A stretch of DNA of 64,000 bases from Vicinamibacterales bacterium (lineage in GTDB: Bacteria; Acidobacteriota; Vicinamibacteria; Vicinamibacterales; UBA8438). A program made the position numbers and the translations under genes. The notes under the pieces were generated by a model that did no database searches, was not told the origin of the DNA, and saw nothing but the letters and a program-made list of their open reading frames with translations. Location: assembly GCA_029940535.1 (NCBI GenBank), contig JAPYUM010000015.1, positions 1-64,000 on the forward strand. The letters are read 5' to 3'. Below, piece by piece: positions 1-64,000 of this stretch. Position 1 is the first letter of the stretch. Every line of letters starts with the position of its first letter.

Positions 1-1
1 C

Positions 2-433
2 TCCTCGTCGTTGCTTCGTTCCTGTCGCACGCCGTCGATGAATGTCACCCCCGCGGGCGACCTGACGTCGTCAGCGGGCATCAGTGGCTCGGCCACCGAC
101 ACGCTGGTCGTCGACCCCAGGCCCACGGAACTCCGGTTCACCAAGGAGTTCACTGACGACCTCTACGACGTGATCCCGGGACTCCTTGCGCTTGACCTCC
201 CGACCCCAGACGTGTGTGGCCCCAGGTCGGTCCTGAGCGGTACGGATTTGCTTCTCCTCACCGACGCCAGCTTGCCGCCGGGCGGGCTCTGCGCAATTCC
301 TGTGACGCTGCAACTGCCCGGGACCGCCGGTACGTTCACCAACACGACGACGGACCTGCTGGTCGGTGGGCAGCCCGTGGCCTCGCCCGCGACCGATACC
401 CTGGTCGCCGAACCGCTGCCCGTGCCGGACTGA
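2..433 (+). CDS. C-terminal end of a DUF11-like repeat surface protein (cut by window edge)
   Basis: The frame is open from base 2, so the gene enters from the left and only its last 143 codons are visible. Two repeat ends are recognisable: AGDLTSSAGISGSATDTL near the start and TFTNTTTDLLVGGQPVASPATDTL near the end. They alternate with a segment ending GGLCAIPVTLQLPGTAGTF. This Gly/Thr-rich pattern is typical of DUF11/DUF7933 repeats in large secreted bacterial proteins that form tandem beta-sandwich domains. The segment between the two repeat ends lacks some usual conserved positions, and the gene lies in a decayed neighbourhood, so it may itself be a fragment. The function is unknown; an extracellular structural or adhesive role is inferred from the family only. 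Confidence 0.5.
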   Translation, partial: SSSLLRSCRTPSMNVTPAGDLTSSAGISGSATDTLVVDPRPTELRFTKEFTDDLYDVIPGLLALDLPTPDVCGPRSVLSGTDLLLLTDASLPPGGLCAIPVTLQLPGTAGTFTNTTTDLLVGGQPVASPATDTLVAEPLPVPD

Positions 434-480
434 GAGCCATCGTGGAGCGGTGGCCGCCGGGGCCGGGACAAGGCCAGCGT

Positions 481-575
481 TGAGGCGAAGATGCCACAGT
501 TCATGCTGCGGGAACCGTCTGTGACCGACGAAGCAACGCCACCAGATGGGCGCCTCTTCGGAAATCCTGCTAGAA
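481..575 (-). repeat. Dispersed palindromic repeat, copy A
   Basis: Read on the minus strand, this segment carries the family core GGCGTTGCTTCGTCGGTCAC, also found at 47618-47722 and, nearly identical, at 27113-27217. It is bounded by TTTCCGAAGAGGCGCC on one side and a degenerate arm (GGCATCTTCGCC) on the other. It lies between the 3' ends of two convergent gene remnants. The arms are poorly conserved, so this is a decayed copy. Confidence 0.6.
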
Positions 576-860
576 CCGGAACAGGCGGGTGAGCTTGACC
601 ACGAACGCGCGGTTTTCGAGGGCGGGATACCGTGGCGACAGGGTGTCGCGCTCGTCTGTATACACCACGAACAGCTCGCTCCCCGGCAGATACTCCCAGC
701 GGAATCGGACGTTCGTGCCGAGCGAGCCGGCGCCGGAGTTGTATTGGAGGAGCGCGGCGACGAACATGCGTGGCGTGAGGGTGTAGGTGGTCCGGGTCGC
801 GATGAGCTCGGTGGTGAAGTCGCCCTGGGGCAGGTTGATCCAGTTGACATCTGTGGACAC
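570..860 (-). pseudogene. C-terminal remnant of a DUF5916 outer-membrane-barrel protein
   Basis: These 96 codons match the far C-terminus of DUF5916 proteins, which are large Acidobacteriota/Bacteroidota proteins with a CBM9-like N-terminus and a C-terminal barrel. The tell-tale pieces are a TLTPRMFVAALLQYNS strand, a GSELFVVYTDERDT strand and the closing RAFVVKLTRLFRF, ending in Phe as outer-membrane barrels do. The family is normally 700-900 residues, and nothing of the first 600 or more is found upstream: after about 70 bp comes the end of the symporter gene. This is therefore a truncated leftover and is unlikely to be functional. The short ATG at 860 is only where the open frame happens to begin. 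Confidence 0.75.
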
Positions 861-932
861 CGCAGCGTCTGTTCGACGTCGTGCACTTCTCGCCGCACAC
901 CGATGACGTGACGGCAGCCGCCGCCACGAAGA

Positions 933-2264
933 TTAGACCGAGGGCGCGGTGATGTTTACGGCCTGATCTCCCTTGAAGACGCGAGTCAGGACAAAGGCGG
1001 CGAAGGTGTCGCCGATCAGATTGGTCAGGGTCCGGAAGCGGTCCGAGATGAAGTCGAACGCCGCGAAGAACGGCACGATGACCAGTGCTACCTGATCCTG
1101 GGAGACCCCTTCGACGCCGGTGGCCACCGCCGCGGTGACCAGCACCGAACGCAGCAACGCGATGCTGGCGCCGGGCGCCGCGGCGGTGGCCACCGAGGCC
1201 CCCATGACCGTTCCGCCGATCATCAGCGCATCGCCCCAGGTGATCGCATGCCCCAGGGCTTCCAGCACCACCATCACCCGAACCATGATCCCGACACAGG
1301 TGCCATCCATGTTGACGGTGGCGCCAAACGGAAAGATGAAATCGGCGACCGACTTGGGCACGCCTGCCTTGCCGGCGCATCGCATGGTGGTGGGTAGCGT
1401 GCCCATCGACGAGCTGCTACCGAAGGCCACGACATAGGCGGGCGACATCTGGCGCAAGTAGGTGATGACCGCCCCGCGCCACACCAGGGTCAGCAACACG
1501 AAGACGCCGAGCACGTGCAGACCCATGCCCAGGATGTCGGCCATCAGGATGACGCGGACCTTGTCGAGCAGGAAGCCCAGCCCGTGGGTACCGGCCAGAC
1601 CCAGACTCATGAAGAACACCGCCATCGGGAGCCCACGTAGCACGCGCAGCATCCAGTCCACGGTGAGCTTGGCCATCGGCGCGAACATCTCGTCGGCCGC
1701 GCGCTTGATGCGTTCGGATGTGGCGACCACGATCAGCGCGCCCATCGCCATCATCGCGATGAGCTTGAGCAGGTCCATCTCGGCCCACGGCGCTGCAAAC
1801 GGCCGAGCCACGAACGCCACGGACAGGTCGAACAGCCCCGATGCCGTGTCGGCGGTTTCCGGCTGAGGGAACTCCACCCCCAGCCCCGGAATCAGCCACT
1901 TGCCAACCAGAGAGGCCCAAGCCACCGCGCTGGCGGTCGTGGCCGCGAAGAGCGCGATGGCCGTGAGGGCGATCTTGACGCTCTTGGAATTGGTGCTGAT
2001 CGCGTTGTAGACCGATGCGGCCACCAGTGGCTGCATGAAGAACGTCAGCAGCCAGATGAACAGCGCGCCCAGTGCGCCCGCCACCCGGACGATGGCGTGT
2101 GGCTCGATGGCATCGGGGTCGTGCAGGAGTTGCCCGCCGAGCAACCCTGAAGACATCATCACCACCAGGACGATCAGCAGCCGCGTCGGATCGTCACTGG
2201 TTGCGAAGAGATTCCGCGAAATCAACTGCCTGACTGAGCCTTGGTCTTCGAGTTCGCTGGTCAT
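933..2264 (-). CDS. Dicarboxylate/amino acid:cation symporter (DAACS/SLC1 family)
   Basis: This is a 443-residue inner-membrane secondary transporter of the glutamate/dicarboxylate symporter fold, which couples uptake of acidic amino acids or C4-dicarboxylates to Na+ or H+. All hallmark elements are visible. The serine-rich hairpin 1 motif FGSSSSMGT is at residues 281-289. The unwound TM7 motif NMDGT is at 318-322. Hairpin 2 is AAPGAS around 362-367. The substrate-binding TM8 segment runs from D408 through R411/T412 to N415. The loop between TM3 and TM4 is long (about 125-160). The length fits the family (400-450 residues). The gene stands alone between decayed genes, and the exact substrate cannot be told from sequence. 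Confidence 0.95.
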   Translation of the reverse strand: MTSELEDQGSVRQLISRNLFATSDDPTRLLIVLVVMMSSGLLGGQLLHDPDAIEPHAIVRVAGALGALFIWLLTFFMQPLVAASVYNAISTNSKSVKIALTAIALFAATTASAVAWASLVGKWLIPGLGVEFPQPETADTASGLFDLSVAFVARPFAAPWAEMDLLKLIAMMAMGALIVVATSERIKRAADEMFAPMAKLTVDWMLRVLRGLPMAVFFMSLGLAGTHGLGFLLDKVRVILMADILGMGLHVLGVFVLLTLVWRGAVITYLRQMSPAYVVAFGSSSSMGTLPTTMRCAGKAGVPKSVADFIFPFGATVNMDGTCVGIMVRVMVVLEALGHAITWGDALMIGGTVMGASVATAAAPGASIALLRSVLVTAAVATGVEGVSQDQVALVIVPFFAAFDFISDRFRTLTNLIGDTFAAFVLTRVFKGDQAVNITAPSV

Positions 2265-2291
2265 CGCTGTCCTTGAACCTTCTGCCTTTCG

Positions 2292-2790
2292 TCATTGACT
2301 TGGCAGCAGCCGCTCGAGCTCGGACATCCAGTTGAGCACCACCCGGAAGTCGCCGCTGGGGCTCGTCGCCTCAAGGGATTGCACCATCAGGAACCGTCGT
2401 CCGTCCGGCGAGACATCGAAGTTGAGGCCACCGAGGTTGCCTGGCTCGAAGTTGCCCTCGAACAACAAGCGCGGCGGACCGATGGAGAGGATCGGTTTCG
2501 TCTCGACCGACACCACGGTCATGCGACGACCGTCGAGGAAACCCGACTCTTCGCTGATCACGACTCGCGGACCTTGACGGGGTCCCCCACACGCCTCAGT
2601 TCGTCGATGTCGAACCAAACACCCAGAGATCTCCGTCGGGGCCGACGAACACGATGTGGCCCGTGGGCACGTAGCGCGACATGGAGCCGGCCATCAGCAC
2701 GCGGTGCCCGTTGGTGCCACGGCGCTGCACGGCTATCCGAGCCGTGTCCTGCCGACGCGACCAGACCACGAACAGCCTGGTGTGGGTCAT
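2292..2790 (-). pseudogene. Frameshifted PD40/WD40-like beta-propeller remnant (minus strand)
   Basis: Pieces of a TolB-type PD40 propeller, as found behind acidobacterial Ser/Thr kinases, are spread over different minus-strand frames. The first piece, ARIAVQRRGTNGHRVLMAGSMSRYVPTGHIVFV, is in frame up to about 2600. FDIDELRRVGDPVKV follows in a second frame. The tail, which runs from GPPRLLFEGNFEPGN through FDVSPDGRRFLMVQ to VVLNWMSELERLLPSQ, is at 2292-2560. About 200 residues expected between the second and third pieces are missing, and no start or kinase domain remains. It is a decayed gene with at least one frameshift and an internal deletion. Confidence 0.7.
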
Positions 2791-3705
2791 TCGCGCCTAC
2801 GACATCGAACCGGTCGAGCCAGGTTTCGAAGTGAGCGCGCCGAGAGGGTTCCTCATGAGGCTCTCGCCCGACGGACAACGTCTGGCCATGGCGACCAGGG
2901 GGGACGACAGGAACATCGATGCCTGGATCAAGCATCTGCCGGACGGTCCCATGGAGCGGCTCACGATCGACGAGGAGCAGGCCGCCGAGCCCTCTTGAAC
3001 CGCCGACGGCGAACATCTAGTCTACACCAGAGCCGCGCAGACCGTGGGACCGTACAGCGCGTGGCAGAGCCGTGCCGACGGCACAGGGTCGCTTGAGCTC
3101 CTGCTTGAAGATGCGCGGAGCCTGCACTACGCACAGTGGTCGCCCGATGGCGAGTGGATGGTGTTTCGGACCGGTGTCGATCGACCCACCGCAAAATACG
3201 ACATCGTCGGCTTTCGCCCCGGCGTAGACACCGCAGCAGTGGACCTCGTCGCCACACCTGCGTCGACGAAGGTGCGCCGGCCCTGTCCCCCGATGGTCGT
3301 TGGCTTGCGTATTCGTCTGACCGCACCGGACGACGCGAGGTGTACGTGCGGGCGTTTCCAGACGTCGGTTCGAGTCGGTCGCAGGTATCGGTGAACGGTG
3401 GCAATAGCCCGAGGTGGGCGCCCAACGGCGGCGAACTCTTCTACGTCGATGCCGACTCCAACATGGTCGCAGCCCAAGTCGAGACCACCGCCGAGTTCCG
3501 AGTGGTCCAACGTGAGTCTCTCTTCACTATCGGCGCCGAGTTTCTGGACCCTCGCAACCGGACCTTCGAGGTGTCTCCCATGGACGGTCGGTTCCTGATG
3601 CTCCGACTGGCCAGAGGCGGCGCGGTCGACGACCCGGCGGGCACCCAGTTCGTCCTCGTGCAGAATTCGTTCCGCGAGCTGCGCGAACGGGCCGGCGGCA
3701 ACTGA
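2765..3705 (+). pseudogene. Frameshifted PD40/WD40-like beta-propeller remnant (plus strand)
   Basis: This is the C-terminal half of a second PD40 propeller gene, broken into three plus-strand frames. The first frame (about 2765-2998) has RLSPDGQRLAMATRG and DAWIKHLPDGPMERLTID, ending at a stop. The second (about 3044-3250) has SLHYAQWSPDGEWMVFRTG. The third (about 3262-3705) has ALSPDGRWLAYSSDRTGRRE, NSPRWAPNGGELFYVDAD, FEVSPMDGRFLMLRL and the natural C-terminus. Repeated SPDG turns mark the blades. The N-terminal half is absent: it begins exactly where the oppositely oriented remnant begins, so the pair marks a rearrangement junction near 2770. Confidence 0.7.
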
Positions 3706-4072
3706 CGGGTCGTGGAGACCGGCTGATCGAACCAAATCAGAGTCTCGGCGCGAAGCGGGTCTTTCACCGCGGGCCACTAGTCTAGGGTGGCATCTTCACT
3801 ACCAGGCAAGAGGCTACGGAAGTGACGTTGCAACGACGTTCCCGCGGGAACGTCGTCGCGCGAGGGCATCGCCGACGCCGGGTCGCGGTCGCCGAGAACA
3901 GCGTGCGTCCTTCTGACGCCGCTCTGACCCGTATAGCAACCGAGGCCCGGACCTCGCGCAACCGGCATTCGGAAAGCTCAAGAGAAAATTAGATTCCGGT
4001 ATGATTGACGAGCTTTTCTCAGCCACTATTGCCGCATGCGCAGAGGGTGTGCCAACGCCCAGGAGGTCAGAC
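3706..4072. other. Gene-free stretch upstream of the esterase
   Basis: These 367 bases lie between the propeller remnant and the esterase gene. Apart from the 24-bp palindrome at 3833-3856 they hold no recognisable coding or RNA feature. No convincing sigma70 promoter for the esterase was identified, although one is expected in this stretch. Confidence 0.5.
3833..3856. repeat. 24-bp perfect palindrome (copy 1 of 2)
   Basis: The sequence is self-complementary over 24 bases and contains the core GTTCCCGCGGGAAC. The central 22 bases are identical to those at 60327-60348. This copy lies 217 bp before the start of the esterase gene at 4073. It could be an operator or a REP-like element; there is no adjacent T-run, so a terminator is unlikely. 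Confidence 0.7.
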
Positions 4073-4891
4073 ATGCATCCCATACCGCACTTCGCTCGCG
4101 TCGTATTCGCGCTCGTTGCCACCCTCGCGTTCGTGACAGGGCTCCCGGGGCTCGCGTCGGCCCAACGTGAGGCGCGAGACAACGAATACGCGGTCAACGA
4201 TCTCCGCGTCCAGCACCGGTCGTATGTGATGGAGGAGACCGACGAAAGCATTCCGTATGCCGTGTTCGTCCCGTCCACCTACGATCCGTCGACACCGACA
4301 CCACTGATCGTGTCGCTACACGGCGCGGGGCGGCAGTTCGACTGGCTGATGAACTATGCCGGCTTCCTCGATCAGGCCGAACAGCACGGGTATGTGGTCG
4401 TGACTCCGCTAGGCTACACGCGTCGCGGCGGCTACGGCTATCGTGGCGATTCGGAGCAGGACCGGCGGGCAGAGCAGGACGTCATGAACGTCTTCAAGCT
4501 GGTCACGAACGAGTTCAACATCGACGAAAATCGCATCTACCTCTGGGGCCATTCGATGGGTGGGTCTGGCACGTATTACATCGCGAGCCGCCACCCCGAG
4601 ATCTGGGCCGGCCTGGCGGCGGTGGCCGGTGGCAGCATGACGGCAGAGTATGTCGACGAAGAGGCGATCCGACATCTGCCGTTTCTTGTCATCCAAGGCT
4701 CCGACGACCAGACGGTTCCCGCATCACGAGCACGCGAGTCGGTGGCCAGGATGCGCGCGCTTGGGATGCAGCATCTATATATCGAGATCCCGGGCGGTGA
4801 CCACTCGCTGTTCGTTTCCAGAAATCCCAAGGTCGTCGGACACTTATTCTCGTTCTTCAACCTTGTCGCGAAGACTCATGGCAGCAAGTAG
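4073..4891 (+). CDS. Secreted alpha/beta-hydrolase esterase (PHB-depolymerase/LpqC-like)
   Basis: The protein has 272 residues with a Sec signal peptide (MHPIPHFARVVFALVATLAF... cleaved near ASA-QR, residue 30) and an alpha/beta-hydrolase domain. The oxyanion segment SLHGAG is at 81-86, the nucleophile elbow GHSMGG at 159-164 (Ser161), the acid in QGSDDQTVP (Asp211/212) and the histidine in GGDHSLF (His244), so the triad is complete. The arrangement resembles the phospholipase/carboxylesterase and poly(3-hydroxybutyrate) depolymerase-like group, which cleaves ester bonds outside the cytoplasm. The start was chosen at ATG 4073 because AGGAGG lies 6 nt upstream and the signal peptide begins there; an in-frame ATG at 4001 lacks both. 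The natural substrate is unknown. Confidence 0.88.
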   Translation: MHPIPHFARVVFALVATLAFVTGLPGLASAQREARDNEYAVNDLRVQHRSYVMEETDESIPYAVFVPSTYDPSTPTPLIVSLHGAGRQFDWLMNYAGFLDQAEQHGYVVVTPLGYTRRGGYGYRGDSEQDRRAEQDVMNVFKLVTNEFNIDENRIYLWGHSMGGSGTYYIASRHPEIWAGLAAVAGGSMTAEYVDEEAIRHLPFLVIQGSDDQTVPASRARESVARMRALGMQHLYIEIPGGDHSLFVSRNPKVVGHLFSFFNLVAKTHGSK

Positions 4892-5170
4892 CCACAGCCA
4901 GTCCTGTTAGCCGCCACCCAGACGGTTCCGAGTGTCGTCGCGCCCTCGGTCGGCGGGTCGTCTACGACGGTGCCGGCACGTGTTCCAAGGACTTGTTCTT
5001 GAATCTTGGCGGGTCGGGAGAAACCGCGACACGCGCGCGCGGTTGCCAACGAAATTCCTGCCACACCGCCGAGCGTGACCCCTTCAGGGGCGCTCCAATC
5101 GCGGCAACGCACGCGCCAGACCGGGCGGGCCGCATTCTTGCACGATGCCGTGTCATCGGAGGAGCGCGCC

Positions 5171-6139
5171 GTGCCGTACGACACCAACACGGATGATCTG
5201 GGATTGCTGGGATGCAGCGAGGCGCTCATCGCCCTGCGCGCCACGTTGCGCCGCGTGGCGGACTCGCCATACGCTGTGCTCATTACGGGCGAGAGTGGTA
5301 GCGGGAAAGAGCTCGTGGCTCGGGCGGTGCACCGACTGAGCCGTCGCTCGGCACGACGATTCGGCGCGGTCAACTGCGCCGCCCTGATTGACGAGCTGGT
5401 TGAAGCGGAGCTGTTCGGGTACGCGAAGGGCGCATTCACCGGCGCGGTGACCGAGCGCGCGGGGCTGTTCGAGTCGGCGGATCGAGGCACGCTATTTCTT
5501 GACGAAGTAGGGGAGTTGTCCCAGCGCGCCCAGGCAAAGTTGCTGCGGGTGCTGCAAGACGGGGAGATTCGTCGCGTCGGTGAGAATCAGCCGCGTCGGG
5601 TCGATGTGCGCGTCGTGGCGGCCACGAATCGTCCCCTCGCCGACGCGGTCGTGAACGGTCACTTCCGAGAGGACCTGCTGTATCGCCTCGATGTCCTGCG
5701 CATGGAGGTGCCGCCGTTGCGGGAGCGAGGCGACGATGTCCTGCTACTGGCGGAGCACTTCTGGAGTCGGGCCCAGTCCCTGACGGGGAGCCGGGCCGCG
5801 CCCGCCAAATCGACACTGACGGCACTGGCTCGCTATCACTGGCCGGGCAACGTGCGACAGTTGGAGAATGTTGTGGCGTCGCTCGTCGTCCAGGGACCGC
5901 GCCACGGCGTGGTGGGACCGTCGGCGCTACCGCCCACATTCGGAACGACCAAGCGCGAGGTGCCGTCGCTGCGGGAAGCGCGCGTCTCGTTCGAACGCCG
6001 GTTCGTCAGCGGCGCCCTGGCTCGAGCCGGGGGGCGTCGCGGGAAGGCCGCGGTGGAACTGGGGGTGACTCGGCAGGGTCTCGCCAAACTGTTGAAGCGG
6101 CTCGCCCTGGATCAGCCCGGCATGTCGGCGTCCAGCTAG
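5171..6139 (+). CDS. Sigma54-interaction AAA+ transcription activator without receiver domain
   Basis: This is an NtrC-family enhancer-binding protein reduced to its AAA+ core and a DNA-binding domain (322 residues). It has Walker A GESGSGKE at 40-47, the sigma54-contacting GAFTGA loop at 87-92, Walker B LFLDEV at 108-113, the sensor-type segment AATNRPL and the arginine-finger region FREDLLYRLDVLRMEVPPLRER. A Fis-type helix-turn-helix lies at the C-terminus (GRRGKAAVELGVTRQGLAKLLKRL). There is no N-terminal response-regulator, GAF or PAS domain. GTG 5171 is preferred because GGAGGAG sits 6 nt upstream; the longer frame to 5006 adds only low-complexity sequence. No sigma54 target promoter was found nearby, so its regulon is unknown. 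Confidence 0.88.
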   Translation: MPYDTNTDDLGLLGCSEALIALRATLRRVADSPYAVLITGESGSGKELVARAVHRLSRRSARRFGAVNCAALIDELVEAELFGYAKGAFTGAVTERAGLFESADRGTLFLDEVGELSQRAQAKLLRVLQDGEIRRVGENQPRRVDVRVVAATNRPLADAVVNGHFREDLLYRLDVLRMEVPPLRERGDDVLLLAEHFWSRAQSLTGSRAAPAKSTLTALARYHWPGNVRQLENVVASLVVQGPRHGVVGPSALPPTFGTTKREVPSLREARVSFERRFVSGALARAGGRRGKAAVELGVTRQGLAKLLKRLALDQPGMSASS

Positions 6140-6169
6140 TCTCCTGTCTGGACGCCACATCCCACGGTG

Positions 6170-7489
6170 CTACCCGAACATCAGGTTCACTATGAAGACT
6201 GCGGCGAGGATGCCGGCGATGTCGGCCATGAGGCACGCCGGCACGGTGTGGCGCGTCTCCCGAATCCCGATGGCGCCGTAATAGACGGCCAGGGTGTAGA
6301 AGGTCGTCTCGGTGCTGCCCTGGAAGGTGCTGACCATGTATCCGATCAGCGAATCGGGACCGTAGGCCGTCATCGTTTCCGCCAGAACACCAAACGCGCC
6401 CTGTCCGGACAAGGGTCGGATCAGGGCCATGGGTAGCACCTCTGGCGGCATCCCGATCAACGCGGTCACCGGCGCGATGATGCCGGCGATGAGATCGATG
6501 CCGCCGGAGGCTCGGAACATGCCAATGACCACCAGGATGGCGACCAGGTAGGGGATAATCCGGATCGCCACCTGGAATCCCTGCTTGGCGCCTTCGGCGA
6601 GCGAGTCGTACACCCGGACCCCGCGGACCCAACCGTACAGCATCAGCGCCGCGACCAAGGTCGGCAGCATCCAACCGCCGCTGACGGCGGTGATGATGTC
6701 GATGGGCGCCTGGCCCCGCAACCCCCAGACGAAGCGCGCGAGCAAGACGGCCAGTGCCAGCCAGAAGAGCCGGCCCAACCACTGTCGTGTTGGTCGAGGG
6801 ACGGAGACAAGCGGAGCGGCCGCCTCGCCGGCCATGGCCTCGGTGCTGGCGGCGAGGTCGACCGCCCCATCGGCGACCGGGTCCATCTTCAAGGGTGGCT
6901 CGGTTCGACGGTAAAACGGCAGCCGGCTGAAGAGCACCGCGGCGGACACCCCGACCACGGTGGCGCAGGCACTCGCGAACCACGTCGGCAGGAAGATGCC
7001 GACCGCATCGGCAGACCCCACCGAGGCTCGCAGGGAGACGACGCCGGAGGGCAGAATCGAGAGCGCCGACGTGTTCATCGCGAGGAAGAGCACCATCGCA
7101 TTCGTGGCGGTGCCCGTTTTCGAGTTGAGCTTGTTCAGTTCCTCCATCGCCTTGATGCCAAACGGCGTGGCGGCGTTGCCCAATCCGAGCATGTTGGCGG
7201 CAATGTTGAGGATCATCGCGCTCATGGCGGGGCTATCGGCCGGCACGTTCGGAAACAGACGGCGCATGAGGGGGCCCAGCGCGTGCGCCACGCTGCGGAG
7301 CAAGCCGGCGTCCTCCGCCACCCGCATCAGCCCCAAGAAAAATGCCATGAGACCGACCAAGCCAATGGCCAGGTCTACCGCGCCGCCGGCCGACGACACA
7401 ATGGAATCAGTGACAGCCTGCATCTGGCCAGTGAATGCGGCCAGCAGAATGGCGGAGAGCCCGGCAAAAACGATCAGACCGTTGAGCAT
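6170..7489 (-). CDS. SpmA-SpmB fused nucleoside-recognition/gate domain membrane protein
   Basis: This 439-residue polytopic membrane protein is built from two halves that are separate proteins in Bacillus. The N-terminal half (about 1-195, with LGLGNAATPFGIKAMEELN and FLAMNTSALSILPSGVVSLRA) matches SpmA. The C-terminal half (about 240-439, with a GGIDLIAGII stretch, MALIRPLSGQGAFGVL and FQGSTETTFYTLAVYYGA) matches SpmB. Both carry the Gate domain. In Bacillus the pair supports spore-core dehydration; in non-sporulating Gram-negatives the fused form is widespread and its role is unknown, probably transport-like. No spore genes accompany it here except the S55 homologue about 4 kb away. It is transcribed alone on the minus strand. 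Confidence 0.88.
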   Translation of the reverse strand: MLNGLIVFAGLSAILLAAFTGQMQAVTDSIVSSAGGAVDLAIGLVGLMAFFLGLMRVAEDAGLLRSVAHALGPLMRRLFPNVPADSPAMSAMILNIAANMLGLGNAATPFGIKAMEELNKLNSKTGTATNAMVLFLAMNTSALSILPSGVVSLRASVGSADAVGIFLPTWFASACATVVGVSAAVLFSRLPFYRRTEPPLKMDPVADGAVDLAASTEAMAGEAAAPLVSVPRPTRQWLGRLFWLALAVLLARFVWGLRGQAPIDIITAVSGGWMLPTLVAALMLYGWVRGVRVYDSLAEGAKQGFQVAIRIIPYLVAILVVIGMFRASGGIDLIAGIIAPVTALIGMPPEVLPMALIRPLSGQGAFGVLAETMTAYGPDSLIGYMVSTFQGSTETTFYTLAVYYGAIGIRETRHTVPACLMADIAGILAAVFIVNLMFG

Positions 7490-7521
7490 CGTGTCAGCGT
7501 AAGGACCCGCTCAGGAACAAG

Positions 7522-7641
7522 TTGACCATTCTGGACGTCGAGGCATCCCGTCCGGCAAGGCGTGAGGAGTGCACATACCGGGAGTATGTAAGCGACGAAC
7601 AACGTCGCCGGACGGGATGCATCGGTGGTCAGAATGGTCAA
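7522..7641. repeat. Dispersed palindromic repeat, intact 120-bp copy
   Basis: The outer arms TTGACCATTCTG (7522-7533) and its exact complement (7630-7641), plus inner arms GCATCCCGTCCGGC (7543-7556 and 7607-7620), make a long near-perfect inverted repeat. The tip is a small ACATAC/GTATGT hairpin (7573-7589). Read on the minus strand the middle resembles the copies at 27113, 47618 and 49997 (a GTTCGTC...ACATAC...CTCCTCACGCC pattern). It lies between two minus-strand genes and could act as an RNA processing site or terminator, or be a non-autonomous mobile element. Confidence 0.8.
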
Positions 7642-7694
7642 GTTATACCTGAGTGGGTCCGAAGGTCAGGGTCCGTGTCGGCGACCCTTGGCGA

Positions 7695-8849
7695 TCACCG
7701 CACACGCGCGAGCCGCCGGGCGCCCGGTACGTGGGCGGTCAAGGTGTCATGCGCCACCAACAACTGCCGCGCCCGCGGAAGATCGCCCGCCTGTTCGACC
7801 AGATCCGCCAGCTCGGCAAATGCCGACGGGTCCAGTGGGTAGCGTACGGTCGCCAGCTCCAACAGCACGACGGCCTCCTCGAGCTCGCCGGCCAGCAGCA
7901 GTGCCCGTGCCAATAGTGTCAGCGCCTCGCTGGACGCGGTGGCCTGGGGAATCGATTGCAGGGCGCCGATCGATTTGGTGAGTGCGGTGCGGTCGTCGGT
8001 CGTCCGCGCGATGTCGAGCCACACCCGCCCCAAGGCCGCGTACACGTGCGCCTCCTCCGGGTGCTCTTCTGAGGCGCGGCCGAGTGACAACACCGCCATG
8101 TCGGTTCGGTCGACGCCGGCGTAGGCCAGACCCAGGTCCACATCGCGCTGCGAGGTGTTCGGGTCCAGGGCGGCCAGGGCTTCGAGCTGTTCGATCCGAT
8201 CGTTGGGGTGACCAGCCACTCCGAGCAGCGCGCCGAGCGCCTCACGGGCCGTCGTGAACCCGGGTGACAACGCCACCGCCTGCCGCAGCGCGTCGATCGC
8301 CTCGTCCTGACGGTCCTGGTCACGCAGGGCCAGTCCCAGCAGATAGTGGGCCTCTGGCATCTCCGGAGCGAGCTTGATCACCTGGCGTAGCAGCGGGATG
8401 GCCAGCGCTGCCCGACCAGCGGAGTGGTGGGCCAGCGCCAACTTGTAGAGCACCCGGGGCGTCTGGTCGTCGAGGGCCACGTAGCCGGCATAGTGGAGGG
8501 CCGCGTCCTCGTGGCGCCCGAGCCCAAACGACACGTCGCCCAGTACCTCGAGCGGGCGAGTCGCGGCCGGGTCCAACGCATTGGCCCGCGTCAGGTCTCG
8601 GCGCGCCGCCTCGAGATCGCCACGACGCTGATAGGTCTGACCCCGTTTGAGATGGGCCAGCATGGAGTCGCCTCGGAGGGCAATCGCGCCACTGAACGCC
8701 TCGATAGCGAGGAAGGTGTCGTCCTGATCCAGGGCCGTGTCGCCGGCCTCGACCAGCCGGCGGTACTCGGATGTTCTGGTAATCCCGACAAACACGAACA
8801 CCGCCGCCATCCCCGCCGCCAGCAGCATGCCGATCGCGAAACGCTTCAT
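7695..8849 (-). CDS. Membrane-anchored tetratricopeptide (TPR) protein
   Basis: This 384-residue protein has one N-terminal transmembrane or uncleaved signal segment (residues 5-25, AIGMLLAAGMAAVFVFVGI). About nine TPR-like helical hairpins follow: AGDTALDQDDTFLAIEAFSGAIAL, KRGQTYQRRGDLEAARRDL, DVSFGLGRHEDAALHYAGYV, YLLGLALRDQDRQDEAIDAL and others. TPR arrays bind partner proteins, so a periplasmic scaffold role is likely. It is the last of three minus-strand genes (S55 protein, propeller, TPR) with a 29-bp gap to the propeller gene, and probably works with them. No enzymatic motif is present. Confidence 0.85.
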   Translation of the reverse strand: MKRFAIGMLLAAGMAAVFVFVGITRTSEYRRLVEAGDTALDQDDTFLAIEAFSGAIALRGDSMLAHLKRGQTYQRRGDLEAARRDLTRANALDPAATRPLEVLGDVSFGLGRHEDAALHYAGYVALDDQTPRVLYKLALAHHSAGRAALAIPLLRQVIKLAPEMPEAHYLLGLALRDQDRQDEAIDALRQAVALSPGFTTAREALGALLGVAGHPNDRIEQLEALAALDPNTSQRDVDLGLAYAGVDRTDMAVLSLGRASEEHPEEAHVYAALGRVWLDIARTTDDRTALTKSIGALQSIPQATASSEALTLLARALLLAGELEEAVVLLELATVRYPLDPSAFAELADLVEQAGDLPRARQLLVAHDTLTAHVPGARRLARVR

Positions 8850-8878
8850 GGCATTCGTACGCCGCTATGGCCTTGTTG

Positions 8879-11131
8879 CTATTGTCCGGACACGGTGACC
8901 GTGTTGCGCAACGCGTCGGTGGCTCTGACGATGACGACACCGACATCCACTCCACCCGCCGCGGCGGCAGGGGACAGCACGGCCTCGAACTGCTCCACCA
9001 GCGCGTCGGCAATGCCGTCGGTCGGGTACACGACGCGCCACGAATCGCCGCCCTCCCAGACCTCCACGCGTTGAATCGGAGACTGGTCGTCACGAACGGT
9101 AAATGACAGTGTGCGCGTCTCGCCGGTCGCTCGCACGGGGCCCAACTCGATGCGGGGCGCGGTGTTGTCAATGTCGAACACCTGGCTGTCGTGCTCGCCG
9201 GTGAGGGCGGTCTCCGGGGCGTTGGCAGCCTCGTCGCTCGCCGCGATCTTGACGCGATAGGCGCCGTCCGGCGCCAGCGAGGTATCCCAGGCAAAGATTT
9301 TCGCGCGCAAACCGGCCTGGAGGAGATGCCAGTCGGTGTCGCCCTCCACTTGGTACGAGACGGTGTACTCCAGGGCATCGCCGTTGCGATCGGAGGCCTG
9401 CCAGACGAACGTCTGGATCCCCTTCCGGTAGCCCTGCCGACCCAGACTCGCGCTCGCGGCCGCGACGGCAGCCGCCTCATCGAGCGGCAGCCCAGCGACC
9501 GGCGGGTCACCACTCGCAAAGGGCTGCTGAAACACCGTGCCCGGAGGATGGACGGTCACACTGGTCACGTCCGGACGCAGGTTCCGTGGCAAGTACGCCG
9601 CGGACACCGACGTGAGCAACGGTGCCGCGTCGCCCGCGAACAACGCGGCTCGCCACTGGAGATACCGAGCGTTCGGACTCGCGATCGGGCCGCCGGACGG
9701 GTCGTCGGACGGCACCGACCACTCGCTCCAGGTATCGTTCGGAACCTCGGTATTACCAGACCGGGTTGACACCTCAATACGGCTGCCACCCGGCGTCGCC
9801 CCCCGCCAACTCAGGGTGCCCCACGTCGCCACGGTCTCTGCGTCACGCACTTCGGACAGATAGGTGCCGCGCTCCGCCAGCGCCGCGGTCAGTCGCACCA
9901 CCTTGCCTGGATTGGCCGTGCTGTAGCGCAGCGACCCGTCGTCGAGTCGAAGAAACCGCGTTATCTGATTGGCCGGGGCCCGCCCCAGGAGGACGGTCCG
10001 CGGCGGGTCCTCGCTCACGCGATACAACCTGCCCTCCGGGCCCGTCCCGATGATCAACCCGGCGTCGGGGTCGTCGGTGTCAAACACGGCGTCATAAGGT
10101 GTTTCCGACGCAGAGCTCCAGAGCTCATCCCAGAGGCCGTCCGCCCCGATGCGATAGACCGTGCCCTTCCCGCCACCATTCGCGACATTCGTGGTGCCGG
10201 TCGCCGGCGTGGCCGCCCCGCTGTCGGCCACGACCACCGCTGACACCGTCGTCGTCACGGACACCGACGCGGCGGGCGTGCTCGACGTCTCGGACGCCGG
10301 TTCCGCGGCGGGCGGAGTCGAACCGCCGGACGACCCTTCACCGGTCACCGCCACCACAAGCACCGACCCGTCCGGCTGCACCCTAACCGAGCGAATCTCA
10401 TCGTGTGGCGAGTCGAGCAGCACGAACGCCCGACCGCTCTGGTCGATGCGCAACACCTGCCCCGGAGACTCCGTGCCGGCCAGCACGGCCCCGGACGGGT
10501 CCACGGCAATCGAGAGCACGTGCGTGGCATCGCTCTCAAACAGCACAGAGGCCTCGCCGGTGTCCGGGTCGATCCGATGGATACGCGCCGGGTCACCGGT
10601 CGCGGCCAGGAGCGCGCCATCGGGCGCCGTGGTCAGCGCCCACACGTAGGTGTCGTCGGGGTCAAATAGCGTGGACGCGGTGCCGTCCGGGCTCACCCGA
10701 TAGATCGCCCCGTCGGGCGACGTCGCGGCGAAGACAGCACCGTTCGGGCCGGCCGCCAGGGCGTAGACATCGGACGCATCGGCGCTGAACACCAGCTCTC
10801 CGCGTCCGCTCGGGTCGACGCGGTAGACGCGCCCGTCATTACCGCTCCCGATCCAGAGCGCGTCGTCCGTCGCCGTGACCAGCGACCAGAGCACTGGCGC
10901 GGTCGTGTCGAACATGGTCTCGGTGACCGGCCCCAGGCCCAAGTGACCGTCCGCATCCACGGACAGGGCCTCGACCTCGCCGCGCAGAAACTCTGCCTGC
11001 GTCGAGACGCGCCAGAAGGTGGGCGCTGCCGCCATGGACAACGTCATGGCCAGTCCGACCACGACGGCGGGCAGCCCACCCTGCTTGACCCGGCGGAACA
11101 GGAGCGCAGCGGAGGGGCGAGAAGCGATCAT
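8879..11131 (-). CDS. Secreted beta-propeller protein with C-terminal Ig/Y_Y_Y-like region
   Basis: The protein has 750 residues: a signal peptide (MIASRPSAALLFRRVKQGG... then a hydrophobic run ending AAAP) and a beta-propeller of NHL/Vgb type. The blades repeat the pattern DALWIGSGNDGRVYRVDPSG, AVFAATSPDGAIYRVSPDG and ALLAATGDPARIHRIDPDTG (residues about 60-270). A Ser/Thr/Ala-rich linker lies near 280-330, then a last propeller section. The C-terminal beta region ends with YRVKIAASDEAANAP and SFTVRDDQSPIQRVEVWEGG, which resembles Ig-like sensor output domains. ATG 11131 is preferred over the longer frame because the signal peptide starts there. It sits in an operon between the S55-type protein and the TPR protein. 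The ligand is unknown. Confidence 0.82.
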   Translation of the reverse strand: MIASRPSAALLFRRVKQGGLPAVVVGLAMTLSMAAAPTFWRVSTQAEFLRGEVEALSVDADGHLGLGPVTETMFDTTAPVLWSLVTATDDALWIGSGNDGRVYRVDPSGRGELVFSADASDVYALAAGPNGAVFAATSPDGAIYRVSPDGTASTLFDPDDTYVWALTTAPDGALLAATGDPARIHRIDPDTGEASVLFESDATHVLSIAVDPSGAVLAGTESPGQVLRIDQSGRAFVLLDSPHDEIRSVRVQPDGSVLVVAVTGEGSSGGSTPPAAEPASETSSTPAASVSVTTTVSAVVVADSGAATPATGTTNVANGGGKGTVYRIGADGLWDELWSSASETPYDAVFDTDDPDAGLIIGTGPEGRLYRVSEDPPRTVLLGRAPANQITRFLRLDDGSLRYSTANPGKVVRLTAALAERGTYLSEVRDAETVATWGTLSWRGATPGGSRIEVSTRSGNTEVPNDTWSEWSVPSDDPSGGPIASPNARYLQWRAALFAGDAAPLLTSVSAAYLPRNLRPDVTSVTVHPPGTVFQQPFASGDPPVAGLPLDEAAAVAAASASLGRQGYRKGIQTFVWQASDRNGDALEYTVSYQVEGDTDWHLLQAGLRAKIFAWDTSLAPDGAYRVKIAASDEAANAPETALTGEHDSQVFDIDNTAPRIELGPVRATGETRTLSFTVRDDQSPIQRVEVWEGGDSWRVVYPTDGIADALVEQFEAVLSPAAAAGGVDVGVVIVRATDALRNTVTVSGQ

Positions 11132-11175
11132 CGAGATGATTGGTGGAAGTTGACCGGGCCGTCGAGACGGAGTAT

Positions 11176-13017
11176 TTACGGTTTGTCCAAATCGATGGTA
11201 AGCACCCGGGATCCAGAGATGACATGGTCGAGCGGTACGTTCCACTCACCCACGACCGCCGTGCGCAGCCGGGTGAAGCCACGCCCACTCGGGTCGGCGC
11301 CCAGGACGTCGAGGACGGATGGCGGCAAGGACGCCATACGACGGCCGCCCATGACCGCCCCGGCATCGGGCCGACGCAGTTGCACATACAGTCGATTGTT
11401 GCGCCGCGCCCCATTCATCGCCTCAATCAACTGGCCGAGGTCGGTCGCGGTCACATCCCGGCCCGACTCCTGCCGCTCCTGCTGCGCCAGGGTCGTGCCG
11501 TCGGCGACGAGTACCTGGAGACGGCCGCGCGCGCCCGCCGGCACGTCGATATTGATGGTTCGAGTGATTTCTTCGCCCCGCCGTGTCCGGGCGGTGAACC
11601 GCAGCGGTATCGTGCGGCCCGGTCGTGGCCGAGGGTCATCAATCCACACTCGGTCCAAGCTGGCGATACGCACGTCGTCATGCGCGATGATCGATATGTC
11701 GATGCTGTCGACGGTCACGGCCTCGAAGCCGTTGTTGATCAGCGCCGTGAGTGGCCCGGAGATGTACAACGCGGCCAAGATGGTCGCGCTGTCGCCGCTG
11801 AACATCTCCTCGAACCGCACCGGCGCCTGGCCCACCAGTCTGGCCTCTCCGCTCACGACGTAGCTTGACGCGCCAAGCTGACGGCTGTGGGTGAACAGGG
11901 TATTCAGGACGGCGTTGTAGGTCAGCAGCGGCGTGAAGAAGTCGTCGGTCACCACCTCGAAATCGAAGGTGTCGGTCTTGCCCCGATCCGGCGAGTCCAA
12001 CGACACGTGCACCGGCACCATGCGTGGCCCGGGGCCGTGACGACCGCTGATGCCGGTGGCTCGGTCCTGGTCAATGGTCCCCAGCACGTCGCCGACGGCC
12101 GAGATCTTGGACGAAATCGCCTGACTGGGCAGCACCCCGTGGATAAACGCCCGGGTCATGGGGAACCCGGCCGCCCCGAGGTTGTAGAACGGGTGCCCGA
12201 AGGCGTGCACGCGGCCCTCATCCACCAGCGTGACGGTACCGGTGCCCGCCATCGACAGATCGCCGCGAACGAGGCTGACCCCGACCGCGTCACCCGCTTG
12301 CAGTGGACCATCGGGCAGGGGCTGCGCCGCCGACAGGGCACCGCCCACGACCGGGACCATGCCGGCGGAGCGAAAGAGCGGCGCGATGTGGTCCATCGCC
12401 GCCTGGGCGAAGCCGGTCATGACGAGGGGCGTGGCGATCGGACGCAGTTGCACCCCGAACGCGGCACCATCGGCGGCCGACAGGCCGGTCGTGCTGACGT
12501 CGCCAGGCCGCAAGGCGAACGGTCCGGGACGGGTCAAACGTTCGGGCAACAGGGTGGTGAGCGTGTCGCTGGCCAGGGGCAACGCCAACGGGACCGCCAC
12601 CGGTTGCAGCCGGGCGAGGGGTCCCGTGTCGTCGTTCAACATCTCCTCGATCGGGGTGATGCCGGAGATCGTGTGTTTCGGAAACGACCCCATCGCGTAG
12701 GAGACGGCGCCGATGAGCCGCCCGTCGACATACACGGGGCTCCCGCTCATGCCCTGAATGACACCGCTCTCGGCCAGCGGACCACCCTCAAGACGAGCCA
12801 GAATGAGATTCCGGCGCACCCCGACCGAGTTCTCCAGCACGCCGATGATCTCCGCCGTGAACTCGCTGCGCTCCATCCCCTGAAACACGGTCACGCCGGT
12901 GCCGCGCATCCCTGCGCGCACCTCGCCAAGCGGCATCGTGTCCGTGGCGGCCGGCACGACGGCCAAGGCGGCGCCGACAAAAAGGAGCGTCAGGAACAGC
13001 GGTTGGCGAAGCCTCAT
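11176..13017 (-). CDS. Secreted SpoIVB-like peptidase S55 domain protein
   Basis: This 613-residue exported protein (signal peptide at residues 1-23) has an N-terminal SpoIVB/S55 serine peptidase domain. The conserved opening is LGEVRAGMRGTGVTVFQG, followed by EIIGVLEN and the catalytic-serine signature GMSGSPVYVDGRLIGAVSY at 89-107. In Bacillus the family member SpoIVB cleaves SpoIVFA to signal sigmaK activation; in non-sporulating Acidobacteriota the domain occurs in long proteins of unknown target. The rest (about 150-613) is rich in beta-strand and has no recognised domain. It is the first gene of the minus-strand operon with the propeller and TPR genes, 44 bp before the next start, and has its own promoter at 13062-13089. 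Confidence 0.85.
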   Translation of the reverse strand: MRLRQPLFLTLLFVGAALAVVPAATDTMPLGEVRAGMRGTGVTVFQGMERSEFTAEIIGVLENSVGVRRNLILARLEGGPLAESGVIQGMSGSPVYVDGRLIGAVSYAMGSFPKHTISGITPIEEMLNDDTGPLARLQPVAVPLALPLASDTLTTLLPERLTRPGPFALRPGDVSTTGLSAADGAAFGVQLRPIATPLVMTGFAQAAMDHIAPLFRSAGMVPVVGGALSAAQPLPDGPLQAGDAVGVSLVRGDLSMAGTGTVTLVDEGRVHAFGHPFYNLGAAGFPMTRAFIHGVLPSQAISSKISAVGDVLGTIDQDRATGISGRHGPGPRMVPVHVSLDSPDRGKTDTFDFEVVTDDFFTPLLTYNAVLNTLFTHSRQLGASSYVVSGEARLVGQAPVRFEEMFSGDSATILAALYISGPLTALINNGFEAVTVDSIDISIIAHDDVRIASLDRVWIDDPRPRPGRTIPLRFTARTRRGEEITRTINIDVPAGARGRLQVLVADGTTLAQQERQESGRDVTATDLGQLIEAMNGARRNNRLYVQLRRPDAGAVMGGRRMASLPPSVLDVLGADPSGRGFTRLRTAVVGEWNVPLDHVISGSRVLTIDLDKP

Positions 13018-13061
13018 GAGGCAGTCGAGGGCGCAGGGCAGGGACAGGACATTACAGACCC

Positions 13062-13089
13062 ATTATCGAGCGAAACGCTTATGGGTCAA
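13062..13089 (-). promoter_or_regulatory. Sigma70 promoter of the S55-propeller-TPR operon
   Basis: On the minus strand, TTGACC (13089-13084) and GATAAT (13067-13062) are separated by 16 bp. They lie about 45 bp upstream of the ATG at 13017. The promoter is back-to-back with the aromatic operon promoter at 13120. Confidence 0.6.
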
Positions 13090-13119
13090 GGAGAAAAGGC
13101 GTCTTCCGGGTGTCGTGAA

Positions 13120-13148
13120 TTGACAGCCGAGAGCGCCTTTGCTAGCAT
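13120..13148 (+). promoter_or_regulatory. Sigma70 promoter of the aromatic amino-acid operon
   Basis: A consensus TTGACA (13120-13125), a 17-bp spacer and TAGCAT (13143-13148) predict a transcript start near 13155. That is about 33 nt before the leader peptide and 220 nt before aroDE. No clear repressor operator was recognised around it; regulation appears to be placed in the leader. Confidence 0.8.
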
Positions 13149-13187
13149 CGGTGTTCGCTCTGGGACCAAACTACGAACAGGCAACTT

Positions 13188-13295
13188 GTGGCAACGATTC
13201 GAGCCTATCCCGTCGCGGCAGTACCGGGCGCACACGCGTCGTCCTGGTGGTATTACGGATTTAGCCGTACTGGAGAGGCGCATCTGCCGGCCTGA
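13188..13295 (+). CDS. Attenuation leader peptide with Trp-Trp-Tyr-Tyr-Gly-Phe
   Basis: This is a 35-codon open frame beginning GTG-GCA-ACG and ending GCC-TGA. Residues 20-25 are encoded by TGG TGG TAT TAC GGA TTT (13245-13262), which gives two Trp, two Tyr and one Phe within six codons. It lies between a strong promoter and an intrinsic terminator in front of the aroDE-trp-tyrA operon, the classical position of a ribosome-stalling leader peptide. The start is the weakest part: GTG 13188 has only a poor ribosome-binding site (ACAGG about 10 nt upstream). The peptide is expected to have no function beyond sensing charged tRNA-Trp, tRNA-Tyr and tRNA-Phe. Confidence 0.85.
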   Translation: MATIRAYPVAAVPGAHASSWWYYGFSRTGEAHLPA

Positions 13296-13334
13296 ACGCG
13301 AACCCACGCAGACCGCAACGACAAGCCTCTCCAG
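13270..13334 (+). promoter_or_regulatory. Antiterminator pairing of the aromatic operon leader
   Basis: CTGGAGAGGC (13270-13279, inside the leader peptide frame, 8 nt after the Phe codon) is an exact complement of GCCTCTCCAG (13325-13334), the 5' arm of the terminator. The two structures are mutually exclusive. A ribosome stalled on the Trp/Tyr codons would leave the first arm free to form the antiterminator, while a ribosome at the stop codon (13293-13295) would mask it and allow termination. A small TACGG/CCGTA hairpin (13254-13269) overlaps the control codons. Confidence 0.75.
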
Positions 13335-13359
13335 CCGATCGGTTGGAGAGGCTTTTTTT
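13323..13359 (+). terminator. Intrinsic terminator (attenuator) before aroDE
   Basis: The stem AAGCCTCTCCA (13323-13333) pairs with TGGAGAGGCTT (13344-13354) and is followed by a T-run to 13359. It lies immediately before the first structural gene, as an attenuator does. The 3' arm contains GGAGAGG, 8 nt before an ATG at 13360, so folding of the stem could also hide a ribosome-binding site. Confidence 0.85.
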
Positions 13360-13373
13360 ATGGATCCTGTGAG

Positions 13374-14840
13374 ATGACACCGGCTCAGCTGTGCGCCACC
13401 GTGACCGCCGACACGACGGCTGAGCTGCGCGTGCGGCGCGACGCCGCGGCTGAGGCGGACCTGGTCGAACTCCGGCTCGACTCGGTACGCGACCTGGACC
13501 TCGAGGGCGCGCTGGCGGACCGCCGCACCCCGGTGATCGCCACCTGCCGCCCGGTCTGGGAGGGCGGACACTTCGACGGGTCGGAGGAGGAGCGGCGAAC
13601 GATCTTGGGCCGGGCGCTGGCGCTGGGCGCCGAGTGGGTCGACCTCGAGTGGCGCGGTGACTTCGGCGCGATGATTGATGAGCGCGGCGGTCGGAACATC
13701 GTGCTCTCGATGCACGACTTCGAGGGTACGCCGGTGGATCTCGAGGAGCGCTGCCGGGCCATGCGGGCCACTGGAGCGGCGATGGTCAAGATGGCGGTCC
13801 GGAGCGGCTCGGGTCGCGACGTGGTCCGGCTCCTGGACCTGGGGCGCGCCCAGCGTGATGAACCGATCGTACTGGTGGGGATGGGGCCGATCGGTGTTCC
13901 GACCCGTCTCCTCTCGTCCCGTTTCGGCTCACAGTGGACGTATGCGGGCGATGGAGTCGCACCGGGACAAGTCAGCCTCGCCGACATGATTCAGCGATAC
14001 CGCTTCACGCGGACCTCTGCGTCGGCCGCTGTGTACGGCGTCGCCGGGGCGCCGATCGGACACTCACTCTCGCCCCACATGCACAACGCCGGGTTCGACG
14101 CCGCCGGACTCGACGCCGTGTATGTCCCATTCGAGGCCACTGACGCCGACGACCTCATGGCGCTCGTCACCGCGCTGGATGTGACGGGACTCAGCGTGAC
14201 CGCGCCGTTCAAGGAGACGGTGCTGGCGCACGTCGGCCTCGTCGACGACCTGAGCCGACAGGTGGGCGCGGTCAACACGCTGCGTCGGGACACCGACGGC
14301 TGGAGCGGTCGCAACACCGACGTGCCTGGCTTCCTGGCGCCGCTCGCCGCCATCGGGAGTGTGTCCGGTCTGCGGGCAACCGTGCTCGGGGCCGGTGGCT
14401 CGGCCCGGGCCGTGGCGGTGGGGCTGGCCAGTCAGGGCGCCGAGGTCACGGTGTGCGCCCGGCGACCGGACCGAGCCATGGAGGTGGCCGGGCTGGTGCA
14501 GGGGCAAGTCGGAAGCGTTCCACCACCACCCGGGTCATGGGATCTGCTGGTCAACACCACCCCCACCGGCACGGCGCCCGACGTCACCGACAGCCCGGTG
14601 CCCGCGGCCGCGTTGACTGGCGGCCGCACGGTGTACGACCTCGTCTACAACCCCGGGCGCACCAGATTGCTGCAGGAGGCCGCCGCCGCCGGCTGTCGCA
14701 CCATTGGCGGTCTGGACATGCTCGTGGCGCAGGCGGTCCGCCAGTTCGAATGGTGGCACGGCGTGCGGCCGTCGTCGGAGCTGTTCAAGACGTCGGCCCT
14801 GGCGGCGCTCGACGCCCGATCCGCGGAGCAATCGGTATGA
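13374..14840 (+). CDS. aroDE: Bifunctional type I 3-dehydroquinate dehydratase / shikimate dehydrogenase
   Basis: This 488-residue fusion carries two consecutive shikimate pathway steps (dehydroquinate to dehydroshikimate to shikimate, NADPH-dependent). Residues 1-215 are a type I dehydroquinase with catalytic His114 (SMHDFEG) and Schiff-base Lys139 (MVKMAVRS). Residues about 218-488 are AroE with the shikimate-binding SLSPHMHN (231-238), catalytic Lys280 (VTAPFK), NTD (314-316) and the NADP loop GAGGSARA (339-346). The fusion is known from plants and several bacterial groups. It is the first structural gene after the attenuator. Its ATG overlaps the stop of a five-codon mini-frame (13360-13377), and it overlaps trpE by 4 bp. 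Confidence 0.96.
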   Translation: MTPAQLCATVTADTTAELRVRRDAAAEADLVELRLDSVRDLDLEGALADRRTPVIATCRPVWEGGHFDGSEEERRTILGRALALGAEWVDLEWRGDFGAMIDERGGRNIVLSMHDFEGTPVDLEERCRAMRATGAAMVKMAVRSGSGRDVVRLLDLGRAQRDEPIVLVGMGPIGVPTRLLSSRFGSQWTYAGDGVAPGQVSLADMIQRYRFTRTSASAAVYGVAGAPIGHSLSPHMHNAGFDAAGLDAVYVPFEATDADDLMALVTALDVTGLSVTAPFKETVLAHVGLVDDLSRQVGAVNTLRRDTDGWSGRNTDVPGFLAPLAAIGSVSGLRATVLGAGGSARAVAVGLASQGAEVTVCARRPDRAMEVAGLVQGQVGSVPPPPGSWDLLVNTTPTGTAPDVTDSPVPAAALTGGRTVYDLVYNPGRTRLLQEAAAAGCRTIGGLDMLVAQAVRQFEWWHGVRPSSELFKTSALAALDARSAEQSV

Positions 14841-16309
14841 GCCAAACTTCGTTCGAGACGTTTCGAAAACTGGCCTCGCGAGGCACGTTCGTGCCGGTCT
14901 GCAAGGAAATTCGGGCGGACCTGTTGACGCCCCTGTCCGCCTTCCTCAAGGTGGCCGAGGACGCGGATCATGCCTTCCTGTTCGAGAGTGTCGAAGGCGG
15001 AGAACACGTGGCGCGGTACTCCTTCCTGGGGAAGGACCCCTTCCTGGTTCTCCGCTCGCGTGACGGGGCCACCATCGTTGAGCAGAACGGCGACACGACG
15101 AGGGAGACGGTCCCGTTCCTCGAGCGCCTGCGCGCGGTGATGGGCGACTACCGGGCTCCCATCGTGCCGGGGCTGCCTCGATTCACCGGGGGCGCGGTCG
15201 GCTTTCTCGGCTACGACGCGGCCAGCTGGTTCGAGCCGTCACTCGAGGGGGTCTGGTCGCGGCGCGACGCGCCCACCACCGGTGAGGACGACGCGGGCTT
15301 CATGCTCTTCGACACCATCCTGGCGTTTGACCACGCCAAGCATCGCATTCTGGTGATCGCGAACGCCCGGGTCGACCCCGACGCCGATCTCGACACGGCG
15401 TATCAGCTGGCCTCCGCGAAAATTCATTTCCTGGAGCAGGAGCTGGAACGCACCCTCTCGGAACCGGCCGGGGCGCCGCCGACCGAGAAGGACGTCCGCT
15501 CGAACACGAGCCAGGAAGAATTCGAACGCGCCGTGCTGACGGCCAAGGACCACATCACCGCCGGAGACATCTATCAGGTCGTGTTGTCCCGCCGGTTCGA
15601 CACCAAGGTTAGCGCCGACCCGTTCACGGTGTATCGCGCGTTGCGACACGTCAATCCATCGCCCTACATGTACTTCATCCGGATGGGCCCGCTGTCGATC
15701 ATCGGGTCATCGCCAGAGATGCTGGTCCGGGTGGAGGGCCGGCAGGTGGTGACCCACCCGATCGCGGGCACCCGGCCCCGGGGCGCCGACGACGCCGAAG
15801 ACGCCCGCCTGGCCGAGGAGTTGAAAGCGAACGAGAAGGAATGCGCCGAGCACACGATGCTCGTGGACCTTGGTCGCAACGACATCGGCCGGGTGTGCGA
15901 GTACGGCTCGGTGAAGGTGGCGCAGTTCATGGGGTTGGAACGCTATTCCCACGTCATGCACCTGGTGTCCCGCGTCGAAGGGCGGTTACGGGAGGATCTC
16001 GATCGTCTCGACGCGCTGGCAGCGTGCTTCCCGGCCGGCACCGTGTCTGGCGCCCCAAAGATCAGGGCGATGGAGATTATCTCCGACCTCGAGCCCGCAC
16101 GCCGCGGCATCTACGCCGGTGCGATCGGATATGTCGACTTCGCCGGCAATCTCGATTGCTGCATCACCATCCGCACCATCACGATGCGCGACGGGATGGC
16201 GCATATTCAGGCCGGCGCCGGTATCGTGGCCGACTCCGACCCGACCGCCGAATTCACCGAGACCGCCGACAAGGCTTCCGCCCTCCTCCGGGCCCTGGAA
16301 CTGGTGTAA
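14837..16309 (+). CDS. trpE: Anthranilate synthase component I
   Basis: This 490-residue chorismate-utilising enzyme makes anthranilate with glutamine-derived ammonia from TrpG. The N-terminus holds the tryptophan feedback site motif in the form LFESVEGGEHVARYSF (near residue 47), so the enzyme is probably inhibited by Trp. The C-terminal chorismate-binding domain has YMYFIRMGPLSIIGSSPEM, HPIAGTRPRG, AEHTMLVDLGRNDIGRV and FPAGTVSGAPKIRAMEII (about residue 400). The start ATG 14837 overlaps the aroDE stop (ATGA). Length and motifs fit a stand-alone TrpE and not a PabB or TrpEG fusion; trpG follows after 7 bp. Confidence 0.97.
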   Translation: MSQTSFETFRKLASRGTFVPVCKEIRADLLTPLSAFLKVAEDADHAFLFESVEGGEHVARYSFLGKDPFLVLRSRDGATIVEQNGDTTRETVPFLERLRAVMGDYRAPIVPGLPRFTGGAVGFLGYDAASWFEPSLEGVWSRRDAPTTGEDDAGFMLFDTILAFDHAKHRILVIANARVDPDADLDTAYQLASAKIHFLEQELERTLSEPAGAPPTEKDVRSNTSQEEFERAVLTAKDHITAGDIYQVVLSRRFDTKVSADPFTVYRALRHVNPSPYMYFIRMGPLSIIGSSPEMLVRVEGRQVVTHPIAGTRPRGADDAEDARLAEELKANEKECAEHTMLVDLGRNDIGRVCEYGSVKVAQFMGLERYSHVMHLVSRVEGRLREDLDRLDALAACFPAGTVSGAPKIRAMEIISDLEPARRGIYAGAIGYVDFAGNLDCCITIRTITMRDGMAHIQAGAGIVADSDPTAEFTETADKASALLRALELV

Positions 16310-16316
16310 CTGCGTC

Positions 16317-16882
<566 letters not shown>

Positions 16883-16883
<1 letters not shown>

Positions 16884-17911
16884 TGTTTGCGACCCTGATC
16901 GAGAAACTGCGCCGACGGCAGGATCTCCTGGTTGACGAGGCCGCCGCCGCCATGGAGGAAATCATGGCCGGTCGGGCCACGTCGGCACAGATCGCCGGAT
17001 TTCTGGTGGCGCTATCCATGAAAGGAGAGCGGCCGGCGGAGATCGTCGGACTGGCCCGCACCATGCGCGCCAATGCGGTCACGTTGCCGACCGCGCGCCC
17101 CGGGCTCTTCGACACCTGCGGCACCGGCGGCGATGGGGCCTCGACCTTCAACGTGTCCTCACTGGCGGCGCTGGTACTCGCGGGCTGTGGGGTGCCGGTC
17201 GCCAAGCATGGCAACCGCGCGGTGTCCAGCCGATGCGGGAGTGCCGACCTGTTTGTCGCGCTCGGGGTGGCCATCGATGCCACCCCAGTGGTGGTCGACC
17301 GCTGCCTGGCCGAATGTCAAATCGCGTTCCTGTTTGCCCCGACGTTTCACCCCTCCATGCGCCATGCCGGGCCGACACGGCGGGAACTCGGCATCCGCAC
17401 CGCGTTCAACTTGCTCGGCCCGCTGACCAACCCGGCCGGTGTGCGTCGTCAGCTCGTGGGGGTGCCACGCGCCGACTACACCGACCTGATCGCGCGAGCC
17501 CTCGGCGAGCTGGGCTCCGAACGGGCCTGGGTGGCCCACGGGGCCGACGGGCTCGACGAGGTGTCGACCACCGGATACACCAAGATTACCGAGACCCGCG
17601 CCGGTGTGATCCGTTCGTTCTACCTGCATCCGAGCGACTTCGGCTTGCCCCTGGCAGACCCGGCCGCCCTTCGGGCTGAGACCCCCGAGGCACATGAAGC
17701 AATCGCGCGCGCGGTCCTCGCGGGTCAGGCGGGACCCACTCGTGACATGGTGCTCGCCAACGCCGCCGCCGGGCTACTGATCACCGATCGCGTCAGGACG
17801 CTGCCTGATGGCGTGGCGATGGCGGCCGCGGCCGTCGACGAGGGCCGCGCGGCCGAGTGTCTGAGGCGACTCGCGGCGGTCTCCACCGCCGAGTCGGGGG
17901 CGGCATCGTGA
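16883..17911 (+). CDS. trpD: Anthranilate phosphoribosyltransferase
   Basis: This 342-residue enzyme transfers ribose-5-phosphate from PRPP to anthranilate. The glycine-rich PRPP site FDTCGTGGDGASTFNVSS (about 75-92) and the anthranilate-site residues KHGNRAVSSRCGSADL are conserved. FAPTFHPSMRHAGPTRRELGIRTAFNLLGPLTNPA is the family signature region. The start ATG 16883 overlaps the trpG stop. Its own stop overlaps the trpC GTG start by the sequence GTGA. Confidence 0.97.
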
Positions 17912-18798
17912 GCCACCGAGACACCCAGCCCCGACACCCGCCGGACACCCCGCCGGTCCCGGACCTGTTGGCCACGATTGTGGCCGCGGCGCGCCAGAGC
18001 GTGGAGGAACGCGCACGCCGGTGTTCCCAGACCACCGTGGCCCGGGAAGCGGCGGCGGCCCACCCGGGCGGGACCCGATTCCATGCGGCGCTGACCACGG
18101 GCGCCGGCCCCCGTGTCATTGCCGAGTGCAAGCGTCGTTCGCCGTCGAAAGGCGTGCTCCGGCCAGATTATCAGCCGGAACGACTCGCGGCCGGCTATGA
18201 GACGCACGGCGCGGCCGCCATCTCGGTGTTGACGGAATCAACCTTCTTCGACGGCACCCTTGACCATCTTCGGCAGGTGCGAGCCGCCGTCGATCTGCCC
18301 ATCCTCCGCAAGGACTTCATCGTCACCTCATACCAGCTTCTGGAGGCGGCGGCCGCCGGCGCGGATGCGGTGCTGCTGATCGTGGCCGCGCTCGACGACG
18401 GCGAGTTACGGCGGCTGTTGTCGGAGGCGACGGCACTCGGCCTCGCGGTGCTGGTCGAGGTGCACGGCCGGCCGGAGCTGGCGCGGGCGGTGGACGCCGG
18501 GGCGACCATCATCGGCGTCAACAACCGGAATCTTCGCACCTTGACTGTCGACCTGAGCGCCTCACGCACTCTCATCGCCGACATGCCCGAGCGTGTGGTT
18601 GGTGTCGCGGAGAGTGGTCTTCGTACCGGCGCGGATCTCGTGGAGCTGGGTCAGGCCGGATATGGTGCGTTCTTGATCGGCGAAACGTTCATGAGCGCCC
18701 CGGACCCGGGCCAAAGGCTCGGACGACTGATCGACGAGACCCGCGCGTCGCAGCCGGACGGCCACGCAGCCGACCACCTGAGCGGTGAGGTCACGTGA
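17908..18798 (+). CDS. trpC: Indole-3-glycerol phosphate synthase
   Basis: The protein is a 296-residue TIM-barrel enzyme that closes the indole ring. Motifs are VIAECKRRSPSKG (catalytic Lys of strand 1), AISVLTESTFFDGTLDHL, LPILRKDFIVTSYQL (catalytic Lys), LVEVHG (Glu), IGVNNRNLRTL (Asn) and VAESGL. The start is GTG 17908, overlapping trpD by 4 bp. The first about 30 residues are Pro/His-rich and not conserved, so the functional protein may begin a little later. The next gene, trpF, overlaps by GTGA. Confidence 0.96.
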   Translation: MSHRDTQPRHPPDTPPVPDLLATIVAAARQSVEERARRCSQTTVAREAAAAHPGGTRFHAALTTGAGPRVIAECKRRSPSKGVLRPDYQPERLAAGYETHGAAAISVLTESTFFDGTLDHLRQVRAAVDLPILRKDFIVTSYQLLEAAAAGADAVLLIVAALDDGELRRLLSEATALGLAVLVEVHGRPELARAVDAGATIIGVNNRNLRTLTVDLSASRTLIADMPERVVGVAESGLRTGADLVELGQAGYGAFLIGETFMSAPDPGQRLGRLIDETRASQPDGHAADHLSGEVT

Positions 18799-19463
18799 CC
18801 CCGATCAAGATCTGTGGCATTACACGCGCTGAGGACGCGGTGTTGGCCGCCGAGCTGGGCGCGACCTGGATCGGTTTCGTGTTCTGGCCGCGCAGCCCCC
18901 GATGCGTGACCCCGGCCGCGGCGGCCGACATTCTGGCCGCCGTGCCTCCCCAGGTCACGGGGGTCGGGGTGTTTGTGAACCAGCCGCCGGACGACGTGGC
19001 CGCCACCGCCGCACGGGTGGGGCTCGGGGCGGTGCAACTGCACGGGGACGAAGCACCGACCCAGTACGTGGTCGGCGGGCGGCGTGTCATCAAGGCGCTC
19101 AGACTCTCGGCCGACAGCACGGCGGCGGCGGCGGACACGGTGTGGTCCGGCGCCACGCTCCTCCTCGACGCGTTCGACCCGGTACGCATGGGCGGCACGG
19201 GGCGTCGGGTCGACTGGACCGTCGCGTCCGCCATCGCCGGCCGGCGCCGCATGATCTTGTCGGGCGGGTTACGCACCGAGAACGTGCGCGAGGCACTAGA
19301 TCGGGTGGCCCCGTACGCGCTCGACGTCTCTTCCGGGGTGGAAGCGGAACCGGGAATCAAGGACCCCGCTCGGATGCGGTCTTTTTTTGACGCGGTGCGG
19401 GAAGCGCCGTCGTCTCACCCGCAGGGGAGTGGGGTCGAGGCGACGACTGGAGCAGAGTCATGA
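18795..19463 (+). CDS. trpF: Phosphoribosylanthranilate isomerase
   Basis: The protein has 222 residues and is a small TIM barrel catalysing the Amadori rearrangement before TrpC. The catalytic Cys is in KICGITR at the N-terminus, and the catalytic Asp is in LLLDAFD. The phosphate-binding loops are [10 protein letters not shown] and DVSSGVE. The start GTG 18795 overlaps the trpC stop. The last about 20 residues (Ser/Gly/Glu-rich) extend past the usual end of the family. The stop overlaps the ATG of trpB. Confidence 0.95.
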
Positions 19464-20725
19464 CGACGAACAGCAGCCCGGAACGCATCGCCGGACGGAC
19501 CGGACGACGCGACCCGGACGAGCGAGGGTACTTCGGGGCCTACGGCGGCGGATTCGTGCCGGAAACACTGGTCGCCCCGGTCGAAGAACTCCGGGCGGCC
19601 TATTTCTCGGCTCGGACTGACGAACAGTTTCAGGCCGAACTGGCCACGCTGCTGGAGCGCTATGTCGGTCGTCCCACCCCGGTGTACGAAGCGGTCCGGT
19701 GGTCGAACCACATCGGCGGCGCCAGATTGTTGCTCAAACGTGAGGATCTGGCCCACACCGGAGCCCACAAGATCAACAACGCGCTCGGTCAGGCCCTGCT
19801 GGCGGTGCGCATGGGGAAGCGCCGGATAGTGGCCGAGACCGGCGCCGGCCAGCATGGGGTCGCGACCGCTACGGCCTGCGCCTTGCTCGGTCTGGAGTGC
19901 GAAGTCTACATGGGCGTGGACGACATCGCGCGACAGGGTCTCAACGTCGTGCGGATGCGGCTGCTGGGCGCCACCGTGACCCCGGTCGACAGTGGGAGCC
20001 GGACGCTGAAGGACGCCATCAACGAAGCGATGCGCGACTGGGTGACCACGGTCGAGCACACCCACTATTTGTTGGGTTCCGTGCTGGGACCGCATCCCTA
20101 TCCCCTCATGGTGCGAGAATTCCAGTCCGTGATCGGCGCCGAAGCCCGAGATCAGGTACTGGCCCTGGTGGGTGGACTCCCGACCGCTGTGGTCGCGTGC
20201 GTCGGCGGGGGAAGCAACGCGCTGGGTATTTTCGACGGGTTCGTCGACGACGCGGCCGTGCGGTTGATCGGGGTCGAAGCGGGTGGTGAAGCCATTGTCC
20301 CGGGCCGGCACGCGGCCAGGTTCGCGGCCGGCACGGTGGGCGTCTTGCAGGGCACCCGCAGCATTATTCTGCAAGACCAGCACGGGAACATCGAGCCGAC
20401 GCACTCCGTGTCGGCCGGCCTCGACTACGCCTCGGTCGGTCCGGAACACGCCTGGTTGCGCGATTTGGGGCGGGCGGAGTACACCTGGGTGTCGGACACC
20501 CAGGCACTGCATGCGTTTCAGGAGATCACCAAACTTGAAGGCATCATCCCGGCGCTCGAATCGGCCCACGCGCTGGCCCACGCGGCTGACCTCGCGGCCG
20601 GCCTCGCCCGCGAGGACGTCGTCCTCGTCAACCTGTCGGGCCGCGGGGACAAGGACGTGGAGATCGTGACCCAGCGTGGACTCGGCGCCTCCGTCGCGCC
20701 GCCCACAGAAGGTGACGACGCGTGA
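19460..20725 (+). CDS. trpB: Tryptophan synthase beta chain
   Basis: This 421-residue PLP enzyme condenses indole with serine. The Schiff-base Lys is Lys104 in [13 protein letters not shown]. The catalytic Glu region is [13 protein letters not shown], and the phosphate-binding loop is [26 protein letters not shown] is the standard N-terminal signature of the TrpB1 type that pairs with TrpA. A roughly 20-residue N-terminal extension precedes it. It overlaps trpF and trpA by 4 bp each, so trpB and trpA are translationally coupled. Confidence 0.98.
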
Positions 20726-21549
20726 GTGGCCGTATCACCGACACATTTCGACGGCTCAAGACGGCCGGGCGCACCGGGCTGGTCACCTACGTGACCGGCG
20801 GCGACCCGGACCTGGCGCGGTCGACCGAGATCGTCCGAGCGCTCGATCGGGCCGGGAGCGATGTCATCGAAGTCGGGGTGCCGTTTTCCGATCCGCTGGC
20901 GGACGGTCCGGTCATCCAACGCGCGTCGGAGCGAGCCCTGGCCGCCGGCGTCACCCTGACCGGTGTCCTGAAACTCGTGAGCCAGGTGCGCGCCGACGTC
21001 CACGCCGCCATCGTGCTGTTCACCTATGTCAATCCGGTGTTCCGCATGGGGACCGAGCAGTTCGCGGCGCGCGCGGCGGCGGTCGGCGTAGACGGGGTAC
21101 TGGTGCTCGATCTGCCGATAGAAGAGGCAGGACCGTTTCGCCAGACGATCGTCAATGCCGGTATGGATCCCATCTTCTTGCTGAGCCCGACCACGACGGA
21201 CCATCGGCTGCAGCAAGCGGCCGACCTGGGGCGGGGGTTTCTGTATGGGATCTCACGCCTTGGCGTGACCGGCGCCCGCGACGAGGTCGCCTCGGGCGCC
21301 AGCGCCCTGGCCGCCCGCATTCGCGCCGTGTCGGCGCTCCCGGTGGCGGTCGGCTTCGGGCTGTCCCGTCCGGAACATATTCGGGAAATCGGAGAGTGCG
21401 CGGACGCGGCCGTCGTGGGTAGCGCGCTCGTCAATGTGATCGCCCAGGAAGCCGAATCCGGTGATCTGATTCCCGCGGTCGAACGGTACATCGCGTGGTT
21501 GAGACGAGACATCGACCCTGACCCAGGGGGAGGCGCAACCGTCGTATGA
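20722..21549 (+). CDS. trpA: Tryptophan synthase alpha chain
   Basis: This 275-residue TIM barrel cleaves indole-3-glycerol phosphate. Catalytic Glu50 and Asp61 are in [16 protein letters not shown]. The phosphate-site loops [11 protein letters not shown] and [11 protein letters not shown] are present. The start GTG 20722 overlaps the trpB stop. It is the last Trp-specific gene of the operon; the next gene switches to the Phe/Tyr branch with a 4-bp overlap, so tryptophan and phenylalanine/tyrosine genes share one transcript. Confidence 0.97.
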
Positions 21550-21860
21550 CGTCCGAACACGAACCGACCACGCCGTCGGCCCGGGCCGAGGTCAATCGAC
21601 AGATCGCGGAAATTCGGGAGCGGATGGATGCCCTCGACGCCCGGCTGGTCGCCCTGCTCAACGAGCGGGCCAGTTGCGCGGGAGAGATCGGCGTGTTGAA
21701 GGACACGGTCGGCCTGGAGGTGTATCAGCCGGGCCGGGAGATCGAGGTCTTGAACCACGTGCGTGCCCACAACAAGGGCCCCCTCAACGCCGAGGCGATC
21801 ACGCGCGTGTTTGAACGAATTATTGACGAGGCTCGACGTCTGGAACGCTCGAAAGGCTAG
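21546..21860 (+). CDS. Chorismate mutase, AroQ class
   Basis: The 104-residue all-helical chorismate mutase converts chorismate to prephenate. The family signature is in the first helix, IRERMDALDARLVALLNERASCAGEIGVLK, with the active-site Arg and Lys positions retained. It is followed by YQPGREIEVLNHV and the last helix ITRVFERIIDEARRLE. It is a stand-alone AroQ, not fused to prephenate dehydratase or DAHP synthase. The start ATG 21546 overlaps the trpA stop. DAHP synthase follows after 33 bp; in related systems such mutases sometimes bind that synthase, which is only a possibility here. Confidence 0.92.
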   Translation: MTSEHEPTTPSARAEVNRQIAEIRERMDALDARLVALLNERASCAGEIGVLKDTVGLEVYQPGREIEVLNHVRAHNKGPLNAEAITRVFERIIDEARRLERSKG

Positions 21861-21893
21861 TGCAGCGAGTGTGACAGGAGAGGATGGCAAGGC

Positions 21894-22973
21894 ATGGTTG
21901 TCGTAATGGAGGAACGCGCGAGCGAGCAACAGGTGCAGCACGTGATCGCCCAGTTGACCGACAAGGGTTTCGACGTGCACCGCTCGACTGGCCAACTGCG
22001 CAGCGTGCTCGGAGCCGTGGGCGGCAACCGCTCATTCGACACCCGGCTCATCGAGGTGATGGAGGGCGTCCATGAGGTCCTGCGTATCACGGAGCCCTAC
22101 AAACTCGCGAGTCGCACGTTCAAACCGGACAACACCGCGGTGTCGTTCGGTGATTTTCGGGTCGGAGGGGACGAAGTGATTGTCATGGCCGGTCCCTGCT
22201 CGGTCGAGACGGAAGAGCAGATCGCCGCCTCCGCGGTCGCGGTGAAGAACGCGGGCGCCAAGGTCCTGCGCGGCGGCGCGTTCAAGCCCCGCAGTTCTCC
22301 CTACAGCTTCCAGGGACTCGGAGAAGTGGGGCTGCGGATGATGCGCGCGGCGGCGGACGCTGAAGGGCTGAAAGTCGTCTCGGAGGTGATGGATGTCAGC
22401 CAGATCGAACTGGTCTCACGATACGCCGATATTCTCCAGGTTGGCGCCCGGAACATGCAGAACTACACCTTGCTGCGAGAACTGGGCCAGAGCCGCACGC
22501 CGATTCTCCTCAAACGTGGAATCTCCGCCACCATCGAGGAGTGGTTGCTCTCGGCGGAGTACATTCTGGCCGGGGGCAACTCCGCCGTCATGCTCTGTGA
22601 ACGGGGCATTCGCACCTTCGAGGGCTACACGCGGAACACGATGGACATCTCGGCCATTCCGGTCGTGCAGAAATTGAGTCATTTGCCGGTGGTCGCCGAC
22701 CCGAGCCACGGCACCGGGCTGCGCGACAAGGTGGCGCCGATGGCCAGGGCGGCGCTCGCGGCCGGCGCCGACGCCCTGATTATCGAGGTGCACCCGGACC
22801 CGGACCACGCCCTGAGCGACGGCGCGCAGTCCATTTTCCCCACACAGTTCGACCGGCTGATGGCGGAGCTCCGCATTATCGCCCCGGCCATTGGTCGCAG
22901 TATCTGTCTCGACCCGGTGGCCAGCCGGAGCTGGGCGGCGCCGCACGCACGGTCGACCGAAACCGCTCATTAG
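21894..22973 (+). CDS. aroF: 3-Deoxy-7-phosphoheptulonate (DAHP) synthase, type I-beta
   Basis: This 359-residue enzyme catalyses the first step of the shikimate pathway, joining PEP and erythrose-4-phosphate. Residues 1-70 are a ferredoxin-like regulatory domain. The barrel domain has the metal-ligand Cys in VMAGPCSVE, then [33 protein letters not shown], the metal His in ADPSHGTG and the ligands in IIEVHPDPD. This architecture is the KDO8P-like AroA-beta type. The start is ATG 21894 with AGGAGAGG about 10 nt upstream; a closer ATG at 21884 is in another frame. The start of the pathway is thus encoded late in the operon. Confidence 0.95.
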
Positions 22974-23003
22974 GGGCGGCTGACACCAAGGAGCACGCGT
23001 CGC

Positions 23004-23927
23004 ATGTCGGATCCGCCTCGTATCTTGCCGGTCATTCAGCCGGGAGCCGGCCACGGGTCACCGCCGCTGTTTGACAAGGTGGCCATCGTGGGGCTCGGCC
23101 TCATCGGTGGTTCGATTGCACTCGCCGTCAGACAGGTCTGGCCGTCCGCGCTGGTGATCGGCGTCGACCGCAAGGACGTGCTGGAAAAGGCGATGGTGCT
23201 GCATGCGATCGATGTCGCCGCCGAGGACCCGGTCGTGATGGCCGAGGCCGACCTCGTCATTCTGGCCGCGCCGGTCGAACAGAACATCAACATGCTGGCT
23301 GAGCTGGATCAGCATGTGACCACGCCGGCGGTGGTCACGGACGTCGGGAGCACCAAGCGGACCACGGTGGAGGCGGCTCGGCCGCTGCCCTCCCGATTTA
23401 CGTTCGTGGGCGGCCACCCACTGGGCGGTGCCCCGCGTGGTGGGATCGAGCATGCGCGCCCCGACCTGTTCGAGAAACGTCCCTGGCTCTTTACCCCCGA
23501 CGGCGAGAGTGCCTCGTCCACGCTCGAGCGGCTGTGTGGATTCGCCAGCGCGCTGGGCGCCGAGCCGCACATCATGGCGCCGGCCGAGCACGACCGCCTC
23601 CTCGCCCTGGTCAGCCACCTCCCGCAGTTGACCGCCAGCGCGCTCATGCATGTGGTCGGCAGCGGAGCGGGGGAGCGGGGTCTCGCGCTGACGGGACGCG
23701 GTCTGTTCGACTCGACCCGCCTGGCCTCCAGCCCGGTCGACATCTGGCGCGATATCTGCCGCTCGAATGCCGATGCTATCGGCGACGCGCTCGATCTGTT
23801 GATTGACGAGCTGCGGGTGCTGCGCCAGGGCCTGGACTCGACCACCGAAGTGGACCGGGTGTTCGACTCGGCCGGCGACTGGCGCGCCAGGCTGGTGAAG
23901 GTGCGCCCACCCCGTCGTGACCCGTGA
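23004..23927 (+). CDS. tyrA: Prephenate dehydrogenase
   Basis: This 307-residue NAD(P)-dependent enzyme of the TyrA family oxidises prephenate or arogenate towards tyrosine. The Rossmann loop VGLGLIGGSIALAV is near residue 30. The catalytic-histidine region FVGGHPLGGA follows, and the helical dimer domain has the His of LVSHLPQLTASAL. It lacks a C-terminal ACT domain. Start ATG 23004 has AAGGAG about 11 nt upstream, and the protein begins with a roughly 25-residue variable N-terminus. It overlaps the JAMM gene by GTGA. Prephenate or arogenate preference cannot be told. Confidence 0.93.
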   Translation: MSDPPRILPVIQPGAGHGSPPLFDKVAIVGLGLIGGSIALAVRQVWPSALVIGVDRKDVLEKAMVLHAIDVAAEDPVVMAEADLVILAAPVEQNINMLAELDQHVTTPAVVTDVGSTKRTTVEAARPLPSRFTFVGGHPLGGAPRGGIEHARPDLFEKRPWLFTPDGESASSTLERLCGFASALGAEPHIMAPAEHDRLLALVSHLPQLTASALMHVVGSGAGERGLALTGRGLFDSTRLASSPVDIWRDICRSNADAIGDALDLLIDELRVLRQGLDSTTEVDRVFDSAGDWRARLVKVRPPRRDP

Positions 23928-24385
23928 TCCGCGTGTGCCTCCCGGCGGCGATTCTCCGGGACATGCTCGACCACGCCCGCCGCGCCGCGCCTGATGAATG
24001 CTGTGGACTCCTGGTCGGGCCCACACCCAGCGCTCGCACGCGGTCCGGGACGTCAGACACGTCTGTGTGCGTCGTGTCCAGCGTCCCGGCGCGCAACCTG
24101 CGGCGCAGCCCGACCCGGTATCTCGTGGATCCGGCGGATCACTTCGCCGCCATCCGAACCGCCCGGCAGAACGGACGCACGGTGATCGGCGCCTATCATT
24201 CCCACCCCACGTCGTCGCCCACCGCGTCGGCCGCGGACGACCGGGACGCCTCGGGCGCCGAGTTCCTCTATCTGATCGTGTCGCCGGTCACCGGGGCGGT
24301 GAAGGCGTTCCGTCTGTCAGCCGGCCGGCTGCGGGAGCTTCCGTTGCAAATCGTGCCCGAGGTCCTTACTCGCCTTGAATCGTGA
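23924..24385 (+). CDS. JAMM/MPN (Mov34-type) zinc metalloprotease
   Basis: This 153-residue stand-alone bacterial JAB domain has a complete JAMM signature: Glu25 in PDECCGLL, then His92-Ser-His94-Pro, Ser102 and Asp105 with the canonical H-x-H-x7-S-x2-D spacing. Such enzymes cleave after C-terminal Gly-Gly of ubiquitin-like sulfur carriers (ThiS/MoaD/CysO type) or remove such modifiers. The GTG start overlaps the tyrA stop, so it is the last gene of the aromatic operon. No sulfur-carrier or E1-like gene is visible nearby, so the target is open. Its 3' end overlaps the convergent gene at 24366 by 20 bp. Confidence 0.9.
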   Translation: MIRVCLPAAILRDMLDHARRAAPDECCGLLVGPTPSARTRSGTSDTSVCVVSSVPARNLRRSPTRYLVDPADHFAAIRTARQNGRTVIGAYHSHPTSSPTASAADDRDASGAEFLYLIVSPVTGAVKAFRLSAGRLRELPLQIVPEVLTRLES

Positions 24386-24794
24386 GACCCGTGCGTGTGC
24401 TGTCGATGACCTCATCGCCGCTCTTCAGGGTGAGCCGAATTTCGTACCGGCCCCCGCGGTCGAAGGAATGTCGTCGCGAGAACCGGCGACGAATCTCACT
24501 CACGCCGGGCTCGTAGGGGTCACAGTCGAAGATGCTCTCCGAGACCGTGCCGTCGTCCCAGTCCCACTCCGCGCTGACGCAGTAGTACCGCTCATCGTCG
24601 TCAGCCCCGCCACGCAGACGTCCCGTGAAGACGATCTCCGCCGGCGGGAACGCCAGATTGGGACGGGCCCGCAGCTGGAGCTCCGGGCGCTCGCCATCCT
24701 GGGCCCGCACGTCGGCTGGCAACCAGGCGACGCCGCCAAGGCAAGCGGCCACCACGGCAACGCCCGCGGCCCCGAGACTTCGATACAGACTCAC
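24366..24794 (-). CDS. Hypothetical secreted protein with PKD-like domain
   Basis: The 142-residue protein has an N-terminal signal segment (LGAAGVAVVAACLGGVAWLPADVRAQ) and one Ig/PKD-like beta-sandwich: LAFPPAEIVFTGRLRGGADD, then CVSAEWDWDDGTVSES and YEIRLTLKSGDEVIDSTRTG. The W-D-W-D-D-G turn is the usual PKD signature. GTG 24794 is chosen because TACAAT lies 6 nt upstream and the signal peptide begins there; longer frames have no such support. It is divergent from pepA and convergent with the JAMM gene. Its function is unknown. Confidence 0.65.
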   Translation of the reverse strand: MSLYRSLGAAGVAVVAACLGGVAWLPADVRAQDGERPELQLRARPNLAFPPAEIVFTGRLRGGADDDERYYCVSAEWDWDDGTVSESIFDCDPYEPGVSEIRRRFSRRHSFDRGGRYEIRLTLKSGDEVIDSTRTGLTIQGE

Positions 24795-24862
24795 GATTTG
24801 ATTGTAGATCGGGCCCGCCGAAGTCACCAGGCTGAGGCTCGGCGTCACGCTATAATCCGCCG
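24795..24862. promoter_or_regulatory. Divergent leaderless promoters for pepA and the PKD-like gene
   Basis: TATAAT (24851-24856) ends 6 nt before the pepA ATG at 24863. On the opposite strand TACAAT (24806-24801) ends 6 nt before the GTG at 24794. Transcription would begin at or next to each start codon, and neither gene has a Shine-Dalgarno sequence. Neither -35 box is good. Confidence 0.6.
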
Positions 24863-26401
24863 ATGCATTCGACCACCGCCGCCCCGCTCGTGCGCTGTCG
24901 CGCCGAGGGTCTCGACACCATCGACGCTGACATGCTGTGCGCACCGGTCTTCTTGCCTGACGACGCACGCGGCGGCGACGATGATGCGGAGGACCTCGGA
25001 CCATTGGATCTCGCCGTCGGCGGCGCCCTCAGCCGAGCCCGAGCGTCGGGCGAGTGCACGGGCAAGCTCCACGAACGGTTTCTCACCGATGTGATCGACA
25101 CCACGTGGCGCACCCGACGGGTCTTGCTGGTGGGCGCCGGCCCACGCGAGCACTACGACGCGGCGGTGGCACGGACCGTGGCCGCCACGGCGGGGATGGC
25201 CGCGCGGGACCGGGCCGCCACCCGGCTGGTCGTCTGGTGTCCACCCGGGTGCCAGGCGCCCGGCATCACGCAAGCCGTGGTCGAGGGCGTCCTGCTGGGC
25301 GCATTTCGCGACACGCGGTTCAAGACCCGAGATACCGGGACACCTCCGCTGGCCGAGCTGACCCTCGCCCTCGACGGGTCCGTGGACCAGCAGGACCAGA
25401 CCGACGCTGAGCGCGGCGCCATCCTGGCCGAGTGTTCGAACCTGGCTCGGGAACTGGCGAATGAGCCGGGCAACCTGTTTACGCCGCGGGTGTTCGCCGA
25501 CCGGGCCATCGAGTTGGTCAGCGGCCCCCGAACGACGGTCGAGATTCTGGACGAAGCCGCGATTGCGTCGCAGGGGATGGGCCTCCTGCAAGGGGTCGCC
25601 CAGGGCAGCGCCGAGCCACCGCGCGTCATCGTGATGAAGTACGAACCGGAGGACGCGGCGCCCGGCCCGGTGCTCGCGCTCGTGGGTAAAGGGATCACCT
25701 TCGACACTGGCGGCATTTCCATCAAGCCGGCCGCGGCCATGGACCTGATGAAGCGGGACATGGCCGGGGGCGCGGCCGTGCTGGGCGCGATGCGTGCGAT
25801 CGGACAACTGGCGCCTCCGATACGGGTCATCGGCATCGTGCCGACGGCGGAGAACATGCCGGATGGGCGCGCGATCCGCCCGGGTGACGTGCTGACCGCG
25901 GCCAACGGAATGAGCGTTGAGGTGCTGAATACCGACGCCGAAGGTCGACTGGTGCTGGCCGATGCCTTGACCCTGGCCCAGCGGTTGGGCGCCACCCATC
26001 TGGTCGACATCGCGACCTTGACCGGGGCGGTGGTTGTGGCATTGGGTCACCACGCCAGCGGTCTCGTCGGCGTGCCGTCAGCCTGGGTGGACACAGTGCG
26101 CCGGGCGGCTGATACCACCGGAGAGCAGGTGTGGCCCCTCCCGGCGCTCGATGCCTACGCCACCCAACTCAAGAGCGAGACCGCGGACCTGGCGAACATC
26201 GGCGGGCGAGCCGCCGGTGCCATCACCGCCGCGATGTTCCTGAAGGCGTTCTCGGGCGAACTCCCGTGGGCCCATCTCGATATCGCGGGCACCGCGTGGT
26301 ACGAGATGGCAACCCCCTCTCACGCCAAGGGTGCGAGCGGCGTCGGCGTGCGCTTGTTAACCGAGTTGCCGTTTGCGTTGGCACGAGACGCGGACGGGTG
26401 A
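24863..26401 (+). CDS. pepA: Leucyl aminopeptidase, M17 family
   Basis: This 512-residue cytosolic dizinc aminopeptidase removes N-terminal residues from peptides. The catalytic domain has VGKGITFDTGGISIKPAAAMDLMKRDMAGGAAV (metal Lys/Asp and catalytic Lys) and the family signature NTDAEGRLVLADAL (metal Asp/Glu and catalytic Arg). The N-terminal macro-like domain (about 1-190) is less conserved. Length is normal for the family (480-520). It appears to be transcribed from a leaderless promoter. E. coli PepA also binds DNA at cer/carAB sites; nothing here speaks for or against that. Confidence 0.96.
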   Translation: MHSTTAAPLVRCRAEGLDTIDADMLCAPVFLPDDARGGDDDAEDLGPLDLAVGGALSRARASGECTGKLHERFLTDVIDTTWRTRRVLLVGAGPREHYDAAVARTVAATAGMAARDRAATRLVVWCPPGCQAPGITQAVVEGVLLGAFRDTRFKTRDTGTPPLAELTLALDGSVDQQDQTDAERGAILAECSNLARELANEPGNLFTPRVFADRAIELVSGPRTTVEILDEAAIASQGMGLLQGVAQGSAEPPRVIVMKYEPEDAAPGPVLALVGKGITFDTGGISIKPAAAMDLMKRDMAGGAAVLGAMRAIGQLAPPIRVIGIVPTAENMPDGRAIRPGDVLTAANGMSVEVLNTDAEGRLVLADALTLAQRLGATHLVDIATLTGAVVVALGHHASGLVGVPSAWVDTVRRAADTTGEQVWPLPALDAYATQLKSETADLANIGGRAAGAITAAMFLKAFSGELPWAHLDIAGTAWYEMATPSHAKGASGVGVRLLTELPFALARDADG

Positions 26402-26702
26402 TGAGGCGCCGAAGCAGTCCGGGTCTTCACCGACGTGCTCCACGATGCGTCGCTGTCGGTCGACTACAAGCGCCACCTCTCGTTCGTTCCGGCGGCTCCA
26501 ACCGAGGCTTCCGTGCTCTTCGACCTCGTCGTCGGCACGTGCTCGATCTACGGGGGGCGTCGAACGCAGGCCGGTCGCCGATGTGCACATCGGTCTGCGC
26601 GGCGTGTTCGATGCCGCCAGGCGAGACCGCGGTCGTCCCACTGTGGCCCGATAGGGCGAACACCGCGATGAGCGTCAGCGCATAGGTGTGAGTGATAGGC
26701 AT
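26402..26702 (-). pseudogene. Possible remnant of a secreted protein gene
   Basis: No intact gene is seen in this stretch. On the minus strand from ATG 26702 a signal-peptide-like start (MPITHTYALTLIAVFALSG) leads into about 35 more residues, after which the frame continues without any recognisable domain. Other minus-strand frames further on contain pieces such as VALVVDRQRR, which faintly recall VWFA-related secreted proteins of Acidobacteriota. I read this as a decayed N-terminus. It may equally be noncoding. Confidence 0.25.
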
Positions 26703-26708
26703 CGGCGG

Positions 26709-26731
26709 CCAGAATGGCAACTTCATTCTGG
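26709..26731. repeat. Small perfect hairpin (8-bp stem, 7-nt loop)
   Basis: CCAGAATG (26709-26716) and CATTCTGG (26724-26731) form a perfect stem. The CATTCTGG word also occurs in the outer arm of the palindromic element at 7522. No T-run follows. Confidence 0.5.
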
Positions 26732-26797
26732 TCAGGGTCCTAATGCGCATTGTGCATGAATCGTCCACGGCCTTGTGGTTCGCCTTCGGTCTCGACC

Positions 26798-26850
26798 TGG
26801 TGCGCCCTGGGGGATTCGAACCTGCGACCTCCAGGGTCGTAGCCAGAGGT
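26798..26850 (-). pseudogene. 3' fragment of a tRNA-Arg(ACG)-like gene
   Basis: Read on the minus strand, the segment CTCTGGCTACGACC (an anticodon-arm-like piece with ACG), GGTCGCAGGTTCGAATCC (T-loop) and GGGCGCACCA (acceptor 3' strand with encoded CCA) matches the 3' two-thirds of bacterial tRNA-Arg. The 5' acceptor strand (expected GCGCCC) and D-arm are absent. The T-stem has two mismatches and the anticodon stem is broken. It is not a functional tRNA; it resembles an attachment-site duplicate left by an integrative element, or a decayed gene. Confidence 0.6.
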
Positions 26851-26869
26851 CTGTAGTAGTATCGGCCCG

Positions 26870-27112
26870 ATGCTCCAAGAGCCGCTAAGCCCGATCATCA
26901 TCGAAGTCGCATCCGCGCCGCCGGCGACCGAAGAAATCACCGTCATGGACGTATTGACGGGCGCCTTTGGCTTTATCGGAGTCATCGCGGGGGTCGCGAT
27001 CGTCCTGGCCGTGCTGTTCGCCGGTGGCCTGATCCTGCTGAGACACCGGCGCGCGTCAAGTCCGGAGGGAGCGGAGCCATCCGCCACCACCCTGCACCTA
27101 CACTCCAACTGA
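26870..27112 (+). CDS. Small single-pass membrane protein of unknown function
   Basis: The 80-residue product has an N-terminal IIIEVASAPPATEE segment, one clear transmembrane helix (about 29-57, GAFGFIGVIAGVAIVLAVLFAGGLILL) and a basic RHRRASS stretch after it. This predicts an N-out/C-in protein. TAGTAT (26857-26862) ends 7 nt before the ATG and there is no ribosome-binding site, so a leaderless transcript is likely. No known domain was recognised. I consider the gene real because of its promoter, its membrane topology and its end just before a palindromic repeat. Confidence 0.6.
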   Translation: MLQEPLSPIIIEVASAPPATEEITVMDVLTGAFGFIGVIAGVAIVLAVLFAGGLILLRHRRASSPEGAEPSATTLHLHSN

Positions 27113-27217
27113 GGTTTCCTGGCGATCCATCCGCCTGGCGGCGTTACTTCGTCGGTCACATGCCGCCTGCATGCTCCCTCCTCGCGCCTGGCCAGACGAA
27201 CGGCTTGCCAGGAAACC
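27113..27217. repeat. Dispersed palindromic repeat, 105-bp copy B
   Basis: Perfect 11-bp terminal inverted repeats GGTTTCCTGGC (27113-27123) and GCCAGGAAACC (27207-27217) enclose a core that is about 90% identical to the 105-bp copy at 47618-47722. It lies directly after the stop codon of the small membrane protein and before the convergent amidase gene, where it could work as a transcription terminator. Confidence 0.85.
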
Positions 27218-27359
27218 CCCGGGGCGAGCGAGGGAGCGAAGCGTTCGCCTTTGGCGTCGCTTCCGGATCTGTAATCCGAGGCGCGCACATGCGCGCCTCG
27301 CGGACGCAGAGCGGGGCTCTCAGGGGCTTCGGGGCGCAGCCCCGTCTGAAAAGGTCGCG
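27218..27359. other. Gene-free stretch with hairpins
   Basis: There is no coding potential. A strong hairpin with an 11-bp stem and 2-nt loop is present at 27277-27300 (CGAGGCGCGCA paired to TGCGCGCCTCG). A GGGGC/GCCCC hairpin occurs near 27330-27345. These are probably further repeat debris between two palindromic elements. Confidence 0.5.
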
Positions 27360-27413
27360 TCTGTGTGGCTAGGCGCAAGGAGGGAGCAGCCAGACGGGCG
27401 CCTCGTCGGAAAA
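27360..27413 (-). repeat. Dispersed palindromic repeat, internally deleted copy C
   Basis: The reading GGCGCAAGGAGGGAGCAGCC followed by GGGCGCCTCGTCGGAAAA corresponds to the reverse complement of the copy at 49997-50113 with its middle removed. It ends 2 bp before the stop codon of the amidase gene. Confidence 0.65.
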
Positions 27414-27414
27414 T

Positions 27415-29379
27415 CTAGTTATCGTCGTTCGCGGCGAGGCGGTTGGTCGGTTTCAGCGACGTCTGATAGCTCACGATGGACGAAAACAGGGCGTCGGCGA
27501 TCTGATTCCGGTATTCGCCGGTCACGAGATACGCCGCCGCTTCTTCATTGCTGAGGAACGAGACCTCGGTCAGCACGCTGGGCATGGTGGCCCCGATCAG
27601 CACCATGAAGGGCGCTTGCTTCACCCCCAGGTCCGTAACGTCCGGGCGGACCTCTCGCACCCCCGCCATCAGATTCCGCTGCACGAGCGCGGCCAGAACG
27701 CTCGACTCGTTGACCTTGTTGTCCATGGCGATGGAGCGGACCAGGTCGGGGAGGTCGTGCATCTGCTCGCCGGACGCCGTATTCTCGCGCGCTACCACGG
27801 CCTGCGCAGTCGGATCGGTCGCGAAATCAAGGTGATACGTTTCGATCCCACGCAGCGCGGGGTCGTCGGCCGAGTTCACGTGAATCGACAGAAACAGGTC
27901 GGCCTCGACCTGGTTCGCCAGCTCCGTGCGGGCTCGGAGCGGCACATAGACGTCCCCCCGTCGGGTCATGACGACCTCGATACCCTCCGCCAAGAGCTTG
28001 GTCTCGAGCCGTTCCGCGATATCGAGGACCAACGCCGCCTCGAACAGGTCACCAGAACGCGCTCCCGAGTCATACCCGCCGTGGCCCGGGTCGATGACGA
28101 CGCGTGACACCCCAAGCCCAAGCTGACGACCGAGCGAGTAGACCCCGCCGGTGGTCGTGACCGGCGCGTCGGTCAGCACCACCCCCGGCGAGGCCGTACC
28201 CAGCCCGGGGGCCACCTGGTCACGGTAGACACGCGGCAGCTCGATGGGCGAATCGGCATGCGGAGGCTCGGACAGACTCACCATCGACAGGGGAGCGGGT
28301 GGGACGTCGTCGGCCGCCCCCTCCGGGCCGGATACGATGTCGATCTCACCCGCGGCGAGCGTCGATGGTGGGGAACCGAGCTCCGGATACAGCAGCTCAT
28401 GCACCCGAGGCCACGCAAGCTCGTCGGCCGGCGACACGAGCACCGGTTCGACCGGCAATTCAACCGGTCGGACCTCGTCCGGTGTCGGCACGTCATCGAC
28501 CCACACGCCGGGCCCTGGCCCCGGGTCGGTCGTCAGAGAGTTCACCGGTGGCGCGGCGTCGGCGGGACCCGGTGCTCCCGCCGTTTCGGCGTCGAACTCC
28601 GGCAGACGTACCGAATCCACCACGAGGCGATAGGGGCTATAGAGCGCATACACGCTGTAGGACTCGACGCCTTCCAGATCGAGCACCACCCGTGTGGTCT
28701 GATCGGGATGGCGACCGAGGCGAATTTCACGAATGACGTCACCGTCATCGAAGGGCAGGGTGGAGTTCAGCAACGCCGGCACCGCATCGGTGCCATCGAA
28801 ATCGAAATACAGCCGAGCCGGACCGTCCAGGTGGTCGCTGACGTAGGCCACTTCGTCCTCGAGTTCGAGGGTGACCCTGACCACATCAGACCGCGTTTCT
28901 CGGGTCACCGACCGCAGGCTCACCGTGTCTACACCGGCCGGCTCCAACGCATCCGTCCGGGGCGGCTGCGCCAGCGCGGCGCCACGCGTGGCCACGCGTG
29001 GCGCCAGTGAACTTGACGGGTATTCGCTCGCCAGCATCTCCAACAGCCATTCGCCGCGCTGTTGGTCGGCCGGTTCGCCGTACCGCTCGAACGCCTCGAG
29101 CGCCAGACCCGCGGCTTGCCAGAGGGCGTTGTCGCTGAATCCACTGCGCGGGTATTGCCGCACGAGGTCCTCATAGCGCTCGATACCGCTCCGCAGTTGG
29201 GCCAGGCTCACTGGCGTGTCGGCCGGCGCGCGCAGGACGCGCTCGTGCGACAACGCCTCGGTGTAGAGATCACCGGGGGCCGCACCCCGCAGCGACGTGG
29301 TGGCGACGAGCGAGCAGAACAGGAGCAGGAACAGAAATAGAGGCGCACCGCCCCGTCGCGTCGGCAATGGTCGAGTCAT
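27415..29379 (-). CDS. N-acetylmuramoyl-L-alanine amidase with AMIN domain (AmiC-type)
   Basis: This 654-residue periplasmic cell-wall hydrolase cuts the bond between MurNAc and the stem peptide. In order it has a signal peptide (MTRPLPTRRGG then FLFLLLFCSLVATTS), a TPR-like helical section (about 40-135), an AMIN targeting domain (about 140-250), a long acidic/Pro-rich linker and a C-terminal Amidase_3 domain. That domain carries the zinc ligands VVIDPGHGG (His), the Glu in LFEAALVLD and SIHVNS (His), plus the catalytic Glu in LTEVSFLSN. ATG 29379 is preferred because the signal peptide starts there; two in-frame ATGs lie further upstream. It is downstream of ftsK, which fits a role in cell separation. 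Confidence 0.93.
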   Translation of the reverse strand: MTRPLPTRRGGAPLFLFLLLFCSLVATTSLRGAAPGDLYTEALSHERVLRAPADTPVSLAQLRSGIERYEDLVRQYPRSGFSDNALWQAAGLALEAFERYGEPADQQRGEWLLEMLASEYPSSSLAPRVATRGAALAQPPRTDALEPAGVDTVSLRSVTRETRSDVVRVTLELEDEVAYVSDHLDGPARLYFDFDGTDAVPALLNSTLPFDDGDVIREIRLGRHPDQTTRVVLDLEGVESYSVYALYSPYRLVVDSVRLPEFDAETAGAPGPADAAPPVNSLTTDPGPGPGVWVDDVPTPDEVRPVELPVEPVLVSPADELAWPRVHELLYPELGSPPSTLAAGEIDIVSGPEGAADDVPPAPLSMVSLSEPPHADSPIELPRVYRDQVAPGLGTASPGVVLTDAPVTTTGGVYSLGRQLGLGVSRVVIDPGHGGYDSGARSGDLFEAALVLDIAERLETKLLAEGIEVVMTRRGDVYVPLRARTELANQVEADLFLSIHVNSADDPALRGIETYHLDFATDPTAQAVVARENTASGEQMHDLPDLVRSIAMDNKVNESSVLAALVQRNLMAGVREVRPDVTDLGVKQAPFMVLIGATMPSVLTEVSFLSNEEAAAYLVTGEYRNQIADALFSSIVSYQTSLKPTNRLAANDDN

Positions 29380-29487
29380 TGGCTGTTCTTCCATGAGAAA
29401 GAGGACCAGATTCAACCGGAATATCGGCGGAAGCGCTGTAAAGCTGTAGCGGGTTTTGCGCAGAAGTGGGCAACCAGCGAGCGGACG

Positions 29488-31806
29488 CTACCGCAGCTGG
29501 AGGTCGACCTGCTCGAAGTAGTCGGCGCCGACCAGCACTTCGCGTGCCTTGCCCCCGGTGCCGGGGGAGACGAGGCCATCTGCTTCCATCATATCGACGA
29601 GACGAGCCGCGCGGCTGAACCCGATACGGAGCCGCCGCTGCAGGTAGGAGATGGATGCTTGACCGGCGGCCACCACCAGACGCGCCGCCTCGTCGTACAG
29701 GTCGTCTTTGTCAAACGCCCGGGCATCGACCGTCTTCTCTTCGGCCGTGATCGCGGTGTCATACATGGGTCGACCCTGCTTTCGCAGAAAGCCACACACC
29801 CGCGCCGTTTCCTGTTCGGAGATGTAGGGCCCATGCACCCGGATGACGCGAGACGATGCGGGGGGCAGATACAGCATGTCGCCGCGGCCCAGCAGTTGCT
29901 CAGCGCCGTTGGCGTCAAGAATCGTTCTGGAGTCCACCTTCGACGACACCCGGAACCCGATCCGGGCGGGGAGGTTCGCTTTGATCAATCCGGTGATGAC
30001 GTCGACCGACGGGCGTTGCGTCGCAAGAATCAGATGGATCCCGACGGCCCGCGCCATCTGCGCCAACCGGGCGATGGACTCCTCGACTTCGTTCCCCACC
30101 AGCATCATCAGGTCGGCGAGCTCGTCGATCGCCAGGACGATCGCGGGCAACGTGGTCGGCACGTCATCCCCGTCTCCGGACGGCGTTCGTTTCGCGGCGC
30201 GTGTCTTCGCCGAGGACGTCTGCTTCAGGTGCTCGCGGACGTTGCGATTGTATTGATCGAGATTTCGCACCCCCGCCGCCGCCAGCGTCTTGTAACGCTC
30301 CTGCATCTCCTGCACGGCCCACCGCAACGCGTTCGCGGCCAGCTTCGGCTCCACCACCACGGGCGTCAGCAGGTGTGGAATATCCTCGTACATCCCCAAC
30401 TCGAGCCGCTTGGGGTCGATCATGATGAGCCGGACGTCGTCAGGCGTCGCCCGGTACAAGATGCTGGTGAGCATCGCATTCATCCCGACGCTCTTCCCGG
30501 TCCCGGTCGACCCCGCAATCAGGAGATGCGGCATGGTCGCCAGGTCGCCGGCCACCGGCTCGCCGTGGATGGTGCGGCCCAAGGCGAGGGTCAGTTTCGA
30601 CGTGGACTGCCGGTAGGGCTCGGACTCGAGCAGCTGGCGGAGCGAAATCGTTTCCCGGACCCGATTCGGAATCTGGATACCGACAGTCGACTTCCCGGGA
30701 AGACGATCGATGAGCACGGCCTCCGCCTGCATGGCCAGGCAGAGGTCGTCAGCCAGACCGGTCACCTTGCTGTATTTTACGCCGGCGTCCGGTTTGAACT
30801 CGAAGGTCGTGACGACCGGCCCGGGGTGAATCTGCTCCACGGTGCCCTGCACGGAGAATTCCCGGCACTTGTCCTCGAGATGCCGCGCCTTCTCCATCAG
30901 TTCGCGCTCGTCAAACTTGTGCTGGGCCCGCGGCGGGTCCAACAGCGACAAGGGCGGCAAGGCAAACGCCCCCTGGCGGCGCTCCGCCGGGGTGCGGGTG
31001 ATCGGTTCCGGCAGCGGGAGCGGCACGGGCTCCGGGTTGGTGGTCGAGATGGCCGGCGCGGCCGCGCCGCGAGCCGGTCGGCGCTTCCGTCGCCTTTTCT
31101 CGCGGGGCGGTGGACCGGCGCCTTTGGCCAGCACCTCCGTCCGCGCTGACGACGCGCCGGTCCTATCCAGATGCTTGCGCAGCACCTGCTGGCGTTTGCG
31201 CGCCTTCCGGCGCTCGGTCCACCAGTTTTGAATGGCGCGGCTCATCCGGACCCCGCCCTGGCTCACTTTGGTTCCCGTCGTGGTGAAGAGCAGCCCGAAC
31301 GACACCTGGGTGGTCAGGATGAGCGCGAGAAAGAGCAAGGTGAGAATGACGATGATCGAACCGGCGCGGTTGAGATACTCGGCGAACACCGCGGCGAGTC
31401 CGCCGCCCACATAGCCGCCCGCGGGGAACGTCCGAGAACCCGGGAGGGGGGCACCAACCGCGAGACTCAAGAACGACGCGGTACACCCGAGGGTCAGCGC
31501 GACGCCGATCACCTTGGTGTACACGGCCTCTATCGATCGGCACCAGAAGTAGTGCCACGCGACGCCCGCCACGACGAGCGGCAACACGTAGGCAGAGAAT
31601 CCGAGCACCTGATACGAGAGTTCGGCCAGAAACGCGCCCACGCGCCCGGCGAAATTCGCCGGGGGTTCCTGACCACCGGTGTTGAAGAACCACACCGGGT
31701 CGACGGCGTCGTAGGTCGCAAGCGCGATCAGCCAGAACAGCGCGCCGGCGAACAGCGCCACGCCGAGAAACTCGCTCACCCGTCGAGACAGTGCGGATCC
31801 ACCCAC
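29488..31806 (-). CDS. ftsK: DNA translocase FtsK/SpoIIIE
   Basis: This 772-residue septal DNA pump resolves chromosomes at division. The N-terminal membrane domain has about four helices (residues 10-165). A short basic, Pro-rich linker follows, which is much shorter than in E. coli. The motor has Walker A AGSTGTGKSVGMNAML and Walker B PAIVLAIDELADLMM. The C-terminal gamma domain is a winged helix (YLQRRLRIGFSRAARLVDMMEADGLVSPG) that reads KOPS-type polar sequences. The start is GTG 31806, 3 bp after the RNase J stop, so the two are co-transcribed with the amidase gene downstream. Confidence 0.97.
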   Translation of the reverse strand: MGGSALSRRVSEFLGVALFAGALFWLIALATYDAVDPVWFFNTGGQEPPANFAGRVGAFLAELSYQVLGFSAYVLPLVVAGVAWHYFWCRSIEAVYTKVIGVALTLGCTASFLSLAVGAPLPGSRTFPAGGYVGGGLAAVFAEYLNRAGSIIVILTLLFLALILTTQVSFGLLFTTTGTKVSQGGVRMSRAIQNWWTERRKARKRQQVLRKHLDRTGASSARTEVLAKGAGPPPREKRRRKRRPARGAAAPAISTTNPEPVPLPLPEPITRTPAERRQGAFALPPLSLLDPPRAQHKFDERELMEKARHLEDKCREFSVQGTVEQIHPGPVVTTFEFKPDAGVKYSKVTGLADDLCLAMQAEAVLIDRLPGKSTVGIQIPNRVRETISLRQLLESEPYRQSTSKLTLALGRTIHGEPVAGDLATMPHLLIAGSTGTGKSVGMNAMLTSILYRATPDDVRLIMIDPKRLELGMYEDIPHLLTPVVVEPKLAANALRWAVQEMQERYKTLAAAGVRNLDQYNRNVREHLKQTSSAKTRAAKRTPSGDGDDVPTTLPAIVLAIDELADLMMLVGNEVEESIARLAQMARAVGIHLILATQRPSVDVITGLIKANLPARIGFRVSSKVDSRTILDANGAEQLLGRGDMLYLPPASSRVIRVHGPYISEQETARVCGFLRKQGRPMYDTAITAEEKTVDARAFDKDDLYDEAARLVVAAGQASISYLQRRLRIGFSRAARLVDMMEADGLVSPGTGGKAREVLVGADYFEQVDLQLR

Positions 31807-31809
31807 GTG

Positions 31810-33492
31810 TTAGATCTCCATGATGACCGGTAGAACGAGCGGTCGTCGGCCCGCCTGCTTGCGGAACACACGCTGTAACTCGCGCCGCACATGCTCGGTG
31901 AGGGCGGCCGGGTCGATTCGTTGGTCTGGACCGGCCGCGCGGATGACGTCAGCCGCCATCGCCGGCAACGTCTCCAACAGCGCGCCGGTGCGTGCGTCGA
32001 TCACCATCCCCCGCGTGACGACATCCGGGATGCCCTCGACCAGCCCGTCCCGGCTGACCGCGATCACCGGAACCACCACGCCGTCGGCGGCCAGATGCCG
32101 CCGCTGCCGCAACACATCGGCGCCGACTTCCGCCGACCGTGTCCCGTCCATGAGGGCGCGACCGGTCGCGATGCGTCCCTCGATCCGCCCGGGGCCGGGC
32201 GCCAGGCGGATGACGTCTCCGTCTTCGGCCAGGAGCACGGTGGTGTGTCCGCCCGTCACGCGCGCGGCCACGCGGGCGTGCTCGGCCAGATAGCGATACT
32301 CGCCATGCATCGGGACGAAGTGGCGCGGCTTGACCAATGACAACATCAACTTGAGCTCTTCGGCACTGCCATGACCGGAGACGTGGACGGGACTACGTTC
32401 CCCATCGACCAATTGGGCGCCACGACGCGCCACCTGGTCCATGACCCGCCCGATCGCGCGGCGGTTCCCCGGAATCGCCCGCGCGGAAAACACCACCACG
32501 TCGTCTGGCTCCAGCCCGATGTGGCGATGATCGTCGACGGCGATACGCGAGAGCGCCGCTCTCGGCTCGCCCTGCGACCCGGTCGTGACACACACGATGT
32601 CTCGGGCCGCGTAGCCTCCGATCTCACTTTCACGAATTCGCAGCCCGGCCGGAAGTCGCAAATGACCCAGTCGCTCGGCGATCTCGGTGTTCTGGAGGAC
32701 ACCGCGTCCGGCGAAGACCAGCTTGCGGCCATGCTGCACGGCGAGATCCACGACGATCTGAATTCGATGCAGGCTGGACGAAAACGCGGCCACCACAATC
32801 TTGCCGGTGGCGTGGCTGAAGACCTCATCCAGCCCCGGGACGACGTCCCGCTCGGACCCGGTGAAGCCTGGGCGCTCGATATTCGTGCTGTCGCCGAACA
32901 GCGCCAGCACGCCGCTGCGTCCCAGCTCCGCGAAACGCTGGACATCGAGCGGCTCGCCGTCCAACGGCGTCTGGTCGAACTTGTAGTCTCCCGTGTGCAC
33001 GAGGACCCCGGCCGGCGTGTGAATCGCAACCGCGACGCAGTCGGGGATGCTGTGGGTGACCCTGATGAACTCGAGTTCCATCGCCCCGGCCGTGACCGTG
33101 TCCCCGGGCGCGATCTCACACAGGCGGTCGGCCGGGTTCAACCCATGTTCTTCGAGTTTCGGGCCGACCAACGCCAGGGTGAGCGGCGTCCCGTAGACCG
33201 GACCGTCCAGCAGCGGCCACACGTAGGGCAGCGCTCCGATGTGGTCCTCATGGCCATGCGTCAACACGACGGCGGTGAGCCGACCGACGCGCTCGGCCAG
33301 TCCCTCGAGGTGGGGAATGACCAAATCAACGCCGGGCAGTTCCGGCCCGGGAAACATCGCCCCGGCATCGATGAGGATCGCCGTGTCCTCCCACGCCACG
33401 AGCAGCATGTTCATCCCGAATTCGCCGAGCCCGCCGAGCGGGATCACGTCGAGGACAGGCCCCGTCTCCGGGGCAATCGAGGATGTGGACAT
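31810..33492 (-). CDS. rnj: Ribonuclease J
   Basis: The 560-residue metallo-beta-lactamase/beta-CASP ribonuclease combines 5'-3' exonuclease and endonuclease activity in mRNA decay and rRNA maturation. It has the zinc motif LTHGHEDHIGALPYV, further ligands in THSIPDCVAVAIHTPAGVLVHTGDYKFDQ, the beta-CASP segments VFSARAIPGN and VHVSGHGSAEELKLML, and the final PMHGEYRYL. The C-terminal domain is present. ATG 33492 is chosen because the conserved region starts right after it; the longer frame adds only a basic stretch. Its presence suggests a decay system based on RNase J. Confidence 0.96.
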   Translation of the reverse strand: MSTSSIAPETGPVLDVIPLGGLGEFGMNMLLVAWEDTAILIDAGAMFPGPELPGVDLVIPHLEGLAERVGRLTAVVLTHGHEDHIGALPYVWPLLDGPVYGTPLTLALVGPKLEEHGLNPADRLCEIAPGDTVTAGAMELEFIRVTHSIPDCVAVAIHTPAGVLVHTGDYKFDQTPLDGEPLDVQRFAELGRSGVLALFGDSTNIERPGFTGSERDVVPGLDEVFSHATGKIVVAAFSSSLHRIQIVVDLAVQHGRKLVFAGRGVLQNTEIAERLGHLRLPAGLRIRESEIGGYAARDIVCVTTGSQGEPRAALSRIAVDDHRHIGLEPDDVVVFSARAIPGNRRAIGRVMDQVARRGAQLVDGERSPVHVSGHGSAEELKLMLSLVKPRHFVPMHGEYRYLAEHARVAARVTGGHTTVLLAEDGDVIRLAPGPGRIEGRIATGRALMDGTRSAEVGADVLRQRRHLAADGVVVPVIAVSRDGLVEGIPDVVTRGMVIDARTGALLETLPAMAADVIRAAGPDQRIDPAALTEHVRRELQRVFRKQAGRRPLVLPVIMEI

Positions 33493-33688
33493 GGGTCTAT
33501 CGCCTCGCGCACACCGATGGGCGCAAGAACGCACGAACTCGTCACAACAAGGAATTGCCGCCGCGCGTCAATCCGTCGGTCAGTGACGGAGCGCGACGAA
33601 CACCGCCGGGGAGACCGGCGCCACCGTTCCTGCGGTGTCAGGCGCCTGGGTACGCCTGGGGAAGGATAACCGAAGCAAAATACGAGGC

Positions 33689-34591
33689 TTACTCTAGCAC
33701 AGGTCCGGCGTCAGCCAAGACCTCTGACAACCGTGCCAGCTCAGCCAGATGTAGCGTGGCCGGCCGCCGATCGGACGCCACGCCGGCGCGCTCGAGCAGG
33801 ACGCGCGGCGGAATCGAGGAGACTGACCGCGTGATCGACGCGACGGCGTTGAGCACCATCTTGCGACGCTGTGTGAACAGGCTCCGAACCAAGCGGTCGA
33901 ACAGTGCCGGATGACGAATCAGCACGGGGGAGGGGCGGAACGTCAACCTCACGACGGCGGACCGCACCTTCGGCGGCGGGCGAAACGCCCCGGGCGGCAG
34001 CGTCAGCACGCGCTCGACGTCGGCGACGAGCTGAACCAAGATCGCCAAAGGTCCGTACTCTCGCGTGCCGGGACACCCCACGATCCGGTCGGCCACCTCG
34101 CGCTGCAGCATCAGGGTGGCATCGATGAAGCAGTCGGCCCGGCGCTGCGTTTCGACCAGTTGGCGAAGAATCGGCGCCGAGAGATTGTAGGGGATGTTGC
34201 CAACCAGCCGGGCACTGGTCGTCGCGGTACCGGGTGCGGCCGCAATCAGACCGGCCAGGTCCTGGGCCAGGATGTCGCCGGTCACCACCTGCACTGCGGC
34301 CGGCAAGGACCCGTCCAGCGCCGCCGCCAGGGCACGGTCAATCTCGACCGCCACCACGCGGGCTCCGGCCGCGGCAAGCGGCCGTGTCAATTCGCCTCGT
34401 CCCGCCCCGATCTCGAGGAAGAGCTCACCCGCCCGCGGCTCAATCGCGGCGACCAACTTGGCGACCCAGGCCGCCTCGAGGAAATGTTGGCCGAAACGCT
34501 TTCGTATCGGCGGTTTCCAGGGTGCTGGGTCAGGCCCGCCGGCGCCAGTGGTGCTCTTCGATTTCCTCGATCTCTTCTTCGCTGAGTCCAA
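33689..34591 (-). CDS. rsmA: 16S rRNA adenine N6-dimethyltransferase
   Basis: The 300-residue KsgA family protein dimethylates the two adjacent adenosines in helix 45 of 16S rRNA. It has KRFGQHFL at the N-terminus, the SAM loop FLEIGAGRGELTRPL, acidic VAVEID, and the target-base motif LVGNIPYNLSAPIL (NIPY). The C-terminal domain contains SLFTQRRKMVLNA. No ATG/GTG/TTG exists between TTG 34591 and the conserved KRFGQHF, so the start is TTG 34591 or earlier. It therefore overlaps the upstream metallopeptidase gene by 62 bp, which suggests tight translational coupling. The start codon is the uncertain part. Confidence 0.95.
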   Translation of the reverse strand: MDSAKKRSRKSKSTTGAGGPDPAPWKPPIRKRFGQHFLEAAWVAKLVAAIEPRAGELFLEIGAGRGELTRPLAAAGARVVAVEIDRALAAALDGSLPAAVQVVTGDILAQDLAGLIAAAPGTATTSARLVGNIPYNLSAPILRQLVETQRRADCFIDATLMLQREVADRIVGCPGTREYGPLAILVQLVADVERVLTLPPGAFRPPPKVRSAVVRLTFRPSPVLIRHPALFDRLVRSLFTQRRKMVLNAVASITRSVSSIPPRVLLERAGVASDRRPATLHLAELARLSEVLADAGPVLE

Positions 34592-34916
34592 AATAGTGTC
34601 CGACTTCGTGGATCAGGGTCTCGCCGATGGCGACCACGACCTCATCATCCGTCTTGGACGCCTCCTCGATCGGCTCCCGAAACAGGAAAATTCTATCCGG
34701 GAGCACATTGCCGTGGTCCCACTGGCGCTCCGGCAGCGGGACCCCTTCGTACAACCCGAACAGCGTGTCCGGTGGCTCGACCCCGAGTTGCTCGAGCACC
34801 TCGGGGTCCGGCAGATCATCGATGATGATCGCGATGTTGCGCATCGCATCGCGAAATCTCTGGGGAATGCGCGCCACCGCGTCGTCCGCGAGACGCGCGA
34901 ACCGGTCATGCGTCAT
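34530..34916 (-). CDS. Zincin-like metallopeptidase (DUF1025 family)
   Basis: This 128-residue protein belongs to the small possible-metallopeptidase family. The zinc-binding HEVGHYFGLSEEEIEEIE motif is at residues 103-120, and LFREPIEEA and VLPDRIFLF precede it. The HExxH core with a following Glu (third ligand) is intact. No physiological substrate is established for the family. The start overlaps the nth stop by 4 bp (ATGA), and its 3' end lies inside the rsmA frame, so the three genes form one unit. Confidence 0.9.
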   Translation of the reverse strand: MTHDRFARLADDAVARIPQRFRDAMRNIAIIIDDLPDPEVLEQLGVEPPDTLFGLYEGVPLPERQWDHGNVLPDRIFLFREPIEEASKTDDEVVVAIGETLIHEVGHYFGLSEEEIEEIEEHHWRRRA

Positions 34917-35626
34917 CGCTTCTTCGCGCCCACCTGGGGTCGGCGCGGCGACGGCGCCGCGCCGGAGGCGCTCGACCTGCGGTGCAGGCAGTCGTCTCGC
35001 GCCAAACAGCGATCACACTGCGGTCGGGGCTTGCAAATACGGCGGCCGTGAAGAATCAGCGTGTCCGACACCAGCGTCCAACGTGCCGGCGGGATGGCGG
35101 CGCCCAACTGATGCTCCACGACGACCGGGTCGTTGGAGTGCGCGATGCCCAGCCGGTTGGCGACCCGGAGCACGTGACGGTCAACCGGCAGGCCAGGCAC
35201 GCCCAGCGCGTGGCCCAGCACGACGTTGGCCGTCTTGCGGCCGACGCCCGGTAACGCCACCAGTGCCGTCAGATCCGCTGGCACCGCCCCCCCGTGACGA
35301 TCCACCAAGGCCCGCGCCATACCGACAAGCGATCGGGACTTGGCCCGGAAGAAGCCCGTTGATCGGATCAGCTCCTCGAGATCTTCCGGCTCGACCCGCG
35401 CCAAGGCGGCCGGCGTCGGGTAGCGGTCGAACAACCCCGGCGTGACCTGGTTCACCCGCTCGTCGGTGCACTGTGCCGACAAGATCGTCGCCGCCAGAAG
35501 CTCGAACGCGTTCAGAAACGTCAGTTCCGTGGACGCGGCCGGATGATGACGTTCGAGGCGACGCAGGATCCGGCGAGTTACCGCCACCGAATGCGGCGGC
35601 GCGGGTATGGACCGCTTGGCGTGCAC
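34913..35626 (-). CDS. nth: Endonuclease III (DNA glycosylase/AP lyase)
   Basis: The 237-residue base-excision repair enzyme acts on oxidised pyrimidines. The helix-hairpin-helix LPGVGRKTANVVLG carries catalytic Lys131, and the catalytic aspartate is Asp149 in PVDRHVLR. The [4Fe-4S] cysteines are 198, 204, 207 and 213; the first spacing is 5 residues instead of the more common 6. A basic tail of about 20 residues follows. The start is GTG 35626, which falls inside a near-palindrome resembling the lexA operator, so SOS control is possible. Confidence 0.95.
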   Translation of the reverse strand: MHAKRSIPAPPHSVAVTRRILRRLERHHPAASTELTFLNAFELLAATILSAQCTDERVNQVTPGLFDRYPTPAALARVEPEDLEELIRSTGFFRAKSRSLVGMARALVDRHGGAVPADLTALVALPGVGRKTANVVLGHALGVPGLPVDRHVLRVANRLGIAHSNDPVVVEHQLGAAIPPARWTLVSDTLILHGRRICKPRPQCDRCLARDDCLHRRSSASGAAPSPRRPQVGAKKR

Positions 35627-35632
35627 ACCAAT
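35617..35632. promoter_or_regulatory. Possible LexA box at the nth start
   Basis: The 16-bp imperfect palindrome TTGGTGTGCACGCCAA (minus-strand reading) has a central GGTGTGCACGCC, 11 of 12 matches to the perfect palindrome in front of lexA. It covers the nth start codon, a place where a repressor could block initiation. Confidence 0.4.
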
Positions 35633-35655
35633 ACCCTAGCAGGTCGCTGAAAACC

Positions 35656-35970
35656 TCAATGCACGGCTGGCTTGTTCCAGCCTGGGCTGCCCCCGGACTC
35701 GGTGCAGGCGCGCAGGTGTTCCTGCAGGGCGTTGATGAGGTTCGGCACAAAGGCCATCGGCACGACGACGCGGGACCGAACCGGCGCCTTGAGCACCCGC
35801 TGGGCGGCGGCCTCCCGAACCTCATCCTCGGTCGGCGGCAGCACCTCGCAAAAGGTCAAGGTGAAGTCAAAAGGGGTATGCGAGATCGCGCAGAAGTTCG
35901 CGTAGGTCCGGGGCTCGGTGGAGGTCTCGTCCGGCATAATCGTGAAATTGATCTGCTTGCGTTCGTTCAT
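35656..35970 (-). CDS. DUF3467 family protein
   Basis: The 104-residue protein has the DUF3467 pattern: RTYANFCAISHTPFDFTLTFCEVLP, then a variable stretch, and RVVVPMAFVPNLINALQEHLRACTE. The family consists of small cytoplasmic alpha/beta proteins of unknown function, common in many phyla. It is encoded 2 bp after the lexA stop and is likely co-transcribed with it; nth follows after 29 bp. A link to DNA repair is suggested only by this context. Confidence 0.85.
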   Translation of the reverse strand: MNERKQINFTIMPDETSTEPRTYANFCAISHTPFDFTLTFCEVLPPTEDEVREAAAQRVLKAPVRSRVVVPMAFVPNLINALQEHLRACTESGGSPGWNKPAVH

Positions 35971-35972
35971 GA

Positions 35973-36578
35973 CTAGTATCTTCGCATGACCCCGACGACC
36001 ACCCCTTGCACGACGACCGAATCGGCAGACACGACGATGGGCGCGACGGCGTCGTTGGCCGGCTGCAGGCGGATGTGGCCATCCTCGCGATAGAACTTCT
36101 TGAGCGTCACGTCCGAACCATCGAGCAGCGCGATGACCATTTCGCCGTTGCGCGCCACTTGCCGATCCTCGACCACCACCAGATCCCCATCGCGAATCTG
36201 CTCATCGATCATCGAATCGCCCCGCACGCGAAGCGCGTAGGTGTCTCGCGCACCGCAGATGTCCTCGGGCACGGCCACGGTCTCGGCACTCACCACCGCT
36301 TCGATGGGCACCCCGGCCGCGACATAGCCCAACAGCGGCAGGTCGAGCGCCCGGGCGCCCATACGGGTTGCCACGAGCTCGACCGATCGACTCCGATTCC
36401 AGGCTCGGCGGATAAAGCCCTTGTCCTGGAGATTGGTCAGATGTTTGTGCACCGTCGCGAGCGAAGACAGGCCGAATCGCTGGCCAATCTCCTCGAGGCT
36501 GGGTGCGTAGCCGTGCTCCTCAATGAACTCGTTCAAGTAATCCAAGATCTCTCGTTGGCGCTTCGTGAGCGGTTGCAT
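35973..36578 (-). CDS. lexA: LexA repressor
   Basis: This 201-residue SOS repressor has an N-terminal winged helix (residues 1-65: LTKRQREILDYLNEFIEEHGYAPSLEEIGQRFGLSSLATVHKHLTNLQDKGFI). A self-cleaving S24 domain follows, with the Ala88-Gly89 cleavage site in GYVAAGVPIEA, Ser122 in GDSMIDEQI and the general-base Lys160 in VTLKKFY. ATG 36578 has AAGGAGG upstream. A perfect 16-bp palindrome 20 bp before the start is a likely autoregulatory operator. The operon continues with DUF3467, nth, the zincin and rsmA. Confidence 0.97.
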   Translation of the reverse strand: MQPLTKRQREILDYLNEFIEEHGYAPSLEEIGQRFGLSSLATVHKHLTNLQDKGFIRRAWNRSRSVELVATRMGARALDLPLLGYVAAGVPIEAVVSAETVAVPEDICGARDTYALRVRGDSMIDEQIRDGDLVVVEDRQVARNGEMVIALLDGSDVTLKKFYREDGHIRLQPANDAVAPIVVSADSVVVQGVVVGVMRRY

Positions 36579-36597
36579 CCGGCCTCCTTGCCTGGGC

Positions 36598-36613
36598 GCG
36601 GTGTGCACACCGC
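36598..36613. promoter_or_regulatory. Perfect 16-bp palindrome, probable LexA operator
   Basis: GCGGTGTGCACACCGC is self-complementary and lies 20 bp upstream of lexA, between lexA and the divergent PfkB gene. LexA boxes differ among phyla; this sequence fits none of the classical E. coli or Bacillus boxes. Its position and the partial copy at nth make it the best candidate. Confidence 0.6.
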
Positions 36614-36676
36614 ACGCCACGCCGATAGTATGCAAAGAAAAGGCGAAGATCAACCAGCTTTGATAGCATCGCCGTC

Positions 36677-37630
36677 GTGGACATACCCGTGGCACTCGGC
36701 GGGACCGAATCAGCACCATTCGACGTCGTTGGTGTCGGCGTCAATACGGTCGACCTGGTCGCGGTGGTCGATGACTATCCCGGCCCCGACAGCAAGCGCC
36801 GGCTTCGGTCGTACACCGAGCTCCCCGGCGGCGAAACGGCCACGGCGCTGGCGGCCTGCGCCCGACTCGGCTGGCGCACCCGGTACGTCGGACGATTCGG
36901 CCGCGACGAACGCGGCCGGACGGCGCGCGCCGCGCTCGAGCGCGACGGCGTGGACCTGTCAGCGTGCGAGACCGCCTCGGGGTCCCAGCCTGTCTCGGTC
37001 ATCGTGGTTGACGACCAGGGCCGACGCACCGTGTTGTGGAGCCGAGAGTCCGCGCTGGATCTGACACCTGCCGATCTGGCCCCAGCGGTGGTGGCGGCCG
37101 GGCGTGTCGTGCTCGTCGACGCCCATCAACCCGCTGCGGCGATCCACGCGGCTCGGTGCGCCAGCGATGCCGGGATTCCGACCGTGCTCGATATCGATGC
37201 GACAGGCCCTGATCGGGACGCCCTGCTGGCAGAGATCGACATCATCATCACCTCCGCCGCGTTTCCCGAGGCGTTCACCGGGGCCGCGGGTCTCGGCGCG
37301 GCGCTGAGGTCCCTGGCGACTCGGTTCACGCCGAGGCTCCTGTGCGCGACCCTGGGACGCCAGGGCAGCCTGGCCCTCGTCGCCGGCGAGGAGATTCGGA
37401 CGGCTGGATTCGAGGTGTCCGTCGTCGACTCGACCGGCGCCGGCGATGCGTTTCGAGGCGGCTTCATCGCCGGCTGGCTCGCCGCCGGATCGCACCCGCA
37501 GGTCGACTCGGTGTTGACCTACGCCAATGCGGTCGCCGCCCTCTCCTGTCGGCAGCTTGGCGCGCGGAGCGGCCTCCCGACCCGGAGCGAAGTCGCGCGG
37601 GTGGTATCGGGCGGGCGCCGCACGGTGTAA
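36677..37630 (+). CDS. PfkB family carbohydrate kinase
   Basis: This 317-residue ribokinase-fold sugar kinase has GVGVNTVDLVAVVDDYPGPDSK near the N-terminus, the glycine-rich substrate region LPGGETATALAACARLG, and the PfkB signature 2 with catalytic Asp in VVDSTGAGDAFRGGFIAGWL (about 251-270). The substrate is not predictable; it could be a sugar or a nucleoside. The start GTG 36677 has no ribosome-binding site and lies 7 nt after TAGCAT (36664-36669), again a leaderless arrangement. It is divergent from lexA. Confidence 0.9.
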   Translation: MDIPVALGGTESAPFDVVGVGVNTVDLVAVVDDYPGPDSKRRLRSYTELPGGETATALAACARLGWRTRYVGRFGRDERGRTARAALERDGVDLSACETASGSQPVSVIVVDDQGRRTVLWSRESALDLTPADLAPAVVAAGRVVLVDAHQPAAAIHAARCASDAGIPTVLDIDATGPDRDALLAEIDIIITSAAFPEAFTGAAGLGAALRSLATRFTPRLLCATLGRQGSLALVAGEEIRTAGFEVSVVDSTGAGDAFRGGFIAGWLAAGSHPQVDSVLTYANAVAALSCRQLGARSGLPTRSEVARVVSGGRRTV

Positions 37631-37702
37631 CCTTCGAACACCGGCGCGGTCTAATGGAGATACGAGCGGTAGGACGCCGCGACAATCACCGGCGGAGAGA
37701 GG

Positions 37703-38383
37703 ATGGCATCACACAGTGCGGCAGGATCGGCCGCGGAAACACGGTGGCGTGACGTGTTGTCCGGAACCCCCGATCTGATCTCGACCGGCGCCACCCGCTA
37801 CCGCACTGATCCAGAGTTGGTGAGGGGATGCCTGGCCGGCAGTCCGGGAGCGTTCGATCTGCTCGTCCATTTGCACCAACGGGCCGTGTATCGCCTGTGC
37901 TTTCGCTTCATGGGCAACCACGAAGATGCGGCAGACCTCTCGCAGGAGGTGTTTCTGCGCGCACATCGGGGGCTGGCGTCATTCCGCTCCAAATCGTCGC
38001 TGTCAACCTGGTTGTATCGTATCGGTGTCAACCTCTGTCTGAATCGGGTCAGTCTGAAACGCCCGATGACCGAGCCCCTGGAGACCGATCGCACCGCGGA
38101 CCAGCGGGGCGTCGACCCCGTCGAGCGTCTCGACCAGAGTGCGCGCGCCCTCCGGCTGCGACGCAGTATCGCGCGCCTGCCGCCGCGACAACGCGCGGTG
38201 GTGATTCTACGGGTCTATCACGAGCTTCCCCACGCGGAGATCGCGAGCATCGTGGGGAGCTCGGTCGGTGCCGTCAAAGCGAACTTTTTTCACGCCATGG
38301 GGAATCTCCGTCGACTCCTTGGCCCCGAGGACATGCGCACTCCCGAGCGAGCGCGGCGCCAAGCGGAGGAGGGCGGGTCGTGA
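37703..38383 (+). CDS. ECF-type RNA polymerase sigma factor
   Basis: The 226-residue sigma-70 family protein has only regions 2 and 4. Region 2 runs from about 50 to 115 (CFRFMGNHEDAADLSQEVFLRAHRGL, SLSTWLYRIGVNLCLN). Region 4 runs from about 150 to 205 (LPPRQRAVVILRVYHELPHAEIASIVGSSVGAVKANFFHAMGNLRRLL). It is followed with a 4-bp overlap by a zf-HC2-type anti-sigma gene, so it is probably held inactive at the membrane until a signal arrives. A 40-residue nonconserved N-terminus precedes region 2; the true start could be later. Confidence 0.92.
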   Translation: MASHSAAGSAAETRWRDVLSGTPDLISTGATRYRTDPELVRGCLAGSPGAFDLLVHLHQRAVYRLCFRFMGNHEDAADLSQEVFLRAHRGLASFRSKSSLSTWLYRIGVNLCLNRVSLKRPMTEPLETDRTADQRGVDPVERLDQSARALRLRRSIARLPPRQRAVVILRVYHELPHAEIASIVGSSVGAVKANFFHAMGNLRRLLGPEDMRTPERARRQAEEGGS

Positions 38384-39075
38384 GACACGCCAGCCCCGAC
38401 GAACTCGTCGATCTGGCGGAGGGCGTGGATCGGCCCGCCGTCCAGGCCCACGTCGACCGATGCGTGGCCTGTGCGGACCAGTTGGCCGACCTGCGGCCGA
38501 TGGTCACGGCCCACGCCGCTGACGGCGCCGGCGACGATGCTGACGACCTGTGGGCGACAGCCGGCGAGGTCCCGGAACCGTCACCGTTGTTTTGGACGCA
38601 CTTTCCGCGGCGAGTCAGCCGGGCCCTCGAACAGGCCGTGGACCGGGAGCCGAGGTGGCTGGACCGGGCCAGACTCTCGTTGATGTGGCCCTGGCTTGGA
38701 CCGTCATTGGCGGCGTCGCTGATCGTCGGCCTCGCGATTGGGGTCGGACTCTCCTCGCGGTCGCGGGATGCGACCGATCGACAGATGCCATCCGCGCCAT
38801 TGGGCGATGTCGCCGTCGCAGGGGAGGACCTGCAGGCGGGTCAACCCGGCGGCGGAGACCCGGGCGCGGTCTCCACGGCGGCCGACCCCGGGTGGGCGAT
38901 GCTGTTGCTGATGACGGACACGACTTCGTGGGACGACGAAGACGACCGGGCCGCACTGTTCGTCACCGACGGCGCCGCCGAGCGGGCCGTCTTCGAGTTG
39001 TCGAGGGCTGAACGCGAGGAGCTGAGGCGGCTCCTCGAATCAGAGATGGGTGATCGCTCCGTGGAGACGTCTTGA
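38380..39075 (+). CDS. Transmembrane anti-sigma factor with zf-HC2-type zinc motif
   Basis: This 231-residue protein begins RHASPDELVDLAEG, with the zinc-binding anti-sigma motif HVDRCVACADQLADL (His-x3-Cys-x2-Cys, residues about 24-38). One transmembrane helix lies at about 108-126 (GPSLAASLIVGLAIGVGLS). The periplasmic part is Asp/Gly-rich and ends in a predicted helix. It should bind the sigma factor encoded just before it. The start is GTG 38380, overlapping the sigma stop. The next gene overlaps by TTGA. Confidence 0.85.
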   Translation: MRHASPDELVDLAEGVDRPAVQAHVDRCVACADQLADLRPMVTAHAADGAGDDADDLWATAGEVPEPSPLFWTHFPRRVSRALEQAVDREPRWLDRARLSLMWPWLGPSLAASLIVGLAIGVGLSSRSRDATDRQMPSAPLGDVAVAGEDLQAGQPGGGDPGAVSTAADPGWAMLLLMTDTTSWDDEDDRAALFVTDGAAERAVFELSRAEREELRRLLESEMGDRSVETS

Positions 39076-39638
39076 GTCAGCTTCCGGTCCAGGTCCGGGA
39101 TCGGCTCCGCTCGATGGCTCGGACCGTCGTCATGGCGGTCACGCTGCTCCTCGTCGGTGGGAGCGCGGGGGCACAGCGCGCACCACAGATCGGCCCCGAT
39201 TTCAGCCCGGCTGAGATCCAGCAGTTGTTCGATGCCTTCGTGTTGGTGCAGGCGCAAGACGCGTTGTCGTTGACAGACGCGCAGTTCGCACCGTTTGTCT
39301 CCAGTCTGAAACGGCTGCAGGACGTACGCCGCCGCAACCAACAGCAAGAGCAGCGACAGCTCCGCACCCTGCAGCAGCTGGCCACACGCGACGACGCCAG
39401 CGACCGCGAACTCGAGACTCGCCTGCAGGCCCTGGACGAGCACCGCACGCGAGCCACCACGTCGGTTCGTGCCGCCTACGCCGATGTCGACGCCGTCCTG
39501 GACGTGCGACAACGCGTCCGCTTCAGAAGCTTCGAGCTGCGTATGGAGCGACGGCAAATGGAACTGCTGATGCGCGCGCGCAACGCCCGCGGCGGACAGA
39601 CCCAGCCACGTCGACAGCGCCCCAATCAGACCCGGTGA
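39072..39638 (+). CDS. Secreted Spy/CpxP-like helical protein
   Basis: The 188-residue protein has a signal peptide (after a basic N-terminus, MARTVVMAVTLLLVGGSAGAQ). The mature part is almost entirely helical, rich in Gln/Arg/Glu, with SLTDAQFAPFVSSLKRLQDVRR, RATTSVRAAYADVDAVLDVRQRVRFRSFE and a strongly basic Arg/Gln tail. This is the pattern of Spy/CpxP-type periplasmic sensors and chaperones. The start TTG 39072 overlaps the anti-sigma stop, so sigma, anti-sigma and this protein form one cassette in which it may sense or buffer envelope stress. Confidence 0.7.
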   Translation: MSQLPVQVRDRLRSMARTVVMAVTLLLVGGSAGAQRAPQIGPDFSPAEIQQLFDAFVLVQAQDALSLTDAQFAPFVSSLKRLQDVRRRNQQQEQRQLRTLQQLATRDDASDRELETRLQALDEHRTRATTSVRAAYADVDAVLDVRQRVRFRSFELRMERRQMELLMRARNARGGQTQPRRQRPNQTR

Positions 39639-39658
39639 CCACTTGTATACTGTGTGGT

Positions 39659-40306
39659 GTGACAATCTGGCGGGTGTGTCTCACTAGTACGGCATCCGGG
39701 CAACGGTGGATCAGCCGGCTGGCGATGGTGGGCCTCGGCGTGGCCTCGGTGGCCGCGCCCGCGTGGGCGCAAGCCCCAGATACGTTCACCGAGGAGCTCG
39801 GGGCCCGGCTCGAGCAGAAGCTCGACGCGATCCTCGGCTATGCGATCACCGCCGCCGACGAGCCACGTCTCACGACACTGTTGGAGCCCGAAATCAACGC
39901 CTATTTCCGTTTTCAGGGTGCGTCCGAAATGCCCGACGGCCTCACCGACCCGATCATTCGCATCCTCGACGATCTCCAGGTGACCGTCGACGCCGTCATC
40001 AATCTGGACGCGATCCGGGAGCAGCGCTCGCGGACGTGGCTCGACCCGTTGTCGTATCTGGGCGGACGCCTGCCGGTGTTCGTGAGCGGAACGGTATCGG
40101 CGTCTAACGGGGCAGCACTGGTGAAGATTGAGCGGATCACGATCAATCGTGTTTCGATGCCGGTGCAGGTGTTGCAAGAGCTGGTGGGGTACTTCACCCG
40201 TACCGCGGACAACCCGCAGGGCACCCAGCTCGACCAGCCGATCCCCCTGCCATACGGCATCACGGAGCTCAGACAGGCCCCAGGCCGGGCGGTCATTGTT
40301 CAGTGA
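39659..40306 (+). CDS. Hypothetical secreted protein
   Basis: This 215-residue protein of unknown function has an N-terminal hydrophobic signal (RLAMVGLGVASVAAPAWAQ). The alpha/beta body contains ARLEQKLDAILGYAITAADEP, NAYFRFQGASEMPDGL and PVFVSGTVSASNGAALVKIERITINRV, and ends PYGITELRQAPGRAVIVQ. It resembles lipid-binding BPI/LmeA-like folds only loosely. Two starts are possible: GTG 39635, overlapping the previous stop by GTGA, or GTG 39659, which lies 7 nt after TATACT (39646-39651) and keeps a normal signal peptide. I prefer the second; both may be used. Confidence 0.65.
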   Translation: MTIWRVCLTSTASGQRWISRLAMVGLGVASVAAPAWAQAPDTFTEELGARLEQKLDAILGYAITAADEPRLTTLLEPEINAYFRFQGASEMPDGLTDPIIRILDDLQVTVDAVINLDAIREQRSRTWLDPLSYLGGRLPVFVSGTVSASNGAALVKIERITINRVSMPVQVLQELVGYFTRTADNPQGTQLDQPIPLPYGITELRQAPGRAVIVQ

Positions 40307-40318
40307 CCCAATAGCCCG

Positions 40319-42463
40319 GTGACCCAGCGACCAGTGCCCCCGAACGCTGACCCCGCGCCCGTCCATCTGCTCAACCAGGAACTCCGGTTCCAGAAAGGCA
40401 TCGGCCCCCGGCGAGCGAGCGAGCTCCAACAGGCCGAGGTGCGGACGCTCGACGACCTCCTTCACCGGTTTCCGATCCGGTTCGAGGATCGCAGCCAGCT
40501 CCAGCGGTCCACCGACCTCAAAGCAGGAGAATCCGCCGCCCTGTGCGGCGAAGTGGTCAGCGCCGGACTCCGCCGCACGCGGCGGCGTGGCTTCACCATT
40601 TTCGAGATACTCGTACGCGATGACGCCGGTCTCTTCCGCGTCGTCTGGATGAACCAGCCATTTCTGCAGGATGTACTGAAACCCGGGCAACGCGTGTCGC
40701 TGTACGGCAAGGTCGAGTACCGGACCCCCGGCGGGCTGCGTCTGTCGAACCCGCAGTACGAGGTGGTCGCGTCCGACACGCAGTCCGATGATGACGATGA
40801 GGACCACAATCACACCGGCCGCATAGTGCCGGTCTACGAGCGCATCGGGTCGCTGGCGACCGGACATCTGCGGCGGCTCGTGCTCGACACGTTGAAACGG
40901 CTGCCGCCACAGCTCGACGACCCGTTGCCGGACGCCGTTCGGGCGCGCCATAGCCTGCCAGGGCGGCGGGAGGCGCTGTGGGGCGCCCATTTCCCGGCGC
41001 CGGAGACACAGCTCGACACGCTCAATCGGTTCCGGACGCCGGCTCAGCTCCGTCTGATTTTCGAGGAGCTCTTTCTGTTTCAACTCGGGCTGGCGCTGCG
41101 TCGGCGTGAACGGCAGGCGGAGCGCAAGCCGCGCGTCCTGCGGGTCGATGACCGGGTCCGACGGTCAGCGCTCTCCGTGTTGCCGTTTCGGCTGACCCCC
41201 GGGCAAAAAGAGGCGCTTCGGACCATCGTCGAGGACCTGTGCCGTCCTCAACCGATGAATCGGTTGCTACAGGGAGATGTTGGCTGCGGCAAGACCATCG
41301 TCGCCTTGCTCGCCGCCCTCGTCGCGATGGAGAACGGTCTGCAAGTTGCGCTGATGGCGCCAACCGAGCTGCTAGCGGAACAGCACTACCTGTCAATTGC
41401 ACCGCTGTTGTCGACGTCCAGGTTCCGCGTCATACTGCTCACCGGCGGCTCAGGCGCGAAAGCGCGGCGAGAGGCCGGGCTAGCATTGGAGCGCGGGGAC
41501 GCCAACCTGGTGATCGGCACTCATGCGCTGGTCCAACAGAACTTGCGGTTCCGTGAGTTGGGCCTGGTCATCATCGACGAACAACACCGCTTCGGCGTGC
41601 TGCAGCGGGCGACCCTGCGAGACAAGGGTGCGTTACCTGACGTGTTGGTGATGACGGCCACCCCGATTCCCCGCACGCTCGCGCTGACCAGCTACGGCGA
41701 TCTCGACGTGTCGGTCATTCGTGATCTCCCACCAGGTCGGCAACCGATCAAGACCACCGTCGTGCCGGAAGCCCGTCGTCAGGGCGTGTACGACTTCCTC
41801 GGGCGTCAATTGAAAAAGGGACGACAAGCGTACGTCGTCTATCCGCTCATCGAAGACTCGGAAAAGATGGACTTGAAAGCCGCCACCGCCATGTCGGAGA
41901 CCTTGGCCACCGTGTTCTCGGACTATGTGGTCAGCCTGCTCCATGGGCGCATGAAGTCGGACGAGCGCGAAGGGGTCATGCGCCGGTTCGCGGCCGGCGC
42001 GATCGATCTGCTGGTGGCGACCACCGTGATCGAGGTGGGCGTCGACGTGCCGAACGCCACCGTGATGGTGGTCGAACACGCCGAGCGATTCGGGCTGGCC
42101 CAGCTACACCAGCTACGGGGTCGCGTCGGGCGTGGGGCGGACCAGTCGTATTGCCGACTGCTCTACCAGGGCAAGCTGACCGAGACCGCCCGGGCGCGCT
42201 TGCGGGCGCTGGCGCGGACCACCGACGGGTTTGAAATCGCGGAGGAAGACCTGCAGCTGCGCGGGCCAGGTGAGATGCTCGGCACGCGCCAGTCCGGGTT
42301 GCCGACCTTGCGCGTCGCCCACCTGATTCGGGACCATGACGTGATGGAGACGGCCCGCGCGGAAGCCGAGGCCGCGCTCGGGTCCGACGGTATCCCCGAG
42401 CCGGTCTTGGCGAAACTCGATGACGCCTGGACCCGTCGTTTCGGGCTGGCTGGCGTCGGCTGA
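40319..42463 (+). CDS. recG: ATP-dependent DNA helicase RecG
   Basis: The 714-residue branched-DNA helicase remodels stalled forks and Holliday junctions. An N-terminal wedge/OB domain (about 20-180, GIGPRRASELQQAEVRTLDDLLHRFP) precedes a superfamily 2 motor. The motor has LLQGDVGCGKTIVALLAALVAM (Walker A), LVIIDEQHRFGVLQR (DEQH box), VMTATPIPRTLALTSYGDLDVSVI, LLHGRMKSDERE, VATTVIEVGVDVPNAT and QLHQLRGRVGRG, and the C-terminal TRP motif region is present. GTG 40319 is 12 bp after the previous stop. recG starts the housekeeping part of this gene string. Confidence 0.97.
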   Translation: MTQRPVPPNADPAPVHLLNQELRFQKGIGPRRASELQQAEVRTLDDLLHRFPIRFEDRSQLQRSTDLKAGESAALCGEVVSAGLRRTRRRGFTIFEILVRDDAGLFRVVWMNQPFLQDVLKPGQRVSLYGKVEYRTPGGLRLSNPQYEVVASDTQSDDDDEDHNHTGRIVPVYERIGSLATGHLRRLVLDTLKRLPPQLDDPLPDAVRARHSLPGRREALWGAHFPAPETQLDTLNRFRTPAQLRLIFEELFLFQLGLALRRRERQAERKPRVLRVDDRVRRSALSVLPFRLTPGQKEALRTIVEDLCRPQPMNRLLQGDVGCGKTIVALLAALVAMENGLQVALMAPTELLAEQHYLSIAPLLSTSRFRVILLTGGSGAKARREAGLALERGDANLVIGTHALVQQNLRFRELGLVIIDEQHRFGVLQRATLRDKGALPDVLVMTATPIPRTLALTSYGDLDVSVIRDLPPGRQPIKTTVVPEARRQGVYDFLGRQLKKGRQAYVVYPLIEDSEKMDLKAATAMSETLATVFSDYVVSLLHGRMKSDEREGVMRRFAAGAIDLLVATTVIEVGVDVPNATVMVVEHAERFGLAQLHQLRGRVGRGADQSYCRLLYQGKLTETARARLRALARTTDGFEIAEEDLQLRGPGEMLGTRQSGLPTLRVAHLIRDHDVMETARAEAEAALGSDGIPEPVLAKLDDAWTRRFGLAGVG

Positions 42464-42473
42464 TGACAGCAGC

Positions 42474-43031
42474 ATGCGCGTGATTGCCGGAAACTGCAAA
42501 GGCCGTCGGCTGTTTTCGCCGCACTGGCCGGGCCTCCGACCAACGTCGGACCGGCTCCGCGGCACGCTATTCGATGTGTTGGGCGACCGCATCGAGGGCG
42601 TCCGGCTGCTCGACGGCTGCGCGGGCACCGGCGCCGTGGGTATCGAAGCCCTGAGCCGAGGCGCCGCCCATGTCGTGTTCGTCGAGCGGGATGCTCGAGC
42701 GGTGGCTTTGATTCGACGCAACGTCAGCCACTGCGAGCTGGAAGACCGCAGCACGATCCGCCGCGGTGAGCTGCCGCGGGCACTTCATCGCGACACCGCA
42801 CCCTACGACTTGATCCTGCTCGATCCCCCCTATGGCGCGCCGGACATCGATGCGATACTGTCCGCAGCCGCGACACGCGTGGCCCCAGGTGGGCTCCTGG
42901 TCCTCGAGCGTGCACGACGCGCGGACCTGACGCCGGTCTCTGGCTTGGCATCATTGCGGCAGGTCCGCGCGGGGCACAGCGTGCTTGAGTTCTTCGGACC
43001 CGTCGACGATTCCACTGCACTCACGGAGTGA
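42474..43031 (+). CDS. rsmD: 16S rRNA guanine(966)-N2-methyltransferase
   Basis: This 185-residue Rossmann-fold methyltransferase acts on G966 of 16S rRNA. It opens with MRVIAGNCKGRRLF and RPTSDRLRGTLFDVL, typical of RsmD. The SAM site is LLDGCAGTGAVGIEALSRGA, and the catalytic motif IV is LILLDPPYGAP. ATG 42474 is used; the open frame extends into the end of recG but the conserved start is clear. It is followed after 6 bp by coaD, a common rsmD-coaD pairing. Confidence 0.95.
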   Translation: MRVIAGNCKGRRLFSPHWPGLRPTSDRLRGTLFDVLGDRIEGVRLLDGCAGTGAVGIEALSRGAAHVVFVERDARAVALIRRNVSHCELEDRSTIRRGELPRALHRDTAPYDLILLDPPYGAPDIDAILSAAATRVAPGGLLVLERARRADLTPVSGLASLRQVRAGHSVLEFFGPVDDSTALTE

Positions 43032-43037
43032 AAACAT

Positions 43038-43547
43038 ATGGCAACCAGCGCCGGTCGGGTGGCCGTCTACCCCGGGACCTTCGATCCGCTCACGAACGGC
43101 CACGTGGACATCATTCAACGCGGTGCCGCCATCTTCGACCGCATCGTCGTGGCCATCCTCGTCAATCCCGCCAAGTCTCCCTTCTTTACGGTCGAGGAAC
43201 GACTAGAGATGACCCGCGAGGTCTTCAAGGATCAGCCTGGCGTCGAAGTCGACTCGTTTCAGGGCCTGTTGGTCGAATACGCCAAACGTCGACAGGCCGA
43301 CGTCATCGTCCGGGGACTGCGCGCCATTTCTGACTTCGAGGCCGAAATGCAAATGGCCCTCATGAACCGTCGTTTGAGTGCGTCGCTCGAGACGGTGCTC
43401 ATGATGCCGGCCGAGTCCTACACGTACGTCAGTTCGCATCTGGTGAAGGAAATCTTCGCCCTCGGCGGCTCCGTGACCGGCCTGGTTCCGGACCTGGTGG
43501 AAACGCGACTCGCCGACAAGACCGAGCAGGCGGGACATCGTGCCTGA
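43038..43547 (+). CDS. coaD: Phosphopantetheine adenylyltransferase
   Basis: The 169-residue nucleotidyltransferase carries out the penultimate step of coenzyme A synthesis. It has the nucleotide motif VYPGTFDPLTNGHVDII (T/HxGH) near the N-terminus, the ISSTxxR-like equivalent YVSSHLVKEI near residue 130, and VRGLRAISDFEAEMQMALMNR for pantetheine binding. Length and motifs are normal. Its last codons overlap the start of the aminotransferase gene by 8 bp. Confidence 0.97.
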   Translation: MATSAGRVAVYPGTFDPLTNGHVDIIQRGAAIFDRIVVAILVNPAKSPFFTVEERLEMTREVFKDQPGVEVDSFQGLLVEYAKRRQADVIVRGLRAISDFEAEMQMALMNRRLSASLETVLMMPAESYTYVSSHLVKEIFALGGSVTGLVPDLVETRLADKTEQAGHRA

Positions 43548-44724
43548 GAGCCTCGCGCTCGCCCGTCGGCTCGACCGCGTCTCGGCCTCCCAGACGCAGC
43601 GGGTGCTGCTCGCGGTGGAGGCGCTGCGTCGACAGGGGGTGGACGTCATTGATCTTGGCGCCGGCGAGCCCGATTTTCCGACGCCGGCGCACGTCAGCGC
43701 GGCCGCGGTGGACGCGATCGCCGCGGGGCAGACGAAATACACGGCCGGCCCCGGTATCGCGCCGCTCCGCGACGCCATCGCCGCCCACTACCGCGGTCGC
43801 TACGGGGTCGAGTTCACCCCGGCCGAGATCGTGGTCACGTCCGGTGGCAAGCAGGGCCTCTCCAACGTCGCAATGGCGCTGTTCGGTGAGGGCGACGAGG
43901 TGATTACGCATGTGCCGGGATGGCCCTCCATCGTCGAGCAGATTCATCTCGCCGGAGCCAACGCGGTCCGCGTGCGCACGTCGACCGAAGACGGTTTCGA
44001 GCTGCGAGCCGAGACGCTGCTCGAGGCGATCACGCCCCGCACGCGGGGCATCGTGCTCAACAGTCCCGGCAACCCGACCGGCGCCATCATGCGTGAGTCG
44101 GAGCTCGGCCGGCTGGCAGAGGGCGTCGTCGGCCAGCCGATCTGGATCATTCTGGACCTGTGCTACGAGCAACTGATTTACGACGACACGCCGCACAACC
44201 TGCCGCGCGTGCTCGCGGACCACGTCCCCGAGCAGACCGTCCTCGTGGGATCGGCGTCCAAGAGCTACGCGATGACCGGATGGCGATGCGGCTGGGTGCT
44301 CGCGCCGTCCGCGGTGGCGGCGGCCTGCAATGCGGTGCAAAGCCACTCGACATCGCACGCCACATCAATCACGCAGCATGCGGTCATCGCCGCCCTCACC
44401 GGTCCCCAGACCTGTGTCGATGCCATGCGCGACGAATATCGAACGCGCCGCAATGCGCTGGTCGACTGGATCACGGCCGACGAACGGTTCCGCGTGACAC
44501 GCCCGGCGGGCGCATTCTACGTCTTCCCGGATGTGTCCGACCTGTTGTCTCTCGATGGGCCACGCACGTCATCGGATCTGGCGCTGGCGCTGCTCAACGA
44601 GGCCCACGTGGCGGTGACGCCGGGAGAAGCATTTGACGCTCCCGGGTTTCTCCGACTGTCCTACGCCGCGTCGATGGACCAGCTCCGTGACGCCTGGGCG
44701 CGTATCCAACGCTTCCTGTCCTAA
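43540..44724 (+). CDS. PLP-dependent aminotransferase, aspartate aminotransferase type
   Basis: This 394-residue class I/II fold-type I aminotransferase has IDLGAGEPDFPTPAHV near the N-terminus, YTAGPGIAPLRDAIA, the NSPGNPTG cofactor motif and the Schiff-base Lys in VGSASKSYAMTGWRCGW. It ends with the substrate-carboxylate Arg in FLRLSYA. The subgroup (AspB/Ib) usually transaminates aspartate, sometimes also aromatic or prephenate substrates. No tyrosine or phenylalanine aminotransferase is visible in the aromatic operon, so an aromatic role is possible but unproven. GTG 43540 overlaps coaD. Confidence 0.93.
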   Translation: MPESLALARRLDRVSASQTQRVLLAVEALRRQGVDVIDLGAGEPDFPTPAHVSAAAVDAIAAGQTKYTAGPGIAPLRDAIAAHYRGRYGVEFTPAEIVVTSGGKQGLSNVAMALFGEGDEVITHVPGWPSIVEQIHLAGANAVRVRTSTEDGFELRAETLLEAITPRTRGIVLNSPGNPTGAIMRESELGRLAEGVVGQPIWIILDLCYEQLIYDDTPHNLPRVLADHVPEQTVLVGSASKSYAMTGWRCGWVLAPSAVAAACNAVQSHSTSHATSITQHAVIAALTGPQTCVDAMRDEYRTRRNALVDWITADERFRVTRPAGAFYVFPDVSDLLSLDGPRTSSDLALALLNEAHVAVTPGEAFDAPGFLRLSYAASMDQLRDAWARIQRFLS

Positions 44725-44776
44725 GCCTGACCCTTCGCGATCGTTCAGGCTCGGTGGCGCACGGCTTTAGCCGTGC
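44724..44776. terminator. Paired hairpins between convergent genes
   Basis: AGCCTGA (44724-44730) pairs with TCAGGCT (44745-44751). A second, stronger hairpin, GCACGGCT/AGCCGTGC with a 2-nt loop (44759-44776), contains the stop codon of the radical SAM gene. There is no T-run, so this is a possible Rho-independent end only by position. Confidence 0.4.
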
Positions 44777-45867
44777 GATCGCGGTATGAAGGGTCGCTCA
44801 GTCAGCTGCGGGCTAGGACTTCGGTCCCATCGCCCGGGAATGGCGACTCCGCAGGCCCGACACGCGCCGTCGGGCGTGAGCGCGTAGCGCACCACTCGGA
44901 AGCCGTCGCGCTCCACCACCCGAGCCCCGCATCGACACACCGTGTGCTCGAGGTCGCCGACCCGACCCGGCTGATTCCCCGTGTAGACGAACCGCAATCC
45001 CGATCGGCGTCCGATGTCGGCCGCCTGTCGCAGCATTTCCGGGGTCGTATCCCTCGGTCCGCGCATCTTGTAGTCTCGATGGAACGCCGTGACGTGCCAG
45101 GGAATCTCTGGAGACACGCCGGCGATGAACTGTGTCAGGTCGCGCAACTCCGCCTCATCGTCGTTGAACCCAGGAATCAGGAGCGTGACGATCTCCAGCC
45201 ACATGCCGGAGGCATGGACCCGCTGAATCGTGTCGAGAATCGGATCCAGCCGCCCCCCCAGTTCCCGATAGTGCCGGTCGTTGAACCCCTTGAGATCCAC
45301 CTTATAGAGGTCGACCCAGGGCCGCAGATACTCGACCACTTCGGGTGTCCCGTTGCCGTTGGACACGAACGCGGTGGCCAGCCCGGCCGCGCGCGACGCC
45401 CGAAAGACGGCCACCCCCCACTCGGCGGTAATCAGCGGTTCGTTGTAGGTACTCACCATCACGCGCGCCCCATGGCGGAGGGCGTCGGACACCAGATCTT
45501 GCGGGGTGCGCCGATCGGGCGCACTCACCGCGTCGGGGTCGCGGAGTGCCTGTGAGGTCACCCAGTTCTGGCAATAGGCGCAGTGCAGGTCGCAGCCGAG
45601 CATGCCAAAGCTATAGGCGAGCGCCCCCGGGTAGGCGTGAAAGAACGGCTTCTTCTCGATCGGATCGCACTGCACGCCCGCCACGTATCCCCAGGGCACC
45701 CGCAAGCGCCCCCCCTCGTTGTAGCGCACCTTGCACACGCCGCACGCACCGTCCGGAATCGGACAGCGATGGCCACACGCCACACAGCGAATCCGGGCGT
45801 CGTCGAGCGGTTCGGACAGTGCGCCGTCGATGGTGTGCCGGCCCAGGACGTCCGCGGGGGTGGTCAT
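44767..45867 (-). CDS. amrS: AmmeMemoRadiSam-type radical SAM enzyme (AmrS)
   Basis: This 366-residue radical SAM protein is related to pyruvate formate-lyase activating enzymes. The [4Fe-4S] cysteines Cys92, Cys96 and Cys99 are in LGCDLHCAYCQNW. An N-terminal Cys-rich knuckle (Cys28, 31, 35, 42 and 45) and WGYVAGVQCDPIEKKPFFHAYPG are characteristic of AmrS. The C-terminal CRCGA and CRACG pairs look like a second metal site. The family normally occurs with AMMECR1 and MEMO1 homologues; neither is in this window. The chemistry is not established. It overlaps the glycosyltransferase gene by ATGA. Confidence 0.9.
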   Translation of the reverse strand: MTTPADVLGRHTIDGALSEPLDDARIRCVACGHRCPIPDGACGVCKVRYNEGGRLRVPWGYVAGVQCDPIEKKPFFHAYPGALAYSFGMLGCDLHCAYCQNWVTSQALRDPDAVSAPDRRTPQDLVSDALRHGARVMVSTYNEPLITAEWGVAVFRASRAAGLATAFVSNGNGTPEVVEYLRPWVDLYKVDLKGFNDRHYRELGGRLDPILDTIQRVHASGMWLEIVTLLIPGFNDDEAELRDLTQFIAGVSPEIPWHVTAFHRDYKMRGPRDTTPEMLRQAADIGRRSGLRFVYTGNQPGRVGDLEHTVCRCGARVVERDGFRVVRYALTPDGACRACGVAIPGRWDRSPSPQLTERPFIPRSHG

Positions 45868-47594
45868 GGCGTGGCAGCCGGACGGCGTCCCGGAGACCGA
45901 TTACTGACCAACACGATGGTCTCCAGGTGCACCCCTGGGTCGGGCCACAGGAGGGTGCTCAATCTCAGGTTGCCGGTATTGAGATATGAGACCCGACCCA
46001 GTTCGTACAGCACGACACCGCTCGCGCGTAGCTGCTCCATGTCGGCGGCGGTCACCACGCTCAAGACCGGGTCATTCGACCCCAGGAACGCGGCCACCTG
46101 TTCGACGGAACTGAGGTCGACATGCGGCCGTCGCGCATAGTAGACGAGGTTTCTCACGAACACCCTGTATCGACCATAGGCCTGCGACGACGGGCCGGCC
46201 GCGCGCACCAAGGCCGCCATGGCCTGAACCGGCTCCGGGCCAGGCCGAGACAGCACCACATATTGCACCGCCAGCGTCGAGACCACGGCCGCCGTCACCA
46301 TCGCCCGCGGCAGCCAGTGCTGCCGTCGAGACACCGCCACGAACGCGACGCTACCGCCGGCCGCCAGCAGACCGGCCACGCCGGCGAGCACCGCGGTCGC
46401 CGAGACCCCGTCGAGCAGACTCTGCGCGCGGTACACGAGAAGGCCAAGGGCACACAGGATCACGCCGGAGCAGACACCGGCGGTGGCGACCAGTGGGTCC
46501 CGCCGAACCGGCGCCACGGGCGCGTCAAGACATAGCCGGCGCCCAAGAGCCCGCGCCAACAACATCGCCAGCGGTGGCAGCACCGCCAAGACATAGCGGG
46601 GCTGCTTGCCAAAGGAGATGGAGAAAAACACAAAGGGCACCGCCGCCCACAAGAGCAGCCACACCTCGACCGGCTGGGCCTGACGCGCACGCTGGAGGAC
46701 CCGCCACACCGGCCGACACCAGAGCAGCATCAGGGGCGACCAGGGTAACAGCCCACCCACGACGATCGGCACGTAGTACCAGAACGGCCGCGCCACGTTG
46801 TACCGGTCGGTGGCGAAACGCTCCAGGTTCTCAGCCACAAAGAACCGGTCGAGGTAGGCCACGCCGTGCACCGACGTCATCGCCACAAACCAGGGCGCGG
46901 CGACCACCATGCACACCGTCGTCAGCAGGGCCACGTCGCCGGCGAGACGGGGCATTCGCGTGGCGCCAGCACCGGCCGACTCACCCGACCAAAGACGCCG
47001 GAGGGCGAGCGGCCCGACGATGGCGGCTGGCAGCGCGACCCCGACCGGCCCCTTCGTCAAGAACGCCGCCCCCAGCGCCACCCCCGATGCCGCCAGCCAC
47101 CAGAGGCGGGCCCGGTCCCGCCCGCGGGGACGCGGCGCCACCAACGCCTCGAGGGCGGTCCAGGTGGCGAGGGTAATGAAGGCGGCCAGGACCAGGTCCG
47201 GCAGCGCCTGACGCGCCACCGCCACGTATCCGAAGCTGGTCGCCGTGATCGCCCCGGCCAGGAGCCCCGTCCGCTCGTCATACCAGCGGCGGGCGCATGC
47301 GAAGGTGGTGAGGACCAGCACCAGGCCTGCCAACGCCGACGGAAATCGGGCCGCCCCTTCGCCGACCCCCACCGTCAGGTAGCCGACCGCGGCCAGCCAG
47401 TAATACAAGACCGGCTTCTCGAACCGGTATTGGTCGTTGTAGTGCGGGGTGACCCAGTCACCGCGGTCGACCATCTCCCGCGCCGCCTCGGCGTAGAACG
47501 CCTCGTCCGAGTCCGTGATGGCGGGCCGCCCCAGCCCCACGAAGAAGGTGAGCCCACACAGCCCTATCAAGACGGCGACACGCGACCCGGTCAC
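45864..47594 (-). CDS. Glycosyltransferase family 39 (ArnT/PMT-like) membrane protein
   Basis: The protein has 576 residues and about 11-12 transmembrane helices. The first periplasmic loop carries the family signature ITDSDEAFYAEAAREMVDRGDWVTPHYNDQYRFEKPVLYYW, with the catalytic-type acidic pair in DSDEAFY. Such enzymes move a lipid-linked sugar to lipid A, protein or another acceptor on the outer side of the inner membrane; the acceptor cannot be read. GTG 47594 is 6 nt after TACAAT, so the transcript may be leaderless. It is co-transcribed with the radical SAM gene. Confidence 0.9.
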   Translation of the reverse strand: MTGSRVAVLIGLCGLTFFVGLGRPAITDSDEAFYAEAAREMVDRGDWVTPHYNDQYRFEKPVLYYWLAAVGYLTVGVGEGAARFPSALAGLVLVLTTFACARRWYDERTGLLAGAITATSFGYVAVARQALPDLVLAAFITLATWTALEALVAPRPRGRDRARLWWLAASGVALGAAFLTKGPVGVALPAAIVGPLALRRLWSGESAGAGATRMPRLAGDVALLTTVCMVVAAPWFVAMTSVHGVAYLDRFFVAENLERFATDRYNVARPFWYYVPIVVGGLLPWSPLMLLWCRPVWRVLQRARQAQPVEVWLLLWAAVPFVFFSISFGKQPRYVLAVLPPLAMLLARALGRRLCLDAPVAPVRRDPLVATAGVCSGVILCALGLLVYRAQSLLDGVSATAVLAGVAGLLAAGGSVAFVAVSRRQHWLPRAMVTAAVVSTLAVQYVVLSRPGPEPVQAMAALVRAAGPSSQAYGRYRVFVRNLVYYARRPHVDLSSVEQVAAFLGSNDPVLSVVTAADMEQLRASGVVLYELGRVSYLNTGNLRLSTLLWPDPGVHLETIVLVSNRSPGRRPAATP

Positions 47595-47617
47595 GGACCG
47601 ATTGTATACAGTGGGCC

Positions 47618-47722
47618 GGTTTCCCGGCGATCCGTCCGCCTGGCGGCGTTGCTTCGTCGGTCACATGTCGCCTGCATGCTCTCTCCTCGCGCCTGGCCAG
47701 ACGAACGGCTTGCCAGGGAACC
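47618..47722. repeat. Dispersed palindromic repeat, 105-bp copy D
   Basis: This copy has the same length as 27113-27217 and a nearly identical core (GGCGTTGCTTCGTCGGTCAC ... CTCCTCGCGCCTGGCCAGAC). The ends GGTTTCCCGGC and GCCAGGGAACC match as inverted repeats in 9 of 11 positions. Unlike the other copies it lies in a divergent intergenic region, directly upstream of the -10 boxes of both flanking genes. Confidence 0.85.
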
Positions 47723-47754
47723 GCTCTTGCTCTTGGGGCGGCTATACTCCACGC

Positions 47755-48129
47755 ATGGCTCGGGTCGTGGCTGTCGTTGGCGCATCGCGCGATCGGCGCA
47801 AGTTCGGGAACAAGGCGGTGCGAGCGTTTCTCCACCAGGGATACGACGTCATCCCGATCAATCCCGAAGGGGAAGCGATCGAAGGTCTCGTCACGTATGC
47901 CTCCGTGCTGGACGTACCCCGACCGATCGCGATGGCGACGGTCTACGTGCAGCCGGCGGTGGGCGTCCGCCTCATGGCAGAGATCGCCGACAAGGGCATC
48001 GAGGAGGTCTGGTTGAATCCGGGCGCCGACGAGCCCGCGGTCGTCGCACGCGCCCGGGCACTCGGGCTCGACCCCACCCTCGACTGCAGCATCGTCGGCA
48101 TTGGCGAGAGCCCAGCCTCCTATTCCTGA
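47755..48129 (+). CDS. CoA-binding domain protein (YccU-like)
   Basis: The 124-residue Rossmann-fold protein of the CoA_binding_2 family shows VVAVVGASRDRRKFGNKAVRAFLHQGYDVIPINPEGEAIEGL, PIAMATVYVQPAVG and EVWLNPGADEPAVV. Related proteins bind CoA or nucleotide, and no reaction is established. TATACT (47743-47748) ends 6 nt before ATG 47755 and no Shine-Dalgarno sequence is present, so the mRNA is probably leaderless. rho follows from its own promoter. Confidence 0.88.
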   Translation: MARVVAVVGASRDRRKFGNKAVRAFLHQGYDVIPINPEGEAIEGLVTYASVLDVPRPIAMATVYVQPAVGVRLMAEIADKGIEEVWLNPGADEPAVVARARALGLDPTLDCSIVGIGESPASYS

Positions 48130-48154
48130 CCTGTTCATGCCGCCAATTCGTGGG

Positions 48155-48184
48155 TTGACAGGTCGCCTGACGCGTGCCTATACT
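48155..48184 (+). promoter_or_regulatory. Sigma70 promoter of rho
   Basis: TTGACA (48155-48160), an 18-bp spacer and TATACT (48179-48184) predict a start near 48191 and a leader of about 100 nt before the rho ATG. The long leader is C-rich near the gene (AACCCCCAGCCGGACCACC), compatible with Rho autoregulation as known in other bacteria. Confidence 0.75.
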
Positions 48185-48291
48185 CATTTTCAATAGTTCA
48201 TTCCTCTCTCACTTGGGCTGAGACTCGGCGCGCCAGCCGGGCACACACAGCCTCCCAAATCTCTTCAACCCCCAGCCGGACCACCTTTCAT

Positions 48292-49788
<1,497 letters not shown>

Positions 49789-49793
49789 CGGCG

Positions 49794-49997
49794 ATGCCTG
49801 AAATCAAAGTACGACCGAACGGCCCCCTGCTCGTGTCCAGCGACACCGTCACGGTCGTGGACAAGGACGGCAAGTCCTACGCCACCACCGGCCCGACCAT
49901 CGCGTTGTGCCGGTGTGGCGCCTCGGCGAACAAGCCGTTCTGTGACGGCGCCCACAACGCGGCCGGGTTCACCGACGACGCCACCGCGCCAGAGTAG
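49794..49997 (+). CDS. CDGSH iron-sulfur domain protein
   Basis: This 67-residue protein contains one complete CDGSH motif, CRCGASANKPFCDGAH (residues about 39-54). It provides the Cys3-His ligands of a redox-active [2Fe-2S] cluster, as in mitoNEET-type proteins. The preceding beta-rich half is GPLLVSSDTVTVVDKDGKSY. It lies 6 bp after rho and is probably co-transcribed. It may act as a redox or iron-sulfur storage protein; nothing connects it to Rho function beyond the shared transcript. Confidence 0.93.
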   Translation: MPEIKVRPNGPLLVSSDTVTVVDKDGKSYATTGPTIALCRCGASANKPFCDGAHNAAGFTDDATAPE

Positions 49998-50113
49998 GTT
50001 TTCCGACGAGGCGCCAGTAGAGGGCGGCGTCGCGGCATCGGCTCAGCGGGGTCACAGCCCACCTGGCTGCTCCCTCCTTGCGCCTGGCCAGACAGACGCC
50101 TCGTCAGAAAACC
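49997..50113. repeat. Dispersed palindromic repeat, 117-bp copy E
   Basis: Terminal arms GGTTTTCCGACGAGGCG (49997-50013) and CGCCTCGTCAGAAAACC (50097-50113) pair in 16 of 17 positions. The core includes CTCCCTCCTTGCGCCTGGCCAGAC, shared with the other copies. It starts on the last base of the CDGSH stop codon and ends 25 bp before the convergent clpB stop, so a role as bidirectional terminator is plausible. Confidence 0.85.
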
Positions 50114-50138
50114 CCCTCGGACCTCTTTCGGCAGCCTA

Positions 50139-52748
<2,610 letters not shown>

Positions 52749-52784
52749 CTGATCCCTCCTTCAGTGTCCGGCCAGCGCCGGACA

Positions 52785-53762
52785 CTACTCTGCGGGCGTG
52801 TCCCCCTCGATCGCGGCCAACGCCTCGAAATGTTCGCGCTGCGGCGGTGTCAGCTCGCGCGGAATCTGCACGCTGACCGTCGCATAGAGATCGCCAATGG
52901 GACTCGAGTCGCCGGGGACCGGCAGCCCATGTCCTTTGAGGCGAAACACCTGCCCGCTCTGCGTGCCGGCCGGAATCTTCAACGTCAATGGCTTGCCACG
53001 GAGACGCGGCACCGACGCGCTGCCGCCGAGCACCGCAACCGTCACCCCCACCGCTACGCCGACGTGCAGGTCCGCCCCCCGGCGGGTGAATGTCTGGTGG
53101 GGCGATTGCCGCACCTTGAGAAACAGGTCGCCGGCCGGCGCCCCCCCCGTCCCCGATTCACCACGCCCCGCCACCCGGACCCGCGAGCCATCGGCCACGC
53201 CGGCCGGTATCTTGACGTCTACGTTCTGCGTGCCGCTCGCCCCCTCAAGACCCAATCGCCGGCTAGCCCCGTCCGCAATCTCCTCGAGGGTCAGCGTGAT
53301 CGGATGTTCGATGTCGCGACCCGGGCGTGCCACCGGGCCACGCGTAGCGCCTGAGCCCGCCCCGCCGGTGAAGAACGTGTTGAAGAAATCAGAGAACGGG
53401 GAGCCGCCTCCGAAGATCTCCGCGGCCTCCTCCGGGGTCATCGTGCGTGTGCCGCCCCGTCCGCCACCTGAGAAGCCACCACCGAACGGCGACCCGCCAC
53501 CGAACGGTGAGCCCCCGCCCGCACCGGCTTGCTCATACTGACGCCAGTTCGCGCCCAGTTCGTCGTACTTCCGTCGTTTCTCGGGGTCGCTCAGCACCTC
53601 GTGCGCCTCGTTCGCCTCCTTGAAGCGGCGCTCGGCCGTCAGGTCGCCCGGATTCACGTCAGGATGGTGCTTGCGCGCCAGCTTGCGGAACGCCCGCTTG
53701 ATGTCGGATTGGCTCGCCCCCTTCTTGAGGCCGAGCGCTTCGTAGTAGTCCTTGAAATCCAT
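52785..53762 (-). CDS. DnaJ/CbpA-type Hsp40 co-chaperone (no zinc finger)
   Basis: The 325-residue class B J-protein has a J domain with HPD ([40 protein letters not shown]), a Gly/Phe-rich linker ([20 protein letters not shown]) and the two C-terminal substrate-binding barrels ([36 protein letters not shown]). The zinc-binding CxxCxGxG repeats of DnaJ are missing, so it is CbpA/DnaJ2-like. ATG 53762 begins the J domain. It stimulates DnaK and works with ClpB encoded next to it. hspR ends 17 bp upstream. Confidence 0.94.
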
Positions 53763-53779
53763 GCGATCCCTATGTCCGG

Positions 53780-54118
53780 TCACATACCCAGCAAGCGCGT
53801 AATCCGATTCACCTCGCGTCCCAGCTGACGGCGGCGGTCCGGCCTATCCAGGGCCTGGTCGGACATCAGCGGACGAATCCGATCCACGACGTCGGCAATC
53901 GACAACAGCTGTTGCACCCCAGCCAAGTTGACCCCCAAGTCCTCCACTAGACGTTTGATGAGGCGGAGTCGCGCAATCTCGTCGGGCGAGTACACCCGCA
54001 TACTCCCGACCGTTCGTGACGGTTGCACGAGTCCGAGACGCTCGTATTTCCGGAGCGTCTGCGGGTGCATGCCGAGTGTCCGCGCCGCCACGCTGATGAA
54101 AATGATTTCTTGTTCCAC
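53780..54118 (-). CDS. hspR: MerR-family heat-shock repressor HspR
   Basis: The 112-residue repressor has a MerR winged helix ([52 protein letters not shown]), then [11 protein letters not shown] and a short C-terminal helix. The HPQTLRxYE signature is diagnostic of HspR. In actinobacteria and others HspR with DnaK represses dnaK/clpB operons by binding HAIR elements, and such an element lies over its own promoter here. GTG 54118 is preferred because AAGGAG lies 9 nt upstream; an earlier TTG at 54139 is possible. It is the first gene of hspR-dnaJ-clpB. Confidence 0.94.
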
Positions 54119-54153
54119 GCCGGGTAACTCCTTCCACAACTTGCGTCGATATG

Positions 54154-54182
54154 AGTATATACATTGATACGGTATGTATCAA
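54154..54182 (-). promoter_or_regulatory. Heat-shock operon promoter with HAIR-like operator
   Basis: On the minus strand, TTGATA (54182-54177), a 17-bp spacer and TATACT (54159-54154) form a good sigma70 promoter. The inverted repeat TTGATAC-N5-GTATCAA (54164-54182) covers the -35 element and half of the spacer. Its TTGA-N11-TCAA geometry is that of the HAIR consensus CTTGAGT-N7-ACTCAAG, so HspR bound here would block RNA polymerase. Confidence 0.8.
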
Positions 54183-54281
54183 GTTTGATTTTTGCCTGAA
54201 GTCGGGAAAGGGGCCAGTCGGCTGCACACCGCTAGCCTGTGCTACGCTGCAGTCTGAATCGGAATAGACAAGGAGTCCCTC

Positions 54282-54716
54282 GTGTATCCAGAGTTCATGA
54301 TTGCCCCCATGCGGGAAGAGTTGACACGCTTCGGCGTGCGTGAGTTGAAGACGGCCGGTGAGGTGGACTCGGCGATCACCGAGACGCCCGGCACGACGAT
54401 GGTGGTGGTGAATTCCGTGTGCGGCTGCGCCGCCGGCAAGGCACGCCCCGGCGTGGCCCAGGCATTACAACACGGCGTCAAGCCGGATCAGGTGGCCAGC
54501 GTATTCGCCGGCGCCGACACCGAGGCCACCCAGCGCGCACGCGGCTACTTCACCGGGTACCCGCCGTCGTCGCCGGCCATCGCGCTGCTGAAGGACGGCA
54601 AACTGGTGTACATGATGGAGCGCCATCAGATCGAGAACCAGGAAGCCGGTGCCATCGCGGCTCAGTTGACGGCCGCGTTCGACAAGCACTGCGCAACCGT
54701 CCCGGTCGCCGGCTAG
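54282..54716 (+). CDS. Bacilliredoxin (BrxA/BrxB, DUF1094 family)
   Basis: The 144-residue thioredoxin-fold protein has the characteristic CGC motif (VVVNSVCGCAAGKARPG, Cys at about 47 and 49), then DQVASVFAGADTEATQRARGYFTGYPPSSPAIALLKDGKLVYMMERHQIE. In Firmicutes such proteins remove bacillithiol from oxidised proteins; in bacteria without bacillithiol the thiol partner is unknown. GTG 54282 has AGGAG 6 nt upstream. It is divergent from hspR, but no shared operator is evident on this side. Confidence 0.92.
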   Translation: MYPEFMIAPMREELTRFGVRELKTAGEVDSAITETPGTTMVVVNSVCGCAAGKARPGVAQALQHGVKPDQVASVFAGADTEATQRARGYFTGYPPSSPAIALLKDGKLVYMMERHQIENQEAGAIAAQLTAAFDKHCATVPVAG

Positions 54717-54801
54717 CGACGACGTAGCACGGAGGAGGCGGGCGCGCGTCCCGCCTCCTCTTACCTCATTCGTAGCCGCGGGTCTTCAGACCGGCCCCCA
54801 C

Positions 54802-55812
54802 CTACGGCGAACCCGGCTCGCTTTCCCCACAGATGGGCAACGGACGGCCCGCCCCGTACCGGTCCACCGTGCGTCGGACCATGTCCGCCATCAGATCGAG
54901 AAATTGCGGATCGTCATTCACGGCGGCCGCGCGACGCAGTTCGATTCCCACCTCGCGGCAGACTTCCGCGGCCTCGTGGTCCAGGTCGTAGAGCACTTCG
55001 ACATGGTCGCAGACGAACCCGACGGGACAGATCACGACCGCCTCGAGCCCACGCTCCTGCTCGGCCCGCACGTAGTCGCAGATATCCGGCTCGAGCCACG
55101 GGTCCTGCGGCCGACCACTCCGGCTCTGATACACGAGCGCCCAGTCAGTGACCCCGACGTCGGCGGCGATGCGCCGGGCCGACTCGAGCAACTGCTCCTC
55201 GTAGCGGCTGCCGGCGGCCATGCTGATCGGCAAACTGTGTGCGGTGAAGACGAGGCGGGCCCGGCCCCGCATCGGCTCAGGCAGCGTCGCCCAAGCCTCC
55301 CGTACCCGTGACACGCACGCACCGACGAACCCGTTGTGGTTGTACCAATCGCCCACGTAGGTCACCTCGATATCACCGCCCCCGGCCTCCCGGAGCGCTC
55401 GTCTCGCGATGACGACATTACGCTTGTACTGCTCGCAACTGGAATAGGACCGGTGCGCGGCCAGGATGAACCCCACCGCACGGCGAACGCCCGCTTGCCG
55501 CATCTCCCGGAGGGTGTCGACGAGATACGGATCCCAGTTGCGCATGCCGACGTAGACTGGCAGCGATGGTCCGTCGTGCTCGAGGCGGGCGCGGAGGCCC
55601 TCCGCTTGCCGTCGCGTCAGTTCCGTGATCGGCGAGACCCCCCCGAAGATCTCGTAGTGATGCGCTACCTCCTCGACGCGAGCGGGAGACACGCGACGAC
55701 CGCGGAGGACGTTGGCCAGGAAGGGGCGGATGTCGGCCGGGCCGTTCGGCCCCCCGAAGCTGATAAGCAGGACCGCGTCGAACGGGGTCGAATCTGACGG
55801 AGCGAGAGCCAT
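54802..55812 (-). CDS. hemH: Ferrochelatase
   Basis: The 336-residue enzyme inserts Fe2+ into protoporphyrin IX (or into coproporphyrin III in the alternative heme route). It begins AVLLISFGGPNGPADIRPFL and has VGMRNWDPYLVDTL, ILAAHRSYSSCEQY, the catalytic His in LVFTAHSLPISM, SRSGRPQDPWLEPD and the second metal/porphyrin region CPVGFVCDHVEVLYDLD. ATG 55812 fits the conserved start. It is a single gene, divergent from hyi. Confidence 0.95.
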   Translation of the reverse strand: MALAPSDSTPFDAVLLISFGGPNGPADIRPFLANVLRGRRVSPARVEEVAHHYEIFGGVSPITELTRRQAEGLRARLEHDGPSLPVYVGMRNWDPYLVDTLREMRQAGVRRAVGFILAAHRSYSSCEQYKRNVVIARRALREAGGGDIEVTYVGDWYNHNGFVGACVSRVREAWATLPEPMRGRARLVFTAHSLPISMAAGSRYEEQLLESARRIAADVGVTDWALVYQSRSGRPQDPWLEPDICDYVRAEQERGLEAVVICPVGFVCDHVEVLYDLDHEAAEVCREVGIELRRAAAVNDDPQFLDLMADMVRRTVDRYGAGRPLPICGESEPGSP

Positions 55813-55881
55813 CTTGGGTCCGATGATACCGTCCACCGCGTGCCCCCTCAACCGACACCCGACCGAGCGAGAGGCGGGTCG

Positions 55882-55887
55882 TATAAT
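55882..55887 (+). promoter_or_regulatory. -10 element for hyi-surE-tRNA-Pro
   Basis: A perfect TATAAT lies 35 bp before the hyi ATG; no good -35 box is seen at the proper distance. Confidence 0.5.
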
Positions 55888-55922
55888 GGGCGGCGCGTTT
55901 GCAACGAGACGACAGGGTTAGG

Positions 55923-56684
55923 ATGCCAAAGCTGGCCGGTAACTTCTCGATGATGTTCGGGGAAGTCGAGATGCTCAAACGATTCGACCTGGCCGCCCGG
56001 GTCGGGTTCCGTGGGGCCGAGATCCAGAACCCCTACGCACAGACCAGTGCTGAGATCGGCCAGGCGTTCCGGGACAGCGGTCTCGCATCCGTGCTCTTCA
56101 ACGTGCCGACCGCCGTGGGCGCCCTTCCCGGTCAGGAAGCCGACTTCGAAGGCGGTTTTGCTCGTGCGCTCGAGTACACCGAGGCGACCGGTTGCGGTCA
56201 GGTTCACTGCCTCGCGGGCACGACCGACGACTCGCGGGCCGAAGCCACGTTCGTCGCGAACCTCCGCCGGGCGTCGGCGGCCGCTCGTCCCCAAGGCGTC
56301 AGACTGCTCCTGGAGCCGCTGAACACGCAGGACAACCCCGGCTATTTCCTCACCCGGTCCGCCCAGGCCCGGCGGATCATCGACCTGGTGGGGGAGGACA
56401 ACGTCTTCCTGCAGTACGACATCTACCACATGCAAATCATGGAGGGATATCTCGCCGAAACCATCAAGGCGAACCTCGACATCATCAGTCACATCCAGAT
56501 TGCCGGCGTGCCGGGACGCCACGAACCGGACGCGACGCAAGAGGTCAACTATCCGTATCTGTTCGACCTGCTCGACGACGTCGGGTACGACGGCTGGGTC
56601 GCATGCGAGTATCGTCCGCGAGGCACGACGCTCGCCGGTCTCGGGTGGGCCCGCCGCTACGGCATCGATGCCGGCCGCGAGTAG
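55923..56684 (+). CDS. hyi: Hydroxypyruvate isomerase-like TIM-barrel protein
   Basis: The 253-residue xylose-isomerase-like barrel of the Hyi/OtnI group has LAGNFSMMFGEVEMLKRFDLAARVGFRGAEIQNPY at the N-terminus. Metal-ligand Glu and Asp residues are in LLLEPLNTQDNPGYFL and FLQYDIYHMQIMEG, with HIQIAGVPGRHEPD and CEYRPRG following. The reaction is interconversion of hydroxypyruvate with tartronate semialdehyde, or a related 2-oxo acid isomerisation. It is followed 2 bp later by surE. No glyoxylate carboligase or reductase gene is nearby, so the pathway role is unclear. Confidence 0.87.
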   Translation: MPKLAGNFSMMFGEVEMLKRFDLAARVGFRGAEIQNPYAQTSAEIGQAFRDSGLASVLFNVPTAVGALPGQEADFEGGFARALEYTEATGCGQVHCLAGTTDDSRAEATFVANLRRASAAARPQGVRLLLEPLNTQDNPGYFLTRSAQARRIIDLVGEDNVFLQYDIYHMQIMEGYLAETIKANLDIISHIQIAGVPGRHEPDATQEVNYPYLFDLLDDVGYDGWVACEYRPRGTTLAGLGWARRYGIDAGRE

Positions 56685-56686
56685 CC

Positions 56687-57445
56687 GTGCCACGCATACT
56701 CGTTACCAACGACGACGGGGTCGAGGCCGATGGTCTGTTGGCGCTGGCCGACGCCCTGACCGAGGTGGGGGAGGTCACCGTGGTGGCCCCGGCCGAGGAG
56801 AGCAGCGCCGTCAGCCACGCCCTGACGCTGCGCAGGCCCCTGTGCCTGACCCGCGTCTCCGAGTCGTGGTACTCGGTGGACGGGACCCCGACCGATTGCA
56901 TCAACCTGGGCGTCACCGACGTGCTGGGCGGAGTGCCGGATCTGGTGGTCTCCGGCATCAACAACGGGCTCAACGTCGGCGAGGACGTCACCTACTCGGG
57001 CACGGTCGGCGGTGCGATGGAGGGCGTGCTGCTGGGGGCACCCGGCATCGCGGTGTCACTGCAACGCAGTGACGGTCCGATGGACTATGGCCCGGCGGCC
57101 GAGGTGGCGGCCCGGTTGGCGGCGACGGTCCTCAACGAGGGGCTCCCGCCCCACACGCTGCTGAACGTGAATGTCCCACGCGGTGACCACCGAGGCATCC
57201 GAGCCACCGTGCAGGGGCGTCGTACCCAGGCCATCGCGGCGATGCAGGCCGTGCGGGACGCCGTCAAGTCGATGATATGGATCGGCGCCGCCGATCTGCG
57301 CTGGGAGCGCGAGACCGCGTCGGACTACGCCGCCATCCAGGCCGGTTGGGTGTCGGTAACCCCGCTGCACACCAACTGGACCAATCACGCGGCCCTGGAA
57401 GCGACCCACGCGCTCGCTCTCGCCAGCCTGGCTGATATAGAATAG
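56687..57445 (+). CDS. surE: 5'/3'-nucleotidase SurE
   Basis: The 252-residue metal-dependent phosphatase of the survival protein E family acts on nucleoside monophosphates. It has the N-terminal [19 protein letters not shown] motif (metal-binding Asp-Asp), [34 protein letters not shown] and [27 protein letters not shown], plus [17 protein letters not shown] at the end. The GTG start at 56687 follows the hyi stop by 2 bp. The tRNA-Pro gene begins 10 bp after its stop and may be read from the same transcript. Confidence 0.95.
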
Positions 57446-57455
57446 AAAATTGCGT

Positions 57456-57532
<77 letters not shown>

Positions 57533-57580
57533 CTTTCTTTCCTCCCAGCTTGCAACAGAGGTGCAACACGCGGACTCTCA

Positions 57581-57606
57581 GGGCGCCTTCGAGGCGCCCT
57601 TTTTTG
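57581..57606 (+). terminator. Intrinsic terminator after tRNA-Pro
   Basis: The hairpin GGGCGCC-TTCGA-GGCGCCC is followed by a run of six T. It ends the hyi-surE-tRNA-Pro transcript. Confidence 0.9.
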
Positions 57607-57646
57607 CGCGAGCAGGGCACCTCGTCCAACCCTGGGGCCCACACAC

Positions 57647-58681
57647 TTACCGCGATGCTTCCAGCTCTTGCATCCGCGCCCCGCGCAGCGTGTGCTCGAT
57701 GGCGTAGTTCCCCTCGTGACACGCAAACTCGTAGATGACCCCGGTGCCGGGCGCCGGGCGCATGAAGACACGGGCGGTCCACGGGCGAGCCCAGGTTGAC
57801 GGGTCGCTCATCGTGTACTCGTACTGCAGCGTGTCAGGGCCGACCCGGGTGAGCCGCTCGGTCAGTCGGAGGTCGGTCGATGAGCCGCTGGCACCCCGCG
57901 ACAGGTTGGTGGTCTCGACCACCAGCGTGTCACCGTCCCAGTGACCGCGCGAGGTCCCCAGTGCGTTCCTCGGACCGGGCGAGACCGCGGGCCCGTCGCC
58001 GATCGGGATCAGACGCGTATCGTGCATCATCTCCATCTGGATGGCCACATACTCCGCGCTCTGGAAGATCTGGTAGTTACTGTTGTATCCGCGACCGGTC
58101 ATCGGGACCCGCCCACCGCCGCAGCGCAGCCCGGAGCCCAAACGCGCGAGCTCCTGGGCGAGGGTCCGCGGCCCCTCCGTCGCCCGGGCCGCACGCGCCG
58201 CTTCTGAGCGCTGCTCCGCCTCGGCCGTGCGAGACGGCAGACGCCCGCTCGGGGGGTCGACGATCAGCGACGTCCGATTGTCGAACCAGCGGTCGATCAA
58301 CCAGAACTGGTTGTAGTTGCCGGTGCCCTTGGGCGTGTCCTTCGTGACACCGTCACCGGATTGATACTCTTGCCGGTCAGCCAGCGCCGCCCGGAACACA
58401 CTGTCCCCAAACGCAGCATCGGTCTCACCGTCAAACAACTCGGTCGCGCGTGCCCGCAGGGTCGCCACCTCCTCGTCGGACAGCGTCGCCTTGTCCGCCA
58501 ACTCCTCTGGACGCTCCAACGGGGTTGCCGAATCGCTGGCCCAGATGCCCTGGAGATCGGGGTGCCCATCGGCCGTGCGCGGCGCGATCCACTCACCCGA
58601 CGCCTGACCCGCGGTCGCCAGTGGCGCCATCGCCCCGAGCGCCCCGAGCGCCACCATCGCCGCGACATATCGCTTGCTCAT
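57647..58681 (-). CDS. Secreted protein of an acidobacterial paralogous family, function unknown
   Basis: The 344-residue exported protein has a signal peptide ([24 protein letters not shown]) and then [25 protein letters not shown], which is the usual opening of a large family found in Acidobacteriota. Further motifs are [35 protein letters not shown] and [16 protein letters not shown], ending with a lipocalin-like or calycin-like tail ([25 protein letters not shown]). I know no demonstrated function for the family. ATG 58681 has GGGAGG 6 nt upstream. A perfect inverted repeat 31 bp before the start suggests specific repression. Confidence 0.8.
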
Positions 58682-58711
58682 CGAAGCCTCCCGAGACCCT
58701 CGAAAGATCCG

Positions 58712-58738
58712 TATCGTTTGCGTGATTCTCAAACGATA
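58712..58738. promoter_or_regulatory. Operator-like inverted repeat upstream of the 57647 gene
   Basis: TATCGTTTG (58712-58720), a 9-bp spacer and its exact complement CAAACGATA (58730-58738) lie 31-57 bp upstream of the ATG at 58681, where a repressor or activator would bind. No regulator gene is adjacent. Confidence 0.6.
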
Positions 58739-58862
58739 GGCCGGTCCGTCAAATTCCGCAAGCGCCGCGACGCGACCGCAACCCGCCCAGACCGAGCGTG
58801 CGTCAGTCGTGACGACGTCTCGAGTCGCGGTCACTCCGGTGGGCAGACTCATCACTTGAGCG

Positions 58863-60269
58863 CTATCGACCGATCTTGGCCGCCTCCGCCGACCGGATGG
58901 TCCGCGCCGCCGCGTACGGCAGGATGTAGCCGTCAGCCAGGTTCTTGCCGACGACCTCCCGCACCGCTTCGACGTAGCCGGCGTGGGTCGGATACAGCCG
59001 CTGCACGGTGGCGGCATCGAACGGCTGGTGGGACCCGTAGAGCCCGCAGAAGCGAGACCCCCCGTCGGCGGGGCTGTTCATGCCGGTATTGTTCGCCGTC
59101 GGCACGGCGTGCGCCGCCAATCGGATGCCGCCCAGCACGTTCCCGTGCTCGTCGCGAGCCAGCTCGAGTTGAGGCAGCAGCCGGGCCACCCGCAGCCGCG
59201 GCGCCGTCGGTGGTTCGGTGCCATCCTCCACCCAGCGGACCAGGTGCTCGTAGGCGGCGTTCAAGGCGTTGCGGAACGGCACTCGGCTGTGGGTCGGCAA
59301 CGCACACCCGGGGTTGCGTGCCGCCGCCTGGTCCAACGGCTGACCGTCCGCCAGCAGCCGCATCCTGGAGTACTCGACCTCGAAGTCGTAGTCGGCGTGG
59401 GCAGTGCCGGCCACCTCCCACTGGCGGAAATAGCTGGTGTCGGGCTGTGGATCGGCCGCCCGCCGCCGCATGTCGGTTTCCGCCATCACCTTGAAGAGCC
59501 GCACATCCTGGTCGTCGCGCAGCCGCCCCCCGCCCCCGTGCACCATCCCGCCATCGAACACCGGGTCGAGCGGATGCACGTTGTTGAAATACGTGGCCAG
59601 ACGGCCGGCGGACTGGGAGTGGCCCGTCGCGATGAGCGTCTCGGCTCGGAGCCCCCTGAGGATGTCGATCTGTCCAGACGCCGGGTGCTCACCCGCGCGG
59701 AGGACCGCGTTGGCGACGGCGGAGAACACGTCATAGGACAGCCCGTCCCGCTCCACCATGCCGTCGTGCGTGACGTCGAGCGTGCCGTACCGGCCGGGAC
59801 TCCACTCCTTGAGCGTGTCGATGCCGACCTGCTGCGCGGACACGGCGATGAACGCATAGCCCTCCCGGACGAAGTGATGTCCAGAGAGCCACCAATCGAT
59901 GTCCTTGTCCGGCCCACCGGTGACATTAAGCCACTCGACCATCACGACGCCATTGAAGTGCTCGGCGGGCGGGCGCCGCACGATGAACCGTGACCGGTAG
60001 GGGTGCCCGCCGTCGATGATGGCACCGGTCTCCAGGTCGGACGTGGCATAGCGATTGGCCATGCCTTCGATGAAGAACTCCTCTTCCACGTAGTCCGCCG
60101 GTTCCAAGGGAATCGCCGAGGCGTTGTAGATGGCGTTCCGCGAAGGATCTCCTGGCGGCATCGCGGCGACCGGACCCACGATGGTGGCGTCGGGCACCTG
60201 AGCCAGCAACGGCGATCCGCCGCACACTACAAAGAGTCCAACGACCTGCACAACGGCTGAAACTCGCAT
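58863..60269 (-). CDS. Secreted alpha/beta-hydrolase of the Abhydrolase_10 type
   Basis: The 468-residue exported protein has a signal peptide (MRVSAVVQVVGLFVVCGGSPLLAQ) and an atypical alpha/beta-hydrolase fold. The nucleophile elbow GHSQSAG is at about residue 217-223 in TLIATGHSQSAGRLATYFN, and the possible acid and His are in the C-terminal half (GTAHADYDFEVEY). It opens with PYRSRFIVRRPPAEHFNGVVMVEWLNVTGGPDKDIDWW, which is conserved in this family. Such proteins are abundant in Acidobacteriota and some act as esterases; the substrate is unknown. A 26-bp palindrome lies 56 bp upstream of its start. Confidence 0.85.
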   Translation of the reverse strand: MRVSAVVQVVGLFVVCGGSPLLAQVPDATIVGPVAAMPPGDPSRNAIYNASAIPLEPADYVEEEFFIEGMANRYATSDLETGAIIDGGHPYRSRFIVRRPPAEHFNGVVMVEWLNVTGGPDKDIDWWLSGHHFVREGYAFIAVSAQQVGIDTLKEWSPGRYGTLDVTHDGMVERDGLSYDVFSAVANAVLRAGEHPASGQIDILRGLRAETLIATGHSQSAGRLATYFNNVHPLDPVFDGGMVHGGGGRLRDDQDVRLFKVMAETDMRRRAADPQPDTSYFRQWEVAGTAHADYDFEVEYSRMRLLADGQPLDQAAARNPGCALPTHSRVPFRNALNAAYEHLVRWVEDGTEPPTAPRLRVARLLPQLELARDEHGNVLGGIRLAAHAVPTANNTGMNSPADGGSRFCGLYGSHQPFDAATVQRLYPTHAGYVEAVREVVGKNLADGYILPYAAARTIRSAEAAKIGR

Positions 60270-60324
60270 CCTGCATCCTCCTGCTCGCGCGGTGTCGTGA
60301 TGACCCGGTCATCGTAGCACCCGG

Positions 60325-60350
60325 CGCGACGTTCCCGCGGGAACGTCGCG
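60325..60350. repeat. 26-bp perfect palindrome (copy 2 of 2)
   Basis: The sequence is self-complementary over 26 bases; its central 22 are identical to 3834-3855. It lies in the divergent intergenic region between the Abhydrolase_10 gene and the CxxCH propeller gene, where it could regulate both. Confidence 0.7.
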
Positions 60351-60501
60351 GAGCGTAGCCACCGGGTGGATCACCACGACGACCCTACTCGACGTCTCAC
60401 ATTCACGGTTGCGTTCGGACCTGCGAATGGGGCACTCTGTGCCTACGCGACTGAGGCCGCTCTGACCCCGGCGATCGCCGGGCGACTGGAGGATGCGAAC
60501 G

Positions 60502-62697
60502 ATGACCAGGAGACTTCGTGCATCGTGTCTGTTCGGGATGGCTCTGCTCGCGGCGATTGGTAGTGCCGCACTGCATCGGGCGGCGGAGGCGGCCGGAGAC
60601 AGCCTCACCGGGGTAGTCGCGAGCACGACGGGCCCCGAAGCGGGCGTGTGGGTCATCGCCGAGACCGACGACTTCGAAACGTCATTTCGCAAGATCGTCG
60701 TGACCGACGATGCCGGGCGTTTCCTGGTGCCTGATCTGCCTGCCGCCGACTACCAGGTCTGGGTGCGCGGATACGGGTTGGCTGATTCAGCCAAGCACGC
60801 CGCCCGGCCAGGCGATCGCGTCGACGTGACGGCGACGGCGGCCGCGACACCGCACGATGCGGCGCAGATCTACCCGGCCAACTACTGGTATTCACTGCTC
60901 GAGGTGCCTCCGGCCAGCGACTTCCCCGGCACCGGCCCCCGAGGCAACGGCATCGGCACCGCGATGAAAACCCAGGCCGACTGGATCGATCGGATGAAAG
61001 ACGGCTGTCAGTTGTGTCACCAGCTCGGCAACCAGGCCACGCGCGAGATGCCGATGTTGAATCTCGAGACGTTCGATTCCACGGCCGAGGCCTGGAACTA
61101 TCGCATCCAGGCGGGTGGCGCCGGTCCCGCGATGGCGGCCGAGATCAACCGGATCGGCCGTCCGCGCGCGATCTCACTCTACGCCGACTGGACCGATCGC
61201 ATCCGTGCCGGCGAGCTGCCGCCAGCCCCACCACGGCCCACCGGCGTCGAACGCAACGTCGTGCTCAGCATGTGGGGGTGGGGGCATCCCCAGGGGATGG
61301 TGCACGACAACGTCTCGACCGATAAGCGCGACCCAACGCTCTACGCCGGCGGGCCGATTTACGGGGTCGGCGGAGCCGGCCTCGTTGTCACCGACATCGT
61401 CACGCGCCAATCGGTCCGGATGGATCTGCCCACCCGCGTCGAACGGCCCCGGCGCGCGAATTCGTATCAAGGCTCTTCAACCGCGGTACCGTCGTTGTAC
61501 TACGGCGACGAGTCGGCTGGGCTGATCAGCCGCGGGGCCCACAATCCGATGATGGACGACCAAGGCCGCGTGTGGATTACGCAGTCGGTGCGGCCGGCCG
61601 AGGTGCCGGGTTGGTGTCTCGAGGGGTCCGAACACCCATCCGCCAAGTACTACCCAATCCAGCACCAGGCCGAGTCACGTCAGATCTCGTACTACGATCC
61701 CGAAACTGAGAAGTTTGTGCTCATCGACACGTGCTACTTCACGCACCATCTGCAGTTCGCCGATGACGAAAATGACACCCTCTGGTTGAGCGGCTCAACC
61801 GAAGCAATCGGCTGGCTGAACACGCGTCTGTATGACGCGACCGGGGACGAGCGCGCGGCGCAAGGCTGGTGTCCGACGGTCATCGATACCAATGGCGACG
61901 GAGAGATCACCAAGCCCTGGAACGAACCGAACGCCGCCGGCGACGTCGAGATCGACCCGACGCAAGACACTCGCATCGGCAGCCTCGACAAGTTCCGGAG
62001 AGCGTACGGCGTCATCCCCCATCCCGACGGTTCGGTGTGGATCAGCCGGCGGTTCCCGGTGCCTGGCCAACTCATCCGTCTGGAACTCGGCGACAATCCG
62101 CCGGAGACCTGCAAGTCGGAAGTCTACGAGCCGCCCTACAACCCGACGGGCGACCCCAACGAGTGGGGCTACGGGCCAAGAGGCATCGACGTCGACACGA
62201 ACGGCCTCGTCTGGACCGCCCTCGGCGGCAGCGGACACTTCGCCAGCTTCGACCGCACGCAGTGCGCCGTGCTGACTGGTCCGCAGGCCACCGGTCAGCA
62301 CTGCGCCGCGGGATGGCGTCTCTACCAAACTCCGGGTCCGCGCATGAAGGGCGTCGAAGGGACGGCCAACGCCGACTACCACTACTACAGCTGGGTAGAC
62401 CAGTTCGACGCGCTTGGGCTGGGCGCCAATGTCCCGATTGCGACTGGCACCTCGTCCGACGCCTTGCTCGCGTTGCTACCCGAGACGGGCGATTGGGTCA
62501 CCATGCGAGTGCCGTATCCGCTGGGCTTCTATAGCCGCGGGCTCGATGGCCGAATCGACGACCCCGCCGCGGGGTGGAAGGGTCGGGGTGTGTGGGCCAG
62601 CTTCAACACCGGTTCGACCTTTCACCTCGAAGGCGGGAAAGGGACAACGAGCGAGATCGTGCAGTTCCAGATAAGACCGCATCCGTTGGCCGAGTGA
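60502..62697 (+). CDS. Secreted Vgb-like beta-propeller protein with a single c-type heme motif
   Basis: The 731-residue protein has a signal peptide (LRASCLFGMALLAAIGSAALHRAAEA) and a carboxypeptidase-regulatory-like beta-sandwich (about 34-110, LTGVVASTTGPEAGVWVIAETD, GRFLVPDLPAADYQVWVRGY). One CxxCH heme-attachment motif follows (CQLCH, Cys169/Cys172/His173), then a long propeller region of streptogramin-lyase type (DQGRVWITQS, DENDTLWLSG, PDGSVWISRR, DTNGLVWTAL). DTNGDGEITK near residue 465 looks like an EF-hand calcium loop. ATG 60502 has GGAGG 9 nt upstream; ATG 60493 abuts it and is less likely. The catalytic role is unknown. Confidence 0.85.
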   Translation: MTRRLRASCLFGMALLAAIGSAALHRAAEAAGDSLTGVVASTTGPEAGVWVIAETDDFETSFRKIVVTDDAGRFLVPDLPAADYQVWVRGYGLADSAKHAARPGDRVDVTATAAATPHDAAQIYPANYWYSLLEVPPASDFPGTGPRGNGIGTAMKTQADWIDRMKDGCQLCHQLGNQATREMPMLNLETFDSTAEAWNYRIQAGGAGPAMAAEINRIGRPRAISLYADWTDRIRAGELPPAPPRPTGVERNVVLSMWGWGHPQGMVHDNVSTDKRDPTLYAGGPIYGVGGAGLVVTDIVTRQSVRMDLPTRVERPRRANSYQGSSTAVPSLYYGDESAGLISRGAHNPMMDDQGRVWITQSVRPAEVPGWCLEGSEHPSAKYYPIQHQAESRQISYYDPETEKFVLIDTCYFTHHLQFADDENDTLWLSGSTEAIGWLNTRLYDATGDERAAQGWCPTVIDTNGDGEITKPWNEPNAAGDVEIDPTQDTRIGSLDKFRRAYGVIPHPDGSVWISRRFPVPGQLIRLELGDNPPETCKSEVYEPPYNPTGDPNEWGYGPRGIDVDTNGLVWTALGGSGHFASFDRTQCAVLTGPQATGQHCAAGWRLYQTPGPRMKGVEGTANADYHYYSWVDQFDALGLGANVPIATGTSSDALLALLPETGDWVTMRVPYPLGFYSRGLDGRIDDPAAGWKGRGVWASFNTGSTFHLEGGKGTTSEIVQFQIRPHPLAE

Positions 62698-62741
62698 TCC
62701 CGCCCGGAATCTTCGTCACCAAGTGGAGGCGACTCACGCCC

Positions 62742-64000
62742 TTACTCCACCCGCAGGGCTCGAACGGGGTCGACCCGCACCGCGGTGAGCGCTGGCCCAA
62801 GCCCCGCGAGCGCCCCGGCCAGCAGGAGGATGGCCACGACGATGCCATGGACTCGCAGGTCGGTCTCGGCCACGTCGAACAGCAGGAGTCGCAACGAGCG
62901 ACCGAGGAACGCGCTGAGGATCAGCCCCAGTCCGGCGAGCACCTGACCGGCGGCGAAGCGAGCGACGAGGCGCAGTATGCCGCCGATGCCCGCGCCCAGC
63001 ACCATCCGCACCCCCATTTCTCGGGTGCGCTGTCGCACCCCGAAGGCCATGACGCTGAAAAGACCGACGGTGGCCATCAACACGGTCACCCCTCCAAAGA
63101 CACTGAACACGGCTCCGAACAGCGAAAAGGCCCAGGTCGACTCTCGAATCGCCTCGTCCAGGGGCCCCGCCCGTTGGAGAGGCACGGTCGGCGCGAACTG
63201 GGCCAGCACGTCGCGGACAAACGGCAACTGCTGGATCGGGTCCTCTGAGACGGTGCGAACGATCAGGTCCGCGAACGGGTAGGGATTCACGCCCCAGGAC
63301 AGATACAGATGTGGGACCTGCGCCGGGCCGAGCCCGAACCCACCCGACCGAGACCCGACGTCGGTGTCGTCCACCACACCGACGATGGGCCACCCGAACA
63401 CGGGACCGGTGCCTGGCACGCCGGACCAGGGACGCCGACGAGATCCCCGGCAGGGCCTCGGTCCGCTCGACCAGCGACAACAACGTGCCGGCGGGATCAG
63501 GGTGACTCTGGGGCACGATCACCAAGCCGGTCAGCACCGGCGCCGCCTCGAAGCCTCGGTCGAGTCCCCGCAGGTTGAGCGCGCTGGTCGTGACCAGGCC
63601 GGCCGCCACGAGGAGCGCCACCAGCAGCAACGCCGAAAAACCGGGCGGCAGATACAGATCGCCGAACGGAAAAACCTGTGGCGCCAGCAGGCTCGCGTCG
63701 GCTCCGTCGTCGCGGGCCAGGGTCAGGATCACCCGCGCCTCCGCATCCGCTTCGACCAGGGTCACTCCGTCACGAAGTCGGCCCACCACCGCAAAACTGC
63801 GTCCACTTCCGGGATCCGCATCGGTGGGCATCTCGAAGTCCATCGGGAACCAGAGATCCTCATCGAACGGAAAGCGGAGGCGCTCAGGCATGAGCCCCAC
63901 GACCTCCAGGGACCGCCCGTCGACACGGAGCGTCGACCCGACGATGTCGGGCGTCGCGTCGAACAGCGTACGCCACAGCCGCTCCCCGACGGCCACGTGA
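62742..64000 (-). pseudogene. Broken ADOP-type FtsX/MacB permease (continues past window)
   Basis: Minus-strand remnant of an acidobacterial duplicated orphan permease. In one frame (63996 to about 63420) the first MacB periplasmic domain is recognisable (VVGLMPERLRFPFDEDLWFPMDF, FAVVGRLRDGVTLVEADAEARVIL). It jumps directly to GFEAAPVLTGLVIVPQSHPD, so the first FtsX core is missing. After a frameshift near 63420 the other frame carries PIVGVVDDTDVG, RTREMGVRMVLGAGIGGILRLVARF (the second FtsX core) and the normal C-terminus DPVRALRVE. About 70 residues are also missing at the frame switch. The gene is probably inactive; its start lies beyond the window. Confidence 0.8.

Follow-up and report, generated by a model that had tools for sequence, protein, structure and literature searches.

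The stretch of Vicinamibacterales DNA analysed here (the window, 64,000 nucleotides) comes from a genome of 4.8 Mb and carries a combined aromatic amino acid operon on its forward strand. The first gene, aroDE (13374–14840), encodes a fused 3-dehydroquinate dehydratase/shikimate dehydrogenase and is followed by trpE, trpG, trpD, trpC, trpF, trpB and trpA (14816–21549, the start of trpE being approximate), a chorismate mutase of the CM_2 type (CM; 21546–21860), a DAHP synthase (DAHPS; DAHP_synth_1, with a ferredoxin-like domain; 21894–22973) and the prephenate dehydrogenase gene tyrA (23004–23927). All genes from aroDE to tyrA lie on a single strand with tight spacing. The original prediction had placed such an operon downstream of the leader described below, and its gene order is kept in nearly all of 60 regions from relatives, a few of which lack a match to CM or DAHP synthase. 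Upstream lies a divergent gene (11176–13017) with a SpoIVB-peptidase-like stretch, and a promoter-like site on the minus strand (13062–13089) stands back-to-back with the leader side.

The region 5' of aroDE comprises a promoter, a short open reading frame and an intrinsic terminator, all on the forward strand. The promoter, found by sequence scan, consists of a -35 element TTGACA (13120–13125) and a -10 element TAGCAT (13143–13148) separated by a 17-nt spacer, with a TG before the -10 element; promoter-like sites occur at 3 per 5 kb, compared with 0.4 expected from shuffled sequence. This promoter is kept in the genus members G000, G003, G001 and G004 and, in altered form, in G016, G009 and G022. 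A weak Shine-Dalgarno sequence, AGG (13179–13181), which some congeners lack, can be read ahead of the leader peptide frame VATIRAYPVAAVPGAHASSWWYYGFSRTGEAHLPA, which has 35 codons and runs from GTG at 13188 to TGA at 13293–13295, and includes the stretch SSWWYYGFSRTGEA. The GTG start, GTGGCAAC, is constant in the genus, and most N-terminal codons of the leader drift. Within the frame lie the putative regulatory codons TGG TGG TAT TAC GGA TTT (13245–13262; TGG at 13245 and 13248, TAT at 13251, TAC at 13254, TTT at 13260) and the antiterminator 5' arm CTGGAGAGGC (13270–13279). This arm pairs exactly, over 10 nt, with the shared arm GCCTCTCCAG (13325–13334), whose other possible partner is the 3' arm of the terminator. 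The terminator (13323–13359) has a 14-bp stem (13323–13354) with a loop of 4 and seven T, and a strength of -27 kcal/mol; its hairpin is contained in the minimum-energy structure of the leader folded alone (z = -1.9). Promoter, frame, terminator and exact alternative pairing are thus all found where the original prediction had put them.

No established regulatory family accounts for the region among those searched. An Rfam scan at gathering and permissive thresholds returned zero relevant families, none of the Rfam amino-acid leader families (Trp_leader and others) scored above the gathering threshold, and T-box covariance models and riboswitch families gave zero matches. No GAG/UAG repeat array of the TRAP type is seen by eye in the sequence of the region. 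A blastn comparison of the region with plasmids returned zero matches, and a search for a further copy of the element in its own genome turned up nothing but this hairpin in antisense.

The arrangement recurs throughout the order Vicinamibacterales. A gene for aroDE is present in 93 of the 100 relatives searched; 80 upstream sequences were read, and 77 of these, from 46 genera, were usable in that the terminator could be placed automatically. Every one of the 77 has a Trp-containing frame and aromatic cluster 5' of the terminator, together with the switching arm. The script placed zero terminators in G088, G035 and G052, and a covariance model of the leader matches all three genomes, next to aroDE in G052 and G035 and on a different contig from aroDE in G088. 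Among the 162 genomes of the order, the model matches 145, in 142 cases at E < 1e-8, the 58 leader sequences on which it was trained being themselves among the matches. Outside the order, many weak matches are bare terminators with no leader, and these were set aside.

Both alternative helices covary. Across the 58 sequences, 91% of the cells of the antiterminator helix are paired, with 25 double changes, and the terminator helix is 97.4% paired, with 29; every control in which the strands were slid by 1–3 columns pairs far worse, for both helices. Compensated changes in the core include GCCTCTCC/GGAGAGGC, GCCCCTTC/GAAGGGGC and GCTCCCTC/GAGGGGGC, and at variable core positions all three strands change together (the triples at position 3 are ATA, GCG, GTG, ATG and GTA). 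The arm is read in differing frames in different families, as GEA, EEA, AEG, GGA or PER; it is therefore the RNA, not the peptide, that is under selection here, and the conservation is non-coding. The recurrence of the aromatic cluster and both pairings in 77 loci is more than chance would give, and the short frame and covarying arms that the original prediction proposed to look for upstream of aroDE in relatives are conserved.

The leader cores differ considerably between families. That of the window is WWYYGF; others are WWWYYAF, WWGYWF, YWWRRTF, WWWRYVF, SRWHYWF, NWLWRWYCGF, WWWFFYF, WFWFIYF, GSWWWYWC, AAWYWYW, WRWYWF, YWWWYR and YPAWWWWC, so that both the order and the spacing of the aromatic residues vary (compare WFWFIYF, WWGYWF, WYWYW and YPAWWWWC). 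Trp codons occur in the leaders of 46 of 46 genera, Tyr codons in 41 and Phe codons in 28, and His anywhere in the cluster is confined to 12 of the 77 leaders. Tyr and Phe are not strictly kept even inside the genus of the window, in which congeners have the cores WWSYGF, WWYYGS and WWYDGS.

In the 11 codons preceding the arm, Trp accounts for 24.1% of the residues read in the leader frame and for 1.2% of those in the two remaining frames; the corresponding values are 11.1% and 0.9% for Tyr, 7.6% and 1.6% for Phe, and 43% and 3.7% for the three together. Counted as codons, there are 204 for Trp (9.5 in the other frames, 84 in dinucleotide shuffles subjected to the identical frame-choice rule), 93 for Tyr (6 and 31) and 62 for Phe (13.5 and 25); choosing the frame by Trp slightly inflates the Trp excess and leaves those of Tyr and Phe unaffected. 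Ser alone among the remaining residues is clearly enriched.

The position of a codon relative to the arm determines what a ribosome stalled on it would leave free. A stalled ribosome was assumed throughout, on general grounds, to reach 12 nt past the first nucleotide of its A-site codon. In the window, a stall at either of the two Trp codons or either of the two Tyr codons would leave the whole antiterminator duplex of -20.4 kcal/mol, and a stall at the single Phe codon, 10 nt from the arm, would cover the arm partly and leave -12.6 kcal/mol. Across leaders, 94% of Trp, 88% of Tyr and 73% of Phe codons occupy competent positions, defined as those in which 75% or more of the antiterminator energy remains; 74 of 75 leaders have a competent Trp codon, 61 a competent Tyr codon and 30 a competent Phe codon. 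Numerous Phe codons in competent positions (-28 to -13) are found in family f14, whose cores include WWWFFYF and WFWFIYF. This geometry points to a lineage-dependent sensing of Phe that would be weak in the species of the window and is probably stronger in other families.

Clustered cognate codons, an intrinsic terminator before the first gene and a covarying, mutually exclusive antiterminator are the features of an attenuator, and all are present; the codons are also suitably placed for Trp and Tyr, and only partly so for Phe in the window. The element is thus almost certainly a ribosome-mediated transcription attenuator, to judge from its sequence and its conservation. RNA polymerase would start near 13155, with a ribosome trailing it along the 35 codons of the leader. 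A shortage of charged tRNA-Trp or tRNA-Tyr would stall the ribosome in the WWYY cluster and leave 13270–13279 free to capture the emerging 13325–13334, which would block the terminator and allow transcription of aroDE-trpEGDCFBA-CM-DAHPS-tyrA. With all aminoacyl-tRNAs plentiful, the ribosome would traverse the arm and reach the stop codon (13293); 13325–13334 would then pair with the 3' arm of the terminator, and transcription would end at the T run. The stop codon lies just 23 nt past the start of the arm, and how much of the arm a terminating ribosome covers is uncertain. Stalling, read-through and the response to each amino acid are predictions of this model; that expression would be set by the scarcest of Trp, Tyr and Phe is an inference of the original prediction.

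The original prediction held that the leader reads three amino acids. For Trp and Tyr this agrees with both recurrence and geometry: the leader very probably senses Trp, and a response to Tyr is fairly likely. Sensing of Phe in the species of the window is doubtful, as its leader has one Phe codon, in a partly masking position, and two of the four congeners (G001 and G004) no longer have it. An attenuator with Trp as its main input, Tyr as the second and Phe weak or marginal in this species is the likely explanation.

Because the operon hardly varies within the order, outgroups and pheA were used to compare leader codons with operon content, and the codons appear to follow the amino acids that the operon makes. 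In f16, which belongs to another order of the same class, leaders were read in 10 genomes from 9 genera. The operon here is aroDE-hisZ-hisG-hisD-hisC-hisB-hisH-hisA-hisF-hisIE-trpEGDCFBA-(CM-DAHPS), a composite in which hisG is taken from L194, the remaining his genes from L350 and the trp genes from L349–L352. Its leaders 5' of aroDE all contain His (VRRWRPVFRHHRYHP, VRRWRPIFHRYHRT, VRRWRAVFHYWHP, RWRPTFHHHRHYD, VRRWRATVHHHRYHA, VWAWRPFFHFRYHP, WRGMFHSHYRHP, IFWWRSTHHRRG and VWRGSVHHHRHHS); of the nine distinct leaders, nine have Trp, nine His, seven Phe and seven Tyr. A 12–15-bp antiterminator is found in 7 of the 10 f16 attenuators. Given its position before aroDE and its GCCTCTTCAGG arm, the f16 attenuator is likely homologous to that of the Vicinamibacterales and not of parallel origin. 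In the individual loci L349, L350 and L351, an aroDE-his-trpEGDCFBA-CM-DAHPS mega-operon lies behind an attenuator with Trp, Phe, His and Tyr codons.

The gene for prephenate dehydratase, pheA, lies outside the aromatic operon. No attenuator was detected at pheA in the genome of the window or in other f1, f14 and f4 genomes. Members of f2, f5, f10 and f15 have a pheA attenuator with Phe leaders (RNFTSFTIGGF, ARFFNSFTNSGGF, FPFACSFAGF and FARFFSF), and in f6 and f8 pheA is the first gene of a pheA-ilv operon whose leaders are rich in Val. At the level of single loci, Phe-leader attenuators, MIGATRNFTSFTIGGFTAARGGVSVRH among them, stand immediately 5' of pheA in L259, L262, L211, L266, L268, L231 and L286, and in L225, L230, L238 and L219 pheA is followed by ilvD or ilvB, with the terminator GGGCCATCATCC and Val-rich leaders GVVVVVTVVRPTG upstream. 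Where pheA has a separate attenuator, 1 of 11 genomes has Phe in the aromatic leader, compared with 31 of 46 genomes that lack one (for a core of -27 to -9, p = 0.0006 by genome and 0.02 by genus), and with a wider core the former figure becomes 2 of 11 (p = 0.005 by genome, 0.12 by genus); over three core definitions the values span 0.0006–0.005 by genome and 0.02–0.12 by genus majority, uncorrected for phylogeny. Terminator detection 5' of pheA misses bulged stems, such as that of G072, which was counted by hand. Since the families are unequally sampled, this association between a separate pheA attenuator and the absence of Phe from the aromatic leader is only suggestive.

In f22 the operons have the order trpEGDCFBA-DAHPS-EPSP synthase-aroDE/aroE, tyrA is undetected, and the leaders are rich in Trp without Tyr (WWWR, WWWT and WWWW). 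Elsewhere in the phylum, the leader MTRPAILLLLVLVLVLVTQGAN and a terminator 5' of ilvE-ilvBN form a Leu/Val attenuator in genus g162 (L202, L203 and L205). Trp leaders, WWWYRRV in L356 (G427) and WWWCAGA in L357 (G222), precede a PALP gene that resembles trpB and lies apart from the main trp operon; in G427 a DAHP synthase gene follows it. It is about as likely as not that the aromatic leaders form a multivalent family, each reading all the amino acids made by the pathways in its operon; this would mean Trp and Tyr, with Phe in some, for aroDE-trp-tyrA in the Vicinamibacterales and Trp, Phe, His and Tyr for aroDE-his-trp-CM-DAHPS in the sister order, with codons coming and going as biosynthetic genes enter the operon or come under attenuators of their own.

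Leader-peptide attenuation is a textbook mechanism, and multivalent leaders are known for branched-chain and Thr/Ile operons: the ilvGMEDA, ilvBN and thr leaders of E. coli each read several amino acids of branched pathways. These are proteobacterial and serve branched-chain or Thr/Ile pathways, not aromatic ones. The B. subtilis aromatic supra-operon, controlled by the TRAP protein, which binds Trp, without a leader peptide, resembles the present one in combining aro, trp and tyrA genes and differs in its mode of control. The trp attenuators with trpL leaders (E. coli, Corynebacterium, Streptomyces) share tandem Trp codons, the competition between antiterminator and intrinsic terminator, and the trp genes. 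However, they have Trp repeats only and serve the trp genes only, whereas here Tyr and often Phe are added and the whole aromatic set is headed by aroDE; moreover, the switching arm lies inside the frame here and after the stop codon of the frame in trpL. The pheL/pheA attenuator of E. coli similarly matches its codons to the amino acid made, but concerns Phe only and a single gene; a pheL-like separate leader before pheA exists in some Vicinamibacterales. In Actinobacteria, Trp-only leaders with double or triple UGG have been described (Seliverstov and colleagues 2005, PMC1262725). According to PMC11802643, which cites Neshat 2014, the C. glutamicum aroR leader, which precedes a DAHP synthase operon, likewise mixes aromatic codons (Phe-Tyr-Phe), but it lacks Trp, controls the aroF operon only and responds to Phe and not to Tyr. 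On that account, the presence of a codon alone is no proof of sensing.

This caveat bears on a simpler explanation, namely that the attenuator senses Trp alone, the nearby Tyr and Phe codons being tolerated with no effect on regulation. Trp is the sole residue found in every leader, the trp-aro operons of f22 have leaders with Trp only, and aroR contains Tyr yet shows no Tyr response (PMC11802643). A Trp-only attenuator is nevertheless rather unlikely: Tyr and Phe codons exceed the shuffles by about 3-fold and 2.5-fold and the other frames by about 16-fold and 5-fold, and the majority are in competent positions. His codons, in turn, appear where his genes are present, Val-rich leaders precede the pheA-ilv operons, and Phe is mostly missing from the aromatic leader when pheA is separately attenuated (1/11 genomes, compared with 31/46 otherwise).

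Two further explanations dispense with slow decoding. Bulky aromatic runs can slow ribosomes, and the aromatic cluster is close to the C terminus, so that WWYYGF could arrest the ribosome through the exit tunnel or through free Trp, as in TnaC; the free order and spacing of the aromatics between families, unlike arrest peptides, and the His that is added to or replaces them where his genes follow make this improbable. The strength of the hairpin would also suit a terminator that acts constitutively or under the control of an RNA-binding protein, with the frame incidental. This is less probable still, in view of the second covarying pairing within the frame, the in-frame codon enrichment, and a region without Rfam family, T-box or riboswitch matches. 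The multi-input attenuator, with Trp foremost, remains the preferred reading.

According to Naville and Gautheret (2010, PMC2965389), functions had been assigned to almost none of the attenuators of Acidobacteriota, and Proteobacteria and Actinobacteria were the only groups with known leader peptides, to which that study added Firmicutes. A search of the openly readable literature found no combined aromatic leader and no leader peptides in Acidobacteriota, in keeping with the original prediction, to which no description of such a unit was known. The element is a variant of a known mechanism, apparently undescribed in this phylum, and as far as the searched literature shows it would be the first leader-peptide attenuator described in Acidobacteriota. 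The approximately 100 genomes form a natural series in which the evolution of leader codons toward operon content could be tested, as could the way in which one switch integrates the shortage of three or four amino acids, and the leader is a candidate regulator in a group most of whose members are uncultured.
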